From Melioribacteraceae bacterium (GTDB lineage: Bacteria; Bacteroidota; Ignavibacteria; Ignavibacteriales; Melioribacteraceae): DNA of 64,000 nt. This document shows positions 1 to 64,000 of this stretch, one piece after another. The notes under the pieces are model-generated. The model made no database searches. It was given only the letters and a program-made list of their open reading frames with translations, and was not told where the DNA came from. Numbering within the stretch: the first letter of the stretch is position 1; each line of letters starts with the position of its first letter. A program made the translations under genes and the position numbers. The stretch is from the NCBI GenBank assembly GCA_030584085.1, contig CP129490.1, positions 963,511 through 1,027,510 of the forward strand, written 5' to 3'.

Positions 1-527
1 TAAGAGAATCTTTGGGAATTGTTACATCAGAAGCTGAGAAATTGAAAAAAGAATTTGGTTACGCAACTGAAGAGGCAATAATCAAAGAAGAAGATATCTA
101 TATAAAAGGTGTTGGTGCAAGAGGTAATGTTAAAATTCCCGTAACACTCTTAACACAGGTTATACATGTAAGAATGCGTGAACTCTTCTCTATAATAGAT
201 AACGAATTAAGACAAACGGGATTCAAAAATAAAATTAAAGCCGGAATAGTTTTAACCGGCGGCGGCTCATTATTAAAAGGTTGTAAAGAATTAGCCGAAG
301 AAGTTTTTGGTATGCCTGCAAGAATCGGAATACCTATTGAACTTGGATCTGGTTTATCAAATGAAATTGAAAGTCCTGAATTTGCAACCGTAGGTGGATT
401 GATAAAGGGAGTTCCCGGTTCACCAGCAGAAGATACCGGAAAAACTTTCAAATTAAAAAAAGATAAAAGTACGGTCAAAATTGGAAGTTTCTTCAAACGA
501 ATACAAGAATTTTTTGATGAATTATAA
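1..527 (+). CDS. ftsA: Cell division protein FtsA, C-terminal part (5' end outside window)
   Basis: This is the last 174 codons of an actin-like ATPase; the frame is open from base 3, so the true start lies upstream and the first internal TTG at base 12 is not the start. FtsA polymerises at the inner membrane and anchors FtsZ to it. Visible are the phosphate/adenosine-binding motif VLTGGGSLLKG and the usual late VGG segment. The extreme C terminus (GSFFKRIQEFFDEL) looks like the amphipathic membrane-targeting helix of the family. ftsZ follows 29 bases downstream, the classic order. Identification rests on the motifs, the C-terminal helix and the neighbour. Confidence 0.93.
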   Translation, partial: RESLGIVTSEAEKLKKEFGYATEEAIIKEEDIYIKGVGARGNVKIPVTLLTQVIHVRMRELFSIIDNELRQTGFKNKIKAGIVLTGGGSLLKGCKELAEEVFGMPARIGIPIELGSGLSNEIESPEFATVGGLIKGVPGSPAEDTGKTFKLKKDKSTVKIGSFFKRIQEFFDEL

Positions 528-556
528 AAACATAAATACCACAACAAGGAGGTAAC

Positions 557-1846
557 ATGAGTAAATTTGCCACCCTAGAACGCGATCATGAACTTTCCGC
601 ACGTCTTAAAGTTGTAGGCGTAGGCGGTGGCGGTTGTAACGCTATCGAAAGTATGATCAAAAGAGGATTGACAGGCGTAGAGTATGTCGCTATTAATACT
701 GACGCACAAGTTCTCCAAAAAAATAGTGCAGATCATAAAGTTCAAGTAGGTGTTGGACTGACAAAGGGTCTTGGTGCCGGAGCTGATCCTGAAGTAGGAA
801 AGAAAGCAACCGAAGAGGATAGAGAAAAAATTAAGGGAATTTTAAACCACAGTGATATGGTATTTGTCACTGCCGGAATGGGTGGTGGAACCGGAACCGG
901 TGGAGCACCTATTGTTGCATCTATAGCAAAAAGTGTTGGTGCTTTAGTGATCGGAATTGTTACAAAACCATTTCGCTGGGAAGGTAAAAAGCGAATGATG
1001 AATGCCGAAGCAGGTATTCAAGAACTCAGACAATTTGTAGATAGTTTAATAGTTATCCCTAACGAAAGAATTCTAAACATTTTGGATAGTTCGGTTGGTG
1101 CGTTAACTGCATTCGATAAACCCAACGAAGTTCTTTATGAAGCTACCAGAGGTATCGCTGATATTATAACCGTACCCGGAATTATAAATGTTGATTTCGC
1201 CGATGTGCGTTCAGTAATGAATCATAGCGGCGAAGCATTGATGGGTTGCGGAATTTCTTCAGGTGAAAATCGTTCCGTTGAAGCTGCTCAAAAAGCAATT
1301 TCATCACCTCTGTTGGAAGGTATTTCAATCAAAGGTGCAAAGAATATTCTACTTAATGTAACCGGTTCAAGCAATCTAACGATGCAGGAAATCGAGGAAG
1401 GTAATAGAGTTATTTACGAAGCTGCCGGTGAAGAAGCTAACATTATATTTGGTTTAGTTAATAAAGAAGAAATGAATGAATATGTTTCGTACACTGTAAT
1501 TGCAACTGGATTTTCTTCAAGAAGTGAATCTAGCGGTGTAAGTAAATTGAGAGCAGAAAAACCCGAAAAGCCGAAAGAAGAAACAGAAAGATTTCCCATC
1601 GGTGGGTTTAATCGACGAGAATTGGAAATTGAAGACGAAGAAAATTTAGATGTACCGACAATCTTCAGAGTAAAAGGATCACAGAAAAAGATGTTTGAAT
1701 CTGCAGAATCCGAAATTAAAGGCGGATTCAAAATTGAACAGATGGATGCCTTCGAAAGTGAAAAAGCTGAGGAAAAGAAGAAAAAGAAAGAATTTGAAAT
1801 GAGAGAGCAAGACAGTTCCTCATTTTTACGAATGATGATGGATTAA
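557..1846 (+). CDS. ftsZ: Cell division protein FtsZ
   Basis: Tubulin-like GTPase that forms the division ring. The nucleotide-binding signature GGGTGTGGAP is at residues 109-118, and the early glycine-rich VVGVGGGGCNA and the T7-loop region are present. A strong Shine-Dalgarno AAGGAGG (546-552) sits just before the ATG. The peptide that binds FtsA and other partners is recognisable as DVPTIFR at residues 365-371. Unlike in E. coli it is not terminal: about 58 residues follow, with a lysine-rich stretch and the end SSSFLRMMMD. Length is 429 aa. It is probably cotranscribed with ftsA; an inverted repeat with a T-run follows the gene. Confidence 0.98.
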   Translation: MSKFATLERDHELSARLKVVGVGGGGCNAIESMIKRGLTGVEYVAINTDAQVLQKNSADHKVQVGVGLTKGLGAGADPEVGKKATEEDREKIKGILNHSDMVFVTAGMGGGTGTGGAPIVASIAKSVGALVIGIVTKPFRWEGKKRMMNAEAGIQELRQFVDSLIVIPNERILNILDSSVGALTAFDKPNEVLYEATRGIADIITVPGIINVDFADVRSVMNHSGEALMGCGISSGENRSVEAAQKAISSPLLEGISIKGAKNILLNVTGSSNLTMQEIEEGNRVIYEAAGEEANIIFGLVNKEEMNEYVSYTVIATGFSSRSESSGVSKLRAEKPEKPKEETERFPIGGFNRRELEIEDEENLDVPTIFRVKGSQKKMFESAESEIKGGFKIEQMDAFESEKAEEKKKKKEFEMREQDSSSFLRMMMD

Positions 1847-1870
1847 GGTTAACCCTAAATCCCTTTCTGC

Positions 1871-1948
1871 CAAAAGGCTGTTGACGAATCTTACCTTGTT
1901 GTGGTGACATGGTTGCAAAACAAGATATCGACACAGCCTTTTGTTTTT
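1871..1948 (+). terminator. Long-loop hairpin with T-run after ftsZ
   Basis: An 11-base perfect inverted repeat (CAAAAGGCTGT at 1871-1881, ACAGCCTTTTG at 1933-1943) is followed by TTTTT. The 51-base loop contains further imperfect pairing, for example TTGACGA against ATCGACA and ATCTT...TTGTT against AACAAGAT, so the whole may fold as one long bulged stem. It probably ends the division-cluster transcript. The unusual loop length leaves open a small structured RNA. Confidence 0.5.
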
Positions 1949-2023
1949 ACCTTCGTTATTGGTTTTTATTTTAGTTTATTATTACTAATTTTACCTTCTT
2001 AATCCATTATTAAATCAGACGGA

Positions 2024-2749
2024 ATGACAAAAAAGGTTTTTGTTTTATTTCTATTAATTTCCCTCCCAAATTTTGCTCAAGACGGTCAAAATGTTGGATG
2101 GATTACAAAATTCGGTCTTGCCGGCGGATTCAATCCTGTTTGGGTAATGCCAAATGTCGATCCTGTCAACAGCATGTTACCAAATTTTGGAGTCGATCAA
2201 CTCTCTACATCAGGAATGATGGCATACGGCGGTTCAGGTTATATTTATATATTATTGGTGGAAAATTTACGAATCGGTGGAATGGGATTCGGATTAACAC
2301 AATCCCGTGAAGGAAATGTAAACGGAGTAAATCGACAAGTTGATTATTCCTTATCAATGGGAGGAGTAACGATCGAATACACATTACCAATTCTTAAAAC
2401 ACCTGCAATATCAGTTGGGGCAATCCTAGGTTCCGGAAGTATAAATATAGATCTTTACCAAAATACTAATTCAGCAGAATGGAATGATACCTGGTCAGGT
2501 TTTGGCACTGAGACTGATACAAAAATGAATTCAATTGAAAATACATTTTATACAATTACACCAACTTTGAATATCGATTACCCGGTTACAAGATACTTAG
2601 CATTCAGAATCGGGACAGGGTATATAGTAACCTTTGCAGATGATTGGAAACTAAACAATGAATTAAAATTAAACGGAGTTCCATCAGATTTAAATGCAAA
2701 TTCATTTTTTATTCAAGCAGGTGTTTACTTAGGATTTTTTGCGTTTTAA
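2024..2749 (+). CDS. Predicted outer-membrane beta-barrel protein of unknown function
   Basis: 241 aa with a clear signal peptide (about residues 1-18, hydrophobic core VFVLFLLISL, cleavage near NFA-Q). The rest is rich in glycine, aromatic residues and short alternating hydrophobic strands, with an aromatic C terminus (YLGFFAF) as in small outer-membrane barrels. No specific family is recognised. It lies 54 bases before the Wza-like export gene on the same strand and may be part of the envelope or polysaccharide operon. A passenger role in polysaccharide export is only inference. Confidence 0.7.
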   Translation: MTKKVFVLFLLISLPNFAQDGQNVGWITKFGLAGGFNPVWVMPNVDPVNSMLPNFGVDQLSTSGMMAYGGSGYIYILLVENLRIGGMGFGLTQSREGNVNGVNRQVDYSLSMGGVTIEYTLPILKTPAISVGAILGSGSINIDLYQNTNSAEWNDTWSGFGTETDTKMNSIENTFYTITPTLNIDYPVTRYLAFRIGTGYIVTFADDWKLNNELKLNGVPSDLNANSFFIQAGVYLGFFAF

Positions 2750-2803
2750 ATAAAGTTATACTTTAAAAAGAATTTAAACCAAGTTCAAAAGGAATATTTT
2801 TCG

Positions 2804-4651
2804 ATGAAAAAAGTCTTTGAAATAATTTTTGCTCTAATTTTTATATCCTCAGTCTTATTTGCTCAGGATGATGATACAGAAGAGAAAAAACCTACCGGAA
2901 TGTTGGAAACTTGGTCGATGAACGATACGAAATCGATTCAAAGTTATTACCAAAATCTATTTGGATCCAAATCTTCCCAATTAACAAGTGATCTTTTTCC
3001 ATCTTATGATGTTGATAAAGAAAAATTAATCGAAAAATTGAGAGAAGCGATTCCGCTTCAAGGACCAATTGATCCAGACAAGTATTTGGTTGGACCGGGT
3101 GATATTTTGGATGTTACAATTGTTGGTAATCTACCAAACTCATTTATTCTGCAAGTTTCACCGGAAGCTACAATTGTAATCCCTACAATTGGTGTGATTA
3201 ATGTCAGAAACATGTATTTATCGCAAGCCAAGAAAGAGGTAGAAAAAGTTTTATCAAGCCAATTCAAGAATTCTAAAGTATCTACTACCTTAATTTCTCC
3301 TAGAATTTTTACTGTATCGGTTGGCGGGGTGGTAAATAATCCTGGTAATTTTTATGCATCTTCAGTTCAAAGAGTAGATGAGGTCATTTATTTGGCCAAC
3401 CTTAAAACCAATTTAGCGCAATCTGATATTTCTCAGTTACAAACTCAAGAAAGAGAATTACTAAACAGACAAGGTGTAATTCAGTACTTCAGAAATGACG
3501 AGCTTAAAGAACAGAGACTGAAAATGTCATTGAGAAATATTAAGCTGATTAGATTAAATGGCGATACTCTTAATGTTGATTTGGTCAGATATTATGCAAC
3601 AGGAGATGTAAAATATAATCCGTTTTTGCAAGACGGCGATAGAATATTCATTCCGAATGAATCTTTGCATGGTAACAGTCTAACAATAAGTGGGGAAGTA
3701 AGATTGACTGGTGAATATGAATATTCACCCCACGATTCCTTGAGCTCAATTTTTGCAATTTCCCAAGGCCCAACTGAAATCGCTGATTTGGAAAAAGTAA
3801 ATCTGTATCGTACTAATTTTAATACCGGCGAAATCACAAAAATGGTGATTAATGTTACAGATATAATTAATTCTAAGAAGACTGGTATGCCTCTTCAACC
3901 GGGAGATAGAATTGTCTTCCGACCCAAATATCCTCGTGAACAAGCATTGAGTGTTACAATCAAAGGTGAAGTTGTTTCCCCTGGTGTTTATCCGATTATA
4001 CGAAATCAAACCACAATTAGGGACTTGATTGAGGAAGCCGGAGGATTTACAAAACATGCATCGCTTTCGCAAGCTTCTGTTATAAGATTTGGTGAGGAAA
4101 TTGACAAAGCAAAAGAGAATCCTGATTACATGCGGCTCGAAGAGATGCGTCTTGGTGCCCTCAACCAAAGAATGAGAGAATATTTTAACTATGAATATGC
4201 AATTAAACGTGGTTTTGTTGCCGTTGATTTTGTTGAACTTTTCATAAATGAAAATGAGAATTATAATATAACACTGCAGGATGGTGATGTAATAATAATA
4301 CCTGAAAAGCAAAATACAGTATATGTCTTTGGACAAATTGCAAGGAGCGGATATTATAACTATGTACCCGATGCCGAGTATGATTTCTACATTAATTTAG
4401 CCGGGGGTTATGGTGAAATGGCTCAATCGGGGGATACTCGAATTATTAAAGCCGGTACAAAAAATTGGGTTGATCCAAGCGATACAAACATTGAACCCGG
4501 AGATGTGATTTATATACCTCGTGATATGGATTTTGAGGATAAAACATTTAGCTACTGGTTTTCTTGGTTTGCTGAAATAGTCGCTGTTGCTGCGGGTATA
4601 GCAACCGTTATTCTTGTCGCTCAATCGAGTTCTAGTGGAGGAGGAAACTAA
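2804..4651 (+). CDS. Wza-like polysaccharide export protein with SLBB repeats
   Basis: 615 aa outer-membrane export protein that would carry capsular or exopolysaccharide across the periplasm and outer membrane. A signal peptide spans residues 1-20 (cleavage LFA-Q; no lipobox cysteine). The polysaccharide-export domain starts near residue 93 (LVGPGDILDVTI). At least four SLBB-type repeats follow, each with a G-x-V/I-x-x-P/S-G-x-Y pattern (VGGVVNNPGNFY, ISGEVRLTGEY, IKGEVVSPGVY, VFGQIARSGYY). A hydrophobic helix at about residues 590-608 near the C terminus is suited to the outer-membrane helical barrel of Wza. It is larger than E. coli Wza because of extra SLBB units. The chain-length gene starts 5 bases downstream. 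Confidence 0.92.
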   Translation: MKKVFEIIFALIFISSVLFAQDDDTEEKKPTGMLETWSMNDTKSIQSYYQNLFGSKSSQLTSDLFPSYDVDKEKLIEKLREAIPLQGPIDPDKYLVGPGDILDVTIVGNLPNSFILQVSPEATIVIPTIGVINVRNMYLSQAKKEVEKVLSSQFKNSKVSTTLISPRIFTVSVGGVVNNPGNFYASSVQRVDEVIYLANLKTNLAQSDISQLQTQERELLNRQGVIQYFRNDELKEQRLKMSLRNIKLIRLNGDTLNVDLVRYYATGDVKYNPFLQDGDRIFIPNESLHGNSLTISGEVRLTGEYEYSPHDSLSSIFAISQGPTEIADLEKVNLYRTNFNTGEITKMVINVTDIINSKKTGMPLQPGDRIVFRPKYPREQALSVTIKGEVVSPGVYPIIRNQTTIRDLIEEAGGFTKHASLSQASVIRFGEEIDKAKENPDYMRLEEMRLGALNQRMREYFNYEYAIKRGFVAVDFVELFINENENYNITLQDGDVIIIPEKQNTVYVFGQIARSGYYNYVPDAEYDFYINLAGGYGEMAQSGDTRIIKAGTKNWVDPSDTNIEPGDVIYIPRDMDFEDKTFSYWFSWFAEIVAVAAGIATVILVAQSSSSGGGN

Positions 4652-4656
4652 AATTT

Positions 4657-5907
4657 ATGAATAATCAAGAAACACAAATACAAGAACAAAAAATGACCGG
4701 TTCACCTTTAGTAGAATTCGTAACAACTATCGTAAGGTATAGATACTTCTTAGTAATCTTTATTTTATCGATAACTATTATTGCTACGGTGTATGCCCTG
4801 GTTGCGCCCAAATGGTACAAATCAACATCGGTAGTTTTAGCGGCAGAACAATCAAGTCTGTTAGGTAGTTTGGGAGGCTTATCATCAATAGTAAAAGGTT
4901 TTTCTGCTTCGAGCGGTTTGGCTAGTCTTACCGGGAACACAGAAACCGATAGATATTTAGCTATTTTACAAAGTAGCACGGTTTACGATAACGTTATAAA
5001 GAAATTTAATCTCCGCGAAGTTTATGAAATGGAAGATGATTATTATGAAAAGCTTGTCAAAGAATTGCAAGGAAACGTAAACATGGAAGTCGGCGATGAA
5101 GGTCAGTTGATTATCTCTGTTTATGATAAGGATAAACAACGTGCCGCTGACATGGCTAATTATTTTGTCGATCAGCTAAATGAAGTTAACACCCGGATGC
5201 ATGTATTCAATGCAAAGGCAAATAGGGAGTTTATCGAAAAAAGATATTTCAAAAATTTAGCTGATATCGATTCGTTAGAGTATGCAATGAGGGATTTTCA
5301 AGAAAAATATGGTGTGATAGCGGTACCTGAACAATTAAAAACTACCGTGACTGCAATGGCTGCGATGTATGGACAGTTAGTTGAGAAACAACTGGAATTA
5401 AAAGTGTTGGAACAATCACTTAATGAAAATCATCCTTTAGTAAGTATATCAAAAGCGCAAGTAAATGAATTAGAGAAGCGAATAAACTCGATGAGTACAA
5501 CCGGTAGTAAAATGACCGATGATGATGTTAATTTGTTAATACCATTTAGGCAAGCTCCGGAACTTGGCAGAAATTATTTAAAAATTTACAGGGATTTAGA
5601 AATACAATACGAAATCCTGGAATTTGTAACACCGCTTTACGAACAAGCAAAAGTTGAAGAAGTAAGAAATACTCCATCAGTCCTTGTTCTGGATTATGCA
5701 GGTCCCGCGGAAAGAAAAGCAAAACCAAAAGGGACAATTTATTTGGCGGTTTCGTTTGTCATATCCTTATTACTGGGATTGTTTATAGTGTTTTCAATTC
5801 ATCTGCTCAAAAAGTTTAATAATCTTCAAGATTCCAGATCAATATATATTAAAGATTCACTCTACAATGATTATGTGAAGCTTCGTAAGTTAATTAAAAA
5901 AAGCTGA
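4657..5907 (+). CDS. Wzz/GumC-type chain-length determinant protein (no kinase domain)
   Basis: 416 aa inner-membrane polysaccharide co-polymerase. One transmembrane helix lies near residues 30-50 (YFLVIFILSITIIATVYAL) and a second near 361-384. Between them is a long periplasmic helical domain containing the family-typical NENHPLVSISKAQV segment. The protein ends about 30 residues after the second helix, so the cytoplasmic tyrosine autokinase found in Wzc is absent and no separate kinase gene is seen in the window. It is tightly spaced to the Wza-like gene (5 bases) and the flippase (4 bases). It is expected to set polymer length together with the Wzy-like protein. Confidence 0.88.
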   Translation: MNNQETQIQEQKMTGSPLVEFVTTIVRYRYFLVIFILSITIIATVYALVAPKWYKSTSVVLAAEQSSLLGSLGGLSSIVKGFSASSGLASLTGNTETDRYLAILQSSTVYDNVIKKFNLREVYEMEDDYYEKLVKELQGNVNMEVGDEGQLIISVYDKDKQRAADMANYFVDQLNEVNTRMHVFNAKANREFIEKRYFKNLADIDSLEYAMRDFQEKYGVIAVPEQLKTTVTAMAAMYGQLVEKQLELKVLEQSLNENHPLVSISKAQVNELEKRINSMSTTGSKMTDDDVNLLIPFRQAPELGRNYLKIYRDLEIQYEILEFVTPLYEQAKVEEVRNTPSVLVLDYAGPAERKAKPKGTIYLAVSFVISLLLGLFIVFSIHLLKKFNNLQDSRSIYIKDSLYNDYVKLRKLIKKS

Positions 5908-5911
5908 AGAG

Positions 5912-7342
5912 ATGAGTGAAATAAGCCTATTAAAAAGGAACTCACTTTATTATTTTATCTCATCACTTGCTCGTCTTGTAGCCAATTCATTAATCTTTAT
6001 TATTATAGCGAGAATTTTTGGGGCTGAAGAGTTTGGTCTCTTCTCAACGGCGCATACATTATCAACATTGTTTTTGCTGCTTGCTGATTTTGGTTTCGAT
6101 ATCCTTATTACTACAGAAATAGCTCGATACAGAAATGATATCAGAAAGATAGTCAGCAAATATTTTCCTATTAAATTCGTCTTTACCCTGGCAGCAGCAA
6201 TCCTTTTAGCAATAACTAATCTTTTGCTGCCAATTCCGGAATCATCAAAAACATTGGTATTTATTTTTCTGTTCAATATGGTTTTTACTTCCTTACTGAA
6301 TCTCTTATTTGCTTTCTTTAGAGGAATTGAGAAATTTAAGTATGAAGCAATTGTTTCATCAATAAGTAATTTTGGATTATTAACTGTTATCGGTGGCTTA
6401 GCTTATTTCCAACAAGATCTTGTCATACTTGCTGTCTCAATGGTCGCGATAAGGTTATTCAGTCTTATCGTAGCCTATACTATATTCAAAAAGAATCTCG
6501 ACAAAATAGTTTTGAACTTTAACTTTGTTAGACTGAGAGTTGAATTTAAGAAGGTAATGATTTTTGGATTTCATCTTCTTTTTGGAACCCTCTTCTTCCA
6601 AATTGATTCAATTCTTATTCTAGCGATTCGAGGAGAATTTGATGCCGGACTTTATCAGGCGGTTTTCAAATTAATGATGATCTCATTAATTATTCCCGAT
6701 GTTCTAGTCGGAGCACTAATGCCAACATTAACCAGGTTATACAGCAATGGTGATCAAAAATGGATGGCAATTAACAAAGTACTATTTAAATGTTTGTATC
6801 TAACTGGTCTTTTAGTAGGCTTTCTATTTTTTTCATATCCCGAATTTATCCTTGACAATATTTATAAGAAGACAGAATTTTTAGATTCAGTATTTATTTT
6901 AAAGTTAGCTGGAATTGTCGTTTTCATACGATACTTTTTCGAATCGTTTGCAGCCTCCCTTACAGTATGTGACAAACAATCTCGAAGAACGATAACCGTT
7001 ATAGTGGCATCTTTTTTAAGTATCAGCTTAAATATTATTTTCTTACCTATTTATGGGATAACTGTGAGTATTGTAATTTCAATAATGGTTAATTTTATTG
7101 CTGGCGTTTTTTATTTAACATTCGTGTCTAAGTCATTTCTGTTGTGGTTCGTTGATCTTAAGTATGTATTCCCTTTGTTGTTAATCGTGTTTTTTTCTAC
7201 ACCATTTTTCAATGAACTAATAAATTCCGAAATAACTAGAATCATAGTCAGTGTCTTTATATTTGTTACACTGACTCTTTTTATTAATTTTAGTGGAAAA
7301 GAGAGACAACTCTTATTCGCTATAAAAGACAATATTGCTTAG
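5912..7342 (+). CDS. Wzx-type oligosaccharide flippase (first of two)
   Basis: 476 aa, almost entirely hydrophobic with about 12-14 predicted membrane helices. It has the N-terminal pattern of the polysaccharide-transport branch of the MATE/MOP superfamily (RNSLYYFISSLARLVANSL, then IFGAEEFGLFSTA). It would flip undecaprenyl-linked repeat units from the cytoplasmic to the periplasmic face. The ATG lies 4 bases after the Wzz-like gene, and the next glycosyltransferase starts immediately after its stop. Assignment to the family is firm; the substrate is unknown. Confidence 0.87.
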   Translation: MSEISLLKRNSLYYFISSLARLVANSLIFIIIARIFGAEEFGLFSTAHTLSTLFLLLADFGFDILITTEIARYRNDIRKIVSKYFPIKFVFTLAAAILLAITNLLLPIPESSKTLVFIFLFNMVFTSLLNLLFAFFRGIEKFKYEAIVSSISNFGLLTVIGGLAYFQQDLVILAVSMVAIRLFSLIVAYTIFKKNLDKIVLNFNFVRLRVEFKKVMIFGFHLLFGTLFFQIDSILILAIRGEFDAGLYQAVFKLMMISLIIPDVLVGALMPTLTRLYSNGDQKWMAINKVLFKCLYLTGLLVGFLFFSYPEFILDNIYKKTEFLDSVFILKLAGIVVFIRYFFESFAASLTVCDKQSRRTITVIVASFLSISLNIIFLPIYGITVSIVISIMVNFIAGVFYLTFVSKSFLLWFVDLKYVFPLLLIVFFSTPFFNELINSEITRIIVSVFIFVTLTLFINFSGKERQLLFAIKDNIA

Positions 7343-7343
7343 A

Positions 7344-8264
7344 ATGGATTATCCTTTAGTCTATATATTGATTCTTAATTATAATAGATATCAAGATACA
7401 ATTGAGTGCGTAGATTCGATAAAAGCAGTAAATTATAAAAATTATAAATTGCTTATAGTAGATAACTCATCGACAGACAATTCATATGAAAGACTTATTA
7501 AGTATTATCCTGAATATGAAATTTTAAAAACGGATTCAAATCTGGGTTACACAGGTGGCATCAACTTTGGCTTAAATATTTTATTATCTCGCAATTCTGA
7601 ATATATCTTGATACTGAATAATGATACAGTTGTCGATAAAAATTTTTTATGCGAATTGGTGAAAGGTTTTAACAAGCAAGGTAATATTGGAGCTGCCTGT
7701 GGTACAATACTCTGTGAGCATAATAGAAACGAGATTTGGTACGCTGGTGGAAAAATACACAAATATAGAGGTCTTGCTTCCCATAACTATAAGGGTGAAT
7801 TTTTTTCAGGTAAATTTAAAAAACTTGGTTGTCAAAAAACTGAATTTATTACTGGATGTATGCTTTTTCTCAAAACTAGCGTACTCAGAAAAGTTGGCAA
7901 TGAGGACAACAGATTTTTTATGTATTTAGACGATATAGAGTTTTCGATAAGAATTCGTAAAAATGGTTACGAATTATTTTATATACCTAATTCAATTATT
8001 TATCATAAAGTCATTGGTGAAAAAGAAAGTCCATTCAAACTTTATTATTCAGTAAGGAATAGATTGTTATTAATAAATTCATCATTTGTAAACCCTGGAA
8101 AAACAATTTCTAAAATTTATTTTATGACTGTGATCTTGCTTAAACTTTTCGTTTGGCGGTTTACAAACAAAAGATTTTTTCAATCAGCTAAAGCTGGGCT
8201 GTTTGATTATTACAAAAGGAATTTTGGTATGGGTAGGGGACTTCAATATTTAGGAAAATATTAA
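7344..8264 (+). CDS. Glycosyltransferase family 2 (rhamnosyltransferase-like)
   Basis: About 306 aa GT-A enzyme. It has the N-terminal nucleotide-binding pattern LILNYNRYQDTIECVDSI and VDNSSTDNS, the segment NLGYTGGIN, the metal-binding-type ILILNNDT, and a late acidic motif (YLDDIEFSIRI) followed by IIYHK and YYSVRNR. These are typical of WbbL/RfbN-like sugar transferases. ATG 7344 begins one base after the flippase stop; an in-frame TTG at 7335 would overlap that gene and is less likely. It should add a sugar to the lipid-linked repeat unit; donor and acceptor cannot be told. It resembles the GT2 at 9538-10446. Confidence 0.86.
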   Translation: MDYPLVYILILNYNRYQDTIECVDSIKAVNYKNYKLLIVDNSSTDNSYERLIKYYPEYEILKTDSNLGYTGGINFGLNILLSRNSEYILILNNDTVVDKNFLCELVKGFNKQGNIGAACGTILCEHNRNEIWYAGGKIHKYRGLASHNYKGEFFSGKFKKLGCQKTEFITGCMLFLKTSVLRKVGNEDNRFFMYLDDIEFSIRIRKNGYELFYIPNSIIYHKVIGEKESPFKLYYSVRNRLLLINSSFVNPGKTISKIYFMTVILLKLFVWRFTNKRFFQSAKAGLFDYYKRNFGMGRGLQYLGKY

Positions 8265-8270
8265 CTTAAG

Positions 8271-9521
8271 ATGACAATCATCAGCTTCATATCATTTACA
8301 TTGCTCGTAATTTTAATTTTTACCGGTTTATTTAAAAAGAGTGATTTCTTCTCACCTGCCAGAACTTTTGGATTAGTTTGGCTTACGGCGATTGGGTTGA
8401 CAGATTTGAAATTAAGTCGATTACAAGTCCAGTGGGATCTCTTCGGTTGGTTTATGCTTTTACTTGGTTTAGCTTCATTTTTATTAGGTATTTATATATG
8501 CTACACAATTTTCTGGGATAAAAAACTGCAAAGTGTCCATGAGATACGAGCAAATATTCGAAATGTTGAATTTGATGAACAACGACTCTTTAAATTAATT
8601 GTCATATACTTTATAGTATTTGCTACTAGTTTTTTATTAGAATTCCTGATTGAGGGATACATTCCAATTTTTACTCCTCAACCGGACAAAGCTAGAAAAA
8701 TGTTCGGTGTTTTTGGGTTACATCTGCTTGTAAACGGAGTAAATGTAATTCTATTCTTAATTGCGCAATACTTCATTTTTATTAAAGGTGAGTATAAACG
8801 TAAAACTGTTTTAGGTGTAATTACCATTATTTCGGTCGGTAGTTTCTTAATGCTTTTACAACGATATAACTTTTTTATTCTAACGATCATGATTTTTATT
8901 TTCCTTTATTACTCCGGGAGAAATATTAGACTGAGGACCTATGTAATTATGCTGGTGATATTGGTGGGATCAGTTTTGTTAATTAGAAACTTACGAATCG
9001 CACAATTAGCTGAATTCTATTTTTATTACATGGCCGAAATGAAATTTTCCGTTGATTACGCAATTTTCTCAGAACCCTACATGTATATTGTCATGAATTT
9101 AGAAAACTTCGTGCATAATTTTAACAAGATTGAAAATCACGCTCTTGGTTTTTTTACAAGTGACTTTCTAACGGCACTTCTTGGTATGAAGCATTGGATA
9201 GCTGAATATTTTGGTTTGGAAAAATTCCCACATTTTATATCCGGTTATAACACATTCCCATTTTATTGGGCTTACTATTATGATTTTGGAATACTTGGCT
9301 TAGCAATATTGCCAGGTATACTTGGTTTTATAATATCATATACATATTATTTATTAAGGTCAAAACCTAGCGTAAAGCGGCTTGTGTTATATTCAATTGG
9401 ATTTATAGTAATAGTTATTTCTTATTCTTCCGATCCGTTGACCCGTTTGGATATGATGTTCAATTTTACTTTAATATATGCTTCACAATTCTTTTTCATA
9501 AAAGTATCTGATAAAACCTAA
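8271..9521 (+). CDS. Wzy-like oligosaccharide repeat-unit polymerase
   Basis: 416 aa with roughly 10-12 membrane helices and a longer periplasmic loop around residues 250-330. The N-terminal SPARTFGLVW and an arrangement without other catalytic motifs fit the divergent oligosaccharide-repeat-unit polymerase group. Position strongly supports this: it lies between two glycosyltransferases and downstream of flippase and chain-length genes, where wzy is expected. Wzy proteins share little sequence, so the call is by topology and context. ATG start, 6 bases after the preceding stop. The gene is very AT-rich, as polymerase genes usually are. Confidence 0.75.
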   Translation: MTIISFISFTLLVILIFTGLFKKSDFFSPARTFGLVWLTAIGLTDLKLSRLQVQWDLFGWFMLLLGLASFLLGIYICYTIFWDKKLQSVHEIRANIRNVEFDEQRLFKLIVIYFIVFATSFLLEFLIEGYIPIFTPQPDKARKMFGVFGLHLLVNGVNVILFLIAQYFIFIKGEYKRKTVLGVITIISVGSFLMLLQRYNFFILTIMIFIFLYYSGRNIRLRTYVIMLVILVGSVLLIRNLRIAQLAEFYFYYMAEMKFSVDYAIFSEPYMYIVMNLENFVHNFNKIENHALGFFTSDFLTALLGMKHWIAEYFGLEKFPHFISGYNTFPFYWAYYYDFGILGLAILPGILGFIISYTYYLLRSKPSVKRLVLYSIGFIVIVISYSSDPLTRLDMMFNFTLIYASQFFFIKVSDKT

Positions 9522-9537
9522 CATACGTGGAGTAGAT

Positions 9538-10446
9538 TTGTATAGAGTTTGTGCTATTGTATTAAATTATAATGGATTTGAAGACACAATCGTATGTGTT
9601 AACTCGTTATTAAAGGCAACATATAAATACCTTGATATAGTTATTGTGGATAACGGTTCAAATAATAACTCTGTTGAAAAATTATCTCAAAAATTTCCTA
9701 AGCTGGAGATAATTGTTGCTAAAAAGAATTTAGGCTATGCTGGGGGAATGAATTTAGGCATTAGGTTCGCACTCCAAAAAAATTATGATTTTGTTCTCAT
9801 ATTAAATAATGATACGGAGGTAACAAATAATTTTTTAGAACCAATGCTAAAAGTATTTGAAGAAAATTCAAATATTGGAATTGCATCTCCCAAAGTTGGA
9901 TTATTCGACCGTAGAGAGATAATTTATTGTGCTGGTGCAGAGATCAATTTTTTCTTGTGTGGCGGAATTGCCCAGTATAAAGGCAAAAATATGCACGCAT
10001 ATGCGAATGAAAACAGATTCATCTCGATGGCAGAAGGTTGTTGTTTACTAGTAAAGAAAGAGGTATTTGAAGAAGTTGGCTTATTTGATGAAAAATTTTT
10101 CCTGTATTTTGAGGAAGTTGAATTCTCTGAAAGAGTTATTGAAAAATTTAAAATTGTGTATGTACATAACTCGATTATTTATCATAAAAGTGGCGGTGGT
10201 CTTGGCTGGTCTAATTACTCTCCACTTTATTATTATTATTATACAAGAAATCGTTTTATCTTTTTTAAAGATAAAAGCATATTAATCAAATTATATGTTT
10301 TCATATTTGCTTTACTGAATACCATTGGCAAATGGTTAGTTATTAAATTCAAATATTCTTCGACGGAAAAGAATATGAAGCGAGTAAAGGAGGCTCAAAA
10401 ATCTTTATTAAGTGGTTTTTCTGAGGGTTTAAAGAACTTCTTCTAA
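9538..10446 (+). CDS. Glycosyltransferase family 2 (second paralogue)
   Basis: 302 aa GT-A enzyme beginning at a TTG codon; a GGAG at 9528-9531 supports this start, and no upstream ATG is available. Motifs match the gene at 7344: IVLNYNGFEDTIVCVNSL, VDNGSNNNS, NLGYAGGMN, VLILNNDTEV, then YFEEVEFSERV, IIYHK and YYYTRNR. This indicates duplication of an ancestral rhamnosyltransferase-like gene and divergence to different linkages. It probably extends the repeat unit on undecaprenyl carrier. The sugar is unknown. Confidence 0.85.
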   Translation: MYRVCAIVLNYNGFEDTIVCVNSLLKATYKYLDIVIVDNGSNNNSVEKLSQKFPKLEIIVAKKNLGYAGGMNLGIRFALQKNYDFVLILNNDTEVTNNFLEPMLKVFEENSNIGIASPKVGLFDRREIIYCAGAEINFFLCGGIAQYKGKNMHAYANENRFISMAEGCCLLVKKEVFEEVGLFDEKFFLYFEEVEFSERVIEKFKIVYVHNSIIYHKSGGGLGWSNYSPLYYYYYTRNRFIFFKDKSILIKLYVFIFALLNTIGKWLVIKFKYSSTEKNMKRVKEAQKSLLSGFSEGLKNFF

Positions 10447-10467
10447 AATTATTCGAAAAAATTATAA

Positions 10468-11661
10468 GTGATTAAATTGAAAATTCTATTCTTATTATCA
10501 AGGTATCCATATCCGATCAACAAGGGCGATAAGCTTCGTGCTTATCATCAAATAAATAATCTGCGTAACAATAATGAAGTTCACCTAATAGCGATTAACG
10601 AAGAGCTAAATCAAAATAAGTATGAACACAATTTGGAAACTATTGCCGATTTCGTCACTATATTAAAATTGAGTAAGCTCCAAAAAATTTGGAATCTATT
10701 CCGATCAATTTTTTCAAAGTTTCCTTTTCAGACTGAATATTTCTACACTAAAAAAAATAAAATGATTATTGATTCTATAGTCGAAAGATATAAACCCGAT
10801 ATAATAATTTGTCAATTAATCCGAATGGGTAAATACCTTGAGTCAATTGATTCTGTTCCAAAAGTAATTGATTACATAGATGTGTTATCCAAGGGATTGG
10901 AACTTCGTAAATCGAGAGTGAGCTTTTTGCTAAAACCTATTTTCGATTCTGAGTACAAAAGAGTTTTAGAATATGAAGAAAAAGTGAATTCGAAATTTGA
11001 CGGTTCTATAATTATAACTGAAAATGACAAGAATGCACTTCCTATTAATAATAAATCTGGTGTAATGGTTGTTCCTAATGGTATTGAAACAGATTACTTT
11101 CAACCGGATCCAGAACTTAAAAAAGACATTGATTTGCTGTTTGTTGGAAATATGAGTTACAAGCCAAATATTGATGCAGTTGTTTATTTCATTGAATCAA
11201 TTTTCCCATTAGTAAAGCAAAAACATCCAAACTGTAAATTCCATATTGTAGGTTCTTCACCAAGTCTTCGAATTAAACGTCTTGTAAATAAAAGTGTAAT
11301 TGTGTCTGGTTGGGTTGATGATATTCGTCCATTTTATAACAGAGCAAAAATATTTGTTGCTCCAATGCAAATTGGAACAGGTTTACAAAATAAAATACTG
11401 GAAGCGATGTCAATGTCCATTCCTGCTGTTATCTCATCACATGCTGCTAAGGGAATTGAGGGTTGTTCTGCTAATACTGTTTTTATTGAAGATTCACCCA
11501 TGGAATTTGCAAATAGGATTCTAGAATTAATTGAGAATCCTATTTTGCGAGAAAAAATGGGTAAGGAATCTAGGCAGTTTGTGAAGAAGCATTATAGTTG
11601 GGAAAATATAGTAGGCGATTTTGAAAAATACTTGAATAAAATTGCTAATAGAGTAGAATGA
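10468..11661 (+). CDS. GT-B glycosyltransferase (TIGR03087-like, GT4 type)
   Basis: 397 aa two-lobed glycosyltransferase. The N-terminal FLLSRYPYPINKGDKLRAY resembles the sugar transferases associated with EpsH/PEP-CTERM-type exopolysaccharide loci. The C-terminal lobe carries VPNGIETDYF, LLFVGNMSYKPN, VSGWVDDIRPFYNRA and IGTGLQNKILEAM, the donor-binding region of family 4. The start is GTG at 10468. The stop overlaps the ATG of the next gene by four bases (ATGA), implying translational coupling. No exosortase gene is present in this window. Confidence 0.85.
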   Translation: MIKLKILFLLSRYPYPINKGDKLRAYHQINNLRNNNEVHLIAINEELNQNKYEHNLETIADFVTILKLSKLQKIWNLFRSIFSKFPFQTEYFYTKKNKMIIDSIVERYKPDIIICQLIRMGKYLESIDSVPKVIDYIDVLSKGLELRKSRVSFLLKPIFDSEYKRVLEYEEKVNSKFDGSIIITENDKNALPINNKSGVMVVPNGIETDYFQPDPELKKDIDLLFVGNMSYKPNIDAVVYFIESIFPLVKQKHPNCKFHIVGSSPSLRIKRLVNKSVIVSGWVDDIRPFYNRAKIFVAPMQIGTGLQNKILEAMSMSIPAVISSHAAKGIEGCSANTVFIEDSPMEFANRILELIENPILREKMGKESRQFVKKHYSWENIVGDFEKYLNKIANRVE

Positions 11662-12878
11662 AAAGTACAATTTCATGTTTACATGATATTATTGTTGTAG
11701 GTGCCGGAATTGTTGGTTTAGCAACCGCTTATACAATCCTAAAAGATAAGCCGAGTACAAAATTATTGCTTATCGAAAAGGAAAGCGGAGTTGCTAAACA
11801 TCAAACCGGAAATAATAGCGGTGTTATTCATTCAGGTATCTATTATAATCCGGGAAGTTTGAAAGCAATCAATTGTAAACGCGGTTATGATTTATTGTTG
11901 AATTTTTGTGATGAGAATAAAATAAAATATGATATCTGCGGAAAAGTAATTGTCGCGGTTTCAGAACATGAATTTGAACAACTTGAAAAAATTTATAATC
12001 GCGGATTGGAAAATGGATTAAAAGGATTAATTTTTCTAACTAAAGGAGAACTCAAAGAAAAGGAACCTCACGTTAATGGAATTAAAGGAGTTTTCGTTCC
12101 GCAAACGGGAATTATAGATTTCTTAGAGGTTTCAGTAAAGTTAAGTGAAAGAATCCTTGAACTTGGTGGTGAAATAAAATTCAATTCGGAAGTAAAAAAT
12201 ATTCAACAAGACAATAACAGAATTTCTGTGATATGTGATCATTTTGAAGTTGATACCAGATTTCTTATAACATGTGCCGGTTTGCAATCCGATAGAATAG
12301 CAATGTTAACAAAGCCTGACCTTGATATAAGAATTATTCCGTTTAGAGGAGAATATTATAAATTAAAAAATCATAAAAAGAATTTGGTAAACAATTTAAT
12401 ATACCCGGTTCCCGATCCGGCATTCCCGTTTCTTGGAGTTCATTTTACAAGAATGATTGACGGTGAAGTTGAGTGTGGTCCTAATGCAGTTTTTTCATTT
12501 AAGCGAGAAGGTTATTCAAAATATAGTTTGGATATAAAAGATACTTTTGAAAGTTTAACTTGGCCCGGATTTCAAAAAGTTGCCGCGAAATATTGGAAAA
12601 CCGGATTCGGTGAATTCTTCAGATCTTTCAGTAAAGATGCATTTGTAAAAGCTTTGCAAAGATTGATTCCCGAAATTCAGAAAGATGATATGATTCAAGG
12701 TGGAGCTGGTGTTCGTGCTCAAGCATGTAACAAGACCGGTGGATTAGTTGATGACTTCTACTTTGTTGAACAAAAGAATATTATTCATGTTTGTAATGCT
12801 CCGTCACCGGCAGCAACATCATCACTATCAATTGGTAAATATGTCGCGGAAAAATATTATTCACAGGTAGTTAATTGA
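11658..12878 (+). CDS. lhgO: L-2-hydroxyglutarate oxidase-like FAD-dependent oxidoreductase
   Basis: 406 aa DAO-fold flavoprotein. The FAD dinucleotide-binding motif GAGIVGLATAY lies near residues 15-25, followed by the LhgO-type QTGNNSGVIHSGIYY, which in this family places the histidine for flavin attachment or catalysis. Later motifs are VPQTGIIDF, CAGLQSD and a GGAGVRAQA end segment. LhgO oxidises L-2-hydroxyglutarate to 2-oxoglutarate, passing electrons to the membrane quinone pool. It is coupled on both sides by 4-base overlaps to a glycosyltransferase and to the initiating glycosyl-phosphate transferase, an unusual setting. A role on another 2-hydroxy acid or on a glycan precursor cannot be excluded. 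Confidence 0.85.
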   Translation: MKSTISCLHDIIVVGAGIVGLATAYTILKDKPSTKLLLIEKESGVAKHQTGNNSGVIHSGIYYNPGSLKAINCKRGYDLLLNFCDENKIKYDICGKVIVAVSEHEFEQLEKIYNRGLENGLKGLIFLTKGELKEKEPHVNGIKGVFVPQTGIIDFLEVSVKLSERILELGGEIKFNSEVKNIQQDNNRISVICDHFEVDTRFLITCAGLQSDRIAMLTKPDLDIRIIPFRGEYYKLKNHKKNLVNNLIYPVPDPAFPFLGVHFTRMIDGEVECGPNAVFSFKREGYSKYSLDIKDTFESLTWPGFQKVAAKYWKTGFGEFFRSFSKDAFVKALQRLIPEIQKDDMIQGGAGVRAQACNKTGGLVDDFYFVEQKNIIHVCNAPSPAATSSLSIGKYVAEKYYSQVVN

Positions 12879-14278
12879 ATAAAAGATTAGAAAAAATATT
12901 AGTTCTCATTGTAGATTTTTTAACCATCAATGCTGCATGGGCTACGTTTTTTCTTATAAGAGTTGAAACGGGTTGGTTTGAACTTTTTTCCGAACCTGCA
13001 TTCTTATTCCCGATGTTTGCTGTTTACTTTTATTGGTTGATACTTTTCATTTTTGTCGGAATGTATCGAACATGGTTTGCATATTCTCGGTTTGATGAAA
13101 TCACTTTGCTATTCAAGACTGCGTTCTTCGGAATTTTCATTTTGTTCTTTCTTATATACTACGACGACATGTCCCACAATGTAGCTTCAAATACACGATA
13201 CATGATTATTGTATATTGGGCTATCTTCTTTGTTTACGTTTCTATCGGTCGAATTTCCGTTAGAAGTATTCAGCGAAATATTCTTATTAAAGGTCTAGGG
13301 AGAAGAAACGCCTTAATAATTGGCTTCAACGAAAAAGCTCATCGAATTCATAATTCTATTGCAAATCACCGTGGACTCGGAATAGATGTTAAAGCTTACG
13401 TTGCCGTGAAAAAAGAAAATGTGGGAAAAGAACATCTCGGTATAAAAGTAATAGATACGACAGAGAATCTCAGAAGTGTAGTTGAAAACTATCAAGCTAA
13501 AGAAATTATCATTGGATTGGAACATCACGAAGAAGACATTTTTCTGAAAGTGATTGAACTTACCGATGGTTTAGATATTGGTATAAAGATTGTTCCGGAC
13601 CTTTATGAAATTATTAGCGGACAGGCGAGAACAACACAAATTTATGGTTTCCCATTAATTGACATCATGCCCCAATTAATGCCCGAGTGGGAAAAGAAAA
13701 TTAAACGATTGATGGATATCGGAATTTCATTAGCATTTTTAGTTTTTACTGCACCTTTAACATTATTGACTGCGATTGCAATTAAACTTGATAGTAAAGG
13801 TCCAATTTTTTACAAGCAAGAAAGAAGCGGATTGAATGGAAAAGTTTTTAAAATTTATAAATTCCGTTCCATGATAAATGATGCAGAGAAAGCTTCCGGT
13901 CCAATTTGGTCAATGAAAGACGATCCAAGAATTACAAGAGTCGGAAAAATAATGCGTAAACTAAGATTGGATGAAATTCCTCAAGTAATAAATGTATTGA
14001 AAGGAGAAATGAGTTTCGTCGGACCAAGACCGGAACGACCCTTTTTTGTTGAAAAGTTAGCCGAAGAAATTCCACTTTATAAAAGAAGATTAAGAGTTCG
14101 TCCGGGAATAACAGGATGGGCACAAGTTAAACACAAGTACGATGAATCGATTGAAGATGTAAAAGCCAAATTGCGCTATGATCTTTTTTATATCGAAAAT
14201 ATGTCGCTTCGCATGGATCTTAAAATAATTTTTAGAACAGTTTTTGTAGTACTCTTTGGAAAAGGTCATTACGAATAG
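12875..14278 (+). CDS. WcaJ-type undecaprenyl-phosphate glycosylphosphotransferase
   Basis: 467 aa initiating enzyme that transfers a sugar-1-phosphate from a nucleotide sugar to undecaprenyl phosphate. About four or five N-terminal membrane helices occupy residues 1-130. A Rossmann-like CoA_binding_3 domain begins near NALIIGFNEKA. The catalytic bacterial sugar-transferase domain fills the last 200 residues, with KFRSM at 329-333, the catalytic Asp-Glu dyad D366-E367 in RLDEIPQ, then SFVGPRPERP and PGITGWAQV. It starts with TTG overlapping the lhgO stop (TTGA). All catalytic motifs are intact, in contrast with the related domain at 15013-17001. Confidence 0.93.
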   Translation: MNKRLEKILVLIVDFLTINAAWATFFLIRVETGWFELFSEPAFLFPMFAVYFYWLILFIFVGMYRTWFAYSRFDEITLLFKTAFFGIFILFFLIYYDDMSHNVASNTRYMIIVYWAIFFVYVSIGRISVRSIQRNILIKGLGRRNALIIGFNEKAHRIHNSIANHRGLGIDVKAYVAVKKENVGKEHLGIKVIDTTENLRSVVENYQAKEIIIGLEHHEEDIFLKVIELTDGLDIGIKIVPDLYEIISGQARTTQIYGFPLIDIMPQLMPEWEKKIKRLMDIGISLAFLVFTAPLTLLTAIAIKLDSKGPIFYKQERSGLNGKVFKIYKFRSMINDAEKASGPIWSMKDDPRITRVGKIMRKLRLDEIPQVINVLKGEMSFVGPRPERPFFVEKLAEEIPLYKRRLRVRPGITGWAQVKHKYDESIEDVKAKLRYDLFYIENMSLRMDLKIIFRTVFVVLFGKGHYE

Positions 14279-14285
14279 GTGAATC

Positions 14286-15005
14286 ATGAAAAAAACACTC
14301 ATCATTATTCCAACATATAACGAGTTGAACAATATACAAAAACTTGTTCCGCTACTAAGAAGCGAATATCCGCAAGTTGATGTTCTTGTTGTTGACGATA
14401 ATTCACCTGACGGAACTGGAAAGAAAGTTCTTGAATTAGCGGAGAGTGATCCTCAAATTCATCTGATTGAGCGCGAAGGAAAACTAGGTTTGGGGACAGC
14501 TTATGTGCGGGGATTTAAATTCGCTTTGGAAAACGGATATGAAGCCGCAATGGAGATGGATGCTGATTTTTCGCATGACCCCAAAGAAGTGAAAAATTTT
14601 TTAAGAGAAATTGAAGAAAATGATTTGGTGATCGGAAGCCGATATATTAAAGGTGTTAACGTTGTTAACTGGCCCATGAGTAGATTGCTTCTAAGTTACT
14701 TTGCAAACATATACACAAAAGTTATAACCGGTATGCCGATCTATGATGCAACAGGCGGGTTTAAATGTTTTAGAAGAGAAGTTTTGGAATCAATCAATCT
14801 GGATAAAATCACTTCAAACGGTTATTCGTTCCAAATAGAAATGAACTTTAAAACTTGGAAAAAAGGTTTCCGCGTAAAAGAAATCCCGATCATTTTTGTC
14901 GATAGAGCTGACGGCAGTTCTAAAATGTCCAAGCATATTGTATATGAGGCAATATTTATGGTTTGGAAATTACGTTTCGCCAGCATGTTCGGATATTTAG
15001 ATTAG
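14286..15005 (+). CDS. Polyprenyl-phosphate mannosyltransferase-like GT2 (DPM1 type)
   Basis: 239 aa enzyme of the dolichol/polyprenol-phosphate mannose synthase family, with no C-terminal membrane anchor. Motifs are IIPTYNELNNI, VVDDNSPDGTG, the metal-binding MEMDADFSHDP, VIGSRYIKG, the acceptor loop DATGGFKCFRR, and the late EIPIIFVDRADGSSKMS. It is expected to load a hexose onto polyprenyl phosphate for use by periplasmic glycosyltransferases. ATG start, 7 bases after the WcaJ-like gene and 7 before the next. Family is firm; donor sugar (mannose or glucose) is not determined. Confidence 0.9.
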   Translation: MKKTLIIIPTYNELNNIQKLVPLLRSEYPQVDVLVVDDNSPDGTGKKVLELAESDPQIHLIEREGKLGLGTAYVRGFKFALENGYEAAMEMDADFSHDPKEVKNFLREIEENDLVIGSRYIKGVNVVNWPMSRLLLSYFANIYTKVITGMPIYDATGGFKCFRREVLESINLDKITSNGYSFQIEMNFKTWKKGFRVKEIPIIFVDRADGSSKMSKHIVYEAIFMVWKLRFASMFGYLD

Positions 15006-15012
15006 TTGGATT

Positions 15013-17001
15013 ATGGATTTATCAATAATTATAGTGAACTATAACGTAAAGGAATTTCTTCTAAATCTTCTCGATTCGCTTCACAAAGCTGTTTCCAAAT
15101 TTGAAAATGAAATTATTGTTGTAGACAACGCTTCGGATGACGGAAGTGTTGAATTAGTCAAATCAAGATTTCCGCAAGTAAAATTAATTGCTAATAAAAC
15201 TAATGTTGGATTTGGTGCTGCCAATAACCAAGCGTTGGAAATTGCATCAGGTAAATATTTGGTTCTTATTAATCCGGATACTATTGTAAAGGAAGACACT
15301 TTTACAAAATTAATAGACTTCATGGGATCAACTCCGGATGCGGGAATGGTCGGCTGCAAAGTTTTAAATCCCGATGGAACACTGCAACTTGCATGCAGAA
15401 GAAGTTTTCCCGGGCCGTGGACTTCGTTTACAAAAATTACCGGTTTGAGTAAGATTTTCCCTAACAGTAAATTATTCGCAAAGTATAACCTCACTTATTT
15501 GAACGAAGATGAAACTTACGAAGTTGACGCAATTTCCGGTTCATTCATGATGATGACCCGCGAAGTTTATCAAAAAACAAAAGGTTTCGATCCTCAATTT
15601 TTTATGTATGGTGAGGATTTAGATCTTTGTTACAGAACTCAAAAAGAAGGTTATAAAGTTTATTACGTTCATACTACAGAGATTATTCATTATAAAGGTG
15701 AAAGCACAAAGCGAAGCAGTATAGACGAGACAAAAGTTTTTTATGACGCGATGCATCTGTTTGTCCGGAAACATTTTTCATCTTTCTTTATTGTTGAATT
15801 GATCTTACGAGCAGCGATATTTTTTAGGAGATTCGTTGCGTTTTCAAATCTGTACCGGCTTGTAATTCTCGCAATCATACTCGATATGGTTGTTGGAACG
15901 ATTTCATTTCTATTTGCCGAAGAAATTTACAGCAATGAAAGATGGGAGGGATTCCCGGAAATTTTTAAACCTGCTGTTTACTTCGTCCCGGCATTTATTC
16001 AGATTATTATTTCTTCACTGATGAATTCATATCGCAAGGATGGTTTTTCTGTTCTTAGAAGCTCACTTTCTTTAATAGTCGGATTGATGGTAATAACTTC
16101 AATGACATTCTTCCTTAAGCAATATGCATTCAGCAGAGCTGTTGTTCTTATTGCATTCGGATTTATGTTATTGGGTTTTTCACTTTGGAGAATTATTGCT
16201 AAAACAATTTTTAAGATCGGACTTTCTGCAAATGAAAGGAAAAATAGAACACTGATTGTTGGAACAAATCAAAAAGCATTAACACTTACTAAAAAATTAA
16301 AATCCAGTTTGACTTCTATTCATCACATAATCGGAATGGTTGGAAGCAGCAGCAAAGATATCGGAGAAGTTATTGATAATTTTTCGGTTATTGGTTCTTT
16401 AGAAAACATCAAAAAAGTTATTCAAGAAAACAGAATCGATAAAGTAATTTTTTCTTCGGATGAACTTACTTTTAATCAAATGTTCAGTGTTGTTTCCAAA
16501 TGTCAAGGTATGAATGTTGAATTTGTAGTAGCAGGAAGTGAAATGGATTATCTTGTTGGTAAATCTTCAATTACGATGTTGGAAGATATTCCTTTACTTA
16601 AAGTTTATTATAACATTTCATATTTGCCTCATAAAACGGCAAAAGCTGTACTTGATTTTATATTAAGCTCTCTAATTTTACTTTTGGTTTACCCTTTGAT
16701 ATATTCGCACCATAAGTTGACCAAGAGAACTAGCGAATTCTCAAAATTTATTCTTAATGTTCCTAGAGTATTTTTAGGAAAGCTCAGTTTTGTCGGGCCA
16801 CAATCAAATAGTGAATTTGAGGGTTTGTATCTCGGTAAACCGGGATTGACAGGCTTGTGGAATATCGAAAACATTGATAAAAATGATGAGGAAGAAAAAC
16901 GCAAACTTGACATTTTTTACGCAAAGAACCAAAATATATGGTTGGATATTGAAATATTAAGCAGAACATTTTCGAATATGTTCATCAAACCGGAGAAATG
17001 A
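15013..17001 (+). CDS. Fusion: GT2 glycosyltransferase + degenerate WcaJ-like domain
   Basis: 662 aa. Residues 1 to about 235 are a complete family 2 glycosyltransferase ([58 protein letters not shown]). Next come four or five membrane helices and a Rossmann segment ([12 protein letters not shown]), as in WcaJ. From about residue 540 comes a remnant of the sugar-phosphate transferase domain: the membrane hairpin, SFVGP at 592-596 and PGLTGLWNI. Only about 30 residues separate hairpin and SFVGP, against about 80 in the neighbour at 12875. KFRSM and the Asp-Glu dyad are missing, so phosphotransferase activity is unlikely. The GT2 half should be active. The stop overlaps the accA start by four bases. 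Confidence 0.85.
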
Positions 17002-17951
17002 TGGCTAAAAATACATTAGATTTTGAAAAACCTATACATGAGTTAGAAAATAAAATTGAAGAAATGCGTCGTTATGAAAACGACCTTGATATAAAAGATG
17101 AAATCCGAAATCTTGAATCGAAAGTTTATTCTCTAAAGAAAAGTATCTTCGAAAATTTAACAAGATGGCAGCGAGTTCAGCTTGCACGTCATGCTGAAAG
17201 ACCATATACTTTAGATTACATCGAAATGATGACAACGGATTTTATTGAACTTCATGGGGATCGACATTTTGGTGATGATAAAGCTATAGTCGGTGGATTT
17301 GCAAAGCTTGATGGTCAAAAAGTTATGATTATCGGTCATCAAAAAGGGCGCGATACAAAATCAAATCTTTATAGAAATTTTGGAATGCCGAATCCGGAAG
17401 GTTACCGAAAGGCATTACGCTTAATGAAGCTTGCAGAAAAGTTTAATACTCCGGTAATAACTCTTCTTGATACACCAGGTGCATTCCCCGGTTTAGAAGC
17501 TGAGGAACGTGGACAAGCTGAAGCAATTGCAAGAAATCTTTTAGAAATGAGTAGACTAAAAGTTCCGATAATTGTTGTGATAATTGGTGAAGGAGCCAGC
17601 GGTGGTGCGCTTGGTCTTGGAATCGGAGATAGAATTTTAATGCTTGAAAATACTTGGTATTCTGTAATCAGTCCCGAATCTTGTTCAAGTATTCTTTGGC
17701 GAAGTTGGGAATATAAGGAACAAGCAGCCGAAGCATTAAGATTAACAGCGGTTGATTTATTAGAACAAAAAATAATCGACAGAATTGTTCCCGAACCTTT
17801 AGGTGGTGCACATAAAAATTACACTGTAGTTGCAAACACTTTAAAGACAATACTTATTGAAGAATTGAACAATCTCAAGAAAATTAAACCTGATAAATTA
17901 ATTCAAAATAGATTGGATAAATTTGGTTCGATGGGGGAATTTGAAGAATAA
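16998..17951 (+). CDS. accA: Acetyl-CoA carboxylase carboxyltransferase subunit alpha
   Basis: 317 aa, normal length for AccA. With AccD it transfers CO2 from biotin-BCCP to acetyl-CoA, the first step of fatty acid synthesis. Typical segments are the N-terminal helical part ([17 protein letters not shown]), [32 protein letters not shown], the oxyanion region [15 protein letters not shown] and [11 protein letters not shown]. The start is ATG 16998 (GGAGAA just upstream) with a second ATG immediately after. It overlaps the glycosyltransferase fusion upstream by four bases and the thioesterase downstream by one base. accD is not in the window. Confidence 0.96.
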
Positions 17952-18361
17952 TGTTGAAACATGTTACTACTATTCGTGTTCGTTATGCTGATACAGATAA
18001 AATGCAATTTGTTTATAATGGGAAGTATTTAGAATATTTTGAAGTCGGAAGAACCGAATTATTAAGAAGTACCGGACTAGCTTATTCTTTGTTGGAAGAA
18101 GATGGTTATCAACTTCCGCTGATTGAAGCCAAATTAATTTATAAAGCTCCCGCAACTTATGATGATGTTCTTGAAATTGAAGCGACTGTAAAAGAACTTT
18201 TTTCCGCTAAAGTTCATATTGAATATAAAATCAGAAAACAAGGTTCGGAAGAAATTATTACCGAGGGCTATACAACTCACATGTTTATAAAATCTGATTC
18301 AAAAAAACCTACTAGACCTCCCAAGATTTATATCGATGCACTAAGAAAATATTTTGATTAG
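17951..18361 (+). CDS. YbgC/FadM-type acyl-CoA thioesterase (hotdog fold)
   Basis: 136 aa, single 4HBT hotdog domain. The family motif RYADTDKMQFVYNGKYLEYFEVGRTELLR contains the catalytic Asp and the helix-start region. Such enzymes hydrolyse short- or long-chain acyl-CoA or acyl-ACP. The start codon shares one base with the accA stop (TAATG), so the two are translationally coupled, suggesting a function in fatty-acid or lipid metabolism alongside accA. Exact substrate unknown. Confidence 0.88.
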   Translation: MLKHVTTIRVRYADTDKMQFVYNGKYLEYFEVGRTELLRSTGLAYSLLEEDGYQLPLIEAKLIYKAPATYDDVLEIEATVKELFSAKVHIEYKIRKQGSEEIITEGYTTHMFIKSDSKKPTRPPKIYIDALRKYFD

Positions 18362-18396
18362 CAAGCAAGTTTTGTACTTATATAAGTCTTCAATAG

Positions 18397-19848
18397 ATGA
18401 TTGAGAAAATAAAAGAACTCACAAAAGACACTGCGATTTACGGTATCAGTACAATCGTCGGAAGATTCTTCGGTTTCTTGCTCGTTCCTTTTTATACAAA
18501 TATTTTCTCTACTTATGAGTTTGGTGTTTTCTCAAACGTATATGCATACATCGCTTTTTTTAATATTGTATATATATACGGAATGGATGCGGCATTTCTT
18601 AAGTATAGTTCCGTTGCTGAATCAAATGAAAAGAAGAATGTATTTTCAACACCGTATATTTTTGTAACCGGCACAACAATACTTTTTTCACTTATAATTT
18701 TATTATCTAAATCAGGTCTATCCTCCGCAATAAAAATCCCGAGTGATTATTCCTATTTACTTAATTATGTAATATTAATTTTACTTTTTGATACACTCGC
18801 GCTGGTTCCGTTTGCAAATCTTAGGTTACAGCGAAAAGCTAAAAAGTTTGCGATAATTAAAACACTGAACATTCTCATTAATCTTGGATTGAATATTTAT
18901 CTAATATTATTCCTTGATTTTGATATCGAAGCAATATTTATAAGTAATGCAGCCGCATCTTTATTTTCATTTTTAGCATTGTTACCGGAAATCTTCAAAT
19001 ACTTCATTCCAAAGATTGATAAAGAACTTCTAAAAAAGATGTTGAAATTTGGAATCCCATATTTACCGGCGAGTGTTGCCGCAACAATCGTACAAGTAAT
19101 TGATCGACCAATAATTGTTATGATAGTTGGAGAAAGCGCGCTCGGAATTTATCAAGCCAATTACAAACTTGGTATTTTTATGATGTTGTTTGTTTCTATG
19201 TTTCAATACGCGTGGCAGCCGTTCTTTTTAAATAACGCTAAAGATGCTAACGCAAAAGCTCTCTTCTCAAAAATCTTAACTATTTATCTGTTTGCTTCAT
19301 CATTAATTCTGGTTATACTTTCTTTATTTGTTTCGGACATAGCCAAATTTGAGGTATTGCCGGGACGATCAATTATAGGTCAGGAATATTTAAGTGGATT
19401 ATATATCGTTCCGGTTATTTTATTAGCTTATGTTTTTCACGGCTTATACGTTAACTTTCAAGCCGGTATTTACATCGAAGAAAAAACAAAATATTTTCCG
19501 CTAGTTACCGGAATTGGAGCTGGAATTAACATACTTGCAAATATTTTATTAATTCCAATTATAGGCATAATGGGCGCTGCCTTTGCAACATTAGCCAGTT
19601 ACTTTATTATGGCAGTCGGATTGTTTATTACAGCACAAAAGTTTTATAGAATAAAATATGAATACCTCAAAATAGCTACAATATTTGTGTTGTTAATAGC
19701 ATCGGGATTTGTATATTATTTTATAATAGGATTCGAAGATGTTACTTTCATAAATAAACTTTTTATTCTGTTGGGCTTTACGGCTGGTTTATTTATTTTT
19801 AGAGTGATCAGTAAAGAAGAAATTTCTGCTCTCAAAAAATTATTCTGA
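18397..19848 (+). CDS. Second polysaccharide flippase-like membrane protein
   Basis: 483 aa with about 14 membrane helices of the MOP/polysaccharide-transport type (DTAIYGISTIVGRFFGFLLVPFYTNIF, YEFGVFSNVYAY). It differs from the flippase at 5912-7342 and looks more like the lipopolysaccharide or teichuronic-acid-type translocases often annotated as oligosaccharide flippases. It could serve another glycan or a lipid-linked precursor. It lies 35 bases after the thioesterase and 31 before dut. Family is clear, cargo is not. Confidence 0.83.
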   Translation: MIEKIKELTKDTAIYGISTIVGRFFGFLLVPFYTNIFSTYEFGVFSNVYAYIAFFNIVYIYGMDAAFLKYSSVAESNEKKNVFSTPYIFVTGTTILFSLIILLSKSGLSSAIKIPSDYSYLLNYVILILLFDTLALVPFANLRLQRKAKKFAIIKTLNILINLGLNIYLILFLDFDIEAIFISNAAASLFSFLALLPEIFKYFIPKIDKELLKKMLKFGIPYLPASVAATIVQVIDRPIIVMIVGESALGIYQANYKLGIFMMLFVSMFQYAWQPFFLNNAKDANAKALFSKILTIYLFASSLILVILSLFVSDIAKFEVLPGRSIIGQEYLSGLYIVPVILLAYVFHGLYVNFQAGIYIEEKTKYFPLVTGIGAGINILANILLIPIIGIMGAAFATLASYFIMAVGLFITAQKFYRIKYEYLKIATIFVLLIASGFVYYFIIGFEDVTFINKLFILLGFTAGLFIFRVISKEEISALKKLF

Positions 19849-19879
19849 AGTTTTATTCACTTCAACAAGAACCAAGAAA

Positions 19880-20335
19880 ATGGAAACGATTAAATTAAAA
19901 TTCAAGAGAATATCGGACGAATTCTCCGAAATCCCGCTTCCTCACTATGCTACGGAAGGAAGTGCCGGAATGGATATTAGAGCCGCACTTTCCAAAAGTG
20001 AAAATATAAATCCGGGTGAAGTTAAATTAATATCCACAAATCTTTCGGTTGAAATTCCAATCGGTTACGAAATTCAAGTTAGACCAAGAAGCGGATTAGC
20101 TGCCAAACATGGAATTGGAATCCTTAATTCTCCCGGTACAATTGATAGCGATTATAGAGGTGAGATAAAAGTAATCCTATTTAATTTTAGTAAAGAACCG
20201 TTTGAGATAAAAAGCGGTGAACGAATTGCTCAGTTAGTTATTTCAAAAGTATATAAAGCTGAGATTGAAATTTCATCCGAACTTAACGAAACAAAACGTG
20301 GTGAGGGTGGTTTTGGACATACGGGAAAGGCTTGA
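19880..20335 (+). CDS. dut: Deoxyuridine 5'-triphosphate nucleotidohydrolase (dUTPase)
   Basis: 151 aa trimeric dUTPase converting dUTP to dUMP and pyrophosphate. All five family motifs are visible: GSAGMDIRA (residues 27-35), RPRSGLAAKHGIG, GTIDSDYRGEIKV, GERIAQLVI and the C-terminal arm RGEGGFGHTG. Length is standard. It is the last gene before a strand-asymmetric hairpin region and may be the end of the long polysaccharide transcript. Confidence 0.97.
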   Translation: METIKLKFKRISDEFSEIPLPHYATEGSAGMDIRAALSKSENINPGEVKLISTNLSVEIPIGYEIQVRPRSGLAAKHGIGILNSPGTIDSDYRGEIKVILFNFSKEPFEIKSGERIAQLVISKVYKAEIEISSELNETKRGEGGFGHTGKA

Positions 20336-20348
20336 GGGGAGAAGGGGA

Positions 20349-20434
20349 GAGTGGGAGAAAAAGTGAACGGAGAGAATTTTATAATCACCTTTTCTCCCGT
20401 TCTACCCCTCACACCCTCTCCAAAACTCCCACTC
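20349..20434 (+). repeat. Purine-rich/pyrimidine-rich inverted repeat after dut
   Basis: A purine-only stretch directly after the dut stop (GAGGGGAGAAGGGGAGAGTGGGAG, split here as GAGGGGAGAAGG then GGAGAGTGGGAG) is mirrored about 70 bases later by pyrimidine runs. GAGTGGGAG (20349-20357) pairs perfectly with CTCCCACTC (20426-20434), with further imperfect pairing inside (GAGAAAAAGTGAACGG against CCTTTTCTCCCGTT). A T-rich segment follows. It may be a terminator or a mobile palindromic element. Confidence 0.5.
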
Positions 20435-20500
20435 AGATTTTTAATTTTGGTTTTATAGAATTAAGTATCACGTCAACAAAGAGTAAAAGGATTTTTATAA

Positions 20501-23500
20501 ATGTGTGATTTCGTACATCTCCACAACCATTCGCATTTTAGTTTACAAGATGCTGCATGTACAATAGATGATTTAGTTAAGACTACCGGTGAAATGGGCA
20601 TGAAATCCATCGCACTTACCGATCATGGTGTGATGTATGGAGTTTCGGAATTTTATTCTAAAGCAAAACATTCCGGAATAAAGCCCATTGTTGGAATGGA
20701 AGCCTATATTACAATGGAAGGTTCTCGTTTTGAAAAAGGTACAGACCAAGGTGCCGGAAGAAAAAGATCTAAACATTATAATCATCTTGTGCTGCTTGCA
20801 AAAAATAAAACCGGTTATAAAAATTTAATAAAACTTTCTTCACTCGGATTCACAGAAGGCTTTTATTACAAACCTAGAATTGATATGGATATTCTTCGTG
20901 AATACAGCGAAGGTTTAATTTGTTCAACTGCTTGTCCAGCAGGACCGGTTTCTGTTCATCTAATAAATGGCGATTATAAAAAAGCGAAAGAAACAACACT
21001 TCGACTTCACGAAATATTTAATGACGATCTTTATTTAGAAATTCAAAATCATGGTTTGGAAATCGAGAAACCAATTCTCGACGGCATGCCAAAACTCGCG
21101 AAGGAACTTGGTCTAAAATTAATTGCAACTAATGACATCCATTACATAAATAAAGATCATTCAATTGCGCATAACATATTGTTATTGCTTGGTGATAAAA
21201 CCGGGAATTATGAATACAAAAATTTGAGATACAATACTGATCAAGTTTATTTTAAGTCCGCCGATGAGATGAAAGAAATTTTCAAGAATCAAAAAGATGC
21301 TATTGAAAACACATTAGAAATAGACGAAAAAATTGATCTCGATTTAAGTTTTGAAAAATTTCATTATCCGCAATTCCCGATACCTGAAGATTCAACAGCG
21401 AAAAATTTGGATGAATATTTTGAACAGCTTTCTTATCAGGGTCTTCAAAAAAGATTTAAAAAAATTAATACCGATATAGAAGATCGTTTCAAATATGAAG
21501 TCAAAGTTATTCAAGAGATGGGTTACTCGGGATATTTTTTAATTACACAAGATTTCATCAATGCGGCAAAAGAAAGAGGAATTCCGGTTGGTCCCGGACG
21601 AGGTTCAGCAGCCGGAAGCCTTGTTGCATATGCTCTCGGAATTACGAATGTAAATCCGCTCGAATATAATTTACTCTTCGAACGATTCCTAAACCCGGCT
21701 CGTAAGTCCATGCCCGATATCGACGTTGACTTTGCGGATGATCAACGCGGTGAGGTAATTAGTTATGTTAAAGAAAAATATGGTGAGAATTCCGTTTGTC
21801 AAATTATTACTTTTAATAGACTTTCTTCTAAAGCAGTCTTGCGGGATGTTGCCAGAGTTCTCGGAATTCCAATACCTACTGTTGAAAAAATCACGAAGTT
21901 TATTCCATCCAAATTCGGCCGCGTTTATACAATTGATCAAGCACTTGAAGATGTTCCGGAACTAAAATGGGTTAAAGATTCCGACGATCCAAAAATTCAA
22001 GAGTTAATTCGTTATGCTAAAATTTTAGAGGGAATGAATCGTAACGCTTCCAAGCACGCCGCGGGTGTTGTAATTACACCCGGACCGGTTAGTGATTTTG
22101 TACCGCTTGCTACAGCCGGAACAGATAACGATCTCGTTACGCAGTTCAATATGAAGGAACTTGATTATGCCGGATTATTGAAAATGGATTTCCTTGGATT
22201 GAGAACTCTAACAATTATCCGAGATACAGTTGACCTAGTTAAGAAAACTAGAAATAAAGAAATTGATATAGAAGAAATTCCATTAGACGATCCTGAGACT
22301 TACAAACTTTTTGCACGTGGTCAAACAACCGCGGTATTTCAGTTTGAATCCGGACCGATGCGTGAATACCTCAAAAAGTTAAAACCGTCAAGTGTTTTAG
22401 ATCTTGCGGCAATGAATGCATTGTATCGTCCCGGACCAATGGAGTTTATAGATGATTTCATTTCGCGTAAACATGGCAAACGAAAAATTGATTACCCTCA
22501 TGAAATTCTCAAACCAATTCTAGAAGAGACCTATGGTATAATTGTTTATCAAGAACAAGTTATTCAGATTGCAAATAAAGTTGCGGGTATGAGTCTTGCG
22601 GAAGCCGATATCCTTCGTCGTGCCATGGGTAAAAAAGATCTTGATGCAATGAAGGAACAACAAATCAAATTTGTTGAAGGTGCTGTAAAAAATAATATTG
22701 ATAAAAAAATTGCGGAAGAAATATTCGTCGCTATAGATAAATTCGCAAATTACGGATTCAACAAGAGCCATGCTGTTGCTTATAGTATAGTAGCTTATCA
22801 AACAGCTTACATGAAAGCTCATTACTTACCGGAATTTCTAGCGGCAAACCTTACAAATGAATTTGGTAATTCAAACAAAGTTACGATGCTCCTGGATGAT
22901 TGCAGAAAGCTGAAAGTAAATGTTCGTCCCCCGGATGTAAATAAAGCATCGGTTTATTTCACAGTTGAAAATGGCGAAATAATTTTTGGAATGTCAGCTA
23001 TTAAAAATGTAGGAATAAAAGCAATCGAGGAAATCAAACGAGCAAACGAAGAATTAAAAAGACCATTCAAAAGTATTTATGATTTTTGCAGCAATGTTGA
23101 TAATCGTGTTGTTAACAAACGTGCATTGGAAGGGCTAGTACTTGCCGGCGCATTTGATACTGTAAAAGGTGACCGTGCACAAAATTTTGCTGCAATAGAA
23201 GAAGCACTTCAATTCGGAAACAAAGTTCAGAACTCAACTAAAATACAAACAGAAAGTTTGTTTGATGATTCAGAAGAAGAATTAGAATTTCACGAACCCG
23301 AACTCCCAAATGTTCGTCATTGGGATTCAAAAACTAAACTGACTGAAGAGCGAAAGGTTTTGGGATTTTATCTTTCTGACCATCCATTAAGAAAATTTGA
23401 AAATGAATACCGTTCTTTTGCTGATGTGCATCTTGGTGAACAGGAAACATTTGCCCAAAAAGATAGAGTAAAAGCCTGTGGTGTAATTACAGAAGTAAGA

Positions 23501-23953
23501 ACAAAAATTGATCGTTCCGGTAAACAAATGGCTTTTTTCAAATTGGATGATTTTACCGGTTCATGTGAATGTATAATGTTCTCAAAAGTTTTTGCCGATT
23601 GTATGGATCTTATAGTTGAAGAATCAACCGTGCTTATTCGTGGTACAGTTGAAAGCAGCGGAGACGCAATTAAGCTTCATGCAGAAGAAGCCTTTCCGCT
23701 GGAAGAAGTCAAAAAGAAATTGACAAAACAAGTTGCATTTATTTTAGATTCTGAAATTCATGATGAAAAAACAATCGAGACGATGCGAAAAATATTTGAA
23801 GAACATAACGGTTCTATGCCAATATATATACGAGTTAAAGAAAACGGAAACTTTAGAACTTTTTTCCTCGATTATAAAATTGAACTCTCCGAAGAGTTCT
23901 TGGATAAAATAGGCGATTTAATAGGCATCGAAAATATTCACTATATTAGTTAA
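20501..23953 (+). CDS. dnaE: DNA polymerase III subunit alpha
   Basis: 1150 aa, the DnaE1 replicative polymerase. The N-terminal PHP domain begins at once (FVHLHNHSHFSLQDA). The polymerase core has GPGRGSAAGSLVAYALGI, the catalytic aspartates D406 and D408 in MPDIDVDF, and the third at D563 in LKMDFLG. The finger and beta-binding regions include FNKSHAVAYS. An OB-fold follows (ACGVITEVRTKIDRSGKQMA). Length matches E. coli DnaE. A short AAAGG at 20487-20491 precedes the ATG. Confidence 0.98.
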   Translation: MCDFVHLHNHSHFSLQDAACTIDDLVKTTGEMGMKSIALTDHGVMYGVSEFYSKAKHSGIKPIVGMEAYITMEGSRFEKGTDQGAGRKRSKHYNHLVLLAKNKTGYKNLIKLSSLGFTEGFYYKPRIDMDILREYSEGLICSTACPAGPVSVHLINGDYKKAKETTLRLHEIFNDDLYLEIQNHGLEIEKPILDGMPKLAKELGLKLIATNDIHYINKDHSIAHNILLLLGDKTGNYEYKNLRYNTDQVYFKSADEMKEIFKNQKDAIENTLEIDEKIDLDLSFEKFHYPQFPIPEDSTAKNLDEYFEQLSYQGLQKRFKKINTDIEDRFKYEVKVIQEMGYSGYFLITQDFINAAKERGIPVGPGRGSAAGSLVAYALGITNVNPLEYNLLFERFLNPARKSMPDIDVDFADDQRGEVISYVKEKYGENSVCQIITFNRLSSKAVLRDVARVLGIPIPTVEKITKFIPSKFGRVYTIDQALEDVPELKWVKDSDDPKIQELIRYAKILEGMNRNASKHAAGVVITPGPVSDFVPLATAGTDNDLVTQFNMKELDYAGLLKMDFLGLRTLTIIRDTVDLVKKTRNKEIDIEEIPLDDPETYKLFARGQTTAVFQFESGPMREYLKKLKPSSVLDLAAMNALYRPGPMEFIDDFISRKHGKRKIDYPHEILKPILEETYGIIVYQEQVIQIANKVAGMSLAEADILRRAMGKKDLDAMKEQQIKFVEGAVKNNIDKKIAEEIFVAIDKFANYGFNKSHAVAYSIVAYQTAYMKAHYLPEFLAANLTNEFGNSNKVTMLLDDCRKLKVNVRPPDVNKASVYFTVENGEIIFGMSAIKNVGIKAIEEIKRANEELKRPFKSIYDFCSNVDNRVVNKRALEGLVLAGAFDTVKGDRAQNFAAIEEALQFGNKVQNSTKIQTESLFDDSEEELEFHEPELPNVRHWDSKTKLTEERKVLGFYLSDHPLRKFENEYRSFADVHLGEQETFAQKDRVKACGVITEVRTKIDRSGKQMAFFKLDDFTGSCECIMFSKVFADCMDLIVEESTVLIRGTVESSGDAIKLHAEEAFPLEEVKKKLTKQVAFILDSEIHDEKTIETMRKIFEEHNGSMPIYIRVKENGNFRTFFLDYKIELSEEFLDKIGDLIGIENIHYIS

Positions 23954-23987
23954 GGTTTAATTACTTCATTGTGTCTCAAATACATTG

Positions 23988-24019
23988 TTTGATTTCAGAA
24001 ACCTTATTTCTTATTTTCG
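23988..24019 (+). promoter_or_regulatory. Candidate Bacteroidota-type promoter
   Basis: TTTG (23988-23991), 20 bases, then TATTTTCG (24012-24019), close to the TTTG / TAnnTTTG pattern of Bacteroidota housekeeping promoters. It would drive the gene at 24052 with a leader of about 25 bases. Seen by eye only in AT-rich sequence. Confidence 0.3.
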
Positions 24020-24051
24020 TCAATCAATTTTGTAATTAGTATAGGATAACA

Positions 24052-24858
24052 ATGCAAAAGAAATGGGCATTAATACTTGGTGCATCAAGCGGATTTGGTG
24101 GCGCGACTGCTGTTGCATTAGCTAAAGAGGGTTATAACATTTTGGGAATTCATTTAGACAGACAAATTACGATGCCTAACGTGAATTCAATTATAAAGAA
24201 GATTGAAAAAACCGGACAGACAGCTGTATTCTTTAATATGAATGCTGCCGATCAATTAAGAAGAAATGATATTCTAGATGAAATAAAAGAAAGATTTGCA
24301 ACTAAAGAACATCCTCATGTTCATGTGTTAGTTCACTCATTAGCATTCGGTACATTAAAACCATATATAGGCAAAACACAAAATGATGTAATTGCTCCCG
24401 CTCAAATGTCGATGACATTGGATGTAATGGCTCATACTTTGGTTTATTGGACTCAAGGTTTAATATTCCGCGATTTATTTGCTAAAGGTGGAAGAATATT
24501 TGCATTAACAAGTGCAGGATCACAAACAGTTATTCCAAATTACGGAGCCGTTTCCGCAGCTAAAGCTGCTCTTGAAGCACATATTAGACAACTTTCGGTT
24601 GAACTTGGTCCGATGAAAATAACCGCTAACGCTATCATGGCAGGAGTAACAGATACTCCGGCTTTATCAAAAATTCCCGGCTCTGATTTAATGTTGAAAT
24701 CAGCCAAAGCAAAAAATCCACAAAAAAGACTCACCACACCCGAAGATGTTGCAAGTGCAATTTTACTTCTCTGCCGCCCGGAAGCCGATTGGATTTCCGG
24801 AAATGTTATTGGTGTTGACGGTGCAGAGTATATTGTGAACTACTTGGGCGAGAAGTAA
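24052..24858 (+). CDS. Enoyl-ACP reductase-like short-chain dehydrogenase (FabL type)
   Basis: 268 aa Rossmann-fold protein. The cofactor motif GASSGFG is the classic SDR TGxxxGxG form rather than the FabI form. The catalytic Tyr and Lys are spaced Y-x6-K (Y164 and K171 in PNYGAVSAAKAALEA), the hallmark of enoyl-ACP reductases; ordinary SDRs have Y-x3-K. The combination points to FabL, which reduces trans-2-enoyl-ACP in the last step of fatty-acid elongation. ATG start. The acyl-CoA dehydrogenase downstream fits fatty-acid metabolism. Another SDR activity is possible. Confidence 0.75.
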   Translation: MQKKWALILGASSGFGGATAVALAKEGYNILGIHLDRQITMPNVNSIIKKIEKTGQTAVFFNMNAADQLRRNDILDEIKERFATKEHPHVHVLVHSLAFGTLKPYIGKTQNDVIAPAQMSMTLDVMAHTLVYWTQGLIFRDLFAKGGRIFALTSAGSQTVIPNYGAVSAAKAALEAHIRQLSVELGPMKITANAIMAGVTDTPALSKIPGSDLMLKSAKAKNPQKRLTTPEDVASAILLLCRPEADWISGNVIGVDGAEYIVNYLGEK

Positions 24859-24885
24859 TTCCTTAACTAATATATAGATCAAATA

Positions 24886-26028
24886 ATGAATGAATTCAAA
24901 TTTACAGAAGAACAATTAATGCTGCGTGACATGGTTCGTGATTTCACTAAAAATGAAATCAAACCGCGAGCTGCCGCAATTGATGTGAACGAAAAAATAC
25001 CCGAAGAATTAATAAGCCAATTAGGAGAACTTGGATTATTAGGAATTTCTTTTCCTGAAGAATATGGTGGTGCAGGAATGGGTGAAGTTGGTTATTGTAT
25101 AATGCAGGAAGAAATTGCTCGTGGTTGTATGTCAACCGCTACATTTATTGGCGCACATCAGTCAATTGGTTCTAACGCAATTTATCTTGGCGGCTCGGAA
25201 GAAATTAAGCAGAAGTATTTAGTCCCGTTAGCTAAAGGAGAAAAAATAGGTGCTTTCTGTTTAACCGAAGCTCAAGCCGGTTCGGACTCGTTTAACGTAA
25301 AAACACGTGCTGAACTTGACGGCGATAATTGGGTTATTAACGGTGAAAAATTATGGATTACCAATGGCGGAATTGCCGATGTTGTTTCGGTTTTTGCAAG
25401 AACTCCAAAAGGTTTAAGTGCGTTTGTTGTTGAAACATCCGATCCGGGATTTCAAGCCGGCCCTCCAGAAAAGAAAATGGGAATTAAAGGAAGCACTACA
25501 AACCAAATTACTTTTGATAATGTTAAAGTTCCGAAGGAAAACTTGTTGGGTTCGGATGGTCGTGGTTTTATCCTCGCTATGAAAACACTGGATGCCGGAA
25601 GACTTGGACTTGGTGCAGCTTGTACCGGTGCTGCAAAAGAATTACTCGAAATGTCGGCAGCCTATTCTAAGGAAAGAAAGCAGTTCGATCAAAGTATTGC
25701 AAACTTTCAAGCTATACAATTCTATCTCGCCGAAATGGCTACAATAATTTTCACGATGGAATCTATTGTTTACAGAACCGCGGTCGATTATGATTTAGGG
25801 AAAAATATTTCTAAACAATCTGCTATGGTAAAATTATATTGTTCCGAAGGACTTGATAAAATTGCTGATTATGCAGTTCAGATTCATGGCGGTATGGGTT
25901 ATTCTCGTGAATTACCGGTTGAAAGATATTATAGAGATTCCCGCATTAATAGAATTTTTGAAGGAACAAATGAAATTCAAAAAGGTATTATTGCGAGAGA
26001 CGTTTTGAAAAAGAACGGTGTTATGTAA
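24886..26028 (+). CDS. Acyl-CoA dehydrogenase
   Basis: 380 aa flavoprotein of normal length, of the short/medium-chain acyl-CoA dehydrogenase type. The FAD-binding segment FCLTEAQAGSD and LWITNGG, the signature GRLGLGAACTG, QFDQSIANFQAIQF, and the C-terminal IHGGMGYSRE with RIFEGTNEIQ are present. The glutamate of IFEGT (E359) is the catalytic base of this subclass. It introduces a double bond between C2 and C3 of acyl-CoA, donating electrons to ETF. It lies 27 bases after the FabL-like gene. Confidence 0.95.
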   Translation: MNEFKFTEEQLMLRDMVRDFTKNEIKPRAAAIDVNEKIPEELISQLGELGLLGISFPEEYGGAGMGEVGYCIMQEEIARGCMSTATFIGAHQSIGSNAIYLGGSEEIKQKYLVPLAKGEKIGAFCLTEAQAGSDSFNVKTRAELDGDNWVINGEKLWITNGGIADVVSVFARTPKGLSAFVVETSDPGFQAGPPEKKMGIKGSTTNQITFDNVKVPKENLLGSDGRGFILAMKTLDAGRLGLGAACTGAAKELLEMSAAYSKERKQFDQSIANFQAIQFYLAEMATIIFTMESIVYRTAVDYDLGKNISKQSAMVKLYCSEGLDKIADYAVQIHGGMGYSRELPVERYYRDSRINRIFEGTNEIQKGIIARDVLKKNGVM

Positions 26029-26059
26029 GTTTATTATTAATAAAAGGAGAGATATTTAA

Positions 26060-26380
26060 ATGAAACCAGTTATTATTACTGATGATAATTTCCAAGAAGA
26101 AGTATTGAATTCCGATATTCCGGTCATAGTTGACTTTTGGGCGGCTTGGTGTGGTCCTTGCAGAATGATTGCGCCTATTATGGAAGAATTAGCTCAAGAA
26201 TATGACGGTAAAGTTAAAATTGGAAAATTAGACGTAGATGATAACCAACAAACAGCTGTTAAGTACGGAGTCAGAAGTATTCCAACCGTACTTTACTTTA
26301 AAGGTGGTCAAGTTGCTGAAACTGTTATTGGCGCTGTACCAAAACAAATGTTCGTAGAAAAAATCAAATCTGTTGTTTAA
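26060..26380 (+). CDS. trxA: Thioredoxin
   Basis: 106 aa, standard thioredoxin. The redox motif WCGPC has cysteines at residues 31 and 34, preceded by VDFWAAW; the cis-proline region SIPTVLYF is intact. It reduces disulfides in cytoplasmic proteins. An AAAGGAGAG ribosome site precedes the ATG. It is followed by a long inverted-repeat element. Confidence 0.97.
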
Positions 26381-26392
26381 TCTTCTATAGCA

Positions 26393-26494
26393 ATTGGGCT
26401 GATCAAAAAGTAAGTATCAAATTTTGAATCTGCGCAAATAAGATTTAATCTGCGCTTCATATTGAAATTAATCTTTACTTTTGATCAGCCCAAA
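26393..26494. repeat. About 100-base inverted-repeat element between trxA and serA
   Basis: TTGGGCTGATCAAAA (26394-26408) is mirrored perfectly by TTTTGATCAGCCCAA (26479-26493). With a single bulge the arms extend to about 20 bases (AGTAA/TTACT). Inside is a direct repeat of AATCTGCGC (two copies 20 bases apart, around 26427 and 26446). No T-run follows the right arm, so it is not a plain terminator. The size and terminal repeats resemble a small palindromic or MITE-like element. Confidence 0.6.
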
Positions 26495-26581
26495 TTAAGT
26501 TGATTGATTCAGAATATATAGAACTAGAAAGGAAAATTTTATTATTATTCATAAACGATATCTCTCTTTCTAACCAGGTAT

Positions 26582-28162
26582 ATGAAGAAAATACTAATTT
26601 CAGATAAGCTTCATACAAAATCCATCGAAATACTTAAACAACATTCGTTTGATGTTGATTACTGCACTGACTTAACCCCCGGCGAACTAAATGAAATTAT
26701 AAACAATTTTGATATTCTACTTGTACGAAGTGCTACAAAAGTTAATAGTGAGTTAATAAGTAGAGCTTCCAATTTAGAATTAATAGGCAGAGCCGGAGCC
26801 GGTGTTGATAATATAGATATAGAAGCTGCTTCCCTTAAAGGCATTCTAGTAATGAATACTCCCGGCGGAAATACAATCTCTGCCGCCGAACATACCTTCT
26901 CAATGATGATGTCTTTATGCAGAAATATTCCTCAAGCTAACCAAAGTATGAAGGAAGGCAAATGGGAAAAGAAAAAATTTTCCGGTACGGAATTGTCTTC
27001 TAAGATTTTGGGTGTTGCAGGTCTTGGTAAAATTGGTAAAGAAGTCGCAATTCGCGCTCAAGCTTTTGAAATGAAAGTAATAGCTTATGATCCGTTGGTT
27101 TCCCAGGATACCGCTTCTAAACTCGGAATCAAGTTAGTAAATCTGGATGAACTTTTTTCACAATCGGATATAATAACATTTCACGTTCCGTTGAGTCCCG
27201 AGACAACCGACTTAATAAATATGGATAATCTTCATAGACTTAAAAAAGGTATTAAAATTATTAATTGTGCTCGCGGCGGAGTAATAAATGAAGAAGCAGT
27301 ACTAAAAGGAATTAATGAAGGTATAATTTCCGGTGCTGCATTTGATGTTTTTGCCGAAGAACCTACGAGTAATTTTTCACTTATCAATAATGAAAAAGTT
27401 ATTTGTACACCACATCTTGCTGCATCAACGGAAGAAGCGCAAGAAAAAGTTGCTATTCAACTTGCAGAACAGATTGTTGAATTTTATAAAGGCGGTTCAC
27501 CCGCCGGATTTGTCAATGGTATCGCAATTAAATACAGCACTAATGAAAAGTTAAAACCGTTTATTGAACTTGCTAGAAAACTTGGTTCGCTGCACGGACA
27601 AACACTCGATAAAAAATGTGATAACGTTGAAATAGAATATTACGGTGATTACTTAACAGAATACTCTGAAGTGTTAGGGACATCATTTTTACAAGGGTTA
27701 CTTTCTTCGTTTTCTGATGTCAGTGTAAATCTCATTAACGCAAAACATCTTGCAAATGAGCGCGGTATTAGAATTCGTGAGATTAAAAATAGTAATCATC
27801 AGAGTTATATAAATCTTATTAAAGTTGTAATCAGTGAAAAAGAATATCTTCACTCGTTTGAAGGAATAGTAAGTGGAAATAATATCCGAATAATAAAAGT
27901 AGATGATTATAAAATAGAATTTGAACCTGTGGGTAATGTAATAATTTATAATAATGTTGATAGACCGGGAGTATTAGCAAGAGCAGGTAACTTGTTAGCG
28001 GAAAATGAAATTAATATTGCCGGTGTTTCATTAAGCAGAATTGATAAAGGCTCGGCTGCATTGACTATAATGAATGTCGATGAAGATATATCAAACGATG
28101 TGATACAAAAATTAAAATCAATTAGCGGAATTGAGAAGATTAATTTTGTTAAATTCCGGTAG
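26582..28162 (+). CDS. serA: D-3-phosphoglycerate dehydrogenase (long form with ACT domain)
   Basis: 526 aa, the typical length of the three-domain enzyme: NAD-binding and substrate domain (VRSATKVNSEL, GRAGAGVDNID, GVAGLGKIGKEVA, NCARGGVINEEA, CTPHLAASTEEAQ), an intervening ASB domain around residues 320-450, and a C-terminal ACT domain (NVDRPGVLARAGNLLAENEINIAGV). It oxidises 3-phosphoglycerate to 3-phosphohydroxypyruvate, the first step of serine synthesis; the ACT domain usually senses serine. A second, shorter homologue lies at 53852-55048 on the other strand. Confidence 0.94.
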   Translation: MKKILISDKLHTKSIEILKQHSFDVDYCTDLTPGELNEIINNFDILLVRSATKVNSELISRASNLELIGRAGAGVDNIDIEAASLKGILVMNTPGGNTISAAEHTFSMMMSLCRNIPQANQSMKEGKWEKKKFSGTELSSKILGVAGLGKIGKEVAIRAQAFEMKVIAYDPLVSQDTASKLGIKLVNLDELFSQSDIITFHVPLSPETTDLINMDNLHRLKKGIKIINCARGGVINEEAVLKGINEGIISGAAFDVFAEEPTSNFSLINNEKVICTPHLAASTEEAQEKVAIQLAEQIVEFYKGGSPAGFVNGIAIKYSTNEKLKPFIELARKLGSLHGQTLDKKCDNVEIEYYGDYLTEYSEVLGTSFLQGLLSSFSDVSVNLINAKHLANERGIRIREIKNSNHQSYINLIKVVISEKEYLHSFEGIVSGNNIRIIKVDDYKIEFEPVGNVIIYNNVDRPGVLARAGNLLAENEINIAGVSLSRIDKGSAALTIMNVDEDISNDVIQKLKSISGIEKINFVKFR

Positions 28163-28192
28163 GGCAATAAAAATAAGTACTAACTAAAAACC

Positions 28193-28221
28193 TTGACAAA
28201 GAATACGTCTTATATTAACTT
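28193..28221 (+). promoter_or_regulatory. Candidate upstream promoter of the type IX cargo gene
   Basis: TTGACA (28193-28198) is followed after 16 bases by TAACTTG (28215-28221). The -35 hexamer matches consensus exactly; the -7/-10 element is weak. It lies 30 bases after serA and 200 before the next start codon. Confidence 0.3.
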
Positions 28222-28286
28222 GAATCGGCGCAAAAAATTAACTTAAAATTAATCTAAAAATCTTGTTTTTGATTTCAAATGCATTC

Positions 28287-28316
28287 TTGACATATATAAC
28301 CAATTATGTTATTTTG
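28287..28316 (+). promoter_or_regulatory. Candidate main promoter of the type IX cargo gene
   Basis: TTGACA (28287-28292), a 17-base spacer, then TATTTTG (28310-28316), a good match to both the sigma-70 consensus and the TAnnTTTG-like element. Predicted transcription begins near 28323 and leaves a leader of about 95 bases holding a small hairpin (GCTCCAAG near 28323 with CTTCGGAGC near 28345). Confidence 0.45.
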
Positions 28317-28418
28317 AAATTCGCTCCAAGAATTTTGCGCAACTTCGGAGCTTAAGAGGGATTTAAGAGTACCAATTAAATAATTAATCACAACCTATCA
28401 CAAAACAAGGGGTAAAAC

Positions 28419-30143
28419 ATGTTGAAAAGAATTACCTTTTCATTCATCGCAGTTCTTTTAGTTGTTAGTTTGTCTTTCGCTGGAAAAGTTGAACAACACA
28501 AAGCACAAAAAGTAGGTGCTGATCAAGTTGCAACCAACGTAATGCCAGCAAAGAACATGACTAAAGTTTCGGCAAACGTACTTGGTTTCACCGAGTATGA
28601 CTATGCTGGTAACGGAACAGTAAACGAACAAGTTTGGCCATATGATATCGATGGTGACGGAGTTTTAGATCCAGTCGGTACATATATGGAAAGATTTATT
28701 GATAATCAAACAAGAGCTCAAGTAATGTTCTTGGGTCTCGAAGGTGAATTCACAAACCTACCTGCTTCCGATCCTGCATTAACAACCGGTTGGGGAACAA
28801 TCCAATCAATTGATGAAGGTCCATGGGCAGGTCATGCTGCAATCGCTATGCACCAAGGCGGCGCCGGTGTTTGGACAGTTTATAATTTAGCTGATTTCTC
28901 TACAGTATATTTCCATGGTGTAAGTAATGTTGCTCAAAACTTCCCAACATTTGCTTATTTAGCAGATGGTACTATCCCAATGCAATTTACAGATGGTAAT
29001 TTCTATACAACAACAGCTGCTGATCCTTTAACTATTACAGCTCAAGGTCAAGCTGTTGATCCTGCTGCTTCAGAAAACCCTGTAAGAAGATCACCAAACG
29101 GTGAATATCTTGCAGTTGTTGCTGATGACGGTGCTGAATTTGTTTATTTATATACCTCAAATGATGCTGGTGCAACTTGGGTTCAAGAATTAATCGGTGA
29201 ACAAGAAGTATCTCCGATTGTTAACAGACCAGGTTACTTGCCATTATTTGTAAACTTCGGACAAAGAAACTATGCAATTGATAACAATGGTGTTGCTCAC
29301 GTTGGTATGAATGGTTACTCAATCAGAATCGACGGTGCGGACACTACATTTGCATTCCCGGCTCTTTATTGGAATAGCAGAGATAAAGATTGGATCGCAG
29401 TCTCTGATGAAGCTGAAGAAACAGATCAAGATTTAGCTCCATTGAGACAAGGTAACGGCATTGGTAACTCATATCCAAGTCCAACAATCAGCCCAGACGG
29501 TATGGTAGTATCGGTTCTTTATCAAGCACCTGAATATGATGGTGGAACACTACAAATATATCCTGGTGATGGTGGAGCTTCAACTTTCGAATGTTTCCAA
29601 ACTGATATTAAACACACTTATTCGGCAGATGGTGGAAAGACTTTCACTACTCCTGAAAAAGTTGACAGTGAACTCGGCAGATCAGAAAAATTCCCATCAG
29701 CTTATGACTATTTAACAAATAATGGTATTGAATACACAGTAAGATATGCATTCTTTGTTGATGACGTACCTGGTGTTTCTTTATTCGGTTACAACAGTGC
29801 TTCGGATGGTGGTTACTGGAATTATTCAGAAATTACATTTACAGCAGAAACAAGTGTTGCTGATGATGACGTTTTGGTAAACACATTCTCATTGCAACAA
29901 AACTATCCTAACCCATTCAACCCAAGTACAACTATTAAATATAGTGTACCTCAATTGTCAGATGTATCAGTTAAGGTTTATGACGTACTTGGAAAAGAAG
30001 TTGCAACTTTAGTAGATGCTCAGCAAGCACAAGGCGTTTATGAAGTTAACTTTAATGCTGCTAACTTAGCTTCAGGTATGTATATCTATACAATCCAAGC
30101 AGGCAGCTTTACAAGCTCAAAGAAAATGTTATTAATGAAGTAA
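28419..30143 (+). CDS. Secreted protein with type IX secretion C-terminal sorting domain
   Basis: 574 aa. A signal peptide spans residues 1-21 (ITFSFIAVLLVVSLSFA). The central part has repeated blade-like segments with an early DIDGDGVLD calcium-type loop near residue 76; no enzyme family is recognised. The last 85 or so residues are a type A sorting domain: NYPNPFNPSTTIKYSVP, VKVYDVLGKEVATL, then a SGMYIYTI segment and the final KKMLLMK. Such proteins cross the outer membrane through the type IX system. A ribosome site AAGGGG and a long leader suggest strong expression, and the codon use looks biased toward an abundant product. Confidence 0.85.
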   Translation: MLKRITFSFIAVLLVVSLSFAGKVEQHKAQKVGADQVATNVMPAKNMTKVSANVLGFTEYDYAGNGTVNEQVWPYDIDGDGVLDPVGTYMERFIDNQTRAQVMFLGLEGEFTNLPASDPALTTGWGTIQSIDEGPWAGHAAIAMHQGGAGVWTVYNLADFSTVYFHGVSNVAQNFPTFAYLADGTIPMQFTDGNFYTTTAADPLTITAQGQAVDPAASENPVRRSPNGEYLAVVADDGAEFVYLYTSNDAGATWVQELIGEQEVSPIVNRPGYLPLFVNFGQRNYAIDNNGVAHVGMNGYSIRIDGADTTFAFPALYWNSRDKDWIAVSDEAEETDQDLAPLRQGNGIGNSYPSPTISPDGMVVSVLYQAPEYDGGTLQIYPGDGGASTFECFQTDIKHTYSADGGKTFTTPEKVDSELGRSEKFPSAYDYLTNNGIEYTVRYAFFVDDVPGVSLFGYNSASDGGYWNYSEITFTAETSVADDDVLVNTFSLQQNYPNPFNPSTTIKYSVPQLSDVSVKVYDVLGKEVATLVDAQQAQGVYEVNFNAANLASGMYIYTIQAGSFTSSKKMLLMK

Positions 30144-30159
30144 TATTAAACTATCCCTC

Positions 30160-30184
30160 GGAATCCCGGTTTAGCCGGGATTCC
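30160..30184 (+). terminator. GC-rich hairpin after the type IX cargo gene
   Basis: GGAATCCCGG (30160-30169) and CCGGGATTCC (30175-30184) form a perfect 10-base stem with a 5-base loop, 16 bases after the stop. It is the most GC-rich spot nearby. No clear T-run follows, so it may stabilise the 3' end or end transcription with help. Confidence 0.55.
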
Positions 30185-30323
30185 CGGGAGCTATTCTGAT
30201 GTTATTGAAATTTCTGTTATATCATAAATTGATATTTAGGTCTCGTTTATTTGCTTATCGCATTCCATTGGACTGTTCTAGCTATCTGCAGCGGATTTCC
30301 AAAAATTATTTATAGGAGAACTT

Positions 30324-33152
30324 ATGGAAGGGGTTTTTACAAAATTTAAAATATTTGTTTTCGTCTTGCTTTTTGGCGTGACAAGTATTTTTGCCCAATC
30401 TGGTTCCGGTAAACTTGCCGGACAAATCACCGATGCGGCAACCGGTGAACCTTTGATTGGTGCAAACATTATTATTGAAAACACAAACTTGGGTGCCGCA
30501 ACCGATATCGACGGTAATTATTTTATCCTCAATATCACACCGGGTACTTATACGGTAAAAATTAGTTACGTAGGTTACAGCTCTAAAACAATACAAGAAG
30601 TTCGTGTTGTTGCCGGTATTACTTATGAACTTAATGAAACTTTAACAAGCGGTCTTAACTTAGACGAAATAGTTGTAACCGATAAAAAATTCTTTGAGGA
30701 AAAATCGACTAACACTGTTAAAGTTGTTGACTCCGATCAAATTGCGAAATTACCTGTACGTGGTGTTTCCAACATTGCTTCCTTGCAATCAGGTGTTGTA
30801 ATTCAAGAAGGTAGCGGCGGTGTTGAAGGAAACGCTACTATCAACGTACGCGGTGGTCGTGGATCCGAAGTACTTTATATTGTTGACGGTGTTCCTCAAA
30901 ACAACTTGATCACCGGAACAACAGTTGGTTCGGTTTCTAATAACGCGATCGAACAGTTATCTTTCCAAGTTGGTGGTTACGAAGCTAAATACGGTCAAGC
31001 TCAATCAGGTATTATAAATGTAACAACAAAGGGCGGTGATCCGGCTTATAAAATTTTCATGGAAGGTATTACATCTTCATTCTTTGATGATTACGGATAC
31101 AATCTGTATTCTGCTAGTATTAGCGGTCCGATTATTCCCGGACTTAGAGATCATACAATTTTTGCTTCTATTGAACGCGGTTGGTTCGCTGATGCTGACC
31201 CTCGCGCTAAAGGATGGGATTTTGCATCTATTGGTGAAACATATGAAACGACTCCAAATAACGATAAAGGATTGTGGAGATTCTCCGCAAGAACTACTCA
31301 CTTAATGGGTGACTGGAAAGTTAACTTAGGTGTTGTCGGAAATATGGATACCGATAGATTAGTTACTACTGCTTATGTAAAAAATAGTTCTCAGTTCTTC
31401 GATAAAACTTATACAGATAACATTTCTTTTAGCGGTCGTATTTCTCAAACCGTCAGTTCAAATACTTTCTGGAATTTGAACTTCGGTTATAGAATGTATG
31501 ACTTTAAGAGAGTCAATCCATTCTTCGAAGATGATTTATTAGCTTATGGAGACAGCACACGTTGGGCGAATGAACTCGGCGTAACTCTATTAGCTGATGG
31601 TCAAAGAACACCAGCCACAGACGAAATTGGTATTTTTGCACCACGAGGTAGAGCTCAAGGTTTATTCCAAAGAAGAGAACAAGATGCTATTACAGCCGAT
31701 TTTGATTTTACATCACAGATCGATAACCACTTATTAGAATTTGGTGGTGGTATTTCGATGAACACGGTTAGAGGTTACGGAGCTTTTGCTTACCTTGCTG
31801 CCGGTCAAACCGGAACTTTTGAAGAAAAAATGGCTGCTCTTGAACCATATGTATTCGGTTATGATGTTACCGGTCTAAATCATGTTGATGATGATTTTGC
31901 AGTTGAAAGACAAAGACCAAGAAATCCGTTCTTAGCTTATGCTTATGTACAAGATAGATTTGAGTTGGAAGATTTAGTTCTTAATCTTGGTTTAAGAATG
32001 GACTATTTTGATGTAAAATCTTATGTTCTTGTTGACCCGACAAAACCATATGCCGGTGGAACCGATCCACTCGGATTTGATGATGGTGACTTTAAGATAA
32101 GAGATGCTGATCTTGAATTTTCACCTCGTATTGGTATTGGTTTCCCTGTAACAGAAACTACAGTTTTTCACGCTCAGTATGGTCGCTTTATCCAGTTACC
32201 AAGACTATTAGATCTTTATGCTGGTCCTTATGACTATAACAATTACATTGTTATGGAACCACAAGGCAGCTTTAATGCCGATCTTAAACCTGAAGAAACT
32301 GTTCAATATGAAATTGGTTTCAGACAATTATTAGGTGACAACGCTGCGTTAAATATCACAGCATTCTATAAAAATATTAAAGGATTGGTAAACGTTCAAA
32401 ACCTACAATTTCAGCGTTCAGACGGTGGCGAATTATTGAATGCAATAGTTCCTCAAAATGCTGACTTTGGTACAACAAAAGGATTCGCGTTTTCATTTGA
32501 TATAACAAGATTGAGTTACTTCAGTGTTTCGGCTCAATATACTTTCTCAATTGCTGAAGGAACCGGTTCTTCAACCGCATCTAGCCAAACAGCAGTATTT
32601 AGAAATACTGACAGACAAGCTCCTATAGTAATTGCTCCTCTTGATTTTGATCAAAGACACACAGGTATTGTAAATATCGATTTCTTTGTTCCAAAAGGTG
32701 AGCTTGGTTTCTTTGAATTATTTAATGCTAACTTCTTATTATCATTCAATAGCGGAAGACCTTATACTCCACTCGATTTCTTTGATATTTTATCAGGAAA
32801 TAACGGTGGTCCTTCTACAACAGGTTATGTAAATTCAAGATTCGGTCCATCTCAATTTAGAGTTGACATGAGATTGGAAAAAGCGTTTGAATTTGCAGGT
32901 ATAAGATTATCTCCTTACTTGTGGGTGCAAAACTTGTTTGATGTTGATAACGTTACAAACGTATGGCGATCAACAGGTGATCCATTGACAACCGGCTTTT
33001 TGAATACCGAAACCGGTAGAGCAGTTGCACAACAAAGAGGTCAAGGTTACGTAGATGATTATAAAGCGTTGGAAAGAACCCCCTTTAATTTTGGTATTCC
33101 AAGATTAATCAGATTGGGTCTCAAAATTAATTTTGATACTGCAGGTTTATAA
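30324..33152 (+). CDS. TonB-dependent receptor with carboxypeptidase-like N-terminal domain
   Basis: 942 aa outer-membrane receptor. A signal peptide (residues 1-24) is followed by a carboxypeptidase-regulatory-like beta-sandwich (KLAGQITDAATGEPLIGANI to ISYVGY, about residues 29-95). The plug domain follows (TINVRGGRGSEVLYIVDGVP, VGGYEAKYGQAQSGIINVTTKGG), then a long beta-barrel with repeated aromatic strands. It imports a bulky ligand using TonB energy, or acts with secreted proteins. AGGAGA precedes the ATG. Placement next to a type IX cargo and a PorV-like gene suggests a joint envelope role; the ligand is unknown. Confidence 0.93.
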   Translation: MEGVFTKFKIFVFVLLFGVTSIFAQSGSGKLAGQITDAATGEPLIGANIIIENTNLGAATDIDGNYFILNITPGTYTVKISYVGYSSKTIQEVRVVAGITYELNETLTSGLNLDEIVVTDKKFFEEKSTNTVKVVDSDQIAKLPVRGVSNIASLQSGVVIQEGSGGVEGNATINVRGGRGSEVLYIVDGVPQNNLITGTTVGSVSNNAIEQLSFQVGGYEAKYGQAQSGIINVTTKGGDPAYKIFMEGITSSFFDDYGYNLYSASISGPIIPGLRDHTIFASIERGWFADADPRAKGWDFASIGETYETTPNNDKGLWRFSARTTHLMGDWKVNLGVVGNMDTDRLVTTAYVKNSSQFFDKTYTDNISFSGRISQTVSSNTFWNLNFGYRMYDFKRVNPFFEDDLLAYGDSTRWANELGVTLLADGQRTPATDEIGIFAPRGRAQGLFQRREQDAITADFDFTSQIDNHLLEFGGGISMNTVRGYGAFAYLAAGQTGTFEEKMAALEPYVFGYDVTGLNHVDDDFAVERQRPRNPFLAYAYVQDRFELEDLVLNLGLRMDYFDVKSYVLVDPTKPYAGGTDPLGFDDGDFKIRDADLEFSPRIGIGFPVTETTVFHAQYGRFIQLPRLLDLYAGPYDYNNYIVMEPQGSFNADLKPEETVQYEIGFRQLLGDNAALNITAFYKNIKGLVNVQNLQFQRSDGGELLNAIVPQNADFGTTKGFAFSFDITRLSYFSVSAQYTFSIAEGTGSSTASSQTAVFRNTDRQAPIVIAPLDFDQRHTGIVNIDFFVPKGELGFFELFNANFLLSFNSGRPYTPLDFFDILSGNNGGPSTTGYVNSRFGPSQFRVDMRLEKAFEFAGIRLSPYLWVQNLFDVDNVTNVWRSTGDPLTTGFLNTETGRAVAQQRGQGYVDDYKALERTPFNFGIPRLIRLGLKINFDTAGL

Positions 33153-33197
33153 TAGAAAATAGATGGGGTATTCTAAAAATTAAATAGGGTAATAGAT

Positions 33198-36100
33198 ATG
33201 AAAAATAGAGTATTTAAAATATTTCTCTTCGTCTTTGTGCTGCTCTTCGCTTTTGGATCTGTGATTCAAGCAGCTGACGACGTAAGAGGAAGTAAAAAGG
33301 TAAGCACGGTTTATAAGGTTACCTCCACTCTTGATGGAGGACCTAAGGGAGACGCTTACGCAATGAATATCAACAATATTTATCTCCCTTATAACAGAAA
33401 AGGTATTATTGCAGATGTAAACGTACCTCCTTTTGGCTCATTAGGTAAATACCCGAATGCCAATGGTAACGGTTTCTTATTTTCATCAGGCTTTTTCTTA
33501 AGTGGTTATAAAGACGGTCAACTTTGGGCAAATGCTGTTGCTTCTGCCTCGTTGGTTGAAGATTATTTACAAGGTACTGTTGCCGATGGTGCTACAGATT
33601 CCAGAGCTCAAATTTATGTAGTTAAAGAATCCGACCCTGCTTTTGGAGCTGCTTGGCAAGCATGGAAAGATGCTGTTGACATAGGTGCAGATTTTTATGA
33701 CGGCGACGGCGATGGTGTTTATAATCCCGTTGATAAAAATGGAAATGGTGAATGGGATCCGGACGAAGACAGACCTGACTTAATTGGTGATGAAACCGGT
33801 TGGACTGTCTACAATGATGCGATTCCGAAATCACAACGAAGATGGAATACGGTTGATCCGTTAGGTATTGAAGTTAAACAAAGTATTTTTGGATTTGCTT
33901 CTGCCGGTGCGATCGGTAATATCATATTTATCAGATACAGATTTACATACGTTGGGTTAAGTCCAAATGATCCTGAAGTATTAAATGATGTTTATTTTGG
34001 TGTTTGGGCTGATCCTGATCTTGGTGATCATAATGATGACCTTGTAGGTGTTGACGTTCCTAGAAACGCGGGTTATGTATATAATAGCGCAGCGGGTCCT
34101 GACCTTCAATGGGGATCTAACCCTCCGGTATTTATGATCGACTTTTTCTCCGGTCCAATAGATTATATTCCCGGCGAAACATTCCAAGATGTTGATGGTG
34201 ATGGAATTTATACTGATGGAATTGATGTGCCATTAGATACTGCTTACAGTGTTCAGGGACAAGTTAAAGGAAAAGTTGCTTATCCGGGTGCAAAAAACCT
34301 TGGTATTTCATCATTTGTGCATTATCAGCAAAGTGATCCTTTCTTAGGTGATCCTAATAATGCTATCGAAGCAAGAAATTACATGCTTGGTACAAGCAGA
34401 ACGGGTGAATTCTTAGATCCTTGTAATTGGACTTTGGGTGAAGTTATGGGGTCGGTTGATTGTGCAACAGTTGATAACCGATTCTGGTATAGCGGTGATC
34501 CTGTTACAAAACAAGGGTGGATTAACACTAATCCGACAGATCAACGCCAAATGCAAAATACAGGTCCTTTTGAATTAGTAAGAGGCGAAGAAAAAGAAAT
34601 TCTCGTAGCTTACGTTGTTGGTCAAGGAAGTGATGCACTATCTTCAATTACTGAAGCAAGAAGAATTGATGATGGTGCTCAGTTTGTGTTTGATCAAAAT
34701 TTCTTATCACCTGCTCCTCCTCCGGCTGCTTCGGTTACAGTTGAAGCAAGTGATGACTTTATAGATTTAATCTGGGAAACACCAAGTCAGGTTGGATATA
34801 AAAATCTAACTGACGCATATGACCTTTATTTTGAAGGCTATAACGTTTGGAGTTTCAGAACCAGAACAACACAAGATGTTATTGCAAATAGAACAAATAA
34901 ACAATTATTTAAACGATATACCCTTGATAACAATATAGAAGATGTTTATAAAGAAAACCCAAATACGGGCGGTATTGAGTTATTGTATGAGGAAGGTTCT
35001 ACTTTATTAAATGCTACAACTTATACTGATGCTCAAACCGGTAGAATCCGTTTACGAGTTACTCAAGACCCATGGTCAGGCGGTGCACTTGTAAAGGGTA
35101 AACCATATTATTTTGCAGTTACTTCTTATGCGCTTAACTACAAAGCATTAGTAAATAAAGAAACCGGAGTACCTGGTTTAGCGGGAAAAGGCGATTACTA
35201 TTTAATGTCTAACGCTTTCGTTGGTGAAGTTGAAAATATTCCGAGAATTGTTGAAGCTGTTGTCGGTGAAAATATTTACAGACCACCGGTATTAGCGGTT
35301 GATGCAAATTACAGCGGTGCAAAAACAAACTTTAACGGTGCATTAGCTTATGATGTTGTTGATAAGGATAATTTGACAGGTGATACTTATAAAGTCGATT
35401 TCTTTGTTGATACTGAGGCAGTATTGGATACAATGTATGTTCCTTACTGGAAATTGACAAATGAAAACACCGGTCAAGTTCTTATAGATTCTTCAAAATT
35501 ATATTCTTATGGTAGTGATCAAATTGATTATGTTTCAACCGAAGGATTTATTACGAGAATTTCTTCTGAAAAAGCAACTTTAGGTCCTCTTGTTGATAAT
35601 TCAGCTACATCATGGATTTCGAGCAATACAGAAGCATTATATGTTTCTCCGGATTTAGGTGCTCAATCACGAAGTATTGTATCACTTCCGGGCCCTATAA
35701 GTTCAAGAAAGGGATCATATATTCAAGCGGATAAATTGCGTCAGGTTGAACTAAGATTTGGCGGCGGCGGTGGTAAAGCATACCGTTATCTTAATGGTTA
35801 TGTTGGTAGTATTGTTAGTAAGAATAACTCATTCGTTTATGCGGAAGGCGTTCCGGCAGATCCGACTATTGGAAAGCCGGGTGAAGGTTTTGTCGATGTA
35901 CCATTTACAGCTTGGGTTAAAGATCCTGTATTTGGTGAAGAAAGACAGCTTGCAGTAGGTTTCATTGAAAGAGCTCCGTCAGCAACAGGCGGTGGTAACC
36001 CAGATGGTGAATGGAATCCTGGAACTAACATCTCTCAAACTGCCGAGTTTATTCTTGTATTTAATGCTGATTATGATCCGAACGGAAATCAACAAATTTA

Positions 36101-36743
36101 TAAAGGATTCGACGATGGATCCGGAAGCATGGTTTGGGCTGATTTAAGAGGCGGAACAAGTTATAATATTCCAGCAACTGCGATTGGTGCAACCGAAGAT
36201 GATAGACTGAAAGCTGCTTCTACTTTCTTTGATGCGCTTTATGTCTTCAGAGTAGAATTTGCTTCTGATTCAGTTTCTTATAGCGATGGTGATATTCTAA
36301 CAAAAACTGTTACGAACTATCCATATACATCAGCTGATAGTTACACCTTTAAAACAAATGCTCAAGGCGCTTTAAGTAGTGCTCAAGAAAAAGAATTATT
36401 CGATAAAGTTAATGTATTCCCGAACCCATTATTTGGTTATAACCCGGCAACAAGCTGGACGGGTAATGTTAACAATCCGGATGAACCTTTTGTAACTTTC
36501 TCAAATTTACCTGAGGATATTACGATCAAGATCTATTCATTGTCTGGACAATTATTAAGATCTCTTAACACTGATGATAAAGACTCGCCAACTTCACCAT
36601 ATCTACGGTGGGATTTATTGAACGAAGATGGATTAAGAGTGGCATCCGGACTGTATTTAGCTATTGTATCTTCGCCTAAGTATGGAGATAAAGTGCTTAA
36701 GTTCTCGATCATTATGCCGCAGAAACAAATACAAAAGTACTAA
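33198..36743 (+). CDS. Large secreted protein with type IX-like C-terminal domain
   Basis: 1181 aa. A signal peptide lies at about residues 1-26 (IFLFVFVLLFAFGSVIQAA). Acidic DxDxDG loops that resemble calcium-binding or dockerin-like sites occur near residue 168 (DGDGDGVYNPVDKNGNGEWD) and in the DVDGDGIYTDG segment. A fibronectin-like region follows in the middle (ASVTVEASDDFIDLIWETP). The end has the sorting-domain layout (VFPNPLFGYNP, ITIKIYSLSGQLLRSL, ASGLYLAIV, KVLKFSIIMP), with a few extra residues at the tip. No catalytic family is recognised. It lies between the TonB receptor (45 bases) and the PorV-like gene (50 bases). Confidence 0.82.
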   Translation: MKNRVFKIFLFVFVLLFAFGSVIQAADDVRGSKKVSTVYKVTSTLDGGPKGDAYAMNINNIYLPYNRKGIIADVNVPPFGSLGKYPNANGNGFLFSSGFFLSGYKDGQLWANAVASASLVEDYLQGTVADGATDSRAQIYVVKESDPAFGAAWQAWKDAVDIGADFYDGDGDGVYNPVDKNGNGEWDPDEDRPDLIGDETGWTVYNDAIPKSQRRWNTVDPLGIEVKQSIFGFASAGAIGNIIFIRYRFTYVGLSPNDPEVLNDVYFGVWADPDLGDHNDDLVGVDVPRNAGYVYNSAAGPDLQWGSNPPVFMIDFFSGPIDYIPGETFQDVDGDGIYTDGIDVPLDTAYSVQGQVKGKVAYPGAKNLGISSFVHYQQSDPFLGDPNNAIEARNYMLGTSRTGEFLDPCNWTLGEVMGSVDCATVDNRFWYSGDPVTKQGWINTNPTDQRQMQNTGPFELVRGEEKEILVAYVVGQGSDALSSITEARRIDDGAQFVFDQNFLSPAPPPAASVTVEASDDFIDLIWETPSQVGYKNLTDAYDLYFEGYNVWSFRTRTTQDVIANRTNKQLFKRYTLDNNIEDVYKENPNTGGIELLYEEGSTLLNATTYTDAQTGRIRLRVTQDPWSGGALVKGKPYYFAVTSYALNYKALVNKETGVPGLAGKGDYYLMSNAFVGEVENIPRIVEAVVGENIYRPPVLAVDANYSGAKTNFNGALAYDVVDKDNLTGDTYKVDFFVDTEAVLDTMYVPYWKLTNENTGQVLIDSSKLYSYGSDQIDYVSTEGFITRISSEKATLGPLVDNSATSWISSNTEALYVSPDLGAQSRSIVSLPGPISSRKGSYIQADKLRQVELRFGGGGGKAYRYLNGYVGSIVSKNNSFVYAEGVPADPTIGKPGEGFVDVPFTAWVKDPVFGEERQLAVGFIERAPSATGGGNPDGEWNPGTNISQTAEFILVFNADYDPNGNQQIYKGFDDGSGSMVWADLRGGTSYNIPATAIGATEDDRLKAASTFFDALYVFRVEFASDSVSYSDGDILTKTVTNYPYTSADSYTFKTNAQGALSSAQEKELFDKVNVFPNPLFGYNPATSWTGNVNNPDEPFVTFSNLPEDITIKIYSLSGQLLRSLNTDDKDSPTSPYLRWDLLNEDGLRVASGLYLAIVSSPKYGDKVLKFSIIMPQKQIQKY

Positions 36744-36793
36744 CGGATAATAAAATGAAATCGAATAATTTCTAATTTTTAGGAGTTTGTAAA

Positions 36794-37810
36794 ATGAAAA
36801 GATTATTAATAATATTTACTGTACTAATCTTTAGCTTTTCGCTCTATGCAGGCGATGCAGCTAGAAAGGGTACAACAGGCGCTGAGCAATTGCTTGTTCC
36901 GGTTGGTGCTAGGGGAATTGCAACTGGCGGCTCCATGCTTGCTACTCTTACTGGATTAGAGTCAATTTACTATAACCCGGCAGGGTTAGCTCGGCATGAT
37001 GGTGCTGAAGCTATGTTTAGCTACATGTCTTATCTCGCGGATATAAATGTATCATATTTTGCCGCATCCGCTAATTTAGGTGATTTCGGTTCAATGGCTC
37101 TTAGCTTCAAAACATTCGATTTTGGAGATATTCCTGTTACAACCGTTAACTTACCTGATGGAACCGGTGAGACTTATTCACCTACATTCTTAACAGTAGG
37201 TTTAACTTATTCTAAAATAGTTACCGATCGTATTTCTGTTGGTGCCAATTTCAAATTAATCACTGAAGAAATTGTGAACACTACTGCTTCAGGTTTTGCA
37301 GTAGACTTTGGTGTTCAATATAGATTTAGTGAATCATTGTTCTTAGGCGCTTCAGTTAAAAACATTGGTTCTAACATGACCTACTCCGGTTCTGACTTAC
37401 AACAGTCGACTGAAATTCCTGGTACATCGCCGGGAAGTAAAACCGGTTTGTTGGAAGTTGTAGCGGAAGAATTTCAAATTCCATCATATTTTGAGTTAAG
37501 TTTAGCTTATAAATATGACTTCAACGAACAAAATAGATTGATTGTTGCTTCAACATTTACTAATAATAATTCGTTTGAAGATAATCTGAGCTTAGGCTTA
37601 GAATATGGATTCATGAATACTTTCTTCTTACGTGGCGGATATAGCTTCTTAACAGAAAATAGTGATGAATCTGTTTTTGGATTCACAGCCGGTGCCGGTG
37701 TTAACTATGATTTCGCTGGCGAATTAGGCATTGCTGTTGATTACGCTTTCCGCGATGTTAAAGAATTTCCAGAACCTAATCACATATTTACAGTTAAATT
37801 AGGCTTCTAA
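36794..37810 (+). CDS. PorV/PorQ-family outer-membrane protein
   Basis: 338 aa. A signal peptide (residues 1-19, cleavage near YAG) leads to the conserved family start GAEQLLVPVGARGIATGGS followed by GLESIYYNPAGLA, the FadL-like PorV/PorQ signature. The rest is a beta-barrel. In Bacteroidota PorV brings cargo to the type IX attachment complex, and paralogues serve individual cargoes. The location after a sorting-domain protein supports this. It is followed by a strong terminator, which closes the envelope block. Confidence 0.88.
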   Translation: MKRLLIIFTVLIFSFSLYAGDAARKGTTGAEQLLVPVGARGIATGGSMLATLTGLESIYYNPAGLARHDGAEAMFSYMSYLADINVSYFAASANLGDFGSMALSFKTFDFGDIPVTTVNLPDGTGETYSPTFLTVGLTYSKIVTDRISVGANFKLITEEIVNTTASGFAVDFGVQYRFSESLFLGASVKNIGSNMTYSGSDLQQSTEIPGTSPGSKTGLLEVVAEEFQIPSYFELSLAYKYDFNEQNRLIVASTFTNNNSFEDNLSLGLEYGFMNTFFLRGGYSFLTENSDESVFGFTAGAGVNYDFAGELGIAVDYAFRDVKEFPEPNHIFTVKLGF

Positions 37811-37830
37811 TTGTAGTTCTGTTTTCTTTC

Positions 37831-37875
37831 AAAAGCGCTTGCTGTTTAACAGTAAGCGCTTTTTTAATTTTTTAT
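37831..37875 (+). terminator. Strong intrinsic terminator after the PorV-like gene
   Basis: AAAAGCGCTTGCTGT (37831-37845) pairs with ACAGTAAGCGCTTTT (37849-37863), 14 of 15 positions, with a 3-base loop and a T-rich tail (TTTTTAATTTTTT). Confidence 0.92.
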
Positions 37876-37897
37876 AATTAATAATTGAGAGTGAATT

Positions 37898-39271
37898 ATG
37901 AGGGGGATTAGATTTTGTAAATATTTTTGTCTGCTATTTCTTTTTACATTTTCGTTATTTGGGCAAAATAATTTTGAATATGATTATGCCAGATTTTATA
38001 ACCCAGCGGATGGTTCAAGCTATGTTGAGTTATATTATTCGTTTGTAAGATCTGCTCTAAGTACAGTTTCAACGGAGGACAAAAACGTTAGTCAAGGCAA
38101 ATTAGCAGTTAAGATTATTGATAAAAGAGATAATCAAATAGTATTTAATAATATGTGGCAATTGGATATTGAAAATTCGACCACGGATGATGATAAATTA
38201 CTGGTTGGTTTGTTGGATTTTCCTTTACCTGAATCTGAGTATTTGTTTGATATCTCGGCAGAGGATCTGAATAACCCTGAATTTAATTTTAACTCTTCTT
38301 TTGATATTTCTGTTACTCCGTTTCCAGAATCTAGCATTGTCGTGAGTGATATTCAGCTTGCTACCGCAATAATTCCACAATCACAAAACACCGAATCTAT
38401 TTTTTACAAAAACTCGATAGAAATTACTCCTAATCCAAGTTTAATTTATGGGGATAGTAATCCTGTGCTCTTCTTTTATTCGGAAATTTATGGACTATCA
38501 AGCGGGGCAGTAAATAATTTTATTATTGAGCAAAAATTATTTGATGCAACAAACACAATGGTTCATGATAAACAGAGAAAAATTTCCAATGAGCATTCTT
38601 CAGTTGTTGAGGTGGGCGCAATAAAAGTAAATGAATTAAATAGTGGAATATACACTTTAGTCATAAGTATTCGAGATGATTTGAACATGGTTTCGGCAAA
38701 CTCAACTAAAAAAGTTTTTATTTACAATAGAGATCGAGTTGATGAAAGCACTAACTTTGCCGAAAGTCAAAAGTCGATGTTAGAATCTGAATTAATGATA
38801 ATGAGTGATGATGAAATTGATTATATGTATGAGACAGCTGTCTATATTGCCACTGAAGCCGAGAAGCAACAATGGAAAAAACTTTCGGATTATGATGCGA
38901 AAAGAAAATTTTTAAGTTCATTTTGGGAAAAACGAGATTCCGATCCAACTACAGAAATTAATGAATATAAAAGAGATTATTATGAGAGGGTGGCTTATGC
39001 GAATAAAAACTATGGTAATGTGAGCCGTAAAGAAGGTTGGAAAACCGATAGGGGAAGGGTATATATAACATACGGTGCACCCGGTGAAATCGAGAGATTC
39101 CAAAATGAATATTACTCGCAACCTTATGAAATTTGGCAATATTATAATTTAGATGGTGGAGTTATCTTTCTTTTTGCTGATGAACAAAGTCTAAATATAT
39201 ACAAACTCGTACACTCTACAAAAAAAGGTGAAATTTATAATTACAATCAATATTTAAAATACGTGCAATAA
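37898..39271 (+). CDS. GWxTD domain-containing secreted protein (first of tandem pair)
   Basis: 457 aa. A signal peptide spans residues 1-25 (LLFLFTFSLFG-Q). The defining motif GWKTD is at residues 380-384 inside the typical C-terminal domain (KFLSSFWEKRDSDP, YERVAYANKNYG, RGRVYITYGAPGEIE, PYEIWQYY). GWxTD proteins are widespread in Bacteroidota/Acidobacteriota-like bacteria, and their function is unknown. An N-terminal beta-rich region binds no recognised ligand. The paralogue follows after a terminator. Confidence 0.88.
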   Translation: MRGIRFCKYFCLLFLFTFSLFGQNNFEYDYARFYNPADGSSYVELYYSFVRSALSTVSTEDKNVSQGKLAVKIIDKRDNQIVFNNMWQLDIENSTTDDDKLLVGLLDFPLPESEYLFDISAEDLNNPEFNFNSSFDISVTPFPESSIVVSDIQLATAIIPQSQNTESIFYKNSIEITPNPSLIYGDSNPVLFFYSEIYGLSSGAVNNFIIEQKLFDATNTMVHDKQRKISNEHSSVVEVGAIKVNELNSGIYTLVISIRDDLNMVSANSTKKVFIYNRDRVDESTNFAESQKSMLESELMIMSDDEIDYMYETAVYIATEAEKQQWKKLSDYDAKRKFLSSFWEKRDSDPTTEINEYKRDYYERVAYANKNYGNVSRKEGWKTDRGRVYITYGAPGEIERFQNEYYSQPYEIWQYYNLDGGVIFLFADEQSLNIYKLVHSTKKGEIYNYNQYLKYVQ

Positions 39272-39294
39272 ATAAGTTTGTTTAATAATTGAAT

Positions 39295-39330
39295 AAAAAG
39301 AATTATCATGTAGGTGATAATTCTTTTTTT
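39295..39330 (+). terminator. Hairpin and T-run ending at the next start codon
   Basis: A perfect 14-base stem (AAAAAGAATTATCA at 39295-39308, TGATAATTCTTTTT at 39315-39328) with a 6-base loop and an uninterrupted run of eight Ts (39324-39331). It lies between the two GWxTD genes; the downstream ATG is at 39333, leaving no room for a normal ribosome site. Confidence 0.85.
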
Positions 39331-39332
39331 TT

Positions 39333-40700
39333 ATGAAAAATGTCTTAAAAAATATTACACTTTTTCTCTTCTTCTGTACTATTGTTTTTTCTCAACATCA
39401 GTACGAGTTTGATTACGATTATGCGCAGTTCAGGAACAGCGATTCAACTAATATTTTTGAAGTCTATTATGAATTTAATTCCGAGAATCTGGTAAAGAAT
39501 TATCTGTATAATGATTCTACCATTATCCTTAATATTATTTTTTCACTATCGAAGAATCAAAATTCAGATGAGATTTTGTCGGACACTGTTTATAATAGCT
39601 TCAAACTAAACGAGCTTTTAACCGGCGATGGTTATAGAGATATAATCGGTGTAAAAAAATTAGTAGTTCCATCCGGTTACTATGACATGTTTATTTATTT
39701 CCAAAATAGTAACAAAATCCTTGAACAGATAGTTAATACATCAATATTGACAAAGAAATATGGCACATCGAACCCAACACTAAGTGATATCCAATTAGCA
39801 AGATCAATAAAAAAAGATTCTTCATCAGTAGAAAGTTTGTTTTCCAAAAATACTCTACGAATAATACCAAATCCATCTACAACTTATTCAAGTGATCTGC
39901 CTTTGCTGAAGTATTATGCTGAATTATATAATATTGCTGACGAAGATAGTTTAACTTTATCAACTTACCTCGTTTCGGGTGACTCAAAAGTTGTATTCTC
40001 AAATTCCAAAACAATTTCTTCAAATTTTGAATCAATTGCCCACATTGATCAAATCAATTTGTTGAAATACCCGACCGGTGTATATACTCTTCAATTGATT
40101 TTTAGTTCAGCTTCGAAGGAGTATGCATTTGTCAGTCAAAAACAATTCTATTTTTATAATAAATTTTACACTGTTAATTCTATTGAAGGAACTTCAGATC
40201 AAGTTTTACAAAAAGAATCTCCCTTCTCATATTTTTCAGCAGAAGAATGTGATGAAGTATTTAATCAAGCCCGATACATCGCCACTAGTAAAGAAATCGA
40301 GAGATATGAGTCGATATCTTCAGCGGAAGGCAAACGTGAATTTCTTACAAGGTTTTGGGAATCAAAGAATACTACCGGTTCCGAAAATAAAATTTCATAT
40401 GAAGAATATATGAACCGAGTTGACAAAGCCAATAGCAAATTTAGGGGCTTGAGTGCAAATGGGTATAGTACCGAGCGGGGAAGAGTTTTCATAAAATATG
40501 GTGAGCCTAATAAAGTTGAACAATTTCCAAACGAATCCAATTTAAGACCTTATGAAATTTGGTACTACGATACACTTGAAGGGGGTGTAGTGTTCATTTT
40601 CGGAGATTTGAATGGATTTGGTGATTATGATCTTATTCATTCAACTAAACGAGGCGAAATATTTGACGATACTTGGCAAAGAAGATTATACATTTATTAA
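39333..40700 (+). CDS. GWxTD-like secreted protein (second, diverged paralogue)
   Basis: 455 aa. A signal peptide lies at residues 1-20 (ITLFLFFCTIVFS-Q), so the ATG at 39333 is the right start even though it directly follows a terminator T-run with no Shine-Dalgarno. The domain matches the upstream gene (EFLTRFWES, RVDKANSKFRG, RGRVFIKYGEPNKVEQF, PYEIWYYDTLEGGVVFIFGD, LIHSTKRGEIF), but the namesake motif reads GYSTE (residues 377-381) in place of GWKTD. Clear tandem duplication with divergence. The acyltransferase gene begins two bases after its stop. Confidence 0.84.
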   Translation: MKNVLKNITLFLFFCTIVFSQHQYEFDYDYAQFRNSDSTNIFEVYYEFNSENLVKNYLYNDSTIILNIIFSLSKNQNSDEILSDTVYNSFKLNELLTGDGYRDIIGVKKLVVPSGYYDMFIYFQNSNKILEQIVNTSILTKKYGTSNPTLSDIQLARSIKKDSSSVESLFSKNTLRIIPNPSTTYSSDLPLLKYYAELYNIADEDSLTLSTYLVSGDSKVVFSNSKTISSNFESIAHIDQINLLKYPTGVYTLQLIFSSASKEYAFVSQKQFYFYNKFYTVNSIEGTSDQVLQKESPFSYFSAEECDEVFNQARYIATSKEIERYESISSAEGKREFLTRFWESKNTTGSENKISYEEYMNRVDKANSKFRGLSANGYSTERGRVFIKYGEPNKVEQFPNESNLRPYEIWYYDTLEGGVVFIFGDLNGFGDYDLIHSTKRGEIFDDTWQRRLYIY

Positions 40701-40702
40701 AA

Positions 40703-41578
40703 ATGAAAAATATTCTTGAGTATATTGCTTTTCTTTTTATTGCCAAAGTTGTTCAATTATTGGGTGTACGAAGATTAAACTATCCAGCTAAGATTTTATC
40801 TTTTCTCTTTTTTGACCTTCTAAAAATTCGAACACAAGTGACATTTAAAAACTTGGCAATTGCTTTCCCTGATAAAAATCAAAGTGAATTAAAATCAATA
40901 GCAAAGCAAAGCTATTTCCATTTTTCAAGATTGATACTCGAAATTATGTGCTTCCCTAAGATGAGCAACAATGAAATGTCAAATTTGCTTCAATGTCCCC
41001 ATGAAGATTTACAATTATTAAAAGATAAATATAATGAAGGTTTGGGATTGATTTTCATGACGGCACACTTTGGTAATTGGGAAGTCGGTGCAATTTCCTT
41101 ACCGATGCAAATGGGTACAATTATGTATCCAATAGTTAAACCGCAAAGAAATCCCTATGTTGATAAATGGTTGAACGATATGCGGGAAAAGCATGGTAAT
41201 AAAGTGATTCCCTTGGGAATGTCAATTCGTAAAATTTATCAAGTTTTGAAGGATAATAAATTGCTTGGTGTTGTTGCCGATCAGCGTGGACCTAAAGATG
41301 GAATGAGAGTAAAATTATTTGGCAGAGATACTGCCATTTATTCGGGAATTGGAGATTTAATTATCAAAACTAAGACACCGCTTTATATTTTGTTTGCAGT
41401 CAGAACCTCAGACTATAAATTTTCGGCTTATGCCGAAGAGATCAACTTGGAAGAATTACCACAAGATCATAACGAAAAAGTAAAAGAAATAATACAGCGT
41501 TATGTTAATCTACTTGAGAAATATGTAAGGCTTTATCCGGAGCAATGGTTTTGGATGCACAATATCTGGAAATATTAA
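40703..41578 (+). CDS. Lipid A biosynthesis (LpxL/HtrB-like) acyltransferase
   Basis: 291 aa from ATG 40703, which is two bases after the upstream stop; an in-frame TTG at 40673 would overlap and is less likely. An N-terminal hydrophobic helix anchors it to the inner membrane. The catalytic H-x4-E motif HFGNWE is at H122 and E127, with the later GVVADQRGPKDG substrate loop. It transfers an acyl chain to a lysophospholipid or lipid A precursor. The following GT9 gene fits a role in lipid A/core assembly. Confidence 0.88.
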   Translation: MKNILEYIAFLFIAKVVQLLGVRRLNYPAKILSFLFFDLLKIRTQVTFKNLAIAFPDKNQSELKSIAKQSYFHFSRLILEIMCFPKMSNNEMSNLLQCPHEDLQLLKDKYNEGLGLIFMTAHFGNWEVGAISLPMQMGTIMYPIVKPQRNPYVDKWLNDMREKHGNKVIPLGMSIRKIYQVLKDNKLLGVVADQRGPKDGMRVKLFGRDTAIYSGIGDLIIKTKTPLYILFAVRTSDYKFSAYAEEINLEELPQDHNEKVKEIIQRYVNLLEKYVRLYPEQWFWMHNIWKY

Positions 41579-41579
41579 A

Positions 41580-42593
41580 ATGAAAATTCTAGTTATTCAA
41601 ACCGCTTTCCCGGGCGATGCCATCTTAACACTTCCCTTAATTCAAGAAATTTCTAAGCAATACCAAAATTCAGAGATAGATATTCTTTGTATTCCTTCTA
41701 CAAAAATATTATTTGATGCTTCACCATATATTAAAAATGTAATTGTCTATGATAAGCGGAAGATTGATAAAGGTTTTTTTGCATTCTTCAGACTTGCAAA
41801 AAAGTTAAAACAAAATAAATATAATAAAATTATTTCCCCTCATAGATCAGCAAGATCTTCATTACTCGCTTTTTTTTCGGGGGCGAAAGAAAGAGTTTCA
41901 TTTGATAAATCTTCACTAGCTTTTTTATATAACAAGAAAATAAAGTATCATACCGATTGGCATGAAGTAAGAAGAAATTTGTCACTTTTAGGAGAGGATT
42001 ATTCCGAAAGTTGGAAAATACTTCCTGAAATTCTTATAACTAAAGAGATTAAAAAGCATGTTGAAGGTTTGTTTTCACATGTCGATTTCAATAAACTGAT
42101 TGTTATTGCGCCCGGCTCTGTCTGGGAAACTAAAAAGTATCCTATTGAATACTTTCAAAAAATTTGTGACGAGTTAGTTAAAAATAGTTATGAAATTATT
42201 GTGATTGGTGGTAAAGAAGATTCTCGGCTTGCCGAAATCCTAGTTAAGAACAATCCTAAAATTATTAATAGTTGTGGTCAACTAAATTTTTTGCATTCAA
42301 TTTACTTAATAAAATTGTCGCGCTTACTTATTTGTAACGATAGCGCGCCAACACATTTGGGGATGGCTACCGATTCTTCAGTTCTGACTATTTATTGTTC
42401 AACAATTCCTAAATTCGGATTCTATCCATACAATGCTAAAAGTAAGCCCATATCATTTGATAAGCTCGATTGTAAGCCTTGTGGAATACATGGTCATATC
42501 AAATGCCCCAAAGAACACTTTAAGTGTGGATTTGAGCTTAAGCCTTCCCAAGTGCTGGAAGAAATATACTTGATGCTCGAAGCGGGACATTAA
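41580..42593 (+). CDS. Glycosyltransferase family 9 (heptosyltransferase-like)
   Basis: 337 aa. GT-B fold with the GT9 start IQTAFPGDAILTLPLI and the C-terminal donor site (VIAPGSVWETKKYP, CNDSAPTHLGMA). WaaF/WaaC enzymes add ADP-heptose to the lipopolysaccharide inner core. The ATG begins one base after the acyltransferase stop. A cysteine-rich late segment (DCKPCGIHGHIKCPKEHFKCG) is typical of some family members. Heptose is presumed, not shown. Confidence 0.88.
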   Translation: MKILVIQTAFPGDAILTLPLIQEISKQYQNSEIDILCIPSTKILFDASPYIKNVIVYDKRKIDKGFFAFFRLAKKLKQNKYNKIISPHRSARSSLLAFFSGAKERVSFDKSSLAFLYNKKIKYHTDWHEVRRNLSLLGEDYSESWKILPEILITKEIKKHVEGLFSHVDFNKLIVIAPGSVWETKKYPIEYFQKICDELVKNSYEIIVIGGKEDSRLAEILVKNNPKIINSCGQLNFLHSIYLIKLSRLLICNDSAPTHLGMATDSSVLTIYCSTIPKFGFYPYNAKSKPISFDKLDCKPCGIHGHIKCPKEHFKCGFELKPSQVLEEIYLMLEAGH

Positions 42594-42606
42594 TTTCATA
42601 ATTAAT

Positions 42607-42614
42607 TATATTTG
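42607..42614 (+). promoter_or_regulatory. Candidate -7 element before the M23/bactofilin/ATP synthase genes
   Basis: TATATTTG matches the Bacteroidota TAnnTTTG element exactly and lies 22 bases before the ATG of the M23 gene. No good -33 motif is visible at 19-21 bases upstream. Confidence 0.35.
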
Positions 42615-42636
42615 CGGTTCATGTGAGAAAAGCGTC

Positions 42637-43470
42637 ATGAAATTCCTAAAAATTAAAGACATAAAAAATTCTTCTGTTTACATAACCCCGAATTTTCCCG
42701 TTTTGCAAACTAAGAGGTATAAATTTTCTTTCCTAAGAGTCTTGGGAGCAATCTCACTATATACTTTATTCATTTCAATAATTGTACTGGCTGTTGTCCT
42801 ATTCACTCCGGCAAGAAACGTTGTTTTTTTCTTTGAGAATGATAGACTTAATGAACAGATCGTAAAAGTAAAAGAATTGGAAGGAAAAGTTTATTTCTTA
42901 TCGAATGAACTACAAAAATTAGCCTCCACAAATGAAAGACTGAAATATGCAATGATTTTAGCATCAACTGATTCACTAGATTCTAGTTCAGCAATTTATG
43001 ATTCATTACGAAAAGAAAATTCACCTCTGAAAAAATCCGGCGGAAATTTATTAGGTGTGTTTCTCGACTTTATCAAGTTATTTCAATCTGAAAACTCTGA
43101 AGGAATTTTTATCTCTCCGGTTTCTGGTATAATTATAAAAAAATATGAACCGGATCGCGGTCATTTAGGAATTGATTATGGTGTAAAAAAAGGGACATCC
43201 ATTCATGCAGTTCAAAGTGGAGTCGTAATATTTTCGGGTTTTACACCAGAGTATGGTTACTCGTTGATCATTCAACATGAAGAAGATTTTATCTCAGTTT
43301 ATCGGCATTGTGAATCAACTCTTGTTAAAGAGCGAGAAACAGTAAAACAAGGTGAATTAGTTGCGCTTAGCGGAAATAGTGGATATAAAACCACCGGACC
43401 TCATTTACACTTTGAACTTTGGAAAAGTGGTAAAACTGTTAATCCAGAAAATTTTATTATTAATAATTAG
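42637..43470 (+). CDS. M23-family (LytM) murein endopeptidase
   Basis: 277 aa. A single membrane helix near residues 36-58, a coiled-coil stretch (about 65-105), and a C-terminal LytM domain. The zinc ligands are visible as H176 and D180 in HLGID and H258 in HLHFE (256-260). It cleaves peptidoglycan cross-links in the periplasm. The bactofilin gene starts 8 bases downstream; this pairing is common and links peptidase placement to cell shape. Confidence 0.93.
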   Translation: MKFLKIKDIKNSSVYITPNFPVLQTKRYKFSFLRVLGAISLYTLFISIIVLAVVLFTPARNVVFFFENDRLNEQIVKVKELEGKVYFLSNELQKLASTNERLKYAMILASTDSLDSSSAIYDSLRKENSPLKKSGGNLLGVFLDFIKLFQSENSEGIFISPVSGIIIKKYEPDRGHLGIDYGVKKGTSIHAVQSGVVIFSGFTPEYGYSLIIQHEEDFISVYRHCESTLVKERETVKQGELVALSGNSGYKTTGPHLHFELWKSGKTVNPENFIINN

Positions 43471-43478
43471 GAAGTAAG

Positions 43479-43832
43479 ATGGCTCAGAAAAATAACTCCT
43501 CTTCATCAATTGATGTTAGTATTTTAAGCTCGGGTGTTAAAATTGAAGGCAAACTTTATAGCGAAGGAAGTATGAGAATTGACGGCCATGTAATTGGTGA
43601 TATAACAGTTAATGGGAATTTAACACTCGGTGAAAGTTCTACCGTTGATGGAAATATAAAAGCAATGAATGTAACATTAAGCGGAAAGGTTAACGGATCA
43701 GTTACATCAAATGAAAAGGTAATCCTCGAACCAAATTCTTCACTATCGGGCGATTTAATAACAAAAATATTGGTGATTGAAGAAGGAGCCAAATTTGAAG
43801 GGAATAGCTCCATGAATTCCGATTCGAAATAA
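43479..43832 (+). CDS. Bactofilin (polymer-forming cytoskeletal protein)
   Basis: 117 aa, one beta-helical bactofilin domain (about residues 11-105) with the regular spacing of G/S and hydrophobics (VKIEGKLYSEGSMRIDGHVIG and successive GNLTLG, GNIKA, GKVNGSV, GDLITK). It self-assembles into filaments at the membrane. The M23 enzyme directly upstream is its likely partner. It lies 14 bases before the ATP synthase accessory genes. Confidence 0.95.
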   Translation: MAQKNNSSSSIDVSILSSGVKIEGKLYSEGSMRIDGHVIGDITVNGNLTLGESSTVDGNIKAMNVTLSGKVNGSVTSNEKVILEPNSSLSGDLITKILVIEEGAKFEGNSSMNSDSK

Positions 43833-43846
43833 ATCGGAAATTAGAC

Positions 43847-44092
43847 ATGCCAAAAAAAAATAATCACTCCAACCTTCTTAAAACTTATCATGACGTAGGC
43901 CCGTATCTCGGGTTGGGAACACAACTCGCGGCAACCATCGTTCTAATGTTTTTTTTAGGCAGATGGTTGGATGGAAAATTCGAAACGGATCCGGTCTTGA
44001 CAATTGCTTTTTCTTTTTTCGGTGGTTTTGCCGGTATTTATAACTTTATAAAAACTGTATTAAATATGAATAAAAAGAAAAATCATGATTAA
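43847..44092 (+). CDS. atpZ: AtpZ/AtpI-family ATP synthase accessory protein
   Basis: 81 aa with two membrane helices. It has the family pattern YLGLGTQLAATIVLMFFLGRWLD and the second helix FSFFGGFAGIYNFIKTVL. AtpZ/AtpI proteins assist c-ring assembly or magnesium uptake. It overlaps the next small gene by eight bases. Confidence 0.8.
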   Translation: MPKKNNHSNLLKTYHDVGPYLGLGTQLAATIVLMFFLGRWLDGKFETDPVLTIAFSFFGGFAGIYNFIKTVLNMNKKKNHD

Positions 44093-44462
44093 ACAAGTTT
44101 ACACTATAATTATTGGGATATCGGTTGTCTTCATATTTTTGAATCTATTCAACATTATCGAATGGTATTTAGTTGAGGCATGTCTAACAGCTGCTGGACT
44201 AAATATGCTCACCTCATTTTCCGCTTATTATTTTTTCAAAAAATCTTTAGGAAAATCAAATAAAGAATTCCTCATTTTCAACCTCGGCGGAATGTTTCTT
44301 AGAATTATATTCCTACTCATTGTCGTAATTATTGTGATAAAATTCTTGAATATTGACAAATATGCATTTATATTTCTATTCTTTATTTTTTATTTTACTT
44401 CACTAATCTTTGAAGTGAATTTTTTTCACAAAAAAGCAAAAGAGCAGGGTAAGTCTAAGTAA
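44085..44462 (+). CDS. Small membrane protein, AtpI-like (unassigned)
   Basis: 125 aa with four predicted membrane helices and almost no polar residues outside a short K/E-rich tail. It overlaps the AtpZ gene by eight bases and ends 11 bases before atpB. Position is that of ATP synthase subunit I in many operons; sequence similarity to known AtpI is weak by eye. The function in assembly of the rotor is inferred. Confidence 0.65.
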   Translation: MIKQVYTIIIGISVVFIFLNLFNIIEWYLVEACLTAAGLNMLTSFSAYYFFKKSLGKSNKEFLIFNLGGMFLRIIFLLIVVIIVIKFLNIDKYAFIFLFFIFYFTSLIFEVNFFHKKAKEQGKSK

Positions 44463-44473
44463 TCTAAGAGTTT

Positions 44474-45313
44474 ATGGATTCTCTCTCAACGGAAATACTT
44501 AACGATTCTTTGCAGGTCGCAGAGAAATCGAGTGAAAGTGATTGGATTTTACATCACTCCTTGGATGCAAGATATTTGGATTTTGATCCTTTTATTGTAA
44601 TCCCACTTCCGCATATTGAATTGTTTGGAATTGATATTTCAATTACCAAGCATTTAGTCTATATGTGGGTTGCTGCGATATTTCTTTTCTTCCTTCTGTA
44701 TAATGTTGCTAAAAAGTACAAGAAACAACGGGTCCCGACCGGGTTCGCGAGTATGACTGAGATAATGATTTTATTTGTTAGAGACGAAATTGCGAAACCT
44801 ACAATTCACAAGGGATATGAGAAGTTTGTTCCTTATTTGCTCTCTGCATTCTTTTTTATTTTGACACTAAATTTATTTAGTCTAATCCCTTATGGAACAG
44901 CTGTAACTGGTAATATATCGGTAACGGCTACACTCGCTGTTTTTACATTTATTGTAACGCAACTTGGCGGTATTCAAAACAACGGTTTCGTCGGTTACTT
45001 CAAGGGGCTGGTTCCGCATGGTATTCCTACTTGGCTATTACCGATAATGATTGTGGTTGAGTTACTCGGATTGTTTACAAAGCCTTTTGCCTTAGCTGTT
45101 CGTCTTTTTGCGAACATGCTTGCTGGTAAAATTATTATTTATTCGCTTATCGGATTGATATTTATTATTCATACATATTTTGTAGTTCCTGTGTCGGTTT
45201 CTTTTGCGTTATTTATTTTCATCCTGAAACTTTTAGTGTCACTAATACAGGCATATATTTTTACTATGTTATCCTCGTTGTTTATAGGGATGGCAGTTCA
45301 TCAAGATCATTAA
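44474..45313 (+). CDS. atpB: ATP synthase subunit a
   Basis: 279 aa, about five or six membrane helices. The essential arginine is R210 in LAVRLFANMLAGK. The long N-terminal region (HHSLDARYLDFDPFIVIPLPHIELFG) is usual for the Bacteroidota-type subunit. It forms the half-channels for protons at the c-ring. It lies in the order a, c, b, delta, alpha, gamma. Confidence 0.96.
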   Translation: MDSLSTEILNDSLQVAEKSSESDWILHHSLDARYLDFDPFIVIPLPHIELFGIDISITKHLVYMWVAAIFLFFLLYNVAKKYKKQRVPTGFASMTEIMILFVRDEIAKPTIHKGYEKFVPYLLSAFFFILTLNLFSLIPYGTAVTGNISVTATLAVFTFIVTQLGGIQNNGFVGYFKGLVPHGIPTWLLPIMIVVELLGLFTKPFALAVRLFANMLAGKIIIYSLIGLIFIIHTYFVVPVSVSFALFIFILKLLVSLIQAYIFTMLSSLFIGMAVHQDH

Positions 45314-45342
45314 AAACATATTTAATATTTAGGAGGAATAAA

Positions 45343-45561
45343 ATGGATTTTGCTTATTTAGCTGCTGGATTCGGTGCTGCTTTGACTATTATCGGTGGTG
45401 CTTATGGAATTGGTAAGTTAGCTAGCTCAGCTATGGAAGCTAGTGGTCGTCAACCTGAAGCTGCTGGTGATATCAGAACTTCAATGATTATTGCAGCTGC
45501 TCTTATTGAAGGTATTTCTCTCTTTGCGCTTGTTATCTGTATTTTATTAGCATTAAAATAA
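45343..45561 (+). CDS. atpE: ATP synthase subunit c
   Basis: 72 aa helical hairpin with the polar loop GRQPEA and the ion-binding glutamate E56 (ALIEGISLF). No glutamine/serine sodium-site pattern is seen, so proton coupling is likely. An AGGAGG ribosome site precedes the ATG, in line with the high stoichiometry needed. Confidence 0.97.
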   Translation: MDFAYLAAGFGAALTIIGGAYGIGKLASSAMEASGRQPEAAGDIRTSMIIAAALIEGISLFALVICILLALK

Positions 45562-45598
45562 ACCGCGCAATAATTAATTATCATTAAGCTTAGGAAAA

Positions 45599-46144
45599 AT
45601 GATGACTGGATTTATGCACTATGCACTTTTAGCATTTGCAGGTGGTGAGGCTGGTGGTCCTCTGGATGTTAACCCCGGGTTAATTATTTGGACTACTATT
45701 ACTTTCGTAATTCTGCTTTTTCTTTTAAAGAAGTTTGCATGGAAACCAATATTAACCTCTTTGAATGATAGAGAATCATTTATCAAAAATTCTCTTGAAA
45801 AAGCTGAGAATGCTCAGAAAGAAGCGGAAGAGTTATTGAAACAAAACCAAGCAAACCTGGCTAAAGCGGAAGAAGAAGCTCAAAAAGTTATTAATCAGGG
45901 TAGAGAATATGCAGAGACTCTCAAAAATCAAATTTTAGATGAGAGTAAAAGAGAAGCTAAGAAAATGATAGAAGATGCAACTGCTGAAATTCAGCAGAAA
46001 AATTTGGAAGCCTTCAATAATCTAAAAGCTGAGATTGCCGATATCGCTGTAAATGCAGCAGAAAAAATTATTCGCGAGAATCTTGATGCGGATAAACAGA
46101 AAAAATTAGTTGAAAAATATATTCAGGATATCTCTAAAAATTAA
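45599..46144 (+). CDS. atpF: ATP synthase subunit b
   Basis: 181 aa. One N-terminal membrane helix (about residues 28-46, IIWTTITFVILLFLLKKF) and a long charged coiled-coil (EKAENAQKEAEELLKQNQ and onward) that forms the peripheral stalk. The start is the first of two consecutive ATGs, with AGG upstream. Confidence 0.95.
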   Translation: MMTGFMHYALLAFAGGEAGGPLDVNPGLIIWTTITFVILLFLLKKFAWKPILTSLNDRESFIKNSLEKAENAQKEAEELLKQNQANLAKAEEEAQKVINQGREYAETLKNQILDESKREAKKMIEDATAEIQQKNLEAFNNLKAEIADIAVNAAEKIIRENLDADKQKKLVEKYIQDISKN

Positions 46145-46146
46145 AA

Positions 46147-46704
46147 ATGAGTGTTTACAGTATAACAAATAGATACGCAAAAGCATTATTAAGACAAGCC
46201 GAAGAATCGAATCAATTCGAAGTCGTTGGTAATGATATGTCGCTTATCTATGAAACTCTCGAAAAGTCAAAAGAATTGAGAGTTGCACTCGAAAGTCCTG
46301 TTATTAATGAAGAAAAAAAGAATATTATTCTTAAGGAAATTTTCGGCAGTCTTATTTGTAAAGAGACAGCTAATTTTTTGGAATTCCTTATTCGCAAAAA
46401 TAGAGAAGATTTGTTGTTCGAAATTTCCAAACATTTTCTCGAAATGAAAGACGAAAAATTAAATATTGTTCATGCAACAGTTACTTCTGCAGTTGATCTT
46501 TCAGATTCTGAAAAGGATTTATTTAAAAATAAGCTCGAAGAATATTCAAACAAAAATGTGCTTTTAGATTTTAAAATAGATAGTAGAATAATTGGTGGTT
46601 TTGTGGTTAGAATGAAAGATAAAATGTTAGATGCATCAATTATTCATCAGCTAGATGTATTGAGAAAAAGATTGATCAAAGCTGATCAATCATTAGTTAA
46701 TTAA
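46147..46704 (+). CDS. atpH: ATP synthase subunit delta
   Basis: 185 aa, normal length. N-terminal helical bundle ([16 protein letters not shown]) and the C-terminal conserved segment around [21 protein letters not shown]. It links the b stalk to the alpha3beta3 head. It begins two bases after atpF. Confidence 0.94.
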
Positions 46705-46727
46705 AGGAAAATCTTAAGGGATATAAA

Positions 46728-48278
46728 ATGGCAGCAGTTAAACCGGAAGAAGTTTCTTCAGTTTTAAGAAAACAACTATTAGGTTTTGATAGTGCAGTTG
46801 AAATTTATGACATAGGAACCGTACTTCAAGTTGGAGACGGTATTGCTCGCGTATATGGGCTCTCAGAAGTTATGTCAAGTGAGTTAGTTGAATTCCCTAA
46901 TGGTGTTATGGGAATGGTTCTCAACCTTGAAGAAGACAGTGTTGGATGCGTACTTTTTGGCGAAAGCGATAAAATCAAAGAAGGTGATTCTGTTAAAAGA
47001 ACAAAGCGTGTTGCATCTTTCCCTGTGGGCGAAGCTATGTTAGGACGTGTGGTCAATCCTTTAGGTGAACCTGTTGATGGAAAGGGAGAAGTTGCAACCG
47101 AAAAGTTTATGCCGATAGAAAGAAAAGCACTTGGTGTTGTTGCTCGTCAACCTGTTGTTGAACCCCTCCAAACTGGTATTACCGCAGTTGATGCAATGAT
47201 CCCGATTGGACGTGGACAAAGAGAATTAATTATAGGTGATCGACAAACCGGGAAAACTGCCGTTGCTCTCGATACAATTATTAATCAAAAATATACACAT
47301 TCAGAAGACGCTAAGTCCGTAGGCGTTAATCCGGTTTATTGTATTTATGTGGCAATCGGACAAAAGAGTTCTACTATAGCTCAAGTGGTATCGAAACTTG
47401 AACAAGAAGGTGCAATGGATTATACGACAATCATTTCGGCACCCGCTTCAGTTCCAGCTCCGCTGCAATATATCGCTCCTTATTCTGGCGCTACTTTAGG
47501 TGAATATTTTAGAGATAACGGTAAACATGCTTTGGTTATTTATGACGATTTATCAAAACAAGCGGTCGCTTATAGAGAACTTTCTTTGTTATTAAGAAGA
47601 CCTCCCGGACGTGAAGCTTATCCTGGTGATGTATTCTATCTTCATTCAAGACTGCTCGAAAGAGCTTCAAAATTAAGTGATGAACTTGGTGGAGGAAGTT
47701 TAACAGCTCTTCCTATTATTGAAACTCAACAAGGTGACGTTTCTGCTTACATTCCAACAAACGTGATTTCTATTACTGATGGTCAAATTTATCTTGAACC
47801 AAACTTATTTAATGCCGGTGTAAGACCTGCTATTAACGTCGGTATCTCAGTATCACGTGTTGGTGGTAACGCTCAGATAAAAGCTATGAAAAAAGTTGCG
47901 GGTTCTCTAAAACTAGATCTAGCTCAATATCGTGAATTAGAAGCTTTCGCAAAATTTGGTTCTGATTTAGATAAAGCTACACAAAGAACATTAGCAAAAG
48001 GTGCTCGACTCGTTGAATTGTTGAAGCAAGGTCAATATCAACCGATTCCGGTTGAAAAACAAGTAGTAAGTGTTTTCGTAGGAACGAATAACTTCCTAGA
48101 AGATATTCCCGTTAAGGATGTGAAACGATATGAAAAAGAATTTCTTGAATATGTTGAACTAAAATATGCTGATGTATTGAAAGCCATCAGAGAAACAAAA
48201 CAACTTAGTGATGAAATTGTAACAAAATTAAAACAAGCAGCTCAAGAGTTTGCTGGTAAATTTAAGAAAAGCGAATAG
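46728..48278 (+). CDS. atpA: ATP synthase subunit alpha
   Basis: 516 aa. Walker A GDRQTGKT at residues 170-177; [21 protein letters not shown] and the signature [14 protein letters not shown] are intact. Non-catalytic nucleotide-binding subunit of the F1 head. ATG start 23 bases after atpH. Confidence 0.98.
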
Positions 48279-48289
48279 TAAAAGTTTTT

Positions 48290-49180
48290 ATGGCTACATT
48301 ACGCGACATAAAAAGTAGAATTAAGGGAGTCAAAAACACTCAGCAAATAACCAAAGCAATGAAAATGGTTGCTGCTGCGCGTTTACGTCGTGCTCAAGAA
48401 AATATCATAAATGCTCGCCCGTACTCGCGTAAAATAGCCGAAGTTCTCTCTAATTTAATAGCAATCGAAAAGGGTAGTGATAATCCACTTTTCCAAGAAA
48501 GAGAAGTTGAAAGTGTTGCGATTATAGTCGTTACCTCTGATAGAGGTTTATGCGGCGGATTCAACATGAATGCTATCAGAAAAGCTGAAGAGTTTATAAA
48601 AGAAAACTATTCTGAATTAAATAATGCAGATAAAGTTTCGCTCTATTGTGTCGGTAAAAAAGGTGTTGATCATTTTAAACGAAGAAATTATAAAGTTGCT
48701 GCTTCATATTCCGGTATTTTTTCAGATCTCAAATTTGAGTTTGCATCTGCGCTTACAACCGAGCTTACTGCAAAGTTTTTAAACAAAGAATACGATAAAG
48801 TATTTATTGTTTATAATGAGTTTAAATCTGTTATTCAACAAAATACAATTGCTAAACAGATTTTACCAATTGCTAAGTTTGAAGATAAATCTCAAGAAAT
48901 TAACGATTCTAAACCTGTAGATTTTATTTATGAACCGGATAAACAATCGATAATAAATGCATTGTTGCCCAGACATTTAAAAGCGCAAGTGTGGACTTCA
49001 TTGTTAGATTCGTATGCCGCTGAATTAGGTGCAAGAATGACAGCTATGGATATGGCAACAGAAAATGCTAAAGAACTTATTCGTACACTTAATATTCTTT
49101 ATAATAAGGAACGACAAGCTGCAATTACAACTGAAATTTCTGAAATTGTATCCGGTGCTAATGCGCTTAGAGATGCTTAA
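48290..49180 (+). CDS. atpG: ATP synthase subunit gamma
   Basis: 296 aa. N-terminal DIKSRIKGVKNTQQITKAM and the C-terminal MTAMDMATENAKELIRTL with NKERQAAITTE are the two ends of the rotary coiled coil. The beta and epsilon subunit genes do not follow; the next gene is ffh. They must be elsewhere in the genome. Confidence 0.97.
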   Translation: MATLRDIKSRIKGVKNTQQITKAMKMVAAARLRRAQENIINARPYSRKIAEVLSNLIAIEKGSDNPLFQEREVESVAIIVVTSDRGLCGGFNMNAIRKAEEFIKENYSELNNADKVSLYCVGKKGVDHFKRRNYKVAASYSGIFSDLKFEFASALTTELTAKFLNKEYDKVFIVYNEFKSVIQQNTIAKQILPIAKFEDKSQEINDSKPVDFIYEPDKQSIINALLPRHLKAQVWTSLLDSYAAELGARMTAMDMATENAKELIRTLNILYNKERQAAITTEISEIVSGANALRDA

Positions 49181-49191
49181 TATATTAAGAT

Positions 49192-49219
49192 TTGAAAAGA
49201 ATTGTTAATTTTGTATCTT
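49192..49219 (+). promoter_or_regulatory. Candidate ffh promoter
   Basis: TTGAAA (49192-49197), 16-base spacer, TATCTT (49214-49219; extended TATCTTTA). It lies so close to the ffh ATG at 49234 that the leader would be about 8 bases. Confidence 0.35.
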
Positions 49220-49233
49220 TAACAGATTAGCCT

Positions 49234-50568
49234 ATGTTTGATGATATAAGTCAAAAACTTGATAAAGCTTTAAAAAAAGTAACCGGTCAAGGTAGAATTA
49301 CTGAAAATAATGTTTCTGATACTCTTCGTGAGATCAGACGTGTTCTTTTAGATGCTGATGTAAATTACAAAGTCGCTAAGCAATTGGTTGATGATGTAAA
49401 AGAAAAAGCAATGGGTAAAGAAGTTCTTGCTTCTGTTACTCCGGGTCAACTTATCACAAAAATATTTCATGATGAGTTAACTGAACTAATGGGCGGACGA
49501 AATCAAGAGATTCGTCTCAATCCATCCGGAGTTACGGTGATTCTGCTTGTGGGTTTGCAAGGTTCCGGTAAAACAACTTTTAGCGGTAAACTAGCAAAAT
49601 ATTTATCAAGCAAAAATCGAAAAGTAGTTTTAGCTGCCGCCGATATTTATAGGCCTGCAGCAATTGAGCAACTTAAGCAGCTAGGTACCAGTATTAATGT
49701 TCCTGTGTTTTCGATTGACGGAAGTAAAGATGCTGTTTTAATTGCGAGCGAAGCGGTACGATATGCGAAAGAGAATGATGCAAATACTGTAATCATCGAT
49801 ACAGCCGGAAGATTACATGTTGATGAAAAGTTGATGGATGAAGTTGCTGCAATTAAGGAAAAGGTAAAACCTTCTGAAACCTTATTTGTGGTTGACTCGA
49901 TGACCGGTCAGGATGCGGTAAATTCCGCAAAAGCATTTCATGACCGTGTTGATTTTGACGGAATAGTTCTTACAAAAATTGATGGCGATTCGAGAGGCGG
50001 TTGTGCTCTTTCAATTAAATCTGTTGTCCAAAAACCGGTTAAATTTATTAGTCTCGGCGAAAAATTAGATTCAATTGAAAAATTTCATCCTGATCGCTTA
50101 GCTTCAAGAATTCTCGGTAAAGGTGATATTGTTTCTTTTGTTGAAAAAGCACAAGAAAATGTTGATCAGCAAGCAGCCGAAGATATTGAAAAGAAATTAC
50201 TTTCGAATCAATTTGACTTTGAGGATTTCCTTAAGCAGATTAAAATGATAAAAAAAATGGGATCATTAAAATCTATATTGGGAATGATTCCTGGGATGAA
50301 TAAATCGATACAAAATGCAGATGTTGATGATAAGCAAATTGTAAAAGTTGAATCGATTATTCAATCAATGACAAAGCAAGAAAGAAAAAATCCCAAAGTA
50401 TTAAACGGAAGCCGCCGTAAAAGAATAGCTATTGGAAGTGGCAATTCAATTCAAGATGTTAATAGATTGCTAAAGCAATTTAAAGAAATGCAAAAAATGA
50501 TGAAGATGTTCAGTTCCAAAGGCGGCAAAAAGATGCTTGGTAAATTTGGGAATATGAGTTTTAATTAA
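49234..50568 (+). CDS. ffh: Signal recognition particle protein Ffh (SRP54)
   Basis: 444 aa. GTPase of the signal recognition particle. N-terminal helical bundle, the NG domain with Walker A GLQGSGKTT (residues 107-115), IDTAGRLHVDE and LTKIDGDSRGG, and a methionine-rich M domain (KMIKKMGSLKSILGMIPGM, MQKMMKMF) that binds signal peptides and 4.5S RNA. It heads the rpsP-rimM-trmD-rplS operon. No Shine-Dalgarno is obvious before the ATG. Confidence 0.98.
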   Translation: MFDDISQKLDKALKKVTGQGRITENNVSDTLREIRRVLLDADVNYKVAKQLVDDVKEKAMGKEVLASVTPGQLITKIFHDELTELMGGRNQEIRLNPSGVTVILLVGLQGSGKTTFSGKLAKYLSSKNRKVVLAAADIYRPAAIEQLKQLGTSINVPVFSIDGSKDAVLIASEAVRYAKENDANTVIIDTAGRLHVDEKLMDEVAAIKEKVKPSETLFVVDSMTGQDAVNSAKAFHDRVDFDGIVLTKIDGDSRGGCALSIKSVVQKPVKFISLGEKLDSIEKFHPDRLASRILGKGDIVSFVEKAQENVDQQAAEDIEKKLLSNQFDFEDFLKQIKMIKKMGSLKSILGMIPGMNKSIQNADVDDKQIVKVESIIQSMTKQERKNPKVLNGSRRKRIAIGSGNSIQDVNRLLKQFKEMQKMMKMFSSKGGKKMLGKFGNMSFN

Positions 50569-50598
50569 TAAATGTAAATTATAATAGGAGTATTAAAC

Positions 50599-51132
50599 TT
50601 GGCAGTTAAGTTAAGATTACGAAGAATGGGTAAGAAGCGACAACCAATTTATAAATTAGTTGCTGCAGATGTTCGTTCACCTAGAGACGGAAGATTCATT
50701 GAATCTATTGGTCTTTATAACCCTAAAACTGAACCGACGACTATTGAAATTAATGAAGAGAGAGCGTTATATTGGTTAGGTGTTGGTGCTCAACCTACTA
50801 CAACAGTTAAAAATCTTTTATCCGGTGAAGGAATTCTCTTTAAAAGAGAGTTAATTAAGAAAGGATTATCAGAAGCTGATGTAGCAAAGGAAATGGAAGA
50901 GTGGCTAGGTAAGCGAGAAGCAAGAATAGCTGATTCTAGAAGTAAAGCTGAAAAGGCAAAAGCCGAAGCTGAGAAAGCTAAGGCTAAAGCTAAAGCAGAT
51001 GAAGAAAAAGCAAAAGCAGAAGCTGAAGCAAAAGCGAAACAAGAAGCAGAAGCCGCAGCAGCTGCTGAAAACAAAGACGAAGTTGAACCGGCTCAAGCCG
51101 AAGAAGAGAAATCAGAAGATTCTAAAGAATAA
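50599..51132 (+). CDS. rpsP: 30S ribosomal protein S16 with long charged tail
   Basis: 177 aa. The first 80 or so residues are S16 ([47 protein letters not shown]). The start is TTG 50599, supported by AGGAG at 50586-50590 and by the conserved start AVKLRL. From about residue 105 there is a tail of over 60 residues, nearly all Ala, Lys and Glu (repeated KAEAEKAK-type units), ending [10 protein letters not shown]. Typical S16 is 80-100 aa, so the tail is an addition. Part of the ffh operon. Confidence 0.95.
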
Positions 51133-51139
51133 TTTTTCT

Positions 51140-51159
51140 CTTTGCCTTGCGGGGCAAAG
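51140..51159 (+). terminator. Hairpin between rpsP and khpA
   Basis: CTTTGCC (51140-51146) pairs with GGCAAAG (51153-51159) over a 6-base loop; Ts precede rather than follow the stem. It may be an attenuating or processing hairpin rather than a full terminator. Confidence 0.35.
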
Positions 51160-51193
51160 ACAACTTATTGTCTAATAATCTTAAGGTATTCCT

Positions 51194-51427
51194 ATGAAGG
51201 AATTTATTGAATTCATCGCAAAGCATTTAGTTGACAGTCCGGATAACGTTTCTATTGAAGAAGCAACACCGGATGAAAAAACAATCGAATTGACTCTCAA
51301 AGTTGGTCAAGACGATGTTGGTAAGGTAATTGGCAAGCAAGGTAAGACTGCTCAAGCTATGCGAACTCTGCTTACTGCCATTGCTGCTAAAGATGGAAAA
51401 AGAGCAATACTAAAAATTCTTGATTAA
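51194..51427 (+). CDS. khpA: KH-domain RNA-binding protein KhpA
   Basis: 77 aa, a single KH domain with the GxxG loop GKQG at residues 47-50 (VIGKQGKTAQAMRTLL). It binds RNA, commonly with KhpB/Jag, and sits between rpsP and rimM in many genomes. Length and position are standard. Confidence 0.93.
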   Translation: MKEFIEFIAKHLVDSPDNVSIEEATPDEKTIELTLKVGQDDVGKVIGKQGKTAQAMRTLLTAIAAKDGKRAILKILD

Positions 51428-51433
51428 ACTTAA

Positions 51434-51955
51434 GTGGATTTGCAAGAATTTCTTTTTGTTGCCCAATTAAAATCTACAGTCAACAAAGATGGTTACCTGA
51501 TCCTTAAGAATTATAGCGATTCTTCTGAAGTATTAGAGAACCAAAAAATTGTTTTTATCGATGTCTTTGGCGATAAAAGAAAATTTTTCGTCGAAGACTT
51601 TTATTTTTCGGGTGAACAACCCGTAATTAAGTTTAAGAATTTCGATTCTCGAGAAGATGTAAATTTTCTTGTAGGTAAAGATATTTTTGTTGAAAGCATT
51701 CATTTGCCCGATGTTAAGCCGGATGAATTTTTCATTCATGAGTATATCGGTGCGAAGATATTTAGATCATATGAGTTCTTTGGTATTCTGATTAATGTTG
51801 AAAGTTATCCGGGTAATGATGTTCTTGTTATTAGAGATCTTAACGGAAAGGAAATTTTAATACCTCTTGTTACGGATTTTATAGAACGAATTGATAAGGA
51901 TAAAAAAGAAATTCATCTTAACCCGGGAATGGATCTTAACTATGATGAGATTTGA
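51434..51955 (+). CDS. rimM: Ribosome maturation factor RimM (divergent)
   Basis: 173 aa, starting at GTG 51434. The place between khpA and trmD, the length, and the C-terminal PRC-barrel region (EYIGAKIFRSYEFFGILINVESYPGNDVLVIRD, then ILIPLVTDFIERID) identify RimM. The N-terminal domain is weakly conserved; the usual GxxGxxGxxxV start is replaced by QLKSTVNKDGYLILK. It helps 16S rRNA/S19 processing of the 30S head. The gene overlaps trmD. Confidence 0.85.
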   Translation: MDLQEFLFVAQLKSTVNKDGYLILKNYSDSSEVLENQKIVFIDVFGDKRKFFVEDFYFSGEQPVIKFKNFDSREDVNFLVGKDIFVESIHLPDVKPDEFFIHEYIGAKIFRSYEFFGILINVESYPGNDVLVIRDLNGKEILIPLVTDFIERIDKDKKEIHLNPGMDLNYDEI

Positions 51956-52625
51956 TATCATATCTGCAGTGCCTGATTTATTGGTCAGTCCGATAAGTTA
52001 TAGTATTATTAAACGAGCACAAGATAGAAATTTGGTTGAGATTCATATACACAATCTTCGAGATTATGCATACGATAAACATAAGCAGATTGATGATAAA
52101 CCGTTCGGTGGCGGACCCGGAATGCTCCTCAAACCCGAACCGTTCTTTGAATGTATTGAAAAATTGAAAAGTGAGAGAGAATATAATCATATAATTTTTA
52201 CTTCACCAAAAGGTAAAAAGTATTCTCAGAAAATCGCGAATCAACTATCACTTGCAAATAATATTTTGATTATCACAGGACATTATAAAGGGATTGATGA
52301 TCGCGTAAGAGAAGTTTTTGCTACAGATGAATACTCAATTGGTGATTTTGTTCTAAGTGGTGGTGAATTACCGGCATTGGTAATCATTGATTCAGTTATC
52401 AGATTGATCCCCGGCGTTCTGAATGATAGTGAATCGGCATTAAATGATTCTCTAATGGATGGCGAAAGTGTTGAAGCACCTTATTTCACACGCCCGGCCG
52501 AATACAAAGGTTTGAAAGTTCCCGATGTATTGTTAAGCGGTAACTTTGCAAAAATAAATGAATGGAAAGAAGCACAGTCAAAATTTTTGACAGAAAAGTG
52601 GAAAAAAAATAATTCTTCGGAGTAG
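51942..52625 (+). CDS. trmD: tRNA (guanine-37-N1)-methyltransferase TrmD
   Basis: 227 aa from ATG 51942 (a second ATG follows directly), overlapping the end of rimM by 14 bases. An in-frame upstream ATG at 51891 would add 17 residues unlike the family. Motifs of the trefoil-knot SPOUT enzyme are visible: [48 protein letters not shown] and the late ALNDSLMDG. It methylates G37 of tRNAs using SAM, preventing frameshifts. Confidence 0.95.
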
Positions 52626-52627
52626 TT

Positions 52628-52975
52628 ATGGATAAGATACAAGAAATACTAAAAGATCAGTTACGCACTGATTTACCGGAATTTAAAACCGGTGACAGAG
52701 TTCGTGTTCACGTTCGAGTTATTGAAGGTGATAAAGAAAGAATTCAACCGTTTGAAGGCGATGTTATAAGTATAAGAGGCGGAGCTTCAGACAAAACTTT
52801 TACAGTTAGAAAAATCTCAAGCGGTGTTGGTGTTGAAAGAATTTTCAATTACAACTCACCAAAGATTGCTAAAGTAGAAGTTGTGAAAGAAGGTAAAGTA
52901 AGAAGAGCTAAACTTTATTACTTGAGAAATCTTTCAGGTAAAGCTGCTAGAATTAAAGATAAGAATATTCAGTAG
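52628..52975 (+). CDS. rplS: 50S ribosomal protein L19
   Basis: 115 aa, normal length. Characteristic [50 protein letters not shown] and [10 protein letters not shown]. It lies two bases after trmD and ends the operon before a strong terminator. Confidence 0.98.
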
Positions 52976-52993
52976 TTTTAAATTGTTTTTCTC

Positions 52994-53023
52994 AGCCGCT
53001 ATATTTAGCGGCTTTTTTATTTT
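52994..53023 (+). terminator. Intrinsic terminator after rplS
   Basis: AGCCGCT (52994-53000), 6-base loop, AGCGGCT (53007-53013), then a T-run (TTTTTATTTT). It ends the ffh-rplS operon. Confidence 0.92.
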
Positions 53024-53041
53024 AAAGAATTAGGTGTAATT

Positions 53042-53800
53042 ATGAAAATTATTATTCCGCAAAATATTTATGCGGCTTTTATTGCAATGTCACTTCCTGA
53101 TGAGTTAAAGAAGAACATTGTAGTTAAACCTTCTGCTTTGATTTGTAATGAATTACAGAACGATGCTTCGGCAATCGGATTAATACCTTCACTCGATATT
53201 TTCAAACATAGAGAACTGTATATCTCTTCTAAGCTGGGATTATCATTTGATGGTGTGCTTTCAAATACTTATATATATTTTCAACCCGATCAGCTTGGAT
53301 TTACAAATTTATTCTTACGTGGTGATGTTTCGACTAATGAAATTATTTTGAGCAAAATACTTTTCTCTGAAAGATATTCTCAAGATGTAAATATTGTTTT
53401 GGATACAGCCGAATTTGATCTTGATAACAATAATTATATAGTAGTTGGAAATGAAAATTTAGACTATAATCCAATCGATAAAGGAATGAGCTTCGCTGAT
53501 CAAGTCGCGTCTTTAATTGATTATCCTTATGTTAATTTTATCTGGGCATCTAAATCAGAGGGAAACTTGTTGGAGCTTCAGCAATCACTTCCCGAACTCG
53601 ATAAAAAAATTGAGGACAATATTGAGAAATATTTATCTAAGATAGATATCCAAGATAATTTGTACGACTCAATTGTTGCTGAGTTGAACTCAGTTTATTT
53701 TGAAATGACTGAAAACGAAAAAGAAGCTCTTGTTGAATTGATTAAACTACCATTTTATAGCGGTATTTTTGACGAAATAATTGAATTGAAGTTTGTATAA
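53042..53800 (+). CDS. Divergent MqnA/MqnD-like protein (futalosine-pathway family)
   Basis: 252 aa. The order of segments follows MqnA: substrate-loop KPSALICNELQ, SAIGLIPSLDIF, a GLSFDGVLSNTYIYF strand (the family has a G-x-V-x-S-v pattern), and a late segment SFADQVASLIDYPYVNFIWA that matches the D-L-x-x-W-x-x-x-T-G-x-P-F-V-F-A-x-W block with several key positions changed. MqnA dehydrates chorismate in menaquinone synthesis. The changes suggest a different substrate or lost activity. No other menaquinone gene is near. It is flanked by two terminators, so it forms a single-gene unit. Confidence 0.55.
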   Translation: MKIIIPQNIYAAFIAMSLPDELKKNIVVKPSALICNELQNDASAIGLIPSLDIFKHRELYISSKLGLSFDGVLSNTYIYFQPDQLGFTNLFLRGDVSTNEIILSKILFSERYSQDVNIVLDTAEFDLDNNNYIVVGNENLDYNPIDKGMSFADQVASLIDYPYVNFIWASKSEGNLLELQQSLPELDKKIEDNIEKYLSKIDIQDNLYDSIVAELNSVYFEMTENEKEALVELIKLPFYSGIFDEIIELKFV

Positions 53801-53802
53801 AA

Positions 53803-53834
53803 AAAATCCCGCAACTATTAATTTGCGGGATTTT
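53803..53834. terminator. Bidirectional terminator between convergent genes
   Basis: AAAATCCCGCAA (53803-53814) pairs perfectly with TTGCGGGATTTT (53823-53834) over an 8-base loop, giving A-rich and T-rich flanks on both strands. It separates the plus-strand MqnA-like gene from the minus-strand dehydrogenase. Confidence 0.87.
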
Positions 53835-53851
53835 ACAAAATGATTCGGCTT

Positions 53852-55048
53852 CTAAATTGCTGTATGAGAAACAGTTAATACATTAGGATTATTTCTTATT
53901 GCCGCGAGCATTTCATCTGTAGCTGATAATTTTAATTTCATCGTACAACAAGCTACTATTCCGCCGTCAAATATAATATTTTCAACTTCCTCGATATTTA
54001 TTTCACCTTGTCTAAGCACATCCATAATTGATGCGAGCACACCGGGTTTATCATAATGTTTAACGACTAATTGATAATGCGCGTCAGTTATTTTAGCTCT
54101 GTTAACCCAGTGATCGATAACACCACTATTAATAAAGTCCAATATAATCTGAATTGCTTCTTCGGCAACGGCATTTTGTGCTTGATCAGTCGATGCACCA
54201 ATATGATGTGTAACATAAATTCCATCCACATCTTGAAGATTTGATTTAACTTCGCCGGATTTTTGTTCCGGTTCGTCCATGAAAACATCTAAACCAGCAC
54301 GTATTCCTTTTTCTTTAACAGCTTTTATTAACGCATCTTCATCAACAACACCGGGTCTTGAAGTATTGATAAAATATGCACCATTTTTCATATAAGAAAA
54401 CATCTTGTCATTAAACAAACCCTTTGTATTAGGTGTTAATGGTAGATGGAGAGAAACAACATCTGCAATTGGTAGTACTTGATCAAATTCTGAGAAATCT
54501 TTGTATTCAACTCCTTCAATTCTGGAAATATCCTTGCCGTAAACATTCATACCAAATGCTTTTGCTCGAATTGCAACCTCACGTCCGATATTTCCTAATC
54601 CTACAATCGCTATTGTTTTTCCGTATAAACCGTTAGCTTTTGAGTAAGCAGCTTTGTTCCATTTACCTGCTCTAAAATCCGAAACATTATCGGGAATTTG
54701 TCTATCTAGAGAAATAATTAATCCCATTGCTAACTCTGCAACAGCAATAGCGTTTTTACCGGGACAGTTAGCAACATAAACACCTTTTTTGTTTGCGGCA
54801 GCAACGTTTATATTATTATAACCGGCGCCTGCTCTAATAATAAGATTTAACTTTTTTGATTTCTCTATTGTTTCTGCATTTACTACAGTAGATCTGACTA
54901 CAATTATATCAACATCTTCTGCTGCTTTTGGTAAATCATTTTCTCCGAGTTTTGGTTCATAAATAACTTCGAGGTCATGATCACGAAGTTTCTGAACATA
55001 TTGCTCGGGTAATTTGTCGGCAATCAATACTTTCATTTTTTCACTCAT
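53852..55048 (-). CDS. Short-form phosphoglycerate dehydrogenase-like protein with ACT domain
   Basis: 398 aa. D-isomer-specific 2-hydroxyacid dehydrogenase (VRSTVVNAETI, IRAGAGYNNIN, AIVGLGNIGREVAIRA, VSLHLPLTPNTKG, NTSRPGVVDEDAL, THHIGASTDQAQ) with a C-terminal ACT domain (HYDKPGVLASIMDVLRQGEINIEEV). It lacks the ASB insertion of the 526-residue homologue at 26582. GAGGA lies ahead of its ATG on the minus strand. It probably makes phosphohydroxypyruvate for serine, or acts on another 2-hydroxy acid such as 2-hydroxyglutarate. Confidence 0.88.
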   Translation of the reverse strand: MSEKMKVLIADKLPEQYVQKLRDHDLEVIYEPKLGENDLPKAAEDVDIIVVRSTVVNAETIEKSKKLNLIIRAGAGYNNINVAAANKKGVYVANCPGKNAIAVAELAMGLIISLDRQIPDNVSDFRAGKWNKAAYSKANGLYGKTIAIVGLGNIGREVAIRAKAFGMNVYGKDISRIEGVEYKDFSEFDQVLPIADVVSLHLPLTPNTKGLFNDKMFSYMKNGAYFINTSRPGVVDEDALIKAVKEKGIRAGLDVFMDEPEQKSGEVKSNLQDVDGIYVTHHIGASTDQAQNAVAEEAIQIILDFINSGVIDHWVNRAKITDAHYQLVVKHYDKPGVLASIMDVLRQGEINIEEVENIIFDGGIVACCTMKLKLSATDEMLAAIRNNPNVLTVSHTAI

Positions 55049-55073
55049 TTCATCCTCACGTTTGAATTTGATA

Positions 55074-56732
55074 TTACTTCATCATCGGAATTTTTACACC
55101 GAATTTTTTTGCATTATTTATTGCTCTATCATATCCGGCATCGGAATGACGAATTATTCCCATACCCGGATCATAAGTTAAAACTCTCTCTAATCTTTTT
55201 TCAGCTTCTTTTGTTCCGTCGGCAACGATTACCATTCCGGCATGGATCGATTTTCCGATTCCAACACCGCCACCATGATGAATCGAAACCCAACTTGCAC
55301 CACCAATAGCATTCATCAATGCATTTAGAATTGGCCAATCAGCAATTGCATCGCTCCCGTCTTTCATTGCTTCGGTTTCTCTATAAGGTGAAGCTACCGA
55401 ACCGCAATCCAAATGGTCCCTTCCGATTACAATCGGGGCTTTCACTTTTCCGGATGCAACTAAATCATTAAATATTTTACCCATCTTTGCTCGATCGCCA
55501 TATCCCAGCCAACAGATGCGAGTTGGTAATCCCTGAAAGTGAACTTTCTTTTGTGCCATTTTAATCCAACGGATTAATGCCTCGTCTTCAGGAAAAGTTT
55601 CCATCACTGCTTTATCGGTTTCAAATATATCATCTGGATCACCGGATAAGGCAGCCCATCTAAACGGACCTTTTCCGTCGCAGAAGAGTGGGCGAATATA
55701 TTCAGGTACAAATCCGGGTATGTCGAAAGCATTTATAACTCCGTTTTCTTTTGCCTCACCACGGATGTTATTCCCATAATCAAATGTAATTGCACCTTTC
55801 TTCTGGAAATTTAACATAGCTTTTACGTGCGCTACAATTGTTGCTCTAGATTTCTGAATATATTGTTCGGGATCAGATTTTCTTAATTGAAGTGCTTCTT
55901 CAAAACTCATTCCCATTGGAACATAACCACTTAACACATCATGAGCTGATGTTTGATCGGTTAAGATATCGGGGATAATTCCTTTTTCTAAAATTGCCGG
56001 TAAAACTTCACCAGCATTACCGACAAGTCCAACAGATAACGCTTGTCTGTTCTTCTTTGCATCTAAAACTAGTTTTAATGCTTCCGATAAATCATAATTT
56101 ATCTTATCAATGTAACCGGTCTCTAATCTTTTTTGGATTCGTTTTTCATCAACGTCTATACCCAAGAAAGCCGCACCATTCATAGTTGCTGCGAGCGGTT
56201 GAGCACCGCCCATTCCGCCAAGTCCGGCGGTTAAAACAAATTTACCTTCAAGAGTTCCGCCAAAATGTTGATTAGCGCATTCGGAAAATGTCTCATAAGT
56301 TCCCTGAAGAATTCCTTGTGTGCCGATGTAAATCCAGCTTCCTGCGGTCATTTGTCCGTACATTGTTAAACCAAGATTTTCCAGACGTCTGAATTCGTTC
56401 CAATTTGCCCAATCGGGGACTAGCATTGAATTTGAAATTATAACTCTTGGTGCATCGATGTGAGTTTTAAAAATTCCAACCGGTTTGCCGGATTGAACTA
56501 AAAGAGTCTCATCGTTTTCTAATTTTTTAAGTGATTCAATAATTGCATTGTATGATTCCCAATTTCTTGCTGCTTTACCTGAACCACCATATACAATTAA
56601 TTCTTCGGGTTTTTCTGCGTTATCAGGATCAAGATTATTCATTAACATTCTCATCGCGGCTTCTTGAATCCAGCCTTTGCATGATAAATCTGTTCCTCTT
56701 GGAGATCTGATTTCTTTTTTCTCTGAATCCAT
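55074..56732 (-). CDS. hutU: Urocanate hydratase
   Basis: 552 aa, normal for HutU. It hydrates urocanate to imidazolone-propionate in histidine breakdown. The NAD-binding segment [48 protein letters not shown] and the final [13 protein letters not shown] are characteristic. ATG at 56732 is preferred; a GTG at 56741 would overlap the upstream gene. No histidase (hutH) or imidazolonepropionase (hutI) gene is seen in the window. It directly follows a small unknown gene. Confidence 0.96.
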
Positions 56733-56733
56733 T

Positions 56734-57072
56734 TTAATCACTAAAGTGTATTAATAAAATATTTTTATACTGTTTCAGCATTGATTTTAACAGCCACTTT
56801 TTTAGAAACCAACTTTTGTCTACTTGTTTCTCTAAATTTTTTACATTCTCTTTTAGGTTGACTGAAAGTCTTGTTGATTCGTCTTTGGTAAGTTTTGTTT
56901 CTTCATTACCTTCTTGTAGTTTTTCTAAAAGAGATTGAAAAACCTTTATTTCACGATAAAACTTTTCGTCCGAAGAGAGTTGGTTTAAAACTTGTTTACA
57001 AAAAGTGGTAAGTATTTTCCTTTCGTTTGAATCAAACGAATAACTGTAATTCTTGAAAAGTTTCTTTGCCAT
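56734..57072 (-). CDS. Small protein of unknown function between add and hutU
   Basis: 112 aa, rich in Lys, Leu and Glu, predicted mainly helical with no signal peptide and no membrane span. The stretch [16 protein letters not shown] is amphipathic. No family is recognised. It sits one base before hutU and two bases after the adenosine deaminase gene, so the three are one transcript, and the reading frame is open through the whole gap. A regulatory or accessory role to either enzyme is only conjecture. Confidence 0.7.
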
Positions 57073-57074
57073 AA

Positions 57075-58163
57075 TTATTCTTTCAAAGACAGAAGCTTTT
57101 CTCTTATACTTTGATAACCGGGTTTAATAACATCGTAGATATATTTCAGCCTTTCATCATAAGGTATAAAGGCAGATTTCATCGCGTTTATATTTAGCTT
57201 TTCGATGTCGTCCAAACTAATATCAAACATTTCGGTTGCTGTAAGATATTCTTTTGTAAGAGTTGTATCGCTCATTAACCTATCATCAGTATTAAGAAAA
57301 ACTCTGAATTTCTGTTTAAATAGTTTTATAAATGGGTGATTTTCTAATTTATCGACTGCACCTGTATGAACATTACTCAATAAGCAAATTTCAATCGGAA
57401 GTCTTGTATCTAAAACATATTGAGCCAATTCACCAAGAGCAATTACGTTACCGTCTTTATCAAAGCTTATATCTTCGGTTAATCTAGTTCCGTGTCCGAT
57501 TCGGTGGGCACCACAAAATTGAATTGCCTGCCAGATAGATTCTTTACCAAATGCTTCCCCAGCATGAATTGTTATGTGAAAATTTGCTCTTTGAATAAAT
57601 TGAAATGCATCTACATGTTTTTTTGGCGGATACCCACCTTCTTCGCCTGCTAAGTCAAATCCAACAACCCCTTTATTCCGAAAATTAACTGCTAGTTCTG
57701 CGATCTCCAAAGTATTTTTCATATTGCGCATACCGCATAGAATTAAACCGAACCCTACTCCGAATTTTTCTTTCCCTTCATTCAATCCCTCAAGAACGGC
57801 ATCAATAACATCGTCATAATGCAAACCTTTTTCGGTATGAAAAACCGGAGCAAAACGAGTTTCGATATAACAAACTCCGTCTTTTGACATGTCCTCCATC
57901 ATTTCAAATGCAATTCGTTTTAACGAATCCTTAGTTTGCATCAATGCTATTGTGTGTTCAAATCCTTGCAGATACTCAACAAGATTACCTTTATTTGCTC
58001 CTCGGTGAAACCAATCAGCCAATTCACCCGGATCTGAGGTAGGCAACCTTTTATATTTATATTCTTTGGCTAATTCAACAATAGTTTCAGGCCTTAATCC
58101 ACCATCAAGATGGTCATGAAGTTGAACTTTTGGGGCTAATTTTATTATTTCTTCTGTTTTCAT
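57075..58163 (-). CDS. add: Adenosine deaminase family protein
   Basis: 362 aa from ATG 58163, chosen because GAGGAA lies about 8 bases upstream; an in-frame TTG at 58184 is weaker. Zinc ligands and catalytic residues of the amidohydrolase fold are visible: H16 and H18 in LHDHLDGG, HITIHAGEAFG (His and catalytic Glu), HRIGHGTRL and the metal Asp in NTDDRLMSD. It deaminates adenosine to inosine, or a related nucleoside. It heads a minus-strand unit with the small protein and hutU. Confidence 0.93.
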   Translation of the reverse strand: MKTEEIIKLAPKVQLHDHLDGGLRPETIVELAKEYKYKRLPTSDPGELADWFHRGANKGNLVEYLQGFEHTIALMQTKDSLKRIAFEMMEDMSKDGVCYIETRFAPVFHTEKGLHYDDVIDAVLEGLNEGKEKFGVGFGLILCGMRNMKNTLEIAELAVNFRNKGVVGFDLAGEEGGYPPKKHVDAFQFIQRANFHITIHAGEAFGKESIWQAIQFCGAHRIGHGTRLTEDISFDKDGNVIALGELAQYVLDTRLPIEICLLSNVHTGAVDKLENHPFIKLFKQKFRVFLNTDDRLMSDTTLTKEYLTATEMFDISLDDIEKLNINAMKSAFIPYDERLKYIYDVIKPGYQSIREKLLSLKE

Positions 58164-58330
58164 ATTTATTTTCCTCTTTCTCAAAAATATCCTTTTAGTG
58201 TCCGAAAATCAATTTATAACGGTCAAAATCGGTTTTTATTATGGATCTTGAAATATGATAAAATTGAAAAAAACATCACCATTTCTGAAGATTGTATCAA
58301 ACAATATGCTGTTAATTGGATTAATTAATC

Positions 58331-58361
58331 TTGATTATCGGGTCTCAAATTGGTAATTTTC
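58331..58361 (+). promoter_or_regulatory. Candidate promoter of the TPR gene
   Basis: TTG (58331-58333), 20-base spacer, TAATTTTC (58354-58361), close to TAnnTTTG. Predicted leader of about 33 bases with AGGGAG before the ATG. It lies in the 238-base divergent region between add and the TPR gene, where I see no further gene. Confidence 0.33.
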
Positions 58362-58401
58362 TCGACAGATTAAACTAAAATTCTTATAAAAGGGAGAAAT
58401 A

Positions 58402-59562
58402 ATGAAACGTGTTATTGTAATAATAAGTTTATTGGCGATGATATTTGGAATAACTGCTTTCCAATGTGCATCGACTGAAATCACGAGCGCCCGTTTGTAT
58501 ATGCAGCAAGATAATAATGAAAAGGCGAAAGAAGCTTTGATGAGAGAGATCCAAGCAAACCCAAAAAGTGATGAGGGTTATTATCTGTTAGGATACTTAT
58601 ATGGCGAAGAAGGTGATTATGCTAAGATGACCGAGTATTTCGGAAAATCTATTGAAATCAGTAATAAATTTGCTAAAGAAATTCAGGACAGTAGAAATTA
58701 TCACTGGGCTGATAACTTTAATAAAGGTGTTGCATTCTTTAACCGTGCAGCTCAAACCAATAATGAAGATTCTACACAAATGTTTTTTGATAAATCGATT
58801 GAGAGATTTGAAAACGCAATATTAGTTCAACCTGATTCAACAGATACTTATAAAAATCTTACCTTTGCTTATATCAATGCCGGTAGAATTGACGAAGCTG
58901 TTGAACCGTTGAAAAATCTAATCGCTAAAGAAGGTTCCGCGGAATCTTACACAATGCTTGGAGAGATTTATATTACACAAGGACAAAATTTGAAATCAGC
59001 ATTTCAGACTTCTGGTGATGCTGCTGATAGTATCAAGGCTAATCAAAAGTTTGAAGAAGCTGTTAGTGTGCTTGAAAAAGGCCATGATAAATACCCAAAC
59101 AACGGTGAAATTCTTCTTTTCTTATCAAATGCGTATATCAATGCAAATAAATTAGATATAGCAATGAATGCCTTTAAAGAAGGTGTTGCCCAAGATCCTA
59201 ACAATAAATATTATAGATATAACTATGGTGTTTTATTATTAGAAGCGAATGATTTTGACGGTGCCGAAGATCATTTCCTAAAAGCCATTGAACTTGATCC
59301 GGATTATTCAAACGCAATTTACAATTTAGCGGCTACTTATGTTAAATGGGGAACACAGTTAAGGGATAAAGCTGAAGCAGATGGTGTTGAAGATGATTCA
59401 TTTAAAGAAAAATTCAACTTAGCTCTTCCTCATTTAGAAAAGTATTTGGAACTTAATCCTGATGATGCACAAATTTGGGAACTACTCGGTCGTGTTTATG
59501 CAAATTTAGGTATGACCGAAAAATCAATGGAAGCCTTTGATATGGCTGACAAGAAAAGATAA
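58402..59562 (+). CDS. Tetratricopeptide-repeat protein, probable lipoprotein
   Basis: 386 aa. An N-terminal hydrophobic segment ends in FQCAS, suggesting lipidation at C22, although glutamine before the cysteine departs from the lipobox consensus. About eight TPR units follow with the usual A-x-x-x-L-x-x-A and Pro-at-end spacing (SDEGYYLLGYLYGEEGDYAK, STDTYKNLTFAYINAGRIDE, NKYYRYNYGVLLLEANDFDG, DAQIWELLGRVYANLGMTEK). Such proteins scaffold periplasmic complexes. AGGGAGAA is a good ribosome site. A terminator follows. Confidence 0.85.
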   Translation: MKRVIVIISLLAMIFGITAFQCASTEITSARLYMQQDNNEKAKEALMREIQANPKSDEGYYLLGYLYGEEGDYAKMTEYFGKSIEISNKFAKEIQDSRNYHWADNFNKGVAFFNRAAQTNNEDSTQMFFDKSIERFENAILVQPDSTDTYKNLTFAYINAGRIDEAVEPLKNLIAKEGSAESYTMLGEIYITQGQNLKSAFQTSGDAADSIKANQKFEEAVSVLEKGHDKYPNNGEILLFLSNAYINANKLDIAMNAFKEGVAQDPNNKYYRYNYGVLLLEANDFDGAEDHFLKAIELDPDYSNAIYNLAATYVKWGTQLRDKAEADGVEDDSFKEKFNLALPHLEKYLELNPDDAQIWELLGRVYANLGMTEKSMEAFDMADKKR

Positions 59563-59585
59563 TTAATTAGAAATTTATTATATAT

Positions 59586-59620
59586 ACCCACATATCTGAT
59601 TAGGTGTGTGGGTTTTTTAT
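59586..59620 (+). terminator. Intrinsic terminator after the TPR gene
   Basis: ACCCACA (59586-59592) pairs with TGTGGGT (59607-59613), followed by TTTTTTATT. It lies just ahead of the DUF3467 gene, whose ribosome site (TTGGAGG) begins right after the T-run. Confidence 0.87.
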
Positions 59621-59630
59621 TGGAGGAAAT

Positions 59631-59957
59631 ATGAGTCAACAAAATGATCCGAAATCACAACAGTTAAAAATTGAATTGGGTGAAAAAGAAGCAGAAGGTA
59701 TTTATTCAAATCTTGCAATAATTACTCATTCACCTGCAGAGTTTGTAATTGATTTTACTAGGGTTGTTCCAGGCGTTCCAAAAGCAAAAGTGCTTTCAAG
59801 AATTATTACAACTCCACAACATGCTAAAATGCTTCTGAAAGCTTTACAAGATAATATAGGTAAGTTTGAAAATAGGTTTGGCGAAATAAAGTTAGAAGGT
59901 CAGCCAGGTCATCAGTTTGGTTTTACGAATGTCGATAAAGATAGTACAATAAATTAA
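59631..59957 (+). CDS. DUF3467-family protein
   Basis: 108 aa from ATG 59631, supported by TTGGAGGAAAT; an in-frame ATG 27 bases upstream falls inside the terminator and is rejected. The conserved central region (EGIYSNLAIITHSPAEFVIDFTRVVPG, AKVLSRIITTPQHAKMLLKAL, NIGKFE) identifies DUF3467. The function of the family is unknown; no signal peptide. Context: lies between the TPR gene and an operon of secreted proteins. Confidence 0.88.
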   Translation: MSQQNDPKSQQLKIELGEKEAEGIYSNLAIITHSPAEFVIDFTRVVPGVPKAKVLSRIITTPQHAKMLLKALQDNIGKFENRFGEIKLEGQPGHQFGFTNVDKDSTIN

Positions 59958-59998
59958 TTGTAGATGTGTTCTCCTATTTGCTATTATTGTATAATTAA

Positions 59999-60031
59999 TT
60001 GTAGTCTTTTTATAACCAATTAATTATTTTG
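59999..60031 (+). promoter_or_regulatory. Candidate promoter of the secreted-protein trio
   Basis: TTG at 59999-60001 (TTGTAG), 20-base spacer, TATTTTG (60025-60031). The 168-base gap also holds a 12-base direct repeat (AATTAATTGTAG at 59952-59963 and 59993-60004), the second copy overlapping the upstream element. Confidence 0.32.
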
Positions 60032-60125
60032 AGAAAGCTTCAGTTTTTGATCTGAAACACAATTTAGTAATTTGAGATTACTTTATTTTCCGGTACAAAA
60101 CCGAACATAAAAAGGCAGGGCACAC

Positions 60126-61160
60126 ATGAAAAAAATTATACTATTTATTCTGCTGGTAGGATTTTATTTACCGATACATTCACAGTCTTACCAAGTAGAT
60201 TTGCAAGTCGCATCGTTTTCCGAAATGGATTTTGCCCCATTCATTTTCTCAAATGATTTATCCGGTGCTCCGAGAATATTTTCAATTTCAATTTTGCCTG
60301 AACAAGGTAATGTGAAAATTAGAGGAGAGTTGTTTTGGAAACAAAATCCCAATTCTTCTTATGAATGGTTATTGACTTTTAGAACTAGAGTATTTCCCGC
60401 CCGTTCATTTTTTAATACTGATTTGGGGACATCCATACCTTTAGGCAGGGGACAAAGTGATGGAGATCTAATAGAAGAAAATAGAAAAAGAAACAAACCA
60501 ACCGGCGAATATAGATTAGACATTTATTTGTTGGATGAGAATGATAACCAACTAGCCACCGATACTGAATATTATGAATTCAGCAATCCGGCACAAACTC
60601 TTTCTTTAAATTCACCATTACCTGGTGCCACTGAAAACATCGGTGGTGTGTTAGCTCAATGGACTGAACTAGAAGGTGTTCAATATTATCAAGTATTGGC
60701 AAATGTCCGAAGTGAAAACACTCAATCGTTAGAAGAAGCACTAACTTCAGGTGATCCATTAATAAACAATGTACAAGTCGGGTTAGTGACAAGTATTGAT
60801 CTGAGAACTATTCTTACCAGAGAATGGCTGCCCGGACAAGAAATTGTAGTTCAAGTTTCTGCTTTACCCGTTGGTGGTTCTAATGCGGATATAATTAGAA
60901 GCAATATTGTTAATTTCTTCCTGGATGATCCTTCCAATCCTTTTAAAAATCAAGCATCAAATAATTTTAGACAGATGCTTCAAACAATCACTGATGGTCT
61001 TGGTAGTGATCTTTTGAATAGATTACTAAGTGGGGATGTATTAATCTCGGAAATTTCTTGGGAAGATACGGGACTACCTATGACTCAAGAAGAAATACAA
61101 GCGCTGTTGGATTACTTAAGACAACATCCCGAAAATTTAATCAATATTGAACAAGATTAG
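60126..61160 (+). CDS. Secreted protein of unknown function
   Basis: 344 aa with a signal peptide (residues 1-20, IILFILLVGFYLPIHS). The body is beta-rich. A fibronectin-type segment is suggested around residues 165-260 (LNSPLPGATENIGGVLAQWTELEGVQYYQV), and the C terminus is a helical, Q/L-rich tail. No family is recognised. The FecR-domain gene begins 14 bases downstream, so the two are probably cotranscribed. Confidence 0.75.
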   Translation: MKKIILFILLVGFYLPIHSQSYQVDLQVASFSEMDFAPFIFSNDLSGAPRIFSISILPEQGNVKIRGELFWKQNPNSSYEWLLTFRTRVFPARSFFNTDLGTSIPLGRGQSDGDLIEENRKRNKPTGEYRLDIYLLDENDNQLATDTEYYEFSNPAQTLSLNSPLPGATENIGGVLAQWTELEGVQYYQVLANVRSENTQSLEEALTSGDPLINNVQVGLVTSIDLRTILTREWLPGQEIVVQVSALPVGGSNADIIRSNIVNFFLDDPSNPFKNQASNNFRQMLQTITDGLGSDLLNRLLSGDVLISEISWEDTGLPMTQEEIQALLDYLRQHPENLINIEQD

Positions 61161-61174
61161 AGAAGGTGATTACA

Positions 61175-61849
61175 ATGAAAAAATTAAAATATATTTTATT
61201 CCTCGCAACTTTATTTTCGATGAATCTCTATGCTCTATTGCCACCGTCAGTAGGTGTATTGACAAAGGTGATCCAAACTGTTGATTACAAATCCGGCGAA
61301 GCCGGTGATTGGGATCCGGCAAAGCTTGGCGGAATACTTTATGACGGAGATGAATTACGCACCGGTGATCGATCTCTTGCTTTATTAAAATTTCTTGATA
61401 ATTCTCTTTTAAGAGTTCGTGAAAATTCTATCGTTACCATTTATGGCACTAAAGAAGATTCAAAGCTCAGCAAGAATACTTTTATTCAACAAGGTAAAGT
61501 TGGGTTTGATATTACTGAACAAGAAGATCAAGAATTTAAGTTCACCACTCCAACTGGCGTTGCTTCTATTAGAGGGACAAAAGGATTTTTTGATGTGCCA
61601 TTAGATGGTTCAATGATTCTATTTGTTAAAGAAGGTTTGGTGGAAATTGAATCTTTGCTTGGTTCGAAAGCTACCGGTTCTGTTGGGGGCGGACAACTTG
61701 CAAAGATTACACCCGATGGTGAATTATCAATTGTTCAAGCAGATGATAAAACAAACAAAGAATTCGATGCAGTTGAAAAGGATAGCACAAAACGTATCAG
61801 AATTAAATTGGATAATGGAGATGAATACATTCTCGAATATCTTGAATAA
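61175..61849 (+). CDS. FecR-domain secreted protein
   Basis: 224 aa from ATG 61175, with AAGGTG upstream; an in-frame GTG at 61166 is less likely. Signal peptide about residues 1-21 (ILFLATLFSMNLYA). The FecR beta-fold follows (LYDGDELRTGDRSLALLKF, NSLLRVRENSIVTIYG, TPTGVASIRGTKGFFD). FecR-type domains here probably bind ligand or glycan in the periplasm rather than acting as anti-sigma factors, because no transmembrane anti-sigma segment is seen. It precedes a barrel gene by 31 bases. Confidence 0.85.
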   Translation: MKKLKYILFLATLFSMNLYALLPPSVGVLTKVIQTVDYKSGEAGDWDPAKLGGILYDGDELRTGDRSLALLKFLDNSLLRVRENSIVTIYGTKEDSKLSKNTFIQQGKVGFDITEQEDQEFKFTTPTGVASIRGTKGFFDVPLDGSMILFVKEGLVEIESLLGSKATGSVGGGQLAKITPDGELSIVQADDKTNKEFDAVEKDSTKRIRIKLDNGDEYILEYLE

Positions 61850-61880
61850 ACTAAATGGCTAATAATATTTTGAGGTTGCT

Positions 61881-64000
61881 ATGACCAGCAGGCAATCAGT
61901 TACTAAAAATTTTTTGATATTGTTTTTCTTATTTATCTCGGTCCATTTTTCACAACCAAGCAATTTAATATCGCGTGTTGAAGTGGGAGATGTTATTGCC
62001 AATCAACCGATTGAGTTAAAAGCAGAACTATTTTCAACGGCTGAAATTAGTTCAATATTTATTGCTTTTAAAAATTTTGGTGAAACGGAATTCACTCGAA
62101 GAGAGATGGAAATTCGCGGAACTGCAGCTTATGTTGTAATTCCAGCAGAATTCGTTACACCTCCTTCAATAGAATATTATATTCTAATTTCTCTTAGTAC
62201 GGGAGAACTTTTCACATATCCTGTTGGAAGTCCGGAGCAAATTCCACCGGAAAGAATCACAGTTCAACAACAAGTTGAACAAAAGGGTGATGTATTGATT
62301 TTAAGTCCGGCTGAAGGAGAAAATGTAATCACTGATGAATTGCTGATTACTTTGTCCTTCATAAATGCGTCATCAGACGTAGATGTAAATGCAACAAAAA
62401 TTTATCTAAACGGAGTTGAAGTAAATCAATACGCTCTATTTGCAGAGGACTTAATAATCTTTAGCGGGGCAAACTATCCGGAGAAAATTTCTGAACAAAG
62501 TCAGTTCTTGAAAATTGAGATATATGATAATCAAGATAATTTAAAGAGTACAACAGCGAGAAGTTTTAATACTATCTCAAGAAGTTATGCTGCAGCTATT
62601 GAAAATCAATTTAAGTATAATGTCACCTTAAAAGGTGAATCAAGAGGTGAAACTTATAACGAGGAAACAACTTGGTATAACAATCTAGATGCACGCTTTA
62701 AAGCAAATTATAGCGGCTGGGAATTTGATGCGAAAGTTTATGCAACTTCAGAAGAAAAAAGTTACAGACAACCTCAAAATAGATATTCTGCTAAAGTTAG
62801 TACCGATTGGTTGAATCTATCATTTGGTGATAGCTATCCGATTTACCCCGAATTAATTTTAAGCGGTAAACGTGTTCGCGGTGTTGATGCCGGAATTAAT
62901 CTTGGTTTTTTTAGTTTACAAGCGAGTTATGGACAGATTACTAAAAGCATCGAAGGTGCATTGCTTGAAACATTTTCGGCCGATCAGGTTGTATTTGGCA
63001 GTGATATCATTGCAATTGATGAAGCAAAATATGGTCAACCTTACGGAAGGGTAGCATTAGGTGAATTTAACAGAGATCTCTTAGCAATCCGACCTTCATT
63101 CAGAGCTGGTGAAACTTTTGAACTTGGGTTTACATTATTAAAAAGTGGTGATGATAAATCATCAATTGAGTTTGGTGCACGCCCTCAAGAAAACTTGGTC
63201 GTTGGAACTGATTTGAATTTACGTTTCGACAATCGCAGAATATTGATCAAAGGTGAAGCGGCAATGAGCTTTCTGAACTCAGATATAACCACAGGAACAT
63301 TATCTGATGCACAGATCGATAGCGTTTTCGGAGGTGGTGGAATAATTGATATTGATCCGGATTTAGTAAAGAAATTTAAATCATTCTTTGGCGGTTTCAT
63401 GGATATTAATCAATTTTTTGGTCCATGGAATCCTGAGGAATTGGCGTCTTTAGCAACATCAGCTTCACTTGGACTCAATTACTTTAATAACAATTTTACG
63501 GCAAGATATATCTATAGAGGTAATGATTATAATTCATTCGGTCAATCTTATCTTCGAACCGACGTTGCCGGGTTCAATTTTGTTGATCGAATTAGAATGA
63601 TAGATAACAAAGTTTTCCTCTCTCTAGGTTATGAAAGATTGCAGGATAACTTGCAAGACACGAAGATAGCAACTACAACATTTAATACAATTAATACTTC
63701 TGTCTCGGTGTATGCAGGCGATGGAATTCCAAATATCACCGTTGGTTACACGAGATATGATAATAAAAACGATTTAAGTGTTACAGATACAACTTACTAT
63801 TCCTCAGCAGTTGAAGATGCAACAAATAAAATCTATGCTCAATTAACTCATGACTTTTTATTAGAAATTCCGCATAGGGCATCATTATATCTTTCAACTT
63901 CAAATAGAGTTGACAATTCTTTGCGCAATAATGACGCTAGCAACTTTTCAATTTCATTTAATTTGAATAGTGAATGGAATAAAATGTTCAGCAGTCATGT
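61881..64000 (+). CDS. Outer-membrane beta-barrel protein, 3' end outside window
   Basis: At least 706 residues; the frame is open from ATG 61881 (GAGG upstream) to the window end. Signal peptide about 1-24 (FLILFFLFISVHFS-Q). The first 200 residues look like an Ig-like or adhesion region (LISRVEVGDVIANQPIELKA, ILSPAEGENVI). From about residue 235 comes a long run of alternating barrel strands (WYNNLDARFKANYSGWEFDAKVYA and onward). It likely belongs to the same operon as the FecR protein. The family is not recognised. Confidence 0.8.
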   Translation, partial: MTSRQSVTKNFLILFFLFISVHFSQPSNLISRVEVGDVIANQPIELKAELFSTAEISSIFIAFKNFGETEFTRREMEIRGTAAYVVIPAEFVTPPSIEYYILISLSTGELFTYPVGSPEQIPPERITVQQQVEQKGDVLILSPAEGENVITDELLITLSFINASSDVDVNATKIYLNGVEVNQYALFAEDLIIFSGANYPEKISEQSQFLKIEIYDNQDNLKSTTARSFNTISRSYAAAIENQFKYNVTLKGESRGETYNEETTWYNNLDARFKANYSGWEFDAKVYATSEEKSYRQPQNRYSAKVSTDWLNLSFGDSYPIYPELILSGKRVRGVDAGINLGFFSLQASYGQITKSIEGALLETFSADQVVFGSDIIAIDEAKYGQPYGRVALGEFNRDLLAIRPSFRAGETFELGFTLLKSGDDKSSIEFGARPQENLVVGTDLNLRFDNRRILIKGEAAMSFLNSDITTGTLSDAQIDSVFGGGGIIDIDPDLVKKFKSFFGGFMDINQFFGPWNPEELASLATSASLGLNYFNNNFTARYIYRGNDYNSFGQSYLRTDVAGFNFVDRIRMIDNKVFLSLGYERLQDNLQDTKIATTTFNTINTSVSVYAGDGIPNITVGYTRYDNKNDLSVTDTTYYSSAVEDATNKIYAQLTHDFLLEIPHRASLYLSTSNRVDNSLRNNDASNFSISFNLNSEWNKMFSSH

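Follow-up and report, generated by a model that had tools for sequence, protein, structure and literature searches.

A recurrent gene trio of a TonB-dependent receptor, a large protein with a PorZ/PorU-like tail and a PorV/PorQ-family barrel in a Melioribacteraceae bacterium

Introduction

In the systems SusC-SusD, RagA-RagB and BtuB-BtuG, a TonB-dependent receptor has its own dedicated partner on the surface, which in all of them is a lipoprotein. In the attachment complex of P. gingivalis (PorZ-PorQ and PorU-PorV), proteins exported by the type IX secretion system (T9SS) keep an uncleaved tail and are held by barrels of the PorV/PorQ family; PorQ anchors PorZ and PorV holds PorU, as described in PMC5562754. 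Type B tails are reported to have cognate PorP/SprF partners (PMC12618676; PMC9143113); in SprB-SprF and PG1035-PorP a dedicated barrel accompanies one T9SS substrate, and surface anchorage has been proposed. A 2025 statement runs counter to such pairing for type A tails, which are all said to be handled by PorV (PMC12618676). In BamG-BamH of the Bacteroidota BAM, a FadL-family barrel is described as anchoring a large extracellular protein (PMC12611786).

Here, a locus in which a TonB-dependent receptor (TBDR), a large protein (C) and a PorV/PorQ-family barrel form a unit was analysed. The window is the whole stretch of 64,000 nucleotides of contig CP129490.1 (positions 963,511 to 1,027,510) of a Melioribacteraceae bacterium.

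Organization of the Locus

Four open reading frames, all on the + strand, and a closing terminator were found at 28419-37810 and directly behind, as the original prediction had described. The features are as follows.

28419..30143, +, gene 1, 574 aa, type A sorting tail (TIGR04183 48.7 bits, cut-off 23), non-member neighbour
30324..33152, +, TBDR, 942 aa, N-terminal CarboxypepD_reg, plug and barrel (PF13715, PF07715 and PF00593 over cut-off)
33198..36743, +, protein C, 1181 aa (structure models, profile and fold comparisons)
33327..34709, +, residues 44-504 of C, super-beta-sandwich body (VIA-align 2)
33699..33791, +, acidic calcium-type loops in the C body, residues 168-198 (sequence)
34710..35282, +, residues about 505-695 of C, FN3-like domain (VIA-align 2)
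36384..36743, +, PorZ/PorU-like C-terminal domain of C (profile matches and fold)
36794..37810, +, outer-membrane barrel of the PorV/PorQ family, 338 aa, putative dedicated holder of C (NF033709 182.5 bits)
37831..37863, +, intrinsic terminator closing the trio (15-bp stem, then T-run)

The intergenic gaps were 180 bp between gene 1 and the TBDR, 45 bp between the TBDR and C, and 50 bp between C and the barrel. In a scan run without shuffled control, a terminator lay directly 3' of the barrel in 27/27 loci, the one of the window included, versus 1/54 internal junctions; a terminator-like site was located within 220 bp upstream of the TBDR in 8/27 loci. A promoter scan gave 63 hits versus 50.8 expected and was set aside.

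Gene 1 was correctly announced as a sorting-domain protein, and its tail is of the F+5 kind. In relatives (L094, L095, L097) its position is taken by differing sorting-tail proteins, sometimes by a homologue covering most of the length, or is empty. Because of this variability, and of the terminator-like site before the TBDR in some of the loci, gene 1 was rejected as a member, and the unit consists of three genes (TBDR, C and barrel), not four. The four-gene grouping first proposed was thus retained for these three, which are linked by position, terminator and co-divergence, and abandoned for gene 1.

The predicted TBDR was confirmed by the plug model PF07715 (44.6 bits, cut-off 23.9) and the barrel model PF00593 (96.1 bits, cut-off 27). 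It did not reach the SusC/RagA level (TIGR04056, 92.6 bits vs 368), and no SusD match was obtained among the six window proteins scanned. Since a crude TonB-box pattern was present in just 9/29 TBDRs, it was not used as evidence.

Characteristics of Protein C

The hydrophobic N-terminus of protein C was interpreted as a signal peptide, and no lipobox pattern was found in the protein. C had no Pfam match at E ≤ 1. The predicted models had a mean pLDDT of 84.9 (whole protein) and 87.5 (residues 505-1181). Residues 44-504 gave VIA-align 2 Z values of 14.6-20.4 over 214-275 residues (among the 50 rows listed), a fold that we take to be the super-beta-sandwich, the N-domain type of GH15/65/94/116 enzymes; the catalytic barrel of these enzymes is absent from the C body. 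The calcium-type loops noticed in the original prediction, DGDGVYNPVDKNGNGEWDPDED, are indeed present around residues 168-198, with D168, G173, Y175, D191 and D198 conserved at ≥90% in 47 sequences. The FN3-like region reached Z of about 7.4-8.9 (model residues 1-191), partly under the telling level of VIA-align 2, which is 8. Besides body, FN3-like domain and tail, C contains a further beta-rich part; residues about 700-1060 had no fold match in a sparse comparison. Against viral structures, the only resemblances were to FN3, tail proteins and sorting tails, and were uninformative.

The sorting-domain-like tail originally assigned to C was upheld in part: it scored 17.4 bits with TIGR04183, below the cut-off of 23, and its predicted fold is still of that Ig-like class, whereas the PorZ model (NF052228) gave 25.4 bits on the tail only (cut-off 260 across the protein). 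The nearest PDB tails, by sequence and fold, were those of the PorZ-PorQ and PorU-PorV pairs. With the tail profile, PorZ 5m11 was first (E 2.2e-4) and PorU 6za2 second (E 0.0068); the predicted fold gave Z 9.9 over 90 residues with PorZ, and 8.2 over 89 with PorU and 7.5 over 75 with the cleaved RemA tail, the latter two being tied under the rule of VIA-align 2. The PorZ model matched 26/27 C proteins at E ≤ 0.1, and TIGR04183 matched 22/27. Judged by profile and predicted fold, the tail of C is of the PorZ/PorU kind, like the two published uncleaved tails.

C itself was rejected as PorZ, the true PorZ being a separate gene (G000:C1:2293299-2295542, 351.8 bits), whose tail is the first match of the C tail outside the linked modules. 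A W+10 spacing in the tail, as in PorZ, was found in 120/133 linked-type tails but also in 18/125 ordinary tails, and so is not exclusive to linked ones. The extra hairpin of PorU and PorZ tails is described as functionally not relevant (PMC11285876).

The Linked Barrel and the T9SS of the Host Genome

The barrel belongs to the PorV/PorQ family (NF033709, 182.5 bits, cut-off 90), in agreement with the predicted PorV-family protein. It lies below the T9SS equivalogs of PorV (NF033710, 74.3 bits vs 250) and PorQ (NF033711, 94.6 bits vs 220), and far from the models of PorP/SprF (18.6 bits, cut-off 90.55) and BamG (23.3 bits, cut-off 250). All 11 linked barrels scored were nearer to PorQ than to PorV, none over the PorQ cut-off, the one of L050 being nearly neutral (87.6 vs 86.2 bits). 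Such nearness is non-specific as a mark of linked barrels: other non-canonical family members share it, namely L057, both genes of L056, and L058, which had no PorV match at the threshold used. C-linked barrels form a group (support 100/98), with long-branched outgroups.

The genome (G000) carries SprA, PorU, PorV, PorQ and PorZ, all over their cut-offs, the canonical PorV (261.6 bits) and PorQ (263.2 bits) being separate genes. The separate secretion unit once suspected at the locus was not borne out, as the genome has one ordinary T9SS together with about 130 other sorting tails. Ten PorV-family genes exceeded the cut-off. All seven PorZ-like tails (six loci) had a PorV-family gene within 10 kb, versus 14/129 other tails (Fisher p 8e-7, with distance limits picked after the positions were seen); the circular-shift test was weaker (254/100000 at 10 kb, 10/100000 at 500 bp), and three of the seven tails were 6.5-9.8 kb from the barrel. 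PorZ-like tails on weakly similar or dissimilar bodies elsewhere in the genome were also near such barrels, and in the host modules L050 and L055 the gene order differs from TBDR-C-barrel.

Recurrence and Co-Divergence of the Trio

The trio was found in Ignavibacteria, KSB1, Marinimicrobia, Latescibacterota and others. The order TBDR-C-barrel was present at 123/141 C genes with a PorZ-like tail (among the matches listed, with partly overlapping locus sets). It was complete at 35/39 C genes with tail in 40 loci of genomes outside the order (40 of the 47 matching genomes, one locus each), at 26/32 in 32 loci within the order, at 51/59 in 78 named loci (among the matches listed) and at 11/11 in 16 SAR406-family loci. 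The named loci were gathered by two short patterns, and the set is enriched for the PorZ-like tail because one pattern lies in it; the search profile of the phylum-wide set was built mostly from trio members. Pieces in which no tail was called (1, 3, 5 and 3 per set) are not included in these counts. With both sides visible, C genes with tail and without the unit numbered 1, 3, 5 and 0 per set, nine in all, and they missed TBDR and barrel together, never one alone (for the named set, among the matches listed). As a natural control, C-body proteins with an ordinary type A tail had neither neighbour (0/29, 21 of them with both sides visible), also with an earlier gene caller. Scattering of the genes among relatives, which the original prediction had set against itself, was not found for TBDR, C and barrel.

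Pairwise distances among C, TBDR and barrel were correlated with r of 0.935-0.970, versus 0.05-0.32 with thioredoxin, serA and a downstream gene, and 0.40-0.44 with GWxTD; partial r within the trio was 0.92-0.97 (0/999 permutations, 11-24 loci per control). For type 1 modules alone, partial r was 0.60-0.88 within the trio and 0.17-0.39 for the flanks (10-15 loci). Two module types alternate at one locus, all three genes being exchanged together, with between-type identities of 0.27 for C, 0.32 for TBDR and 0.42 for the barrel vs 0.65 for thioredoxin; serA was represented in this comparison by a single type 2 row. Recurrence and co-divergence reject a chance neighbourhood.

In SAR406, which we take to be the name of the Marinimicrobia genomes analysed, a family of small genomes has kept the trio. 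SprA was over the cut-off in 19/24 of these genomes and the sortase PorU in 0/24; the absence of PorU rests on the 24 jointly because the genomes are incomplete. The lower-scoring PorV-family gene lies directly behind a C match in all 15 genomes showing this gene, 13 of which have SprA.

Proposed Function and Alternatives

The trio is probably a TonB-dependent uptake complex, in which C is exported by the T9SS and held permanently and uncleaved by a dedicated barrel. TBDR, C and barrel would form one outer-membrane complex. C, with its signal-peptide-like start and no lipid anchor, would cross the outer membrane through the ordinary translocon SprA, its PorZ/PorU-kind domain would escape cleavage by PorU, and its own barrel would bind the tail one to one, fixing C on the surface. 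By analogy with PorZ and PorU, the tail would stay uncleaved there. Seated beside the TBDR as a surface partner, C may capture the substrate or act as a lid, a role comparable to that of the SusD or BtuG lipoproteins in Bacteroidia. The substrate could be a glycan or another polymer, as suggested by the super-beta-sandwich, a fold that indicates fold and not function.

A dedicated shuttle, taking C from SprA to PorU, with the tail cleaved and C free or LPS-linked like type A cargo, is unlikely as an account of the barrel. In its favour, PorV, with which the barrel shares its family, is a published shuttle (described in PMC5562754), PorU and PorZ are encoded in the genome, and PorQ-nearness extends beyond linked barrels; against this, the C tail belongs with the uncleaved tails of PorZ and PorU, and SAR406 genomes in which no PorU was detected retain the unit. 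The barrel is better read as the dedicated holder of a single surface protein than as a shuttle for several cargoes, because it scores nearer PorQ and the tail of C resembles uncleaved ones. Of the original idea that a PorV paralogue serves its neighbours, the tie of the barrel to C and TBDR was upheld and gene 1 dropped out, the several-cargo shuttle being less favoured.

Adhesins often contain FN3-like and calcium-type elements, and C has both. A held adhesin or structural surface protein, with the TBDR as regulator or co-inherited neighbour and so no uptake complex, is nevertheless improbable: with both sides visible, the TBDR is never missing beside the C-barrel pair (among the matches listed, in the recurrence sets), and it is with C that it co-diverges most tightly (r 0.96-0.97; 0.78-0.87 for type 1 alone). 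Least probable of all, and very much so, is an old co-regulated operon without any complex, where the canonical PorV handles C and the barrel has another job such as FadL-like hydrophobic uptake. Regulation alone can preserve operons, and PorV is described as a FadL homologue (PMC12578637), but the barrel is absent beside the same body with an ordinary tail in 29/29 cases, and similar tails on weakly or not similar bodies elsewhere in the genome also lie near such barrels.

Comparison with Known Systems and Significance

The arrangement is a variant of the PorZ-PorQ principle; among open PMC papers, the unit was not described in the titles and abstract starts on PorV paralogues, on barrels like PorV or PorQ, on PorV combined with TBDRs, or on the T9SS of Ignavibacteria and Marinimicrobia. 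It differs from PorZ-PorQ and PorU-PorV in the body of C and in the tie to a TBDR instead of a sortase, and from type B pairs in tail class and barrel family. Whereas SusD, RagB and BtuG are lipoproteins, C is a T9SS protein whose proposed holder is a barrel; BamH, also a lipoprotein, is a component of BAM. The wording of a hidden surface machine was a fair one.

As a tentative reading, which is possible rather than probable, the T9SS would build TonB-dependent uptake complexes across the FCB superphylum, as a lipid-free counterpart of SusCD with an uncleaved PorZ-type tail plugged into a private PorQ-like barrel. The streamlined marine SAR406 would keep the translocon without sortase for a few such proteins; therefore, permanent holding may have preceded release by the sortase as a use of the T9SS. 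On this reading, type A-like tails would not all be handled by one canonical PorV. With no sortase detected in them, the SAR406 genomes make T9SS function by holding alone testable. If the trio works as proposed, dedicated pairing of substrate and barrel extends from type B to PorZ-like type A tails, which would help to account for the ten PorV-family genes in the genome. Phyla outside Bacteroidia would then have a T9SS-based solution to the SusCD problem, namely how to position a surface partner on a TBDR.

Gene content and boundaries of the unit

The four genes that the original prediction grouped as a type IX secretion system (T9SS) unit are present, and a terminator follows them:

28419-30143, forward strand: gene 1, an ordinary type A sorting protein (tail TIGR04183)
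30324-33152, forward strand: TonB-dependent receptor (TBDR)
33198-36743, forward strand: protein C, 1181 residues
36794-37810, forward strand: barrel of the PorV/PorQ family
37831-37863: terminator with a 15-bp stem, directly closing TBDR-C-barrel

The proposed grouping stood for the TBDR, C, the barrel and the terminator but not for gene 1, whose site is variable or empty in relatives; the unit is thus of three genes. In relatives, TBDR-C-barrel lies at the same site, between thioredoxin/serA genes and GWxTD genes. The site of gene 1 is either empty or taken by varied sorting-tail proteins or, in some loci, a gene 1 homologue (L094, L095, L097). With other junctions as the baseline, a terminator was found immediately 3' of the barrel in 27/27 loci (the window's own counted), at 1/54 junctions within the unit, and within 220 bp 5' of the TBDR in 8/27 loci; stem sequences vary from genome to genome. 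Two GWxTD-domain proteins lie 3' of the terminator (37898-40700), and such a gene is found behind the unit in 24 of the 26 loci from the window's order.

The genome (G000) is 3.74 Mb in a single contig (C1). Sorting-tail matches of equal score at both contig ends (6389-6655 and 3737805-3738071) suggest a circular chromosome, with ends overlapping by about 11 kb.

Tail and body of protein C

Protein C had no Pfam match. Its closest named record among the matches listed was an Ignavibacteria assembly (72% identity), which makes Ignavibacteria the most likely class for G000. A profile of 47 C tails compared with PDB sequences retrieved PorZ first (E 2.2e-4), PorU second (0.0068) and FlgD next (0.15). 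The predicted structure agrees, with PorZ at Z 9.9 over 90 residues, followed by PorU (8.2 over 89) and the cleaved RemA tail (7.5 over 75), the latter two tied by the rule of the tool. The end of C (36700-36743) extends about 10 residues past the usual type A end, and 40 of the 47 tails finish on an aromatic residue, some ends being match ends and not stop codons. The first profile match outside the modules was the tail of the true PorZ of G000.

In G000, the tail profile has seven strong matches (at least 54 bits, six loci). All of them have one of the ten PorV-family genes over cut-off within 10 kb, versus 14 of the 129 remaining sorting tails (Fisher 8e-7; 254 of 100000 circular shifts), and 4/7 versus 1/129 have one within 500 bp, these distance limits being picked after the positions were seen. 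Four of the seven are on proteins whose bodies resemble that of C weakly or not at all. Additional modules, each with a TBDR, a protein with a PorZ-like tail and a barrel of the PorV/PorQ family, were observed at L050, L051, L052 and L054, and the bodies of their tailed proteins are weakly similar or dissimilar to that of C; at L050, the tailed protein lies four genes away from the barrel.

In the predicted structure, residues 44-504 of C form a super-beta-sandwich like that of the N-domains in GH15/65/94/116 enzymes, with Z up to 20.4, and the catalytic barrel of these enzymes is missing. An FN3-like domain (Z 7.4-8.9, predicted structure), a beta-rich part and the tail follow. This modelled body would be compatible with a carbohydrate-handling surface partner of the TBDR.

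The barrel and its relatives

The window barrel scored 94.6 bits for PorQ and 74.3 bits for PorV, under both cut-offs. G000's own PorV (261.6 bits) and PorQ (263.2 bits) are located elsewhere, as is a PorV2-like gene that scores 238.3 bits against a cut-off of 325. The PorQ score exceeded that of PorV in 11/11 linked barrels scored (the window's, eight more from Ignavibacteria, two from SAR406), the one of L050 being almost neutral (87.6 vs 86.2 bits). The same was found in four other non-canonical members in G000 (L057, two in L056, L058), and this order was discarded as a special mark of linked barrels. In a tree of 43 barrels with long outgroup branches, the 33 linked to C-type proteins formed one group (100/98), separate from PorV, PorQ, PorV2, stand-alone SAR406 barrels and the four other module barrels of G000.

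Distribution of the unit

Units were counted by six-frame search around C genes with the PorZ/PorU-like tail. C was detected at E<=1e-60 in 71 of the 247 genomes sampled from the phylum.

Table. Complete units in four partly overlapping locus sets; certain named records are genomes that the genome search had reached as well, hence the overlap.
Locus set; complete units/C genes with this tail; both sides visible, no unit; C pieces without called tail, excluded
40 loci, one each from 40 of 47 matching genomes outside the order; 35/39; 1; 1
32 loci of the order; 26/32; 3; 3
78 named loci among the matches listed; 51/59; 5; 5
16 loci of the family of Marinimicrobia (SAR406) genome G059; 11/11; 0; 3

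Some of the cases without a complete unit are truncated by a contig or locus end; in each case with both sides visible, both neighbours are missing. One excluded SAR406 piece is adjoined by a TBDR and by no barrel. The named loci belong to Ignavibacteria, KSB1, Marinimicrobia, Latescibacterota, Handelsmanbacteria and others. The unit is old and widespread.

Among the named loci of the matches listed, C-like bodies with an ordinary type A tail had a TBDR or barrel adjoining in 0/29 cases, of which 21 have both sides visible. When a greedy gene caller was used, the count was 69/82 complete units versus 0/36 adjoined by a barrel, 7 of the 36 being without any called tail. Four tandem proteins at L064:5224-14501 (G000:C1:2894223-2903500) share the super-beta-sandwich body of C but end in ordinary type A tails and lack a linked barrel, and similar cargo paralogues occur in other named loci. 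In G049 (L076:9536 to L077:5374), the TBDR and barrel frame only the first of four tandem C proteins, a local expansion of C.

Co-divergence of the three genes

Over the 26 loci of the order (11-24 usable per control gene), pairwise distances of C, TBDR and barrel were correlated at 0.935-0.970, and those of the trio with thioredoxin, serA and one downstream gene at 0.05-0.32, and with GWxTD at 0.40-0.44. Partial correlations within the trio were 0.92-0.97, equalled in 0/999 permutations; within type 1 modules only (10-15 loci) they were 0.60-0.88, and the plain correlations with flanks were 0.17-0.39.

Two module types occupy the same locus. Between-type identity is 0.27 for C, 0.32 for the TBDR and 0.42 for the barrel (within-type means 0.47/0.43, 0.57/0.50 and 0.59/0.53), while thioredoxin has 0.65 between types versus 0.67/0.69 within; the three genes thus switch together. 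G000 carries a type 2 set elsewhere, whose C and barrel each match type 2 relatives best. The unit and the linkage of its genes are established.

A SAR406 family without detectable sortase

The G059 family comprises 24 genomes of 0.4-1.0 Mb that may be incomplete. The PorU sortase was over cut-off in 0/24, with tail matches only, and SprA was present in 19/24 and the PorV family in 22/24. Since PorU is missing from all while SprA is found in 19, incompleteness could not easily explain the absence; the family is a lineage without detectable sortase. A lower-scoring PorV-family gene was seen in 15 genomes, 13 of them with SprA, and lies 106-137 bp 3' of the C match in 15/15. C-profile matches, tails included, were at most four per genome, except in G093 (a broken C counted in pieces). 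PorZ was absent at E<=1e-8 in the three genomes searched. The small genomes of this family (loci L143, L173, L174 and L176-L195) have SprA and a few sorting tails, with no PorU over cut-off. In G059, the other tailed proteins match choice-of-anchor B/J and PKD and, weakly, an M43-like peptidase.

Comparison with known systems

According to a 2025 paper (PMC12618676), PorV recognises all type A tails, and type B tails have cognate PorP/SprF barrels. The T9SS proteins named as tail-keeping in PMC5562754, PMC11285876 and PMC10202324 are PorZ, PorU and PorA, PorQ being the holder for PorZ, which it anchors (PMC5562754), and PorV for PorU. No description of the TBDR-C-barrel unit was found in the open PMC literature searched by titles and abstract openings.

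It is likely that the barrel is a dedicated, permanent holder for C, and C a partner of the TBDR. The unit would then act as PorZ-PorQ does, as a new variant, although C is distinct from PorZ and the barrel falls short of the cut-offs for both PorQ and PorV.
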